NCBI GenBank assembly: GCA_019695095.1 | Contig: JAIBAQ010000053.1 | Span: 1-33,984 of the forward strand | DNA: 33,984 nt | Source: Candidatus Hydrogenedentota bacterium | GTDB taxonomy: Bacteria > Hydrogenedentota > Hydrogenedentia > Hydrogenedentales > SLHB01 | Direction: 5' to 3' | In this document: positions 1 through 33,984 of the stretch, one piece after another | How positions within the stretch are numbered: position 1 is the first letter of the stretch | Layout: every line of letters starts with the position of its first letter | Notes under the pieces: generated by a model | Seen by the model: only the letters and a program-made list of their open reading frames with translations | Databases searched by the model: none | Told to the model about the DNA's origin: nothing | Program-made: the position numbers and the translations under genes

Positions 1-286
1 CGCTAACCAGCGCCCCCACAAAACGTTACGACCTATTTCATGACTGCAGACCGGGCGAGGCGCAACCCCTCGCCAAAACCGGATCATTTGGCAGAAACAC
101 CCCAACCCTGTCAAGACATTTCTTTGACGACGCCAAAGATCGATTTCTTTATGTCTTTTCTGTAGTTGGATAGAGAATGCAGCCGTTAGAACCGCAAACC
201 TCTCAATTTTGCACCAATTTGGAACTAAGCCGTGGAGATGTCATCATGGCTATGTTGGGAACCCTGACGGGCAGGAAGCGCACGGT
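1..286. other. Left-edge noncoding stretch
   Basis: I see no convincing gene here. There is a 7-bp GC-rich hairpin (GGCGAGG at 54-60 with CCTCGCC at 68-74), but no T-run follows it on either strand, so it is not a credible intrinsic terminator for the minus-strand sulfatase that ends at 287. Confidence 0.5.
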
Positions 287-1675
287 CTAGTTGTAGCCAA
301 TGGCCTTTAAATCCTGCATCAGCTCGTTATCCACCGGAGCTGAATTCGTACGCTGTCTGAGCGGGTGCTGGCTGTTCAAGGCGTTACGTTCGTCGAGTGC
401 AGCCCCCAGCTTCTTTGCGATGTCAGGCTCCGCACCAATTCGGTTCTGCTTCTCCTCAGGGTCGAGCTCCGTATCGAAGAGTTCCGTAATGCCATGCTTT
501 AGGTCATGGACCAGCTTCCACTTGCCTTGCTGCACCATCTCGCAGTCAACCCCGAACCGCGAGTCGGGACCCTGGCTTCGCCCGAAGGCGAATTCCTCGC
601 TCAATTTACGATTTGGATCGAAGAGGTCCCTGCCTTGCCAATTGGGACTTGGACTGTAACCAAGGAGCTTGAATATCGTGGGGACAACGTCCAACGTGGA
701 TACGGTCTCTGCGTTTACCGCTGGCGAGAGGCCCGGTGCATTAAACATCAGGGGTACGTCAACTTGCTCGGCATACATGGTGGTGCCGTGCCCCATCGAT
801 CCATGTTCCCAGAACTCTTCGCCATGATCCGACATGATGACGATTATCGTATTGGGGTGACTTTTCTTAATCGAAGCGAGCAGACGCGCAAGCTCGTCGT
901 CCGTGAATCGGCAGTCCTCATCGTAGCGCCTCTTGAGCTCTTCCCTTCCTTGCGGCGATATCGCGGAGAATTTTCGAACATCCTGAATACGCAGTACGTC
1001 GTAGACTTTGTCCTTGAGGTACTCAAGTGAGTCGTCTGCAGCCTTCTTGTCGCCCTCGGAGAGGGGCGAACGGCCGCCGAAAACACTCTCGTACTGCTTT
1101 GGAGGGTTGTACGGCGCATGCGGGTCGATGTAGTGCACATAAAGGAAATAGGGAGACGTCGCGTCCTTTATTGCGTTCAAGGCGGCGTCGGTAATGGTGT
1201 TGGCAGGAGCGTCCACCGAATAGAAGTAGCTGTCGAAATCGCGGTTGAATCCGATATCGGCGGACAGATTTCCATTGGTCTGAACGCCAAAGGTCTTGTA
1301 TCCCTTTTCCTTCAGTTCCGTTGCTATCGTCCTGAGCGATGCAGGCAGGAGGTCCGTTGTCGTTGTATCTCCGTCTCTTCTTGAGCTGAAGATGACACCG
1401 TGCACGTCCACATCAAGCGAGGTGAACACGGAGGCCATCGCAGGGCGGGTCCAGCTACTCGGAGTCACCGCATTTGTAAAGTAGACGGACTCTCGGGCAA
1501 ATGCAGTCAATTTCGGCATGACGGGAACGTTCTCCCGCGACTTGAGAACCGCATCGGCGCGCAGCGTGTCCACCACGACAAAGAGTACGTTCGGCGGTCC
1601 GGCCGTCGACCCTGAATCGCATGAGACTAACCCAAGTATCACCGAGAGAATGGCTAGAAGATACGATACGCGCAC
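287..1675 (-). CDS. Sulfatase / alkaline-phosphatase-superfamily lipoprotein
   Basis: This 462-residue protein is predicted to hydrolyse sulfate (or phosphate) esters outside the cytoplasm. The N-terminus is a lipoprotein signal ending in the lipobox LVSC, with Cys19 as lipidation site and Asp20 at +2, which in enterobacteria favours inner-membrane retention. The superfamily metal motif NVLFVVVDTLRAD lies at 29-41 (Asp36). The nucleophile region reads PSSWTRP (72-78) where classical sulfatases have CxPxR, so Ser73 stands at the formylglycine position and Trp75 at the Pro position. IDPHAPY and MSDHGEEFWEHG supply the remaining metal and histidine ligands. The start is GTG (1673-1675), preceded by a GGGAG ribosome-binding site. 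The gene stands alone, 340 bp downstream of the AftB-like gene on the same strand. The substrate is unknown, and the Ser/Trp motif leaves room for a phosphatase or phosphotransferase role. Confidence 0.9.
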   Translation of the reverse strand: MRVSYLLAILSVILGLVSCDSGSTAGPPNVLFVVVDTLRADAVLKSRENVPVMPKLTAFARESVYFTNAVTPSSWTRPAMASVFTSLDVDVHGVIFSSRRDGDTTTTDLLPASLRTIATELKEKGYKTFGVQTNGNLSADIGFNRDFDSYFYSVDAPANTITDAALNAIKDATSPYFLYVHYIDPHAPYNPPKQYESVFGGRSPLSEGDKKAADDSLEYLKDKVYDVLRIQDVRKFSAISPQGREELKRRYDEDCRFTDDELARLLASIKKSHPNTIIVIMSDHGEEFWEHGSMGHGTTMYAEQVDVPLMFNAPGLSPAVNAETVSTLDVVPTIFKLLGYSPSPNWQGRDLFDPNRKLSEEFAFGRSQGPDSRFGVDCEMVQQGKWKLVHDLKHGITELFDTELDPEEKQNRIGAEPDIAKKLGAALDERNALNSQHPLRQRTNSAPVDNELMQDLKAIGYN

Positions 1676-2015
1676 AACTCACTCCCAAATTGACATCGAA
1701 CCACCGGCAAACACCTGTTCACGTTCATGGCACTGAACAGGAAGGTCCTATCGTGTAATTCGCCGTCTCTAAGTTCTGTGAAGCGCAGAGCTTCACTCTA
1801 TGTCACGGATTGCGTCCTTGTCTCCGGATTCTGAGTAGTCTTGAAGCAGGCTCTACCTGAGGACTGGCCGGATTTTCCCTTAATCGATGGAACAAGCGCA
1901 AGACCGCTGCTCTTCTCGCATGCCGCACGCGATTCATCCCGGCCATTTAGCTCCGGACTCCTCACGGCATAGCCTCAACCCTTTGGAGGGGAGCCGATCG
2001 AGTCACCCCTGTGAA
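1676..2015. other. Intergenic region upstream of the sulfatase
   Basis: There is no gene in these 340 bp, which should hold the sulfatase promoter on the minus strand, although I could not identify convincing -35/-10 boxes. Two inverted repeats are visible: CCTGTTCA (1714-1721) with TGAACAGG (1734-1741), and a perfect 7-bp hairpin GTGAAGC (1778-1784) with GCTTCAC (1790-1796). Confidence 0.5.
1714..1741 (-). promoter_or_regulatory. Operator-like inverted repeat upstream of the sulfatase
   Basis: Perfect 8-bp arms CCTGTTCA and TGAACAGG are separated by 12 bp and lie about 40 bp upstream of the sulfatase start codon. The size and position suit a dimeric regulator site, or an mRNA hairpin in the leader. 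The sequence alone does not identify a regulator. Confidence 0.35.
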
Positions 2016-3779
2016 TCATCGGTAAGGCATTGAAGAATCAATAGAATGAACAAGGCCCTGTCTGTTCCTCAGTCCAACGGCCAATATGCCTTCCAGGTCA
2101 GAGACTCTCAGGCAACGGTCTCTGCCGGATAGGAGAGGCGAATTTGCGTTTCGCGTAAAGGTGACAATCCAGATCTCGTCCCAAGTGGAATTGGGCCAGA
2201 AAATTCGGTGAATGGCTGCCAACGAATAGCTGTCTGCAAAGCCAGGATTCTCGAATACCCCGCGATCGAATTGCGATTCGAAGTGGAGCCGGCCATTGAG
2301 ATAGCGGAGTTGAAGCGTGACGGCCTCTGGCTTTCGGGCGAAGATGTAGTCCGAGAGTGTGTCTGGGCGTGTCCGAATTATGGAAGCGACCGCGCGGTCA
2401 TTCAGTCCCAGGGTGTCAAGAAAGGGCAAGTTCGTATAGTAGGGCAATTGCCCCGCGAGTTCCGTGCTCACCATGCTGCCAGGCGCTAAGTTTTTGGTCA
2501 TCCAGCTGCCAACCACTTGCCCCCACGGCCGCAGACCCACGAAAGCGCGCCTCGCCTGTCGGACCGCAAAGACGGGGTCTTGGGCTGTCTCTATTAGCGA
2601 CTTCACGATGGTCACATTGTTGAATGGCGACCTGGGCACATACAACGATGCGACTATCACCACGACCGTGCACGCGAGCAGCAGTCTGTTTACAGCAACG
2701 CGATGCAGTCGAAACCGCCCGGCTGTCAGAGCGACTCCTTGGTTGATGCCTACGACGGTAAGCACGGCGAGCAGAGGCGCGATGTGGGCCATAAACCGGT
2801 TGTAGGGCATCCAGTCGCCGCCCGAATACACGATAAACGCGAGGTATCCTCCGACTAGACCCAACACGAGTATCCGCGCGCGATCAATGCCTTTCGTGAT
2901 AGGCACGAGTATGATCGGGGCGAAGACCAGCCAACGAAGTGGGGCCCAGCCATGATCCGCCCATCGGATGTTCGCGTATCCGGTGACAGAAGTGAACACA
3001 TACCGGAGACCGTTGACAACACGTTCACCCAATGGGACGGTCACCTTAGCGTAGAACGTATTGGGGAGTGGCATGCCGAAATAGGCATACCGCCATGCGA
3101 AATAAATCGCGAAGGGCACACAGAACACCAGAAGCCACTTTACGGTCTGACGAAGGGGGGTCCTGTAAAGAACCTTCGATGCGGCACCGTAGATGGCAAC
3201 CACTCCGGCAAACAGGATTCCCTCAGGTCTGAGCATCGAGGCGCAAAGAAAGAAAAGCGCGGAACAGGGAAACGTGTCTCTCTGCACTTCACCCAGCAAG
3301 CACGCGGCCCCCGCGGCAACGGCAAGGGAGAAAAGTGCGCTTTCCAGCCCGTTGTGGGAATTCATGAGAAACGAGAGATTCAAGGCGAGAAGAAGGCTCG
3401 GAACGAATGGGGGCAGCTTGGCGCTGCTGGATGTCGCAGAGAGCCTGGCATACAGGAGTGCAGTCACCGGCAACGCCAACAGGGCCGCTACAAACTGAAG
3501 AATTCGAGCCCCGGCAGGAAACGTAATACCCAACAGGGACAACGCGGAAAGCATTACCACCCAAAGGAAATTCGAGAAGCCTTCGATACGTTCGCCCCCA
3601 GGATTGAACACGAAGCCTTGGCCATCGGCAAAGTGCTGGGCATACCGGAAACTTATATATGCATCGTCGATAAGGACCCCAGGGCTTGTCAACACGTAAA
3701 TGCCGCAAAAGAGAAGGCACACAACGACAACGCCAACGGTGGAATCGAGTTGAGGTCTGGTGAAACGCATCATGGACAT
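2016..3779 (-). CDS. AftB-like GT-C membrane glycosyltransferase
   Basis: This 587-residue polytopic membrane protein probably transfers a sugar from a polyprenyl-phosphate donor on the outer face of the inner membrane. The first transmembrane helix (about 15-33) is followed by DDAYISFRYA (38-47), where the acidic pair is the expected GT-C catalytic/metal motif. The following stretch FVFNPGGERIEGFSNFLW is characteristic of the family that includes mycobacterial arabinofuranosyltransferase AftB. Many more hydrophobic helices follow to about residue 390, then a soluble C-terminal part. Three in-frame ATG codons lie within the first four residues (positions 1, 3 and 4), and the weak upstream purine tract does not choose among them. 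It is divergent from the GT-C gene at 4138. The acceptor and the sugar are unknown. Confidence 0.85.
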   Translation of the reverse strand: MSMMRFTRPQLDSTVGVVVVCLLFCGIYVLTSPGVLIDDAYISFRYAQHFADGQGFVFNPGGERIEGFSNFLWVVMLSALSLLGITFPAGARILQFVAALLALPVTALLYARLSATSSSAKLPPFVPSLLLALNLSFLMNSHNGLESALFSLAVAAGAACLLGEVQRDTFPCSALFFLCASMLRPEGILFAGVVAIYGAASKVLYRTPLRQTVKWLLVFCVPFAIYFAWRYAYFGMPLPNTFYAKVTVPLGERVVNGLRYVFTSVTGYANIRWADHGWAPLRWLVFAPIILVPITKGIDRARILVLGLVGGYLAFIVYSGGDWMPYNRFMAHIAPLLAVLTVVGINQGVALTAGRFRLHRVAVNRLLLACTVVVIVASLYVPRSPFNNVTIVKSLIETAQDPVFAVRQARRAFVGLRPWGQVVGSWMTKNLAPGSMVSTELAGQLPYYTNLPFLDTLGLNDRAVASIIRTRPDTLSDYIFARKPEAVTLQLRYLNGRLHFESQFDRGVFENPGFADSYSLAAIHRIFWPNSTWDEIWIVTFTRNANSPLLSGRDRCLRVSDLEGILAVGLRNRQGLVHSIDSSMPYR

Positions 3780-3858
3780 CCCAGGCTACTGACCAGAACC
3801 CCCGTAGTGAAACGTTCTTTGAGATGTGATAGTAGGCGCCCTGGCGCGACTAGCGGGG

Positions 3859-3888
3859 ATTGTACAACACGCGAATACAGCTTACCAA
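3859..3888 (-). promoter_or_regulatory. Candidate sigma70-type promoter for the AftB-like gene
   Basis: On the minus strand, TTGGTA (3883-3888) and TACAAT (3859-3864) are separated by 18 bp, about 80 bp upstream of the start codon. The -35 box matches consensus at only 4 of 6 positions. Confidence 0.35.
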
Positions 3889-3991
3889 CGGACATAGACT
3901 TGATGACAGAAACCCCGCGCGGATTGTCTTCGGAATTCACTTCCCAGGAAGGCAGAGCCGCCTGAAATAGACTCATGATGCGAGGACTGGC

Positions 3992-3997
3992 TATAAT
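3992..3997 (+). promoter_or_regulatory. Candidate -10 box for the GT-C gene at 4138
   Basis: A perfect TATAAT lies about 140 bp upstream of the chosen start. I see no good -35 hexamer at the usual distance, so this is only a weak promoter candidate. Confidence 0.3.
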
Positions 3998-4137
3998 GAG
4001 TGGCCTTATTGTTGTTGGCTACGTATCCCCTGGCGAAGTGAAATGCGCGGAATCTCCAGATCCTCGGAGTCAGCGAGCAAGCCTTCCAGATGCCGGGGTG
4101 TGCTCAAACATTGCCGCCAAACGAGGACCGTGATTGG

Positions 4138-6615
4138 ATGAAGGAAGACATCGAAGCGCCCCGGGCTCGGCTAATCCTCCTGATCATCCTCATGGGCGCT
4201 CTGGCGCTGCGGCTTGTTTCGCTTGGCAAATATCCGTTCTGGCATGACGAAATCCAGAATATGCTCGCAGGCGAAGACCTGTACGGCCTGCTCGTGCACG
4301 GCAAGCTCGTCTCGAACCATCCTCCACTGCCGTACATCCTGGTGACTATCTGGCGTTTCTTGGGGCTAGGCGCCAACGAATTCACCATGCGTTTGCTTCC
4401 CGTGACCGCAGGCGTGGCCTGCGTGGCCGTCGTCTACCTGGTGGCTTCTCACCTTCTTGGACGTCGTGCCGGGCTGGCAGCGGCCCTGCTCTTGGCCATT
4501 TCGCCGTTCCATATTCACCACTCACAGGAGATGAAGGAATACATCTTCTTACCTACCATCGGCACGCTGATGGTCTATAGCCTAATTCGGGCGGTTGAGA
4601 CCAATCGCGCCGGATACTGGAGTCTCTACGCTATTCTCGCGAGTCTGTCGTGCTACACGGAGCTTTTTGTCGGCCCGATGCTGGTAGCCGTCAATCTTTG
4701 GGTGCTTGCTACATTACGGGGCCGCCGTGACCGAGTGAAGCCTTGGATCATCGCGAATGTTGTGGGCGCTCTGCTGTTTGTGCCTCAACTTTGGCTCATG
4801 GTAATCAAGGCGTACCGCACGATGGTGGCCTCCACGGAATGGTGGGTGCCTCCTCCGTCACTTCTGCAACTATTCTTCTACGTCAAAACGATCGCATTCG
4901 GGTACTCGGATTTGAAACCCCACTTTAAGGTAGCCACCGCTGTTTTCGTGGTCGCGGTCTTCATTGGCGCCTATCTCGCGTGGAAGAAGGATAGACGCGC
5001 TGCAGCGCTGCTAGTGGCTTGGTTTGTGATACCCGTGTCCCTCGTATACTTCATTTCCACTCTCGCCGAGAGCGTCTTTCTCATTCGTTCAATGATTCCC
5101 TATGCGATTCCGCTCTACATCCTCGCCGGAATGGCACTAGCGTCCTGCCGGCCGCAGCTTTTACGAGCTGTCTTGGCTGTATTGTTGATAGTCCTTCCGT
5201 GCTTTTCCATCTATCAACAGGCTCACGGCGAGTATGCGCCGCGCGAGTTTCCGCACCGTCCCGGAGTACACCCTCCCATGGACAGCAAAGGGGCGGCCTC
5301 GTATGTGCTTGGCCAGTGGAAAGAGGGCGACATCATCATCCACACGGGATGGTCGACTTGGCTGCCGTTCTACTGGTACGGATTCAGGAATATCCAGAAT
5401 TTTACGGGGTGTGTGGACGAGAACTTCATCCGGTTTCTCAACGCGAGCGCTCCTCGCAACAATGACGATCCCATGTTCGAGTATTATTTTCCCATACAAG
5501 TCCAGAAGGCTCTGCAGAATAAGGCCCGCGCCTGGATCATCTTCTCGGAGTGGGAACGCGAATATACCCCGTCAAACCCCCTTGATGTATGGCGGTGGAT
5601 GGACGCCCACTACACGGAGGTCCAGCATCAGGTCTTCACGGACATTGAAGTATTCCTGTACGACCTCGGTACAAATACTGCCCCCAAGGTGGTTCTCCAA
5701 GACAACGACAACGGTGTGCAGACCACGCAGACGTTTGACAATTCATCCGTACCCTATCTGAAGACCATGCCCGACACCGGCCTTGCCGCCTCGCCGCCTG
5801 AATCCCGGGCAGGCAGCCTTGTGCTACGGTTTGACGAGCCCGGACCAACGGACTACGCCATTAACGTCGGGACTTCGGCTAGCCGCCCTGTTGCCTTCTC
5901 TGTCGAAAACCGCTCGCAGACTCCGCGGAGAGCGCATGCGGTCCTTCTGCCTAGCGATGCGCTGCTTCTGCTTCCCAGTCTTTTTGAAACCAATCCCGAC
6001 GACGAAGTGTGGTCTGTTCGCGGCCGGTTCAATCCCCAGCGCGTCCCTCCCAGTTATGAATTACGTACGGCCTGTGCCAAGGTCAAGCACGGTACGAGCG
6101 TCTTGGAAGGACTTTTCGAGGTACCCCCCGGCGAATATGCCGCGGCAATTGAAACGTTGGGAATTATCGGCGACCCAACTTATGCTCGCGCATTGGTTGA
6201 TGTCGCCGTGTCGGGGCAATCGCTGATCGATTTGGCCGCTTGGCCGCAGCCATCTCCCTCCCAAGTCTATGCGTGGCGCTGGCGGTCCGTGGGAGCGCTT
6301 CATGTTCCGGAAGGCGCTTCGCCGCTTCAAGTCCGCTTGAGCGCGCAGAGTCCCCAACCGAGTGGAGAGGAAGGCCGTGACCACTATGCAGACATCTCTT
6401 ATTTGCTCCTGCAGCGAATTCGAGAGGGAGTAGTTCCTCAGGGACAAGGCGCCGAATTGCCGGAGTGGCCCGGCGAGATTACTCTTCAGCCGGGAGAATC
6501 GAGGAAATGGACCGCCTCCATACCTGCCGATTCGGCTCGATGCGACGTGTGGGTCTACGAGACCACCCCAGACGGGAAGGGATATCACATATTCTCGACC
6601 CTTGCAGATCAGTAA
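4138..6615 (+). CDS. GT39/ArnT-like GT-C glycosyltransferase with C-terminal soluble domain
   Basis: This predicted 825-residue integral membrane glycosyltransferase uses a lipid-linked sugar donor. After one helix (about 11-30) comes the extracytoplasmic loop motif FWHDEIQ with Asp37-Glu38, the acidic pair typical of PMT/ArnT-type GT-C enzymes. NHPPLPYILV and further helices follow to about residue 370. The last 450 or so residues are largely soluble and extracytoplasmic, and probably include a beta-rich accessory domain. The start ATG at 4138 has GAGGA about 10 bases upstream. The in-frame ATG at 4090 would add 16 residues but has no ribosome-binding site. The next gene begins 113 bp downstream behind its own promoter candidate. 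The acceptor is unknown. Confidence 0.87.
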   Translation: MKEDIEAPRARLILLIILMGALALRLVSLGKYPFWHDEIQNMLAGEDLYGLLVHGKLVSNHPPLPYILVTIWRFLGLGANEFTMRLLPVTAGVACVAVVYLVASHLLGRRAGLAAALLLAISPFHIHHSQEMKEYIFLPTIGTLMVYSLIRAVETNRAGYWSLYAILASLSCYTELFVGPMLVAVNLWVLATLRGRRDRVKPWIIANVVGALLFVPQLWLMVIKAYRTMVASTEWWVPPPSLLQLFFYVKTIAFGYSDLKPHFKVATAVFVVAVFIGAYLAWKKDRRAAALLVAWFVIPVSLVYFISTLAESVFLIRSMIPYAIPLYILAGMALASCRPQLLRAVLAVLLIVLPCFSIYQQAHGEYAPREFPHRPGVHPPMDSKGAASYVLGQWKEGDIIIHTGWSTWLPFYWYGFRNIQNFTGCVDENFIRFLNASAPRNNDDPMFEYYFPIQVQKALQNKARAWIIFSEWEREYTPSNPLDVWRWMDAHYTEVQHQVFTDIEVFLYDLGTNTAPKVVLQDNDNGVQTTQTFDNSSVPYLKTMPDTGLAASPPESRAGSLVLRFDEPGPTDYAINVGTSASRPVAFSVENRSQTPRRAHAVLLPSDALLLLPSLFETNPDDEVWSVRGRFNPQRVPPSYELRTACAKVKHGTSVLEGLFEVPPGEYAAAIETLGIIGDPTYARALVDVAVSGQSLIDLAAWPQPSPSQVYAWRWRSVGALHVPEGASPLQVRLSAQSPQPSGEEGRDHYADISYLLLQRIREGVVPQGQGAELPEWPGEITLQPGESRKWTASIPADSARCDVWVYETTPDGKGYHIFSTLADQ

Positions 6616-6637
6616 AGGGTCGAAAAGCAGCAATTAA

Positions 6638-6646
6638 TGCTATAAT
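6638..6646 (+). promoter_or_regulatory. Extended -10 promoter candidate for the radical SAM gene
   Basis: TGCTATAAT fits the extended -10 consensus TGnTATAAT exactly, 82 bp upstream of the radical SAM start. No good -35 box is evident, which extended -10 promoters tolerate. Confidence 0.5.
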
Positions 6647-6728
6647 ACTCACCAAGGCTTTGGTCAGTGCAGTGGCGCAGGTGGCAGCGTTATAGGAATG
6701 TGCCTATACCACGAGGATTTGATGCCCA

Positions 6729-8201
6729 ATGAACGTGTTGTTTGTTTTGCCGCCTTTCAACATGTCTGCCTCTTACGGCACGACAACAAAAATGAAGCGC
6801 GGATTTCTGCCTTCGCTGGGAATCGGCCATCTGGCCGCAATGGTCGAAGCCGATGGGCATAAGGCAACCTTGCTCGACGCACAAATCATGGATCTCGATC
6901 CCATCCAGACTGTCGAGCGAATCATTGCCCATGGTCCGGACGTCGTCGCAATCTCGTTGATGAACGTTTTTGCCCATGCCGGCTACGCAGTCGCCAGTGA
7001 ACTGCGCGCCCGCGATCCTAACGTCTTCATCGTAGTGGGGGGCCCCCATGTCACGTCGGATTGCCGCCGCGTCTTCAGCGACTGCCCAGCAGTGAATGCC
7101 GCCGTTCCCGGTGAGGGGGAGATGCCGTTCCGCCAGATTGTGGCCGCGCTCAGCGCCAAAGAGGATTGGCGGTCTGTCAAGGGCATTGCCTACTTGGACG
7201 CCTCGGGCAGACCTTTTGTGAACGGAACCGCCGAGATTGTCGACGACCTCGACGTGTTGCCTCACCCTGCCCGGCACATCTTTGCCCCCTACAGCTATCG
7301 GCCGCTGCCCAACCAGGTGCGGCGCGAGCCAGCGACAACCGCCATCTCCTCACGAGGATGTTCCTGGGGCAAGTGCACGTTCTGCTTTCAAGGTGGGGAG
7401 TTTTCGCCCCGTTACCGCCGGCATTCCCCCGAGCACATGATCGCCCAGATTGTGCCGCTCGTGCGCGAACATGGCATGCGGGAAATCATATTCTGGGACG
7501 ACACGTTTGCCGTAAACCCGCGCTGGATTGACGACTTCTGCGCCGGGCTCAAACGCGAAAAGCTCGATCTCACTTGGTCATGCTATGGCCATATGAGGTC
7601 CGTCAAGCCCGACATGCTCAAAAAGATGGCCGACGCCGGTTGCTTTAACATCTATTATGGATTTGAATCCGGTGTCCAAGAGCTCCTCGATCTGATAAAG
7701 AAGGGCACTACGCGCCAACAAATTCGCGATACGGTCCGGTGGACCCGCGATGCCGGAATTGAGGTGCGAGGCTCCTTCATCCTCGGATTCCCCACGGAAA
7801 CGCCTGAGCAATCCCTTGAGACCATTCGATTTGCGTGCGAACTGAACGCCGACTGGATGATGTTCTTTCCCTTCCATATTCAGCCCGGTACTCCCATCGA
7901 AGCGCTTGCCCATCAAGACGGTCGCGTCATCGAAACCCAGACAACGGTCTACTTCCCCGAATTCGTGTCTTCCGGCTACACGGACAAGGAGCAGGTGCAC
8001 GCGATGGTGAAGAAGGCTTATTTCGACTACTACATGCGCCCTCGCTACTGGACGCTCGTGATGCGCAACCTTGTCAAGCGACCGTACTTGTTCAAGTACT
8101 ATTACGACGCGGTCAAGTATTGGCTTGATTTGACGCGCGGCGGTCTTACGCTCAAAGACGTCGAAGAAAAGGCCCCTGCAACATCGGCATCAGGATGTTG
8201 A
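6729..8201 (+). CDS. B12-binding-domain radical SAM protein
   Basis: This 490-residue enzyme of the cobalamin-binding radical SAM class typically performs methylations or C-C bond chemistry on unactivated substrates. Residues about 1-140 form a Rossmann-like B12-binding domain (VLFVLPPFN near the start, then GIGHLAAMVEADGH, DVVAISLMN and IVVGGPHVT). The radical SAM core follows. Its cluster ligands lie in RGCSWGKCTFC, with Cys211, Cys216 and Cys219, a Cx4Cx2C spacing rather than the common Cx3Cx2C. FWDDTF, YYGFESGVQE and RGSFILGFPTETPEQ are typical later core strands. The C-terminal 100 residues form a helical tail rich in Tyr and basic residues. The start ATG has GAGGA 11 bases upstream. The substrate cannot be told. 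The small exported protein that follows is separated by 322 bp and has its own promoter. Confidence 0.92.
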   Translation: MNVLFVLPPFNMSASYGTTTKMKRGFLPSLGIGHLAAMVEADGHKATLLDAQIMDLDPIQTVERIIAHGPDVVAISLMNVFAHAGYAVASELRARDPNVFIVVGGPHVTSDCRRVFSDCPAVNAAVPGEGEMPFRQIVAALSAKEDWRSVKGIAYLDASGRPFVNGTAEIVDDLDVLPHPARHIFAPYSYRPLPNQVRREPATTAISSRGCSWGKCTFCFQGGEFSPRYRRHSPEHMIAQIVPLVREHGMREIIFWDDTFAVNPRWIDDFCAGLKREKLDLTWSCYGHMRSVKPDMLKKMADAGCFNIYYGFESGVQELLDLIKKGTTRQQIRDTVRWTRDAGIEVRGSFILGFPTETPEQSLETIRFACELNADWMMFFPFHIQPGTPIEALAHQDGRVIETQTTVYFPEFVSSGYTDKEQVHAMVKKAYFDYYMRPRYWTLVMRNLVKRPYLFKYYYDAVKYWLDLTRGGLTLKDVEEKAPATSASGC

Positions 8202-8523
8202 AATTGGACTTCATAATTCACAGTATTCGCGATTGGCGCAGATATCCGCCCTCAACTCAACGGTTTGACAAGTCTTGACACCAATTCAATGCTGTGCTAC
8301 AGTCACTTTTAGCTTGTATTTCTGCATCGCGTCTCCTATGGAGATGATGGGCCGCTTGGGGAAAGGGAGAAGGGCGTTGTTGGCTACGAGTCAGGCTGCA
8401 CTGAAATGATTCTTCGGGGAAGAAGGGGTGTAGTTATCGTTTATTGTAGTCAATACTTCCGAACTCTCTGCTCCTGATAGCCTGGTATGCAGTTTTTTTG
8501 TGGGAAGGAGGTGAATCTATAAT
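8202..8523. other. Promoter and long leader of the secreted protein
   Basis: These 322 bp hold no gene. They contain a well-spaced promoter (8275-8303) and an untranslated leader of roughly 210 nt that ends in a very strong ribosome-binding site (GGAAGGAGGTGA, about 8502-8515). Tandem TTGACA hexamers sit at 8265-8270 and 8275-8280. I do not recognise a riboswitch class in the leader. Confidence 0.6.
8275..8303 (+). promoter_or_regulatory. Sigma70-type promoter of the secreted protein gene
   Basis: A consensus TTGACA (8275-8280), a 17-bp spacer and TACAGT (8298-8303) with an extended -10 TGC directly before it make this the best promoter in the window. A second TTGACA ten bases upstream is not at a useful distance. 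Confidence 0.65.
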
Positions 8524-8973
8524 ATGAAGAAGACTTTTACAGTTGTTGCAGTGGTTTTGGCGTTTGGTGCAGTGGCCGCGTTTGCGGGTACCATCAGCAT
8601 TCCGCAGTTCAACGATAGAGGTGGTCAGACGAGCCCGTCTACCCTTTTCTCGGCGGACTACCAAGCAACATGGATCACGGTGACCAACGTCACGGATACC
8701 GATAAGGTGATCACCATCAACTACTACTTGTTGAATGGTACGCCGGACGGTACATCGACGTGGCTGATGGGTGCCAAAAAGGCCGTCTCTTGGAGGCCTG
8801 TGGCAGTAGATACCAATGAAGCTGACGCGATCCCGTCGCCTTCGACGTCGATCGGTCCGGGTTGGTGTCAGATTCTGTACCCCGGTACGGCTGCTGACGT
8901 ATGCGGTCGCGTGTTCCAGAACTCGGCTGCTACGCAGACCTCGTTCGGATTCACCCTGATGCCGTATGACTAA
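8524..8973 (+). CDS. Small secreted protein of unknown function
   Basis: I do not recognise the family of this 149-residue exported protein. Residues 1-21 are a clear Sec signal peptide: a basic start, a hydrophobic core, and a predicted cleavage site after AAFA. The mature part is about 128 residues, rich in Thr, Ser, Gly, Asn and aromatic residues, with an alternating pattern suggesting an all-beta fold (ATWITVTNVTD, VITINYYLLNG). Two cysteines (in GWCQI and ADVCGR) could form a disulfide after export. The start codon follows one of the strongest Shine-Dalgarno sequences in the window. With the consensus promoter upstream and the strong terminator downstream, the gene looks like an independent, abundantly expressed transcript for a periplasmic or surface protein. 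Confidence 0.85.
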   Translation: MKKTFTVVAVVLAFGAVAAFAGTISIPQFNDRGGQTSPSTLFSADYQATWITVTNVTDTDKVITINYYLLNGTPDGTSTWLMGAKKAVSWRPVAVDTNEADAIPSPSTSIGPGWCQILYPGTAADVCGRVFQNSAATQTSFGFTLMPYD

Positions 8974-9015
8974 TATCGTATGACGTCGACTTAGTCGACA
9001 ACGGTGGCGATATTT

Positions 9016-9058
9016 GGGGCGAGAATGCCGGTTGGCATGCTCGCCCCTCTTTCTTTTG
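9016..9058 (+). terminator. Rho-independent terminator
   Basis: GGGGCGAG (9016-9023) pairs perfectly with CTCGCCCC (9040-9047). After one A-G mismatch an inner 5-bp stem (ATGCC with GGCAT) closes a GGTT loop. The T-rich tail TCTTTCTTTT follows at once. It lies 43 bp after the stop codon of the secreted protein. The other strand has no T-run, so the terminator works in one direction. Confidence 0.92.
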
Positions 9059-9095
9059 CTCTCGTCCTGCTCCGGGCGGGTTGAACCGCCAGGTA

Positions 9096-9995
9096 CTAGA
9101 CGTCCGGCACGTGACTGCGCTTTCGCAGCACGAATATGTGGCAAATCAAGAGGGGCCAGCGTACTCCCAGTAGCGGCCAGCCAATCCGGTTTGCGCCCCC
9201 CAGAAGCCGTTGGGCGATGCCAGTCAGACCCGGACTTCGGCCTTGAGGACCCGGATAGACGCCCTCCAGCTCGAATCCATACCGCGCGAATAACATACGC
9301 ATGCCCTCAATCGTAAAAAGCACGGTATGCCACGGCGGACAGAAAACCTGGTGCAGTTGCGGCAGAGGCACGCCGCGCACGCCCAGCCGAAGGAGTTGTG
9401 CCACAAAGGTCCCGAAAAGGGCCGTCGGCTGCATGGAGACAATCAGGCCGTCCTGTTCAACGACCTGGTTGGCGCGACGTAGCCACGCATCGTGTTCGAC
9501 GATGTGCTCGAACACGGCGGACATTAGGATTGCTCCGTAGGGCCCATTATCGGCTGCCCAGAAATCCCCGTGGCGCACAGGAAGGCCCAATCGGGCACAG
9601 TGAGACGCCATCGACACCGAAGGCTCCACGCCTGTACAGACGTAACCCTTGGCGAGCACCAATTCGGTCAATCCCCCCCAACCGGCTCCATGGTCGAGAA
9701 CAGGGCCTTTCCCTCCGTGCTTTTCAAAAGCATCAACGATGGCGCGGTAATACGGGTTGGCGGTGCCGCGCCGAATCTCGGCGTCCGTATCGCAATGCCC
9801 CGCCGAAGCGTAGTCATCTCCATAGGCTTTCAGCAATTCGGATTTGGTGGGCAAAGGATGGAGCTGCAGGGTGCCACACGTGCCACATTGAACATAGGTA
9901 TAGCCAAGTCGGCTTCCAAAAAACCGCATCTCCCCCGTGCAGGCCACGCACGCCGGAGAATTGCTGGCCGCCGCGGCTTCTGTGATTCCACTCAT
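9096..9995 (-). CDS. Zinc-ribbon class I SAM-dependent methyltransferase
   Basis: This 299-residue methyltransferase has an N-terminal zinc-ribbon-like segment, with cysteine pairs in CVAC and CGTC (about residues 17-42), followed by a Rossmann methyltransferase domain. Motif I reads LDHGAGWGGLTELV, the acidic residue after strand 2 is in TGVEPS, and AVFEHIVEHDAWLRRA matches the post-strand-4 region of type 11/12 methyltransferases. Enzymes of this architecture often act on sugars or small metabolites, but the substrate is not visible here. The start ATG is preceded by GAGGAAG. The gene is divergent from the MBL-fold gene, with both promoters in a 129-bp gap, and its 3' end approaches the secreted-protein terminator. 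Confidence 0.9.
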   Translation of the reverse strand: MSGITEAAAASNSPACVACTGEMRFFGSRLGYTYVQCGTCGTLQLHPLPTKSELLKAYGDDYASAGHCDTDAEIRRGTANPYYRAIVDAFEKHGGKGPVLDHGAGWGGLTELVLAKGYVCTGVEPSVSMASHCARLGLPVRHGDFWAADNGPYGAILMSAVFEHIVEHDAWLRRANQVVEQDGLIVSMQPTALFGTFVAQLLRLGVRGVPLPQLHQVFCPPWHTVLFTIEGMRMLFARYGFELEGVYPGPQGRSPGLTGIAQRLLGGANRIGWPLLGVRWPLLICHIFVLRKRSHVPDV

Positions 9996-10035
9996 AGCGC
10001 TTCCTCATGTGCCATTCGACACCGCGTACAGTATT

Positions 10036-10064
10036 GCGATAGAGACCGGAAATCAATTCGTCAA
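10036..10064 (-). promoter_or_regulatory. Candidate promoter of the zinc-ribbon methyltransferase
   Basis: On the minus strand TTGACG (10059-10064) is followed after 17 bp by TATCGC (10036-10041), about 40 bp before the start codon. The -35 box is good and the -10 box is weak. Confidence 0.4.
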
Positions 10065-10072
10065 GAGAGGTC

Positions 10073-10100
10073 TTGCGGGTTGCCCGGGAATCCGTATAAT
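10073..10100 (+). promoter_or_regulatory. Promoter of the MBL-fold/SDR pair
   Basis: TTGCGG (10073-10078) and a perfect TATAAT (10095-10100) are spaced by 16 bp, giving an expected transcript start less than 20 bp before the MBL-fold start codon. Confidence 0.55.
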
Positions 10101-10124
10101 GGCCGTAACGCAGGAGTTCCTGGT

Positions 10125-11204
10125 ATGGCGTTGGTCGTGGAAAGGGATGATCCCGTTATCCGCGCAGTGGACCACTTTCGGAATGCGCGCGCGTCCATTG
10201 CACCCCAGGCTCGCTTGGATGCCATCCTGAAGGCCGTACCGGGGTTTCGCGATGCGTTGTTGGCCGCCGAGCCAGTCCCCTTCTATCAGTCGTGCGATTT
10301 GATTCGCGCTCCGTATCCGCGCCGGTATGCATTGAAGGATGCATGCACGGTTCCTACCCCGTATGTCCATATCCTCAACCGCATGTTCGTTGTGCAATTC
10401 AGAAGCGACGCCGGGCTGAAGACGCTCCTGGCGTCTCCGTCGGACCACCGGCGCAATGCAGAAACACCGTTCTTCAAGGGACTGGCGGAGAGCTTCGGAT
10501 CGATGAGGCCCTATTTGGAGCCTCTGATGGCTCCGGAGTTGGGAACCGTGGAGTCGTGGCTCGTGCGCATTGGTATTCGCCCGGATGCGGTTGACTACAT
10601 CACGTACGATCACCTGCATACGCAAGATGTGCGCAGGTGGCTGGGTGCGCCCGGCACACCCGCCTATTTCCCGAATGCCAAGCTGTTGGTAATGCGGCAG
10701 GAATGGGAATCGGCGAAAGCGCTGCTACCGCCGCAACGGCCGTGGTACTGCCCTGATGGAATTGCCGGGGTGCCGGAGGACAACGTGGTGCTCTTGGACA
10801 GCGACGTGATGCTGGGAGAAGGAGTCGCGCTTGTTCAGACTCCCGGCCATACGGAAGGGAATCATTCGATTGTCGTGCGGACGCCGGAGGGTCTGTTCGT
10901 TACCAGCGAGAATGGCGTGGGGGCGGACTCGTATGCGCCCAAGAACTCGCGTATCCTGGGGTTGCGGCGATACGCGGAGCGAACGGGGATCGATGTTATC
11001 CTCAACAGCAATACGCTGGAACGCGGTTTGGACCAGTACATATCGATGGTTCAAGAGCGGGCCATCGCGGGGCTTTCACCGCGCAACGAAGATTTCTACA
11101 ATGTCGTTTCGTCGTCGGAGCTGACTGCCTACTGGATGTTTCCGGGCATACGGCCGACGTTTGCGTTCGGGCAGATTCAATTCGGCGCACCGCAGGGAGT
11201 GTAA
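10125..11204 (+). CDS. MBL-fold hydrolase-like protein with altered metal motif
   Basis: This 359-residue protein has the metallo-beta-lactamase fold signature TPGHTEGNHS (239-248, His242). The first metal motif reads HLHTQD (163-168), where active family members have HxHxDH, so Gln167 and Asp168 replace the Asp and His. The strand that usually contributes a bridging Asp reads VTSENG (Glu262), and no obvious final His follows in VILNSN. It may use a rearranged metal site or have lost classical hydrolase activity. The start ATG at 10125 follows AGGAG with an 8-base gap and lies just downstream of a promoter. The reading frame stays open further upstream, but that extension runs antisense to the methyltransferase gene. 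The SDR gene starts 2 bp after its stop, implying a shared pathway. Confidence 0.87.
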   Translation: MALVVERDDPVIRAVDHFRNARASIAPQARLDAILKAVPGFRDALLAAEPVPFYQSCDLIRAPYPRRYALKDACTVPTPYVHILNRMFVVQFRSDAGLKTLLASPSDHRRNAETPFFKGLAESFGSMRPYLEPLMAPELGTVESWLVRIGIRPDAVDYITYDHLHTQDVRRWLGAPGTPAYFPNAKLLVMRQEWESAKALLPPQRPWYCPDGIAGVPEDNVVLLDSDVMLGEGVALVQTPGHTEGNHSIVVRTPEGLFVTSENGVGADSYAPKNSRILGLRRYAERTGIDVILNSNTLERGLDQYISMVQERAIAGLSPRNEDFYNVVSSSELTAYWMFPGIRPTFAFGQIQFGAPQGV

Positions 11205-11206
11205 TC

Positions 11207-12040
11207 ATGAGCACGACATCGAATCGCACCTATTTCATGACGGGCTGTGCAAGCGGCATCGGCAGGCACGTGGCCGATCTCCTTATCGCGCGCGGCGAGC
11301 GCGTGTACGCCACGGATGTGAATCTTGACGCCATGACCGAGTATGCGGAGAAGAGCGGGTGGCCCAAGGACCGCGTGTATCTGGACAAGCTCGACGTGCG
11401 GAGCATTGACGCATGGGGCGAGGTGTTTGGGCGCGCCGTCGAAACGTGCGGCGCGATTGACGTTTGCATGAACATTGCGGGAATCATGCTTTCGGGGTGG
11501 TGCTACGAGCAGCCCGTGAAGGAGATCGACCTGCAAATCGACATTAACCTGAAGGGCGTCATTTGGGGTACGCAAACGGCCGCGCAGCACATGATTCCTC
11601 GTAAGAGCGGCCATATCGTGAACATCGCGTCGATGGCGGGGATCGCGTCCATCCCCGGTTTGTCCGTCTACACGGCGACCAAACACGGGGTCCGCGGATT
11701 TTCGTTGGCCGCTTCCTACGACCTCAAGCCGCACGGCATTGCGGTTACGGCGGTATGCCCCGACGCCATCAACACGCCGCTTCTGGAGCAGTCGTCAAAG
11801 ACCGAGGCGGGGGCCATGGTCTTCTCCGGGTCGCGGCTGTTGACCCTGGAAGAGATCGGGGATCTCATCGTGAATCGTGTGCTCGTGAGCAGGCCCATCG
11901 AAGTTGCCGTGCCGTTTGGGCGGGCGGTTCTGGCGAAGACCGCCAATCTCTTTCCCGCAATCGGAGGCTCGGTATTGCCTTCCCTAACGAAGAAGGGCCG
12001 TGTCCACCAAGGGCAGCACGCCGCGAAGCTCCAAAGCTAG
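11207..12040 (+). CDS. Short-chain dehydrogenase/reductase (SDR)
   Basis: This 277-residue classical SDR oxidoreductase carries the nucleotide-binding motif TGCASGIG (12-19), the NAG-equivalent NIAG (89-92), and the catalytic Ser142, Tyr155 and Lys159 (YTATK). Asp37 at the end of the second strand (VYATD) favours NAD(H) over NADP(H). The ATG is 2 bp after the stop of the MBL-fold gene, and its ribosome-binding site AGGGAG lies inside the end of that gene, so the two are translationally coupled. Its 3' end abuts a palindromic repeat that fills the convergent gap to the sialidase. The substrate is unknown. Confidence 0.93.
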   Translation: MSTTSNRTYFMTGCASGIGRHVADLLIARGERVYATDVNLDAMTEYAEKSGWPKDRVYLDKLDVRSIDAWGEVFGRAVETCGAIDVCMNIAGIMLSGWCYEQPVKEIDLQIDINLKGVIWGTQTAAQHMIPRKSGHIVNIASMAGIASIPGLSVYTATKHGVRGFSLAASYDLKPHGIAVTAVCPDAINTPLLEQSSKTEAGAMVFSGSRLLTLEEIGDLIVNRVLVSRPIEVAVPFGRAVLAKTANLFPAIGGSVLPSLTKKGRVHQGQHAAKLQS

Positions 12041-12041
12041 C

Positions 12042-12093
12042 AGGAAAACAGGGACAGGCACGTCCCCGCTTCGCTGCGCTTGTGGAGTGACTC
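12042..12093. repeat. Degenerate copy of the AAACAGGGACAGACAC palindromic repeat
   Basis: The left arm AGGAAAACAGGGACAGGCAC and the centre (CGCTTCGCTGCGCTTGTG) match the other copies, but the right arm has decayed. The unit starts 2 bp after the SDR stop codon. Confidence 0.75.
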
Positions 12094-12119
12094 ATACAGA
12101 TGGCGTCTTCTTCTGGGGG

Positions 12120-12187
12120 AGGAAAACAGGGACAGACACGTCTTCGCTCACTGCGTTCGCTGCGCTTGTGTCAGTCCCTGTTTTCCT
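12120..12187. repeat. Palindromic repeat of the AAACAGGGACAGACAC type
   Basis: The arms at 12120-12139 and 12168-12187 are inverted repeats of 20 bp with one mismatch, around a centre related to CGCTTCGCTGCGCTT. The right arm runs into the stop codon (12186-12188) of the minus-strand sialidase gene. Repeats of this look are often REP/REPIN-type elements mobilised by Y1 transposases, but no such transposase is in the window. Confidence 0.88.
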
Positions 12188-13373
12188 ATTTGGCAACAGC
12201 CTCGGCGATCCAGGCTGGTTCGAAGGCGGTGTGTTTGATGGATGCGCCCGCTTCACTGTCGTACGAATAGGTGACGTGGACCGTTCCATCCGTGCTTTGA
12301 ATGACGCACGGGTAGGCGTAGCTTCCTTTGCCCGACTCCGTGCGATCCAAGTGCCGCGACCATTTCCACGTCTTGCCTTCGTCGTCGCTCATCATGGCGG
12401 CCAACGAGCGGCGGTCAGCCTCCGAGTCGTTATAGACCATCACCCAACGCCCGTCTTTCAGGCCGCACACGGCCAGACTCGACCCCGGATTGACAATATC
12501 CGTGTCGCGCGCGAAGGACCAGGTATCGCCGTTGTCGTTCGACGTGCTCATCAGAGCCCGCATGGGCAGCGCGCCGCTGTCGCGCATGTAGGCCACGAGG
12601 GTACCGTCGCGTTTCGCAACGACGGTGGGCTGAATGGGGCCCAACCCGACAATCGGTCCGCTGGCCCGCCACGACTCACCGCCATCATCCGTTATCGCCA
12701 TCATCGAGGTATTGAACCCGTCGGAATACAGCGGCAACAAGATTCGGCCCGAAGGCAGCACCACCGGGACCGTGCGCGTCATCCAGCCGGTCTCGCGCTT
12801 GAACTGGTCTTTCGCGGCTTCCTTGAGCATGCGGGGGTACGGGAGGGCGTACTCGGACCACATGCCCTCTTCAGGCATGAGTTCTTCAAGGCCGCGTTTC
12901 AGGGTATCCGCGAACGCATCGCTCTGGCGAAGCAGAATAACGTCCTGCCAATCCCACTTGGGAGCGCCATTGCCCTGATACTCGGTGGCGCGACGGTACT
13001 TCAGGAGCGACAATTCCCATCGATGGCCTTGCACCGTAATCCAGAAGAGCCACAACCGGCCCTGCGGGTCGATAAACAGAACGGGATTGCAGTCGGGGAA
13101 ATCCGGCGTATCCGCCATCAAGAACGGTTCACTCCACGAAGTCTCACCTTTCTTCATACGGGCGCCCATGATGCGCACGTCGTCCGCGGACCGCTCGCCT
13201 GAACCTTGAAACCAGCAGGCCAGGAGATCGCCGTTGGAACATACAACGATACTGCTGCCGTGGACGTGTTTATCTTGCTCCGGGAAGATTAGTTCGGCCG
13301 AATACCGCGGCGCGGCAAAAGCGGTAAGAGATGCAGCCGCGGCAATGGAAATGACAACGAGTAGTCTACACAT
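12186..13373 (-). CDS. Secreted sialidase-like Asp-box (BNR) protein
   Basis: This 395-residue exported protein belongs to the predicted neuraminidase (GH33-like) family. A Sec signal peptide covers residues 1-21 (cleavage near AFA-AP). The beta-propeller carries three Asp boxes: TDDGGESW (228-235), SNDNGDTW (278-285) and SDDEGKTW (329-336). HGSSIVVCSNGDLLACWFQG (38-57) is a conserved early blade of this family. The start at 13373 has GGGAG upstream and puts the signal peptide at the N-terminus; an in-frame upstream start would bury it. The gene begins 53 bp after the GT4 gene, so it is probably the last gene of the glycan operon. No sialic-acid synthesis genes are nearby, so the true substrate may be another acidic sugar. 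Confidence 0.9.
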   Translation of the reverse strand: MCRLLVVISIAAAASLTAFAAPRYSAELIFPEQDKHVHGSSIVVCSNGDLLACWFQGSGERSADDVRIMGARMKKGETSWSEPFLMADTPDFPDCNPVLFIDPQGRLWLFWITVQGHRWELSLLKYRRATEYQGNGAPKWDWQDVILLRQSDAFADTLKRGLEELMPEEGMWSEYALPYPRMLKEAAKDQFKRETGWMTRTVPVVLPSGRILLPLYSDGFNTSMMAITDDGGESWRASGPIVGLGPIQPTVVAKRDGTLVAYMRDSGALPMRALMSTSNDNGDTWSFARDTDIVNPGSSLAVCGLKDGRWVMVYNDSEADRRSLAAMMSDDEGKTWKWSRHLDRTESGKGSYAYPCVIQSTDGTVHVTYSYDSEAGASIKHTAFEPAWIAEAVAK

Positions 13374-13426
13374 GGAATCGCTCCCGGTTTGGTGTATAGC
13401 AGCCCTGCAAGCCGTTCGCGCGCGAA

Positions 13427-14605
13427 TCAACCGGCGCGCGGCCGCATGACCTCATCATACACATTCGATAATGCCTCGGCATGCTTGCGAACGTCGAACA
13501 GTTCGACGGCGCGCGCGCGGGCGTGGGCGCCGAGATCCTCGCGAAGCGCGGAATCCATCGCCAGCGTGCGGATAGACTGATAGAGCGCAAGAAAATCGTT
13601 GGGCTGGACCAGCACCGCGGCATCGCCCGCGATCTCTTCGATTGCGCCGCTCAACGTCGTCACAACGGGCCTGCCGCATGCCATGGCTTCGATGAGGGAC
13701 ATTCCAAACTGTTCCTGCCACTCGTCGGAAGCGATGCTGGGAAACGCGAACACGTCAGCGCTTCGAAACATGTCGGGCATTCGATCATAGGTGAGGGCGC
13801 CGGTGAAGCGGCAATTTTCATCGAGTTTCAATCGAGAAACCAGGTTTTTGACCCGCTCTTGCCCGTAGCCGGATCCAACCATTACGAGCACCGGTTTGCG
13901 TCCCCGCATCGCGGGATCGTCCACGAGTTCGCGCATCGCGTACAGGAGGAAGTCGATGCCCTTGCGCGGTACAAACCAGCCGACGTAGAGAATGACGAAA
14001 TCGTCATCGGACAGACCGAGTTGCGCGCGCGCGCTGGGGCCGGGCGAGAACACGCTGGTGTCCACGCCGGGGAGAATCTTCACGACGCGTTTCATGTCGA
14101 CATCTTCAAATCGCAGCGTGCGATAGGAGCGATCCGTATACACGACAAAACGGTCTGCGCCCTTGGCGACACGCTGTTTGATTTCGCGGCGGCCCGATTC
14201 CCGCTCCATGTTGAAGGGAAGCAGGTCCCACACGGTGATGACCAGGGGAACGCCGAAGCGTTCGCGCGCGACCAGAGCTTCCGCCGACCAATCTGTAAAC
14301 AACTCCCAGGAATGCGCGACGTCATACCCATGCAGGCGCTCGTGAAAAGGCAGCAAGCGGGGATTCGTGTTGAAGTAGCGCTCGCGGATGAGGTGCTTCA
14401 TCCGCGCAACTGGATTGCCGCGTTGCGTATTGAAATAGATGCGCTCGATATCGAGCCCATCCGTGCCGTCGCCACGTTCCTTGAAATGATCTTGAATCTG
14501 CGACTCCGCGCGAAAGGCGGTAATATGCGGGTTTCCGCGCAGCAACCGGAACGGCTGCAAATGCCAGGGGTTGTACCGATTCCCCATGAGCAGCGCGAGT
14601 TTCAC
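13427..14605 (-). CDS. GT4-family glycosyltransferase
   Basis: This 392-residue GT-B fold cytoplasmic glycosyltransferase is predicted to add a sugar from a nucleotide donor to a growing glycan. The C-terminal Rossmann domain carries the GT4 hallmarks: YVGWFVPRKGIDFLL, then EQFGMSLIEAMACGRPVV with the paired glutamates of the donor site. The best start is GTG (14603-14605), with GGGGAG seven bases upstream. This start overlaps the TGA stop of the acyltransferase as GTGA, a 4-bp coupling. A TTG five codons earlier is less likely. It sits late in the surface-glycan operon, just before the sialidase. Confidence 0.93.
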   Translation of the reverse strand: MKLALLMGNRYNPWHLQPFRLLRGNPHITAFRAESQIQDHFKERGDGTDGLDIERIYFNTQRGNPVARMKHLIRERYFNTNPRLLPFHERLHGYDVAHSWELFTDWSAEALVARERFGVPLVITVWDLLPFNMERESGRREIKQRVAKGADRFVVYTDRSYRTLRFEDVDMKRVVKILPGVDTSVFSPGPSARAQLGLSDDDFVILYVGWFVPRKGIDFLLYAMRELVDDPAMRGRKPVLVMVGSGYGQERVKNLVSRLKLDENCRFTGALTYDRMPDMFRSADVFAFPSIASDEWQEQFGMSLIEAMACGRPVVTTLSGAIEEIAGDAAVLVQPNDFLALYQSIRTLAMDSALREDLGAHARARAVELFDVRKHAEALSNVYDEVMRPRAG

Positions 14606-15126
14606 GCCTCGTCTCCCCAAAAGCGTTTGATGAGAACCTTGCGCGCTTCCTCGCGATCCAGGGGGATGGGGATGTGGTTGGCGACTACCTTTTTCTCGTA
14701 GTCCTCGACGCTGCAGATGACGCGCGCCGGATTGCCCGCGGCCACGCTGTTGGGTGGCACATCCTTGGTCACCACGCTTCCCGCGCCGACGACCGAATTC
14801 GGACCTATTGTGACATTCGGAAGAATGATCACGCCAACGCCGATGTTGCAGTTGTCTTTGATCTCGATTTTTCCGAAGCTCGTGAGTGAATCGTACTTAT
14901 CCTGAAACACCCAATTGAGATTGTGCGTGACGAAAGTCACGTCGTTCGAAATGCCGACGTGATTGCCGATGCGGATTAAGTAGGGTTCACCGCCGAATTG
15001 CGTCGTGTAGATACGGCATCGTTCGCCGACCTGCACACCCATTTCGCGCAGCGTCTGAATGACGGTATCCTGCGACCCGTACCGCAGTTTCAGTTTTTGA
15101 ACCAGCCGCTTGATTTTTCCCAGCAT
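14602..15126 (-). CDS. Hexapeptide-repeat (LbH) acyltransferase
   Basis: This 174-residue acyltransferase of the left-handed parallel beta-helix type probably acetylates a sugar of the polysaccharide. The hexapeptide pattern is clear from about residue 80: GKIEIKDNCNIGVGVIILP, then VTIGPNSVVGAGSVVTKD and PPNSVAAGNPARVI, typical of the WbbJ/maltose-acetyltransferase group. The catalytic-type His is in THNLNW. The start ATG at 15126 has GAGG six bases upstream and lies one base after the stop of the preceding methyltransferase. A longer reading from upstream would overlap that gene and has no ribosome-binding site. Confidence 0.92.
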   Translation of the reverse strand: MLGKIKRLVQKLKLRYGSQDTVIQTLREMGVQVGERCRIYTTQFGGEPYLIRIGNHVGISNDVTFVTHNLNWVFQDKYDSLTSFGKIEIKDNCNIGVGVIILPNVTIGPNSVVGAGSVVTKDVPPNSVAAGNPARVICSVEDYEKKVVANHIPIPLDREEARKVLIKRFWGDEA

Positions 15127-15127
15127 G

Positions 15128-15874
15128 CTACACCTCGATCTTCCAGAATCCGTGCAGGCTTGCGCCCGGCCACACGCGCACAACCGGCGTCCCTATGCGG
15201 CGGAACAACCGCTGCAATCGGAACTGAATTGCCTCGGGCATGCGCGGATGGTCAGTCCACGGAAACACCCCCAAACCCACTTCCGGCGCGTGGCCGATCC
15301 GCGTGAACCGCGTGAATCCCGCTTCGCGAAAAATCCGGCGTACGCCACTCTCCGTAAGCGGTTGCTCTAACTCCTGGGCTTGCCATCGTCGAAACGGCGC
15401 CCACGTGTTTCGCTCATATCCGCCCCAGCGTTCGCACACCCACTTCACGATGCCTGCCACGTTGCCGTAGTTTGGCGCCGACAGAAACATGCATCCGTTC
15501 GGCTTCAACACACGGCGGAATTCACGCGCGGCGGCCACGCCGTCGGGTATGTGCTCAAACGCGTCCACACAGAATACACCATCGAATGTCGCGTCAGGAA
15601 AAGGGAGATGTGTGGCGTCGCCAATACTGAGCGGAAATCCCGCGCCGTGCGCGAGCAGATCCACGCCGAAGTACCGTCCGCCTTGCTTATTTACATAGTC
15701 GCGCATAAAGCCGCGCCCGCACCCGACATCCAGAATGGAGGCGCCTGCAAGGTCGATTCCGAGGTCCGAAAAGACCGCGCGAATCAGGTCCATATTAATG
15801 CCGTCCACGCCGCCGAACGGTGAACTCACCATCAGCGGATTTGAAGCGTAGTACTCGCGCATTCGGTCAGTCAT
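15128..15874 (-). CDS. Class I SAM-dependent methyltransferase (type 11)
   Basis: This 248-residue methyltransferase shows motif I as ILDVGCGRGFMRDYV, followed by YFGVDLL, GDATHLPFPDATFDGVFCVDAFEHIPD (motifs II-III) and the post-domain LKPNGCMFLSAPN. It probably methylates a sugar or lipid-linked intermediate made by the surrounding glycosyltransferases. The chosen start (15872-15874) overlaps the stop of the upstream GT2 gene as ATGA, so translation is coupled. The open frame continues far upstream, but that part runs in another frame of the GT2 gene and is not real. Confidence 0.92.
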   Translation of the reverse strand: MTDRMREYYASNPLMVSSPFGGVDGINMDLIRAVFSDLGIDLAGASILDVGCGRGFMRDYVNKQGGRYFGVDLLAHGAGFPLSIGDATHLPFPDATFDGVFCVDAFEHIPDGVAAAREFRRVLKPNGCMFLSAPNYGNVAGIVKWVCERWGGYERNTWAPFRRWQAQELEQPLTESGVRRIFREAGFTRFTRIGHAPEVGLGVFPWTDHPRMPEAIQFRLQRLFRRIGTPVVRVWPGASLHGFWKIEV

Positions 15875-16740
15875 GGCATGACACTCTTCGCACGTCTGCT
15901 TCCGACATATACACCAAATGGCCTCACGAGGGGAAACAGGAGCGCCGCGGGCGTCGTCAGTCTGCCCCGAAGCAACTCTCGGCACCACGTTGCCATCGTC
16001 GTCGTGTTGGCAATGTCCAGCATCATGGCAGCGGCCGAATAGGGACAACCGAGCTGACACAAACCGCGCCCTTCGTTGCGGCATCGCGCGAACAGGGTCT
16101 TCAGGGTGTAGTTGTGATGATGCAGCACGGGCGCGTCGTCGGGAAACGCAATGGCAAGATTCTCCGCGTGGAGTTTGGTCTGCATGCGGAAGTCTTCGCC
16201 GATCGACTGTTCGCCAAACCGCAACCGGCTCCACACACTGCGCATGTACGCCGCATTCGAATTGGAGAGTCCGCGGCCATACCGCTGAAAAAAGGTGCGC
16301 ATCTCTCTTGTGAAGTAGAACCGGCCATTGCGTTCCCAAATGAACTGAGGTTCTTGCCGCGCTTCGTCCGGCAGGGAACGCCCACACGATACGGCCACGT
16401 TGTTCTCCGCAAGGGGGGCAACCAGGTGTTCCAGCCATTGCGCATGCGCGGGAACGGCGTCTTGCGAAAGCGAAATCACGATCGGCGCGGACGACTGCTC
16501 GAACACAAGATCGCGCGTGAGGCCAAAGTTGAAGGACTCCGGCGGTATCACGCTGACTCGAGCGCCGTATTGCGCAAGGATCTCGCGCGTCTTGTCCGTC
16601 GAGCCCGAGTCGACAGCCACGATCTCCACACGCAAATCGGTCTTCTGCTCTCGAATTGCGCGAAGCACACGCTCAAGCAATGGCCCAGCGTTGCGCGTCA
16701 ACAGCGTGACGGACACGTCTGGTGCCGTGTTGTCACTCAC
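15871..16740 (-). CDS. GT2-family glycosyltransferase
   Basis: This 289-residue GT-A fold enzyme has the N-terminal nucleotide-sugar site VSVTLLTRN (9-17) and VAVDSGSTD (41-49). SLSQDAVP (90-97) is the DxD-equivalent metal/donor motif, and GEDFRMQTKL is the ED motif of the acceptor region, as in rhamnosyltransferase-like GT2 enzymes. The start is GTG (16738-16740), preceded by GGGGAGAG and overlapping the upstream methyltransferase by 8 bp. An upstream start would overlap that gene further. The 3' end overlaps the next methyltransferase by 4 bp. The C-terminus has hydrophobic stretches that may associate with the membrane. Confidence 0.92.
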   Translation of the reverse strand: MSDNTAPDVSVTLLTRNAGPLLERVLRAIREQKTDLRVEIVAVDSGSTDKTREILAQYGARVSVIPPESFNFGLTRDLVFEQSSAPIVISLSQDAVPAHAQWLEHLVAPLAENNVAVSCGRSLPDEARQEPQFIWERNGRFYFTREMRTFFQRYGRGLSNSNAAYMRSVWSRLRFGEQSIGEDFRMQTKLHAENLAIAFPDDAPVLHHHNYTLKTLFARCRNEGRGLCQLGCPYSAAAMMLDIANTTTMATWCRELLRGRLTTPAALLFPLVRPFGVYVGSRRAKSVMP

Positions 16741-17530
16741 GGGGACGCTCTCCCCGAAGGGTCTTCGCGATGCGGCGCGCTGCCGTGTATATGGACGGGG
16801 ACATCGCACGAACGAAGTCCTTCACCCTGCCCACGCGCAGACGCCATTGAATGTCTCGATGGAACTCGGAAAACGCGGAATCGCATTCGCGGTCCCTGCG
16901 CCGGTAAAGCGTGCCGAGGCCGTACTGAAGCCTCAAGTTGAAGAATAGGTACTTATGGTCGTACTCGTGAAGAAAGTCCTCCACGGCCGTGAGGACGCCG
17001 TTTCGAGGTCCTCCTTCATGGGTTGCGTTGGCGATCTGCGCGTTGACGCCTTCGGATTCGCTCAGTGCGGACTGTCCGCGCACGATGCCTTGATATGCAA
17101 ACGGCTGACGGTACTGCGCGGGAATGCGGTCCGGCGCGTAGTACCCGTCGCGGCGGCCATAGGGCCACCACGTATCGTGAAGGAAAATCGCTCCTCCGCG
17201 CAGCAGCAACTCCCGTTCACGGATGATTCGGAGTTCGTTGTAGACCGTGTACCAATTGTGATCGCCGTCGATCAGAATGCAGTCAAACGGCTGCGTCAAA
17301 TCGGGCAGCACATCCAGGCTCAATCCTTTGCGTATCGCAATGCGGTTGTTTCCCGCGTGCCGCGCGCACAAATCCGCATCAACACACGGATCGATGACCG
17401 TAACGTGCACAGAAGGCAACTCCGCCAATTCATCGGTGTTCTCGCCGTACTGGGCGCCAATTTCGAGAATCCGGACATATCCGAACTGGCGAATGCACGG
17501 TTTGAGCACGAAATCAGCGAAGTCGTGCAT
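16733..17530 (-). CDS. CmcI/type-24-like SAM-dependent methyltransferase
   Basis: This 265-residue methyltransferase-fold protein carries RILEIGAQYGENTDEL (20-35) as motif I and CILIDGDHNWYTVYNEL (84-100), the IDGDH(x)Y signature of the family that includes cephalosporin and rhamnosyl O-methyltransferases (CmcI-like). AIFLHDTWWP supplies a probable metal-ligand region. A 50-residue insertion (about 120-175) separates the core from a basic C-terminal helix. It likely methylates a sugar hydroxyl in the glycan pathway. It starts 27 bp after the upstream GT2 gene and overlaps the downstream GT2 by 8 bp. Confidence 0.88.
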   Translation of the reverse strand: MHDFADFVLKPCIRQFGYVRILEIGAQYGENTDELAELPSVHVTVIDPCVDADLCARHAGNNRIAIRKGLSLDVLPDLTQPFDCILIDGDHNWYTVYNELRIIRERELLLRGGAIFLHDTWWPYGRRDGYYAPDRIPAQYRQPFAYQGIVRGQSALSESEGVNAQIANATHEGGPRNGVLTAVEDFLHEYDHKYLFFNLRLQYGLGTLYRRRDRECDSAFSEFHRDIQWRLRVGRVKDFVRAMSPSIYTAARRIAKTLRGERPRE

Positions 17531-17557
17531 AGCGTTCTCGGAGATTCATCACGTGAA

Positions 17558-18529
17558 TCAAGGTTCCTCCGCCATGTCGAGCAAGCGGTTCAATTCCGGG
17601 ATGGAGATCTTGCGCGAGCGCTGAATCCGGCGTCGCTCCGCCAGACAATGCGGAATCGCGGTCATCATGCTCAGCCACGTCTTCATCAGTATGCACAACG
17701 CGCGCGCCAACCCAAATTCCGCGCGCGCCGACGACAGCAAACGGCTTGTCTGGTTGAACCGCTCCATGAGGATACCGGGCGCATTCCGTATCAACACAGG
17801 CAGGGGGAAGTTCTTCAACACAAGCAAGGCATGGTTGCGATAACATTGGCGCGAGCGCCACCACGTGCGGCCCTCCAAGCTCGCCGAACCCACGTGATAG
17901 GCTAGCGCGGCGCGCACGAATTTGGCGGTGAACCCGGCGAGCCGGGCACGGAAATTGAAGTCGCTGTCTTCGAAATAGGCATGGAAGCGCTCGTCGAACA
18001 GGCCGACTTGCTCAAAGACTTCGCGCCGGTAGAGGGCGGCTCCCGCGGACACGCCGAATATCTCGTCGGGCTCTTGAAAGCCCGATTCGAAGCTGCGGTA
18101 TCCGATACTCTCGGGGCGTCCGTTGCGCAACTGCATGTCTCCCGCGCAGTAGATGTACGTGAGGTCATCCCGAAACAACACGAGCGGCGCGAAGAGGGCC
18201 GCATTCGACGAGTCCGCCGCGCTGACGAGCCATGCGACAAACTTCGAATGTACCGTCATGTCGTTGTTCAGAAGGATGATGTATTCCGTGGCGGCCGAGC
18301 GGATGCCGGCATTGACGGCGGCGCAGAATCCACGGTTCTTCTCTTGACGTATTACGCGCACACCGGGGAAATAGAGGTGAACGAATTCTGCCGTCCCGTC
18401 CGTAGACCCGTCGTCAACGACCACAATCTCCATTGCGTCGTACGTCTGCGTCTCGAGACTGTACAGACAATCGCCGAGCATCTCTTTGTGATTCCACGTG
18501 GGAACGATGACGGAGACACGCGGGACCAT
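17558..18529 (-). CDS. GT2-family glycosyltransferase (rhamnosyltransferase-like)
   Basis: This 323-residue GT-A fold transferase carries PRVSVIVPTWNHKEML at the N-terminus, VVVDDGSTDGT (36-46) and ILLNNDMTV (85-93) as donor/metal motifs, and FFEDSDFNFRARL-type sequence (YFEDSDFNFR) as the acceptor ED motif. This pattern is common in WbbL-like rhamnosyltransferases, though the actual sugar is unknown. I chose the ATG at 18529 because it has GGAG eight bases upstream and places the first beta strand normally. The ATG at 18565 is a weaker alternative. Upstream lies a 190-bp gap holding a palindromic repeat, then the flippase gene. Confidence 0.93.
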   Translation of the reverse strand: MVPRVSVIVPTWNHKEMLGDCLYSLETQTYDAMEIVVVDDGSTDGTAEFVHLYFPGVRVIRQEKNRGFCAAVNAGIRSAATEYIILLNNDMTVHSKFVAWLVSAADSSNAALFAPLVLFRDDLTYIYCAGDMQLRNGRPESIGYRSFESGFQEPDEIFGVSAGAALYRREVFEQVGLFDERFHAYFEDSDFNFRARLAGFTAKFVRAALAYHVGSASLEGRTWWRSRQCYRNHALLVLKNFPLPVLIRNAPGILMERFNQTSRLLSSARAEFGLARALCILMKTWLSMMTAIPHCLAERRRIQRSRKISIPELNRLLDMAEEP

Positions 18530-18601
18530 GGCTGTTACTCCACTCGACTCAGTTTTCAATAGCATACCCCGAACTATGGGAAGCGTAGAATGACGGGGCA
18601 C

Positions 18602-18659
18602 GGAAAACAGGGACAGACACGTCTCCGCTTCGCTGCGCTTGTGTCAGTCCCTGTTTGCC
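18602..18659. repeat. Palindromic repeat of the AAACAGGGACAGACAC type
   Basis: GGAAAACAGGGACAGACAC (18602-18620) and its inverted partner (18641-18659, two mismatches) flank a CGCTTCGCTGCGCTT-type centre. It is the same family as 12042-12187 and sits between the flippase and GT2 genes inside the glycan operon. Confidence 0.88.
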
Positions 18660-18718
18660 GCCACTTTTGACTCTTCCTTGGCTCTGCCAAAATGTTGCCC
18701 CAATTACGATTCACTACA

Positions 18719-20317
18719 CTAGACACGGCGTCCTATCCGGAGCCATAGGGCAAATCCAGGCACACGCCGCAACGACAGCGAGTTGCCGAGGAAATCCTCA
18801 TCGAATGCATCCAGGAATGGCGTCAACCGGATTAAGATAAGATAGCTAATCCCCAAGAACATCGCCAGAGTTCCGGCCACGGCCGCGTTCGGCAGACGGC
18901 CATCGAGACTCGACGTCCAGATATCCGCGGACACGCAGGCCAGAAACCCGGGCACACTCGCCATCGCCGGCCAGAGCAGGGTCGTGCTTACCAGCGTCTT
19001 CGCAGAGACTCCGATGACGGACTTCATCACTACGATAAACCACGCCGTCGTTAGAAACAGCGAAGCTGCAGTTGCAATCGGTATACCGTAGAATCCGATC
19101 GACACGTAGAGGACGACCGTCAAAGCGATATTCACAATCATTGCAAGTATGCCGGATCGCATCTGCAAATCGGCGCGGCCCATGCCCAGCGCCACGCTGA
19201 TTCCAGGGCCTGCAAACACGTTGGCGATATACCCCGCCGCAATGATGCGCAGCACCCACGCGGACGTTTCGAATCCGTGGCCGAGCCACGTGCGCATGAG
19301 AATTCCCGCCGTACCGATCGTGAACGCCGCCAGAGGCACGAGTACGACGGAGACGTATTTTGTCGACAGAACATACAGCCGCTGCAATCGTTCGAGTTCC
19401 GCGCGCGCGTCGAGGTCTGCCGCAGCAGGAAGAATAGCGCCCAAGAGCATCACTGGGATTTGACGCATTTTGTTGGCCAGTTCGATGCCGAACTTATAGA
19501 GGCCCAACCGGTCAAATTGCTGCAAGACAAATCCGATGACCAGTATATCGGTATCGAACGTCACGAGATTCGCGAGGCGGCCCACTTGCGTGCGCCACCC
19601 AAACCCCAACAGCATGCGAAACGTCGCGCCGCGCAAATACCTTGGCGATATGCGGAGTCCGGGCGCGAGCAGAAAGGCGGAGAGGACGGTGACGGCGGCG
19701 AAGGCCATGAAGATGGTCACGTTGGCGTAAAGAAGGCCGCGCACACCGTATCCGAATTCCAGGAACAGCACCGTGACGACCGCTTTGCCGAAGGCCAGCA
19801 CTGTACTGATGGCGTTCGTGACGCCCATCCGTTGGAGGCCGGTCTGCACGGCGCTGAACGGCGCCACGCAGTTGGACGCGGCAAAGACAAGTAGCGCGCC
19901 AAAGAGCAAGAAGCGCATGTCCGCGACAAACGCGGGATCGTGCAGCGGCATTCCATCGGCCCCGCGGCGCGAAGCCATCCACATCATGAGTTTATCGACA
20001 CAGGGCCACCCTACTGTTACGACAACGACCCCCAACGCGGCATAGAAGGCGAGTCCGGTGCTCACGACGGAAGAGATGCCCTCGCGGTCGCCACGCGCGT
20101 TGTGTTCCGCGATGAACTTTCCGTAGGCGCTGCCCAAGCCCAAATCGACCAGCGATACATAACCGATGGCCGCGCCCACCAAGCCCCACAGCCCCGAATA
20201 GGCAAGGCCCACGCGCGTGTAGATGTAATACATGAGCACCAGCGAAACGAGCGCTTCGCAGATGCGTCCCCCGATGTTGAACAGGGTATTTCGCGTGAGT
20301 GTCCTGCGGACCGACAT
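18719..20317 (-). CDS. Wzx-like polysaccharide flippase (MOP superfamily)
   Basis: This 532-residue integral membrane protein is predicted to flip lipid-linked oligosaccharides across the inner membrane. It begins RNTLFNIGGRICEALVSLVLMYYI, the typical first helix of Wzx/RfbX transporters, followed by YVSLVDLGLGSAYGKFIAEH. About 12-14 hydrophobic helices extend over the whole length, which is normal for the family. It lies between a membrane GT-C protein and the soluble glycosyltransferases, as expected for a Wzx-dependent glycan locus. The intergenic DNA just upstream is occupied by a 64-bp repeat (20334-20397). Confidence 0.92.
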   Translation of the reverse strand: MSVRRTLTRNTLFNIGGRICEALVSLVLMYYIYTRVGLAYSGLWGLVGAAIGYVSLVDLGLGSAYGKFIAEHNARGDREGISSVVSTGLAFYAALGVVVVTVGWPCVDKLMMWMASRRGADGMPLHDPAFVADMRFLLFGALLVFAASNCVAPFSAVQTGLQRMGVTNAISTVLAFGKAVVTVLFLEFGYGVRGLLYANVTIFMAFAAVTVLSAFLLAPGLRISPRYLRGATFRMLLGFGWRTQVGRLANLVTFDTDILVIGFVLQQFDRLGLYKFGIELANKMRQIPVMLLGAILPAAADLDARAELERLQRLYVLSTKYVSVVLVPLAAFTIGTAGILMRTWLGHGFETSAWVLRIIAAGYIANVFAGPGISVALGMGRADLQMRSGILAMIVNIALTVVLYVSIGFYGIPIATAASLFLTTAWFIVVMKSVIGVSAKTLVSTTLLWPAMASVPGFLACVSADIWTSSLDGRLPNAAVAGTLAMFLGISYLILIRLTPFLDAFDEDFLGNSLSLRRVPGFALWLRIGRRV

Positions 20318-20333
20318 CGGTGTGATGTCCTAT

Positions 20334-20397
20334 CCTCAAAGTTTTGCACGTGAGCAATTTGTGCCGGCGCTCAATCGCGCCGGTGCAAATTGCGGAC
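20334..20397 (-). repeat. 64-bp hairpin repeat (partial copy of the 185-bp element)
   Basis: Read on the minus strand, this segment matches 25040-25103 with only four differences in 64 bp. It contains a strong hairpin built on CCGGCGC...GCGCCGG flanked by CAATTTG and CAAATTG. It occupies most of the 92-bp gap between the two membrane-protein genes. Confidence 0.9.
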
Positions 20398-20409
20398 TAT
20401 GCTATTGCG

Positions 20410-22239
20410 TCATGCGCCAAAGTTGACCTCATACACCTCAACGATTTCCTTGCCCCCGATTCGCGGACGGTCAAGCTCCAGCCGCTTGACCAGTGTGAAG
20501 TGTTCGGGGTCCTCGCGCCAACCTTGAACCACGTCGAGCACACCGGTTTCGTGAAATCCCGGAGACTCCAGCACATATGCTTCCGGATAGAAGACATACT
20601 TTATATCGTGAGCGCGCAGCCACTCGATTTGAAACTCGACGGGCATTCCCACAAGTTCTTTCAGTGCCTCGAAATTCTCGAAGCACGGAACTTGAAAGAA
20701 ATAGCCGCGGGGGTCGAGCGTGAGGATTGTGGAAGAGGACTCAAGTGTCTCGTTGACCCAACGGAATGCGGGATACCGCTCGACGCGCCGCGTTAGGTAG
20801 TCCTCGCGCGATTCAAAGCCAAAGATTGCGGGGGCCTTGATGGCCACGGCCCCGGCCGCGGGTACAAGCCCGATTGCGTAGGAAATGATTAGTACCACAA
20901 CGATGAGCGGGCGCAGCGACTTCAGACGCGACGCGCCCACTCCCGACAGCACCAGCATCGGGGCCAGAAAGGGAAACAGGTAGCGCGTCAACCGGCGAAA
21001 AAAGTACATGCACACGACCCCGGCCCCACAAAACGCGCCGATACGGCGCGCGTGCTTGCCGCCCACCAACAGCCCTGGAATTCCCAGGATGAGAACCAGT
21101 CCTCCCGGCGATGTGCCCCAACCTCCGTACCGGTCGGGATGAAACACGATATTCCATGGAAACAACAGCAGGTCGAGGATGGACACGCCTCGCACGGATT
21201 CGTGCGTTCCCACAAGCGCCGCATCCACGTCGGGCAAATCGGGTGTCGGAAACCACGAGGTGAAGAACGGGAAGAATGGATTGCCCGTCACGATGGCGCT
21301 TCGCATCAACCAGGGAAGCGCTGCGACGCCACAGACAAATACGAATAACGACGTGTGCCGAAGGCGATGGGCGGGAGTGAATACGAACACCATGACCGCG
21401 AGCAAAACAGCCACCAGGTAGGCGGTCTGCCGGACACCGCACGCGGCTCCCGCCAGCATGGCGGCCAGAATGATCCACGCCCTTCGGTGTTCCTGTTTCC
21501 AGGCAACGAATGCATTGAGCGCGCCGAGCGTCAGGGTTACAAACGCCATGTCCACGGAGGGCGCGCTTCCCTGGTCCAACAGCACCGGCGCCGTGGCGAC
21601 GGCTGCGGCGGCCACACAGCCCGCACGCCGGCTGTCGAGCCGCTTACCCATGAAGTACGCCATGGCGCATGCAAGCGCCGCGAACGTCCAATTCAGAGCC
21701 GCTGCCGCCCGTTCGGTGCCATGATCCAACGCAAACGCGAACAGCACGTGCATCAATTGAGGGTAGCCGGAGTAGTTGTTCCCCTCCACCAACATGATTC
21801 GGCCGTTGCGCACATAGGCCGCCGGAAGCGCGAGGTGCGCCACGCACGCGTCCCATCCCGTTACCGGGGCGAGGCTGGCCACGAACACGAGTAGAAGCGC
21901 CGTTCCGGCGACCGCCAGGCTCATAATTTCAATCAGGTCGAAGGGCTCGTGCACTCGATGACGCCGGAATCCGGGCAGTTGCCGCGCAGAGCGTGTCTCC
22001 GGCCAATACAGGAAGGTGCCGCTGAAGAAAATCGCCAACAAGGCATATAAGGCAATCGGCATCGCAATGCTTCCCGCGCACAGGATCAACAGGGCGACCA
22101 GGGTCAACCCTGCAAGCACGCGATAGGCGTGCCCCTCGAAATCGGCGCGCAGCCGCAGCACGCGTACAGGTCGCAGCAACCACGTGCCGACGATGTACGC
22201 CGAACCCAGCACGAGCCACGTTGGAAGTAGTGGAATCAT
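20410..22239 (-). CDS. Polytopic GT-C-like membrane protein (possible glycosyltransferase or polymerase)
   Basis: This 609-residue protein has about 12 or more hydrophobic helices and a roughly 130-residue soluble C-terminal end. After the first helices a periplasmic loop reads VTGWDACVAHLALPAAYVRNG, resembling the first catalytic loop of GT39/ArnT-like enzymes, though the paired acidic motif is reduced to a single Asp. YSGYPQLMHVLFAFAL is also typical of this group. It is the first gene of the minus-strand glycan operon, before the flippase, so it could act as a lipid-donor glycosyltransferase or take the place of a Wzy polymerase. I do not see a clear ribosome-binding site before the ATG at 22239. 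Confidence 0.8.
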   Translation of the reverse strand: MIPLLPTWLVLGSAYIVGTWLLRPVRVLRLRADFEGHAYRVLAGLTLVALLILCAGSIAMPIALYALLAIFFSGTFLYWPETRSARQLPGFRRHRVHEPFDLIEIMSLAVAGTALLLVFVASLAPVTGWDACVAHLALPAAYVRNGRIMLVEGNNYSGYPQLMHVLFAFALDHGTERAAAALNWTFAALACAMAYFMGKRLDSRRAGCVAAAAVATAPVLLDQGSAPSVDMAFVTLTLGALNAFVAWKQEHRRAWIILAAMLAGAACGVRQTAYLVAVLLAVMVFVFTPAHRLRHTSLFVFVCGVAALPWLMRSAIVTGNPFFPFFTSWFPTPDLPDVDAALVGTHESVRGVSILDLLLFPWNIVFHPDRYGGWGTSPGGLVLILGIPGLLVGGKHARRIGAFCGAGVVCMYFFRRLTRYLFPFLAPMLVLSGVGASRLKSLRPLIVVVLIISYAIGLVPAAGAVAIKAPAIFGFESREDYLTRRVERYPAFRWVNETLESSSTILTLDPRGYFFQVPCFENFEALKELVGMPVEFQIEWLRAHDIKYVFYPEAYVLESPGFHETGVLDVVQGWREDPEHFTLVKRLELDRPRIGGKEIVEVYEVNFGA

Positions 22240-22342
22240 GAATACCGCGACAATAACACGTGGGCACGGTCACACGCTAACGGTGGCGACAGTCCACGGG
22301 TTTAGTGGGCAAGAGTGACGCTGCGAAGGCGGCCAGACGGAA

Positions 22343-22921
22343 TTAACTGACTTCGATTCCAACCCGCGCCAGCGCGCGCCTGAGGTCGTCCGGCGTGAAC
22401 GGCTTTGCAAGGCTCACCGAAGCGCCGTGTTCCGCGCCGCGGCTTATCGAATCGCCTTCTTCAATGGACGCCATGAGAATGATGCGCACGTTCGGAAGAT
22501 CGGGCATTCCTTTGATGCGGCGGCACAGCTCGTAGCCGTCGTGACCGGGAACCCGCGCTTCGAGGAACACGATATCGGGCCGGAACGTTGAGACGAGTTG
22601 GCCCAGTTCGAAGCCGTCGTGCGCGACTTCGATCTGAAACGAATTGCGCGTGCGTTCCAGGAAGCGCCGGATAACCGCCGCCACGGTCCGTTCGCAGTCG
22701 ACAATTAGAATGCGCAGACCCGACGTGTCCAAATCGCCGTGAATAGGAATGCTGTTTTCGCGCAAGAACTGAAGCAGGTCTTCGCGCCGGATACGGCGAT
22801 GTCCTCCGGGTGTCTTAAAGACGTGGATACGCCCCGCCTCCGCCCATTTGCGGATGGTGTCAGGCGTAACGTGGCAATATTTCGCCACTTCCGATGTACT
22901 GAAAGACTGCTTGATTTCCAT
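22343..22921 (-). CDS. MerR-type HTH fused to a receiver lacking its phospho-acceptor Asp
   Basis: Residues 5-53 of this 192-residue putative regulator form a MerR/BldC-like DNA-binding domain (TSEVAKYCHVTPDTIRKWAEAG, then the wing TPGGHRRIRREDLLQFL). Residues 69-190 form a CheY-like receiver. The phospho-acceptor Asp is replaced by Glu121 (IVFLEARVPGHDGYE), the acidic cluster reads D75-C76-E77, and the switch Thr is Ser152. Lys173 (LAKPF) is kept. The receiver therefore probably cannot be phosphorylated normally. Glu could mimic phosphorylation and lock the protein in an active state. The gene is alone between the glycan operon and the tRNA genes. No partner kinase is adjacent. Confidence 0.9.
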   Translation of the reverse strand: MEIKQSFSTSEVAKYCHVTPDTIRKWAEAGRIHVFKTPGGHRRIRREDLLQFLRENSIPIHGDLDTSGLRILIVDCERTVAAVIRRFLERTRNSFQIEVAHDGFELGQLVSTFRPDIVFLEARVPGHDGYELCRRIKGMPDLPNVRIILMASIEEGDSISRGAEHGASVSLAKPFTPDDLRRALARVGIEVS

Positions 22922-23072
22922 GCGTAGGAGTATCCACCCACCGCGTTTTGTTTCGCGCGGCTACCGAAAAGTTATAGAACCCCTCCCAGGGCTCCACGAG
23001 TATTACTGGCCCGCATCGCTCACCTTCTCGAGTTCCCCCGCAAGGCACGCCATCGGGCACCGAAGCGTTACA

Positions 23073-23148
23073 TGGAGCTGGATCGGGGAATCGAACCCCG
23101 GACCTCATCATTACGAGTGATGCGCTCTACCAACTGAGCTAATCCAGC
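23073..23148 (-). tRNA. tRNA-Thr (CGT anticodon)
   Basis: On the minus strand the acceptor GCTGGAT/ATCCAGC, D arm, anticodon stem-loop CATCA-CTCGTAA-TGATG and T arm CGGGG-TTCGATT-CCCCG all fold normally. The anticodon CGT reads ACG. The 3' CCA is encoded. Confidence 0.97.
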
Positions 23149-23156
23149 TTAAAAAA

Positions 23157-23232
<76 letters not shown>

Positions 23233-23275
23233 ATCCGTTCGCGTAGATTACGAAACAAGCAGCCCGAAGTCAAGT

Positions 23276-24208
23276 TTAGCTTCGGGCGTCGGATTCCGCT
23301 GCCTTGTCCAGGCGAGCTCTCCGATCAAGATAAACCCCGCCAGTATTGGCTTCCAGAGCCATATGGCGCAGTTGAGACAACACTTCAAACATCTGCTGCG
23401 GCGTCGTGGAATCCCGCTTCTCGCGCACGGTAACGCAGAAAACGGCAGGCAGAAGCCGTTCGCCGGGGCGCACCGATGTGGGCGATGCCACTGTCGCCAC
23501 AAACTTGGTGACGTGGCCTTCCCAGACTTTGTTCACCCACTTGCAGAAGGTCTGTACTTTCTCGCGAGGCAGGATGCTCATGAAATGGCCCCCGCCCATG
23601 TGGCCCACGAACGCGTCTTCCGGCGCCAATTCCTGAGCACACTGCGCCAGTGCGCGTCCCAAGTGACGTATACCTTTGCTCCGGGGCTCAGGGCCAAACT
23701 TCCGGCCGAACTCCCGGAGTCCCATCAACTCCGTGTGCACAAGAGCAAAACTCATGCGCAGGCTGATGCGCCGCTGCAACTCGCGTTTGGTCGCTTCGGC
23801 GCCGGGCAACGAAGTCAAATCGTCCAACGCAACGCCGGCAGAACCCGAACGCAGCAAAGCTTCCGCTCGTTGCACCAGGTTCATCGGATCGAATGGCTTT
23901 GAAACGAAATCGTCGGCGCCCTGGGCCAATCCGTGGTAGATTTCTTCTTCGCTGTTCATTGCCGACAGGATTAGGATCGGCAAGGTGTAAATCTCGGGAT
24001 CGCGCCGGATTTGCCTGCATATCTCGAACCCCGACGTATGGGGGAGCATGACATCCAGGATGAGCAAATCGTGCTTTTCGGAGCGCAACAGCTCCAGCAC
24101 TTCTTTCCCCGAGGTCAGCACGGCACAGGAATGACCACTGCGCGCGAACTGGTCGCGCACATACCGGGCATCTACTTCATCGTCGTCTACAATGACTATC
24201 TTCGCCAC
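23276..24208 (-). CDS. Response regulator with degenerate GGDEF domain
   Basis: This 310-residue protein has a complete receiver (1-120) joined to a GGDEF-like domain (about 125-290). The receiver keeps Asp8-Asp9, the phospho-acceptor Asp52 (LILDVMLP), Ser82 and Lys104 (SKPF). The second domain opens with DDLTSLPGAEATKRELQRR, the usual GGDEF entry motif. The active-site loop, however, reads HMGGGHF (203-209) where RxGGDEF is needed, so diguanylate cyclase activity should be lost. A scaffolding or nucleotide-sensing role is possible. The start is GTG (24206-24208) with a weak ribosome-binding site, and the gene lies between two tRNA pairs on the same strand. Confidence 0.92.
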   Translation of the reverse strand: MAKIVIVDDDEVDARYVRDQFARSGHSCAVLTSGKEVLELLRSEKHDLLILDVMLPHTSGFEICRQIRRDPEIYTLPILILSAMNSEEEIYHGLAQGADDFVSKPFDPMNLVQRAEALLRSGSAGVALDDLTSLPGAEATKRELQRRISLRMSFALVHTELMGLREFGRKFGPEPRSKGIRHLGRALAQCAQELAPEDAFVGHMGGGHFMSILPREKVQTFCKWVNKVWEGHVTKFVATVASPTSVRPGERLLPAVFCVTVREKRDSTTPQQMFEVLSQLRHMALEANTGGVYLDRRARLDKAAESDARS

Positions 24209-24235
24209 GTCTATTAATTCCGGTCCAGACTGCTA

Positions 24236-24320
24236 TGGTGGGCGAGGAGGGACTCGAACCCTCAAGCCTTTTGGGCAGCGGATTTTAAGTCCGCCGTGTA
24301 TGCCATTCCACCACTCGCCC
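24236..24320 (-). tRNA. tRNA-Leu (TAA anticodon), irregular acceptor stem
   Basis: This class II tRNA on the minus strand has the anticodon stem-loop GCGGA-CTTAAAA-TCCGC, a long variable arm (GCC/GGC) and a T arm GAGGG-TTCGAGT-CCCTC. The 5' acceptor strand is GGGCGAG, but only CTCGCC lies between the T arm and ACCA, so the 3' strand is one base short and the first pair cannot form in the usual register. Confidence 0.9.
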
Positions 24321-24413
24321 CGCTATTCCCCGCTCTCAACTGGAGAACTCGACTCGTGGATCGCGGCCTCGGGTTGTCCGTCGTCAGCCCCGGCTTTGCT
24401 TCAATAAGAAAAG

Positions 24414-24489
24414 TGGAGGCGGCACCCGGACTCGAACCGGGGGATGAAGGCTTTGCAGGCCTCTGCCTTACCAACTTGGCTATGCCGCC
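24414..24489 (-). tRNA. tRNA-Cys (GCA anticodon)
   Basis: The acceptor GGCGGCA/TGCCGCC, the anticodon stem-loop GAGGC-CTGCAAA-GCCTT (anticodon GCA) and the T arm CCCGG-TTCGAGT-CCGGG fold normally. The discriminator is T, as usual for Cys, and the CCA is encoded. Confidence 0.97.
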
Positions 24490-24540
24490 CCGCTCCAAGC
24501 TATTGTAGTCTCCGCCCCGAAATGAAGTCAAACTTCACTC

Positions 24541-24724
24541 TCCTGCGCTTTGCACCGGCGTTACAGCGCGTATACGCAAATTGCTCACGTGCAAGACTTT
24601 GAGTTTACGACTTGAGGATCAATCACGAACACATCCGGATTAAGATGCTGTGCTCCGCGTTTCACCGCAAGTCTCGCACTGGCACTGGTTACGAGACACG
24701 TTCGCGTGTATTCGCAAGAATACC
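24541..24724 (+). repeat. Diverged copy of the 185-bp element
   Basis: This copy is colinear with 25040-25223 at a constant offset of 499 bp. Shared blocks include GCAAATTGCTCACGT (24576), GACTTTGAG, ACCGCAAGTC (24664) and ACTGGTTACGAGA (24684), all at identical spacing, with mutations between them. Confidence 0.85.
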
Positions 24725-24889
24725 TAGCTTTCCCCATCCTATTGGGCGGCTATTTTACGCCCGAATCGTCTCGCTACTTGGCATAGCCGCCTCGTCCGAT
24801 GTGTCATCCCTAATTGCCTCAAGTAGTTGCGTGACGAAGAGTCAATTCCGAATATCCCGCAAATTAATTCCCAAAAATATGCATACTTG

Positions 24890-24898
24890 TGGTATACT
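24890..24898 (+). promoter_or_regulatory. Extended -10 promoter candidate
   Basis: TGGTATACT fits TGnTATAAT with one change and sits in an AT-rich stretch between the two element copies. The next gene downstream starts more than 400 bp away, so a long leader or a noncoding transcript would be expected. Confidence 0.35.
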
Positions 24899-25039
24899 AA
24901 ACGAAAGTTTGTTGTAGCCAAATCCTCACCCCGAAAGGGCTGGGGGTATGGTGCGCACTCACGGGGGTCGTGAGCGCTCGGTTCACAGCCATACGAATTG
25001 GGGGTATCGGCAAGAGACTATCCCGCGTGGAACCGTCTG

Positions 25040-25226
25040 GTCCGCAATTTGTACCGGCGCGATTGAGCGCCGGCGCAAATTGCTCACGTACAAGACTTTG
25101 AGGCTATGCCATGAGGATTTCTCGCGAACACACTCTGTTCTCGGAGAACCGCCTCAACTTAGACCGCAAGTCGTGCGAACGTACTGGTTACGAGATGGGT
25201 CCAAGTGTGTTCGTGAGAAATCCGGA
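25040..25226 (+). repeat. Best-preserved copy of the 185-bp structured element
   Basis: The first part (25040-25103) is the hairpin unit shared with 20334-20397. The second part is bounded by a 20-bp inverted repeat with one mismatch (25115-25134 and 25204-25223). The outer ends resemble one another in inverse orientation (GTCCGCAATTT and AAATCCGGAC). It has no coding capacity of its own. Confidence 0.85.
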
Positions 25227-25322
25227 CTAGGCGGAGTCTGTTCGATCGGCCGTGGAGCGGATCTTCCACAGGTACTCTGCCGGTTTGCAAAGGGTCCCAT
25301 TGGGACCAAGAGGTTCCTCACC

Positions 25323-25727
25323 ATGATTATGTTATCGAATCGCCCGCGATATGCCGTTTTGATTGGACTGCTGACTGCAGTCTGTGCGGTCTGGGCGTTT
25401 GCTGTCGCAGATGCTTTTGTAGGAGATCGCGAGCTGGAAAAGGTGGCCCAAAGCCGGATCCAGGAATGCCGCGATTTTGTGAAGAAATACCCGCGCAGCG
25501 CGATTGCCACCGATATCACCACGGCTCACGAGTACTTGCTGTTTGGCGACCGAACGGGCAAGGTTCGTATCTACACCAAGTACCGCGAATTCGATGGGCG
25601 TAACATTTACTCCGTCATCGACTACTTTTATGAAGAACGTGGAGACAGATGGGTACAGACGGAGAGTGCCAGCCTGCCGTCCACGTACCTCAAACAAGCA
25701 AAACGCGCGTTCGGCGACGAACTGTAA
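25323..25727 (+). CDS. Small exported or membrane-anchored protein of unknown function
   Basis: I do not recognise this 134-residue protein. It begins with a short basic segment and a hydrophobic helix (about residues 10-30) that ends in VADAF, either a signal peptide or an N-terminal anchor. The remaining 100 residues are soluble, with KYPRSAIATDITTAHEYLLFGDRTGKVRIY suggesting a small alpha/beta domain. The ATG at 25323 has AAGAGG about 9 bases upstream; an in-frame ATG two codons later is possible. It stands alone downstream of the repeat region. Confidence 0.75.
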   Translation: MIMLSNRPRYAVLIGLLTAVCAVWAFAVADAFVGDRELEKVAQSRIQECRDFVKKYPRSAIATDITTAHEYLLFGDRTGKVRIYTKYREFDGRNIYSVIDYFYEERGDRWVQTESASLPSTYLKQAKRAFGDEL

Positions 25728-25959
25728 ACGAGAATTGGACGATCATTCCCGGGGCCCGTAGCGTGATAGCAGCCACCCCTTCCCGCGCGGGTCCCGGTTC
25801 TTTTTGTGCCGCTGTCCGCATTCGGCGCGCGTAACATCACCTGTTTGTCATTGCTGTAATCCAGACCTCTGCGCTACCATGAACTCATGGTCGATCCTGG
25901 GACCTTGTATGCCGGGCCAAAGGGGGCAGCATGGTTGTATTCGCGATTTCAGGTAGCGC
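25728..25959. other. Intergenic spacer
   Basis: No gene is visible. A GC-rich palindromic stretch (CCCGCGCGGG, about 25784-25793) followed some bases later by TTCTTTTT could weakly terminate the upstream gene, but the T-run is not adjacent to the stem. Confidence 0.4.
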
Positions 25960-26775
25960 ATGCCAACGCAGAAACTGACATTCCTCGCCAAGCAGTTTCA
26001 CCACCGGGTGCCCTTCTCGTATCACCCCTGCGAAGAAGCGAAAGGAACCATCGGGTTTATCCACGGGTTCAGCGTGCCACCTTCGTACTACCAGTCCTTT
26101 CTCCAGCGGCTGGCCAAATCTTTTACTGTGGTCGCTCCCGAAGTGCCGGGGATCAACCGGTACTTTCCCCAGCCGACTTCCATCGACGAATACACCGACA
26201 TGTGCCTCGACTTCTTCGAAGAACTGCACTACTCCGACTGCAAAGGGTACGAAGTGATCAAGGGGTTCGAACCCGAGTACTTGGTGGGGCACTCGCTTGG
26301 GGGCGCGATTGCGGTTGCCATGGCGGAAATGCTCAAGGTCAAAGCCGTCGTGGCTATCAACCCCGTCATGCCCGTCACTTACGGCCCTATTGAAATCGTC
26401 CGGCGCGGGCTGGGCGTCGGCGTCGATGCCATGGGCAAGAAACGCACCGGATTCCACCCCACGATGATCCCCGGCTACTTCGCCAACCTGGCCGTGGGGG
26501 TCCGCGCCGTGCCGCTGCTCCTCAACGACATCTGCCGTTACCGCTACGCCCACTCCGACGGCACCGCCATCAAGGTGAAGCAACCCACGCTAATCGTCTT
26601 CTCCAAGAAAGACCAACTCTTCGGCGCGAGTCTAACGGAAGAGACCCTTCGTCTCATTGACCGCACCTTCAAAGACTACGAACTCGTCCACAACGCCTAC
26701 CAACACGACTACCCCCTCGAACATCCCCAACACGCAGCCAAGACCGTATTGGATTGGCTCGAAGCGCGGGTGTGA
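25960..26775 (+). CDS. Alpha/beta-hydrolase fold protein
   Basis: This 271-residue protein has an intact catalytic triad. The nucleophile elbow is GHSLGG (110-115) with Ser112, the acid is Asp218 (VFSKKDQLF), and the base is His249 (AYQHDYPLEHP). The oxyanion region is FIHGFSVPP (33-41). The cap between residues 140 and 200 is large and partly hydrophobic, which suits a lipid or ester substrate. There is no signal peptide, so it acts in the cytoplasm. An AGGTAG ribosome-binding site precedes the ATG. It converges on the YbjN-like gene with a 63-bp gap. Confidence 0.92.
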   Translation: MPTQKLTFLAKQFHHRVPFSYHPCEEAKGTIGFIHGFSVPPSYYQSFLQRLAKSFTVVAPEVPGINRYFPQPTSIDEYTDMCLDFFEELHYSDCKGYEVIKGFEPEYLVGHSLGGAIAVAMAEMLKVKAVVAINPVMPVTYGPIEIVRRGLGVGVDAMGKKRTGFHPTMIPGYFANLAVGVRAVPLLLNDICRYRYAHSDGTAIKVKQPTLIVFSKKDQLFGASLTEETLRLIDRTFKDYELVHNAYQHDYPLEHPQHAAKTVLDWLEARV

Positions 26776-26838
26776 TCGCTTTGGGTGAATCCCTGTCTTC
26801 GGTGGATTCTCCGCCCCGGGCGGCTTCCTGAAGTACCT

Positions 26839-27339
26839 CTAAAACACGTCTTTCGACGTCAGTTCCTTCTCGAGCTCGTCTGCCGTCTCGGTGACTGCCT
26901 TAATCGCCGTAAGCAGCGTCCCGCTATCGGTCTCTGCGGCGATTTGGGCCGAAAAGACGGCCACGTATTCATCACCCAGCTTCTGAGTCTGCCACGCCCC
27001 CAGCTTCACGGTGGCGTTTTGCTCCAGCAGCCGATTGGCAAGCTCCGCATTCATCGGCCGCTTGAACGTAAACGACGGCGATGCCACAACCCGAATCTCC
27101 AACCCGCTCAGATTCACCGTTGTCGATAGGGCATACACGTTCTGCGTGCGGCCTCCGCCCACGTCGTTCGTCATCTTGAAGTCCCCATCATCGTCGATCA
27201 GGTACGTCGCCCCCATATCCTTGAGCAGTTTCTCCACACGCGGGTCGCTCGCTTTCCTCTTCGCGCCCACCTGCGCCACTGCACACCACGCCATGACCAA
27301 TCCCAGCACCACGATTATCCCGACGACCTTCTTCGGCAT
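26839..27339 (-). CDS. Exported YbjN-like domain protein
   Basis: A signal peptide or N-terminal anchor (residues 1-24, ending near VAQVGA) on this 166-residue protein is followed by a compact alpha/beta domain. Its pattern (a short helix VEKLLKDMG, a strand with TYLIDDDGDFKM, then ELANRLLEQNATVKLGAWQ, and a final acidic helix) resembles the YbjN/type III chaperone-like fold. Its role is unknown. The ATG at 27339 follows a strong AAGAGGAGGA ribosome-binding site, which excludes the slightly longer in-frame start. The assignment to the YbjN-like fold is by pattern only. Confidence 0.8.
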   Translation of the reverse strand: MPKKVVGIIVVLGLVMAWCAVAQVGAKRKASDPRVEKLLKDMGATYLIDDDGDFKMTNDVGGGRTQNVYALSTTVNLSGLEIRVVASPSFTFKRPMNAELANRLLEQNATVKLGAWQTQKLGDEYVAVFSAQIAAETDSGTLLTAIKAVTETADELEKELTSKDVF

Positions 27340-27522
27340 AACAGAGTCCTCCTCTTGCGTCCCCAAGACGCTTCGCTATCGACGCCCCTTTACCGAACGC
27401 CCACACGTGAATCTGGCCCGCGTAACATCCTGCATGTACGCAATCTACTCCGGCGGTCCGTCGCACCATCTCGCCCACGAAAGAATCGTCGGGACATACT
27501 CCGGTATCCGGCCGGCCTATCG

Positions 27523-27831
27523 CTACCGCCCGCGTTGGTCGATTTTATCTTTCAAGGATAACAGCCTGATTCGGCTAATCAAGAAGATGACAGCGAACAA
27601 CACGAAATAGAGGACGATCCCTCCGGTTAGCCTTGAACCATCGATGAGCGCGAAGACGAGCCCAACGGCACATAGACATGCCGCCACCCCGCACACCGCG
27701 CTCCCAATCTCCAGTCTCTTGACGCGCCACACCTGAAAATCGGACGGTCGCAACGGATGCCCGCAGTGTGGACACGACTGCGCCAGCTCCGACACCTCAC
27801 CGTTGCATTCGGGACAACTCACCAGCGCCAT
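27523..27831 (-). CDS. Zinc-ribbon membrane protein
   Basis: The N-terminal zinc ribbon of this 102-residue protein has Cys6, Cys9, Cys20 and Cys23 (CPEC...CPHCGHPL). A short linker and two transmembrane helices (about 42-63 and 69-88) follow, with a basic tail. Such small proteins are common and mostly uncharacterised. The start at 27831 has GGGAGG nine bases upstream. An upstream in-frame start would add 22 residues without a better ribosome-binding site. The gene is on the same strand as the YbjN-like gene, 183 bp upstream of it. Confidence 0.85.
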   Translation of the reverse strand: MALVSCPECNGEVSELAQSCPHCGHPLRPSDFQVWRVKRLEIGSAVCGVAACLCAVGLVFALIDGSRLTGGIVLYFVLFAVIFLISRIRLLSLKDKIDQRGR

Positions 27832-27902
27832 GAACACATGCCTCCCACTACCCGGCTTGAAACGTCGGCCCCATCGGTCCCATACAGTAGACTTCACCAG
27901 AC

Positions 27903-27991
27903 TGTCATTCTGAGACCGCGTCAGGCGGACGAAAAATCTGGCTTGGAAAGAGATCTTTGTTGCCAGATCCTTCGCTTCGCTCAGGATGACA
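27903..27991. repeat. Palindromic repeat of the TGTCATTCTGAG type
   Basis: The outer arms TGTCATTCTGAG and CTCAGGATGACA and the inner arms AATCTGGC and GCCAGAT form a long imperfect hairpin of 89 bp. Very similar palindromes (TGTCATTCTGAGCG... with AGATCCTTCGCT...) occur between genes in many bacterial genomes. It lies in the 253-bp gap between the zinc-ribbon and thymidylate-synthase-like genes. Confidence 0.85.
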
Positions 27992-28084
27992 AACGGGCCG
28001 TTGACGTTGGGCGTGCGACAATCGGTCTATCACGATGCCCCCGTAACGTTCGGCCATTTCTTTCAGGCCGCTTCCCTGTTATCC

Positions 28085-29077
28085 CTACACCCGCCAAATA
28101 CCCGCTTCGATTTCCCGCGCCAGCGTCTTGACCATTTCGACGGCCTTTGGCGGGAACTTCCACTGTTCGACGTTGCGGTCCGAGATAAGGTTTAGCATCT
28201 GCGGCAGCACGAGCATTTCCGCCGCCATTTCGCTTGTGAGCGACCGCGCAATGTAGCTTTCTTCGTCGAAGGTCTCGAAGAAACTGCTCAGGCCCCGTTC
28301 CGCGTCGCCGCCCACCGCCGCGAAGTCTTGCCCATAGATGTGCATCGCGCCGCTGTAGTCCGCGTAACTGCCCACACGCACGGTCCGGCCTGTGCGGTCG
28401 CCGATCTGCTTCGCGAGCACCTGCTGCATGAATGTCAACGCGACCACATTATCCGGCCACGCCTTGTACAAATCCCGCGAACGCCACATGGTGTTCATGT
28501 TCAGCACGAGGTTGCCATCAGCATCTTCGGGGCACCGTAACTGCACTTCGCGCAGGCACGGCACGTCTTCCTTCAAGAACACGTCCAGGTCGGGCATCGC
28601 GGTCGTTGCAACCGCGCGCCGCGAATACGGTGTCTTTGCCACGCGCTCAACGGCCATCGCCATCTGATCCACCGTCGATCCGTCTGCCGCAGGGTGTGCG
28701 AACATCCGCTGGTGATACGTATACGGCCACTCCAGCGCGTCGAAATCGCCCGTGACCGCTTTCCGGAGTTTGTCAATGGGCACGACGTAGTGGTCTTTGA
28801 CGCCCATGATCTCCGCGATGTACACGCCGATTTCACAAAACGAAAGCGGAGGATAACGTGGCTCCGCGAAGGGGTCTTTCACTTCGATCAACACGCGCGC
28901 GTCGCGGCTGGGCGGATCGATGTATTCGCCCGCCGTATTCTTACGGTCGTACTCGGTTCGTATCGCGAGTCCCTGTTCCCAGACCGCTTTCATCGCGCGG
29001 AAATGTGCCTGTGGAATTGTCTCCGCTTCAATATGCAGTGTCGGAATGCGGCCACTGTTCGTGATCGTTGGTTTCAT
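28085..29077 (-). CDS. Divergent thymidylate-synthase-family protein
   Basis: This 330-residue protein keeps the ThyA active-site plan although overall similarity is low. TPYSRRAV (149-156) supplies the phosphate-binding arginines, Cys174 in DVPCLREVQLR is the nucleophile, RSRDLYKAWPDN (199-210) matches RSxDxxLGxPFN including Asp202 and Asn210, and HIYGQD (246-251) matches HIY. Asn210 at the position that distinguishes dUMP from dCMP enzymes favours a uracil nucleotide. The usual His after the catalytic Cys is Leu175. The start at 29077 follows GGGGGAG. Earlier in-frame codons overlap the kinase gene. The family includes archaeal thymidylate synthases and hydroxymethylases, so the exact reaction is uncertain. 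Confidence 0.85.
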   Translation of the reverse strand: MKPTITNSGRIPTLHIEAETIPQAHFRAMKAVWEQGLAIRTEYDRKNTAGEYIDPPSRDARVLIEVKDPFAEPRYPPLSFCEIGVYIAEIMGVKDHYVVPIDKLRKAVTGDFDALEWPYTYHQRMFAHPAADGSTVDQMAMAVERVAKTPYSRRAVATTAMPDLDVFLKEDVPCLREVQLRCPEDADGNLVLNMNTMWRSRDLYKAWPDNVVALTFMQQVLAKQIGDRTGRTVRVGSYADYSGAMHIYGQDFAAVGGDAERGLSSFFETFDEESYIARSLTSEMAAEMLVLPQMLNLISDRNVEQWKFPPKAVEMVKTLAREIEAGIWRV

Positions 29078-29180
29078 GTTCTGGCGACTCCCCCTGGAAT
29101 TCTCATTGCTTCCCTGGCGCCAGTATTCGGGCACAACACGGCGCAAGTCAATTCGATCAACTCGTCGCATCGCTGTTACC

Positions 29181-32100
29181 TCAATTCCCGTTCTCTTCCG
29201 GTGCATCCAGCGCATCGCGTACTGCGCGAAGAAGCGCCCCGCGTGAGTAGGGCTTTGTCACTAGACGCGTACCCGGGTCAAGTCGAAAGTTCTTGTGAAG
29301 CGAATCCGCGCTGTAACCGCTGCTGAACAGGAACCGTCCCTTCGGGTTGCGCTCCCGTATGCTTTGCATGGTTTGCTGGCCGCCCAGCCGCGGCATGATT
29401 ACATCGAGCATGACAAGATCAATGGCGGCTCCATGCTTCTGGTAGACTTGCAGGGCTTCCTCTCCGTCTCGCGCCAGCAATACGTTGTATCCAGCACCGC
29501 ACAGTATCCGGCGCACCAGCTTTCGCACATCCTCTTCGTCCTCAGCGAGGAGAATGGTCTCCGTGCCGCCGGGCGCCTCGACGTCAAATTCGAACAACGT
29601 TTCGGTCGATTCTACGGGAACGGAAGGCAGGTAAATTCTGAATGTGGACCCGGAGCCGGGTTCGCTGTTGACCAGGATATACCCGTTGTGCTGCCTTACG
29701 ATTCCGTACACGGTGGCCAGGCCAAGCCCCGTTCCGTGTCCGATGCCTTTCGTGGTGAAGAACGGCTCGAAGATTTGCGCCCGCGTGCTCTCATCCATGC
29801 CGCACCCTGTGTCGGACACAATCAGGACGTCATACGAACCCCGGGCAGGCTCTACGTCGTCGTTCATAGGAAGCTTGTCGACTTCGACATGCTCCGTTTC
29901 TATCAAAAGCCTGCCTCCGCCGGGCATGGCATCGCGGGCGTTCACGCAGAGATTCATCAATACCTGTTCGATCTGTCCCTTGTCCGCGAACACCGATTGG
30001 ATTGTGTTGGCGGGCTGGAATACCAGCTCGATGTGCTCGCCAATGATGCGTCGAATCATCTTCAGAACGCCCTCAACCAAATCGTTCAAGTCGAACGACA
30101 CGGGTTGGATGACCTGGCGTCTGCTGAACGCAAGCAATTGTCGGGTCAGGTCCGCTGCGCGTTGTGCAGCCTTGCGCACTTCAACCAGGTGGGCTACCTC
30201 GTACTTTCCTTTCTCGGTCTTGCTCTGCATCAAATCGACATTGCCAAGAATGACTTGAAGCAGATTATTGAAGTCATGGGCGACTCCTCCCGCGAGCTGT
30301 CCGATCGCCTCCATCTTCTGGGATTGTCTCAACTGCATTTCCAGTTTTGCGCGATGTTCATCAGCCTTCCTCCGGTCCGTCGTGTCGATAATGAACCCCT
30401 CAAGACCGATGACTTTGCCTCCTTGCACCACCGGACGTGCGGTGTACGTGTGATATCCAACCGAGCCATCGCGGCAGAGCCTTGAGTATTCGCCGTCAGG
30501 CACTGCATTCCCTGTGAGCAGTTGCTCTACCACGCGCTGTGCGGCAGGCAATTCCGCAGGAACCTGTGTAATGCTGTAATGCTTGCCGATTATGTCCTCG
30601 GGCACTTCGTAGCCATGCATCGTGAGCCAAGCCTTGTTGACATGCCTGAAACACCCGTCGCTATCGACAAAGAAATATCCGGCTTGCGTGTTGTCGACCA
30701 CCCCCCGGAACCGGGCCGCACTGTCGCGAAGCGCACTTAGGGCTTGTTGCCGCGCCGTAATGTCCTCCAGGCACAGCAGAACGTTACTTCCCGTCGACAC
30801 AGGAATGGGAGCGACCGACGCTAGAAAGACGAATTCGCGCGCGGAACCGTTACGCACGATCTCGGTGCGATATTCGATACCGCGGCTGCACTTCCCTGTA
30901 TCTCTGGCCTCTTCAACGGCAATTCGAATCGGGCAGTTGAGACATCGTGGACCGTGCCCGCAACCCTTCGGACTGTCCAGCGCCCTGACACACCCTATGA
31001 CACCACACGCACGCTCGTTACGGATAGCCTCCTCGGGAGACCCAACAAATTCCACAAACGCGCGATTGGCGAAAATAACTTGGCGGGAAGCGTCCAGCAT
31101 GCACATCATCGTTGGCGCGTTCTCATAGATAGCGCGCAGTTCGGACTCGCTTTTCTCGAGCGCAATCGCCGCCATCTTTCGCTCCGTAACATCGGCGAAT
31201 ATACACGCAAACTGATACAGCGCGGGACGAAATGCGGTAACCTCAAAATGCTTGTTCAGCTGGCTGGAATAGTGCTCGAAATGGACCGGTTCCCCCGTGA
31301 TCGCGACCCTGCCGTACGTCTCAATCCAGTACCGCTCCGTGCCCGGCATGATCTCCAGCACCGTCCGCCCCACAAGATCTTCCGCTTTCAACCCGGTCAT
31401 CCGCTCGAACGCTGGATTGACGGCAAGGTACCGGTAATCCACCGGCTCTCCGTCTTCGCCACAGATGATCTCATGCAGCGCAAACCCATTTAGCATTTCG
31501 CTGAAAAGCACCCGGTAGTCACGTTCCGCCTTGCGGTGTGCCGTGATGTCCCGCATCAGACACAGAACCGACTGCACTTCCCCGCGTGAGTCCCGCTCCG
31601 GAATGACACGCAGGTTGTATGTGGACAGTCCATTCGGACCTTTCTTCAGATACTCGGTCTCCAATGTGGTCACACTTTGAAAGACATGGTGGATCGCGTC
31701 TTCAAATTGCTCGCACAGGTCTGCGTCACATCCCAACTCCCGGAATGACTTGCCGAGCAAGTGGGTAGCCTCGATTCCGTATAGTTCCCGAACCTTGTGC
31801 GAGGCAAAGAGGTGACGCCCGTCGTGATCGAATCGAACCACGACGTCAGGCAGGGTCTCAATCAGTGCCAGATGCACTTCTTCGCTGGCGCGCAGAGACT
31901 CTACCGCGCGTTTTCGATCCGTTATGTCGTGACAACTGACCCGAAGGCCAAGGGGCTTTCCGGTCTCATCAAAGATGGACCGCCACGATGCTGACATCCA
32001 GTAAGGCGTGCCATTCTTGTGAATACAGCGAAACTCAAAGTCACTGCCTGACTCACCGCTGATGGCCTTTGCGAAGTAATGTCTGAACTTCTCGCGTTCT

Positions 32101-33605
32101 TCTTCGGCTATCAAAACCGACACCATGTCCGGCATCGCCTTGATCTCATCAACCGAATACCCCGTGATACGTTCCGCCGCCGGATTAATCCAAATAAGGC
32201 TGCCGTCCGGACCAAACCACGTTTCCAGATTAACCGTGTGGTTCGCGATGGCCCGGAAACGCTCTTCACTCTGACGCCGCAATTCTTCGGACTGCTTGCG
32301 CTCCGTGATATCCACCATGAGGGTCAGGAAGTACTGCTGTCCGTGAATAGAGACAATGTCGCCCGAAAAGAGCCCGTCTAGCATGCGACCGTCTTTGCAT
32401 CGCACTCGAAGCTCCACGTCATCAATCCGCCCGCGCGCGAGCAGCGTGTCGCCCGCAGCCTTTTGCAGCTCCTCTAGCTCGAACAGGCAGAGTTCCTCGA
32501 CACTCTTACCAATCACTTCATCCCGCGTGTACCCCAGGACTTGCAGAAAGGTGTCATTGACGTCAAAGAACCTCCGGTCCGGCAGCGAAGACAGGGCCAG
32601 CAGGGCTGGATTGCTGCGAAACAACCGCTCAAATCGCTCCTGCGCCTCGATTTCCGGTGTCAGGTCCTTGCTCAGACCAAAGAAGCAGTCCTGACCGTTC
32701 CACGTGCCGGGCCACGCCCGCGTCTCCACGGCAATCCGCGTACCATCCTTCGCTTGCAAGGGCAGGGTACAAATGCCGCTTCTCTTCGGAATCATAGCCG
32801 CCAATACACCCTCAGCTTGGTCCCGCATCTCACGGGGATGCAGGTCGAGCAGATGCATTGTCGCCAGTTCCGCCTCGGAGTAGCCGAGCGCACGACAAAG
32901 GCTTCTGTTGCCGAAGAGGATGCGGCCCTCCACGGTTGCCACAACAATAAAGTCGGTTATGCTCTCAAAGAACGCGCGGAAGTTCGCTTCGCTTTCAAGA
33001 AGCGCCAGTTCCGTGCGCTTGCGGTCGGTAATGTCCACGTGAGCGCCGCATGATCGAATTGGATGCCCTGCATCATCGCGAGTAATGGTCGACTGAGCCA
33101 GAATCCAGCGATACGAACCGTCCTTGTGTCGCATCCGGAACTCGACCTGATAGAACGAACAGTGCTCTGCATGCGCTTTCTGAATGGCGCGCAAGGTGGG
33201 TTCAACGTCGTCGGGGTGCAGCCGGTTCTGCCACTCCTCAAATTCGTTCGGAATCTCGTGGTCCTGATACCCCAGCTGTTTCTTCCACTCCGGCGAATAG
33301 TAGACCTTATTCGAAGCAATGTCCCATTCCCAGAGGCCAACGCGTCCCGCGCTGACCGCCGTTTCCAGCTTCTGTGAAAGCGCTTGCAGTTCCTTCTCAG
33401 TTTGTAACTTCTCCATGTAGCTCCCCGATTCCCCCCCTAACTCGCTCTCGGACGACCGCATCCCTCTACTCGAATTCTGACTAAGAGACTCCGGGAGGGA
33501 TCGTCGCGCTCTTTTTCGTCTCTGCAGTAACAATGCGGACAGTATCCCGGAACCTCCAACGACGGTCACAGCCAGCAATGCGACCATGAGCGCTGCGTCC
33601 GGCAT
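29181..33605 (-). CDS. Hybrid histidine kinase with eight PAS-like modules and a receiver
   Basis: This 1474-residue sensor kinase has a single N-terminal membrane helix (about 5-27). Eight consecutive PAS-like modules begin near 80, 203, 325, 447, 574, 697, 821 and 962, most ending in D(I/V)T(D/E)RK-type linkers. The seventh carries a cysteine cluster (Cys872, 882, 888 and 891). The HisKA helix has GGVAHDFNN with His1110. The HATPase domain follows (N-box NLCVNARDAM, G-boxes DTGCGM and HGTGLGLATVYGI). A C-terminal receiver (1350-1470) has Asp1401 and Lys1451. The intramolecular receiver suggests a phosphorelay or a feedback role. GGGGAGGA lies 8 bases before the ATG. It is 47 bp downstream of a response-regulator gene. 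Confidence 0.95.
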   Translation of the reverse strand: MPDAALMVALLAVTVVGGSGILSALLLQRRKRARRSLPESLSQNSSRGMRSSESELGGESGSYMEKLQTEKELQALSQKLETAVSAGRVGLWEWDIASNKVYYSPEWKKQLGYQDHEIPNEFEEWQNRLHPDDVEPTLRAIQKAHAEHCSFYQVEFRMRHKDGSYRWILAQSTITRDDAGHPIRSCGAHVDITDRKRTELALLESEANFRAFFESITDFIVVATVEGRILFGNRSLCRALGYSEAELATMHLLDLHPREMRDQAEGVLAAMIPKRSGICTLPLQAKDGTRIAVETRAWPGTWNGQDCFFGLSKDLTPEIEAQERFERLFRSNPALLALSSLPDRRFFDVNDTFLQVLGYTRDEVIGKSVEELCLFELEELQKAAGDTLLARGRIDDVELRVRCKDGRMLDGLFSGDIVSIHGQQYFLTLMVDITERKQSEELRRQSEERFRAIANHTVNLETWFGPDGSLIWINPAAERITGYSVDEIKAMPDMVSVLIAEEEREKFRHYFAKAISGESGSDFEFRCIHKNGTPYWMSASWRSIFDETGKPLGLRVSCHDITDRKRAVESLRASEEVHLALIETLPDVVVRFDHDGRHLFASHKVRELYGIEATHLLGKSFRELGCDADLCEQFEDAIHHVFQSVTTLETEYLKKGPNGLSTYNLRVIPERDSRGEVQSVLCLMRDITAHRKAERDYRVLFSEMLNGFALHEIICGEDGEPVDYRYLAVNPAFERMTGLKAEDLVGRTVLEIMPGTERYWIETYGRVAITGEPVHFEHYSSQLNKHFEVTAFRPALYQFACIFADVTERKMAAIALEKSESELRAIYENAPTMMCMLDASRQVIFANRAFVEFVGSPEEAIRNERACGVIGCVRALDSPKGCGHGPRCLNCPIRIAVEEARDTGKCSRGIEYRTEIVRNGSAREFVFLASVAPIPVSTGSNVLLCLEDITARQQALSALRDSAARFRGVVDNTQAGYFFVDSDGCFRHVNKAWLTMHGYEVPEDIIGKHYSITQVPAELPAAQRVVEQLLTGNAVPDGEYSRLCRDGSVGYHTYTARPVVQGGKVIGLEGFIIDTTDRRKADEHRAKLEMQLRQSQKMEAIGQLAGGVAHDFNNLLQVILGNVDLMQSKTEKGKYEVAHLVEVRKAAQRAADLTRQLLAFSRRQVIQPVSFDLNDLVEGVLKMIRRIIGEHIELVFQPANTIQSVFADKGQIEQVLMNLCVNARDAMPGGGRLLIETEHVEVDKLPMNDDVEPARGSYDVLIVSDTGCGMDESTRAQIFEPFFTTKGIGHGTGLGLATVYGIVRQHNGYILVNSEPGSGSTFRIYLPSVPVESTETLFEFDVEAPGGTETILLAEDEEDVRKLVRRILCGAGYNVLLARDGEEALQVYQKHGAAIDLVMLDVIMPRLGGQQTMQSIRERNPKGRFLFSSGYSADSLHKNFRLDPGTRLVTKPYSRGALLRAVRDALDAPEENGN

Positions 33606-33652
33606 CGATTCAGTCCTCCCCGATCTCGAATCGTCTTGGGTTCCGCGTCAAG

Positions 33653-33984
33653 CTAATCGTCGACGTAATTGGGATATAGCGCCTTCATGCACGTCGGGCA
33701 AATGACGTGACTGAATTCCGCCTCCGTATGGTCGCGCACATACGCCTCGACCTGTTTCCAATACCCCTCATCGTTGCGCACGTTCTTGCAGCTGGAACAA
33801 ATGGGAATGATCCCCCGCAACGTGCGCACGTCTTCTAGCGCCTTCCGCAACTCTGTCAAGCGCTGCGTGAGGCGCGTCTGTAGATCCAGAATCCGGCGCC
33901 CAACGTTGATCCGCGCCAAGAGTTCGTCCGGATCGTAAGGCTTTGACAGGTAGTCGTCCGCTCCTGATTTCAACCCCTGCACAA
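33653..33984 (-). CDS. Response regulator, C-terminal part (cut by window end)
   Basis: Only the last 110 or so residues lie in the window; the gene begins beyond 33984. The visible part starts within the final helices of a receiver (GADDYLSKPYDPDELLARI, with the conserved Lys). A coiled-coil linker (TQRLTELRKALEDVRTLRG) follows, and then a C-terminal cysteine module with IPICSSCKNVRNDEGYW and FSHVICPTCMKALYP. The two CxxC pairs probably bind a metal. This tail is recurrent in bacterial response regulators next to PAS kinases, but its function is unknown. The gene ends 47 bp before the hybrid kinase, so the two should form one signalling operon. Confidence 0.88.
   Translation of the reverse strand, partial: VQGLKSGADDYLSKPYDPDELLARINVGRRILDLQTRLTQRLTELRKALEDVRTLRGIIPICSSCKNVRNDEGYWKQVEAYVRDHTEAEFSHVICPTCMKALYPNYVDD

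Follow-up and report, generated by a model that had tools for sequence, protein, structure and literature searches.

The repeat found in the window (the whole 33,984-nucleotide stretch of Candidatus Hydrogenedentota DNA that was analysed) belongs to a family of at least 130 copies dispersed singly over many contigs of its genome. In all likelihood it is a MITE-like non-autonomous DNA transposable element, mobilised in trans, that duplicates a 4-bp NTAR target and for which stop codons provide a safe landing place. The original prediction had allowed for either a MITE-like mobile element or a structured RNA; the number of copies, the duplication, the inverted ends and the deleted derivatives support the former, while the mutation patterns argue against the latter. 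Several features expected of a MITE were found together: the element is short, non-coding and present in many dispersed copies, it is flanked by a duplication of fixed length, and it carries terminal inverted repeats, although these are short and imperfect. The family is apparently undescribed, and it comes from a phylum known here from metagenome-assembled genomes only. The relationship to stop codons was not part of the original prediction.

Genome-wide distribution of the family

The genome searched is an assembly of 6.77 Mb in 405 contigs, approximately 95% complete. BLAST returned at least 41 matches in it (40 of 198 candidates were scored), and a 22-nt core of the element, allowing up to three mismatches, occurred 130 times whereas the reversed control did not occur at all. 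The repeat in the window is not due to chance. The set collected and modelled comprised approximately 131 distinct copies, some full and some partial, so that the absence of further copies, which had been named as grounds for abandoning the mobile-element proposal, does not apply. The 76 full-length copies have a median identity of 90% to their consensus; the most similar pair is 95.4% identical, indicating that the activity of the family is not recent.

The search of related genomes that had been suggested yielded no copies, neither among 59 relatives nor among 67 other genomes of the order. SJ475, a Candidatus Hydrogenedentota MAG and the closest relative with a name, gave nothing above background; one protein of the window is 84% identical to an SJ475 protein, in keeping with a position of the genome within Hydrogenedentota. 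The exact core had no match in 84,980 species genomes or among viral contigs, plasmids and phages, a search from which the element's own genome was possibly excluded.

Element structure and the copies in the window

In a full copy, approximately 186 bp in length, a spacer separates the left hairpin from a long right hairpin, and the ends are short, imperfect inverted repeats. In the consensus, the left hairpin is a 40-bp palindrome (GCAATTTGCRCCGGCGC...GCGCCGRCGCAAATTGC), the spacer holds the well-conserved sequences TCACGTGCAAGAC and TATGCCATGAG, and the long right hairpin (GGATTTCTCGCGAACACACT...AGTGTGTTCGTGAGAAATCC) has a variable apex. The terminal inverted repeats, YCCGCAATTT and YCCGG-ATTT, are near-constant across the 76 full copies.

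The best-preserved copy in the window (copy 2) is nearly full-length and lies on the plus strand at 25040 to 25226, supported by 204 bits against the nhmmer family model as well as by its repeats, inverted repeats and fold. Its site is intergenic, with a gene start 97 bp downstream at 25323. The left hairpin (25043 to 25083) is followed by the spacer and then by the long right hairpin (25115 to 25223), whose plus-strand 5' arm GGATTTCTCGCGAACACACT (25115 to 25134) is 95% complementary to the 3' arm at 25204 to 25223 (plus strand), which takes in the right terminal inverted repeat. This copy folds far better than shuffled sequences (z = -6.75 as DNA and -6.3 as RNA). On the plus strand it is flanked on the left by CTGG (25037 to 25040; gtc followed by TGGTCC), one change away from CTAG, and on the right by CTAG (25226 to 25229); both are assigned as target-site duplications, the right one on the strength of the NTAR pattern across the 76 copies.

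An older and degenerate copy (copy 1; 24546 to 24721, plus strand, 105 bits) sits upstream of a minus-strand tRNA-Cys (24414 to 24489), and its duplication is no longer recognisable. Copy 3, on the minus strand at 20325 to 20399 (72 bits), is a left-end fragment covering model positions 1 to 75, with ATAG as its left flank, and is placed by gene predictions between two minus-strand genes.

These data agree with the two colinear copies, the third minus-strand copy, the strong hairpin and the 20-bp inverted repeat originally described: 24549 to 24720 and 25048 to 25219 align at a constant offset of 499 bp in blocks of 72 to 76% identity, and 20325 to 20397 is an inverted repeat of 25040 to 25112, 90% identical over 73 nt. 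The similarity claimed for the two ends, GTCCG and CGGAC, held in part. The ends are indeed imperfect inverted repeats, but the boundaries of the element fall within the duplicated target, so that the first G of GTCCG, like the C of CGGAC, is part of the NTAG duplication. At times two copies seem to lie within a few hundred base pairs of each other, as at loci L095, L001 (24546 to 25225 of the window) and L013.

Target-site duplication

A check for target-site duplications had been proposed, and it gave a clear result. The base preceding the TA (position -1) was identical on the left and right sides at a rate of 0.79, compared with 0.27 after shuffling, and the base following it (+2) at 0.83 compared with 0.57; none of 2000 shuffles reached the observed identity at either position (p < 1/2000 each). 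Further out, left-right identity was at background level. Perfect 4-bp duplications were present in 40 of the 76 full copies and nearly all have the form NTAR, mostly ATAG (13 of the 40), GTAG (8 of the 40), CTAG, TTAG and CTAA. The assignment as a MITE-like non-autonomous element rests on these duplications and on the left-right match far above shuffled levels.

The TA at both ends had suggested an IS630-type element with a TA-only duplication, but the match of the bases flanking the TA rules this out. The 4-bp duplication likewise disfavours single-strand insertion of the IS200 type, which leaves no duplication. No orthologous empty site could be demonstrated at the nucleotide level; in the comparison with SJ475, a single gene could be aligned along most of its length.

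We propose that a transposase supplied in trans, presumably of the DDE type, would act on the hairpin-bearing ends and make a cut staggered by 4 bp at NTAR sites, in most cases NTAG, that would give rise to the duplication, which is established statistically. The two hairpin-forming ends would be the conserved cis-acting parts, the apex of the right hairpin would have diverged among source copies, and the copies would decay neutrally once inserted. More than a third of insertions lie exactly on the TAG stop of an upstream gene, in sense orientation and with the left end of the element facing that gene. The duplication of NTAG rebuilds the stop and leaves the gene unharmed, and it is this rebuilding that makes stop codons a safe landing place.

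Insertion at stop codons

Genes were called with a simple codon-usage score of our own, so that the absolute shares are approximate; by this measure, 35 of 97 copies have the stop codon of a coding sense-strand ORF exactly at the left junction (offset 0; 32 TAG and 3 TAA). Only seven other gene ends fall between -60 and +40 of that junction, and on the right side an antisense stop lies inside the duplication in only 4 of 79 copies. The longest ORF was in frame 0 for 46 copies and in frames 1 and 2 for seven each. A second, independent set of copies, picked by the right end, showed the coincidence in 7 of 17 rows, or 7 of the 16 that were new, one row having been counted already. In the same DNA, stop codons account for only 7.5% of permissive TAG sites, a background that the coincidence at the element clearly exceeds (p = 6e-16, taking approximately 80 copies to have an intact TAG). 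As a side observation, TAG makes up 85 of 210 stop codons among the background genes in the sample of loci from this genome, which seems high for approximately 58% G+C.

The upstream genes are complete. Their Pfam domains run to, or nearly to, the end of the profile in PdxJ, BacA, TsaD, the glycine cleavage H protein, an AMP-binding enzyme, an SDR, a PHO4 transporter and an enoyl-CoA hydratase. In most of 21 relatives PdxJ has its stop at the same position; nearly all homologues with a readable end terminate at codon 240, a few extend one or two codons further, and one additional locus (L199) is cut off. The element is absent from the DNA downstream of the relatives' homologues, so the insertion hit a natural stop codon. 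Random gene disruption as the source of the TAG stops is ruled out, with the other frames near-empty and the genes complete.

The excess over other non-coding TAGs could reflect either a preference for inserting at gene ends or the selective loss of insertions elsewhere. There is about an even chance that survivorship by itself explains this step, a proposal that concerns the stop-codon coincidence alone and leaves the identity of the element as a MITE untouched. Insertion would then occur at any NTAG, copies in genes, promoters and terminators would be lost, and those at stop codons would persist. The target motif is merely NTAG and no additional sequence motif was found at the stop-codon sites; moreover, genes carry hardly any insertions in their other two frames, which shows that purifying selection acts. 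With no extra signal and such obvious selection against disruption, survivorship must contribute. Other data weigh against it. The excess remains 5-fold against all intergenic TAGs and, when the comparison is limited to TAGs lying no more than 60 bp past a sense stop at similar gene ends, is smaller yet still significant (84% observed versus 57% expected, p = 4e-4). Nor do stop codons show any shortage of younger copies: when all full copies are counted, the younger ones are found there more often (p = 0.017), and among copies with a perfect duplication the shares of younger and older copies do not differ.

The younger copies, together with the underused TAGs just downstream, lean towards some preference for gene ends. 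That the machinery of the family has evolved a genuine preference for stop codons, or for the 3' ends of genes, through a transposase of an unrecognised type is a tentative suggestion that we consider unlikely on balance. If it is true, the preference is coupled to a 4-bp NTAG duplication that restores the stop, and the target choice of this mobile element, in sense orientation, spares both the upstream gene and the element itself. With its duplication length and target motif permitting harmless landing on stop codons, the family is an unusually clear case in which targeting versus survivorship becomes a testable question. It also calls for caution in annotation, as a hairpin repeat that immediately follows a stop codon may turn out to be mobile DNA and not a terminator or regulatory RNA.

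Transposase genes and comparison with REP elements

The original prediction also called for a transposase sharing the ends of the element, and none was present among the transposase loci found in the approximately 95%-complete assembly, which was checked for IS630 (DDE_3), DDE_Tnp_1 (PF01609), PF13546 (IS701-type), PF13586 and Y1_Tnp. The sole IS630-type DDE_3 gene (L065, contig C12:18276-18700) is split into two frames and its flanks are unlike the ends of the repeat. The sole DDE_Tnp_1 match is an intact IS1182-like gene of 482 amino acids (L128:1429-2877, contig C133), bounded by inverted repeats GAGGCTGTCTCACAATT and AATTGTGAGACAGCCTC that are unrelated to those of the element. PF13546 and PF13586 had no matches in the genome. 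Copies retaining only the right or only the left end were considered as possible remains of an autonomous partner, and all turned out to be truncated copies. The ends of a MITE commonly match those of its autonomous element, yet this is not obligatory, and partners can be lost. The cognate transposase may have been lost, may lie in an assembly gap or may belong to a family other than those searched.

Three Y1_Tnp genes are present in the genome, one of them RAYT-like (L069, contig C193:369-671) and close to a contig end. They raise the question of whether the repeat is a large relative of REP/REPIN sequences, moved at NTAG by a RAYT (an IS200/IS605-type Y1 protein) with no true duplication. 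GTAG-tagged REPs adjoin the 3' ends of genes and "often provide" the TAG stop of flanking ORFs, and the paper that describes them reports no duplications (PMC3733652). Our element resembles these REPs and REPtrons in having a TAG beside a palindrome, in its location at gene 3' ends and in supplying the TAG as the stop of the flanking ORF. However, REPs are 20 to 40 bp long and carry an invariant GTAG at one of their ends, whereas the element is approximately 186 bp with NTAG on both sides as a duplication and has no linked RAYT. The tags are in direct and not inverted orientation, and N is variable but equal on the two sides, which single-strand insertion after a fixed tetranucleotide would not yield. 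None of the three Y1 genes is flanked by the element. We therefore regard a REP/REPIN origin as improbable. The TAG overlap in GTAG REPs may nevertheless be one instance of a wider safe-site strategy.

Structured-RNA and recombination-site alternatives

A structured regulatory RNA or 3'-UTR element retained for its function, for example in stabilising mRNA, would suit the strong fold, the bias towards sense orientation and the position directly after stop codons; a role in mRNA stabilisation after stop codons has been proposed for REPs. The pattern of mutations points elsewhere and makes such a function very doubtful. Although the long stem contains 12 cells with compensated changes on both sides compared with 3.8 after shuffling, this excess fades once it is conditioned on both sides having changed: in the two main stems pairing was restored in 15 of 29 such cases, with approximately 43% expected from the mutation spectrum, in which transitions make up 59% of changes. 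Single changes in the stems have no bias towards preserving pairs or wobbles, as in the left hairpin (C>T 17 versus G>A 24; A>G 9 versus T>C 9). Private substitutions amount to 0.02 to 0.04 per site and are similar across stems, loops and spacer, and shared variation is concentrated in the apex; this is the combination expected if copies arose from several sources and, once inserted, decayed neutrally.

A lack of compensatory changes in the hairpins had been put forward as evidence against the original prediction. In substance there is no compensation beyond chance, and hence nothing to indicate that an RNA is under selection, a result that weighs against the RNA reading alone. Rfam contains no match to the element, the consensus has no terminator-like T run after the hairpin, and the family occurs in a single genome, being absent from the 67 relatives of the order. 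With no Rfam match, no excess compensation and no pair-preserving bias, a structured RNA family was rejected. An integron attC-type recombination site following genes, to which imperfect palindromes immediately 3' of stops in sense orientation might point, can be dismissed as extremely improbable, because attC R boxes are lacking at the ends (by eye), the copies are single and scattered over contigs with only approximately one third at stop codons, and variable 4-bp duplications flank them.

Comparison with other described elements

The MITE-like element can be compared with several described systems. IS5 targets published for E. coli are mostly CTAG, CTAA and TTAG (PMC5493358; PMC10359306). 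The family shares with IS5-type elements and their MITEs a duplication of 4 bp that is centred on TA and has R in the fourth place, but its first base is not limited to Y (NTAR and not the YTAR of IS5) and it has a strong sense-orientation coincidence with stop codons. Moreover, no IS5-type transposase was detected, PF01609 giving only the IS1182-like gene and PF13586 none.

Like the classical bacterial MITEs Correia/NEMIS, RUP and ERIC, the element is 100 to 190 bp in size, high in copy number, intergenic, palindromic and non-coding (PMC2229807). Those families have TA termini, and RUP has IS630-type ends (PMC2229807); the element has different ends and a 4-bp NTAR duplication. This duplication and the broken IS630 gene also set it apart from IS630/Tc1-mariner MITEs, with their TA duplication and IS630-type ends. 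YPAL/RU-2 of Yersinia, 168 bp long, similarly has internal inverted repeats and target-site duplications (PMC2229807), but these duplications range from 3 to 26 bp at dyad-symmetric targets, in contrast to the fixed 4-bp NTAR observed here. No described MITE with systematic insertion at stop codons was found in the open-licence literature.

Shortened and truncated copies

In a derivative of approximately 139 bp (L102, L052, L072, L037, L042 and L171), the apex is missing between two 8-bp AACACACT repeats, and the deletion junction is AACACACT joined to GGTTACGAG. The derivative was seen at several sites where the NTAR flanks match. These copies could be a mobile subfamily or could result from repeated slippage between the 8-bp direct repeats; they have few other diagnostic bases in common, which makes recurrent slippage possible. 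Separately, a truncated copy at L094:966-1042 seems to provide the ATG start of a downstream ORF beginning MSNEIEKLIQQTPFVDTHEHLWDE, which by eye is amidohydrolase-like.
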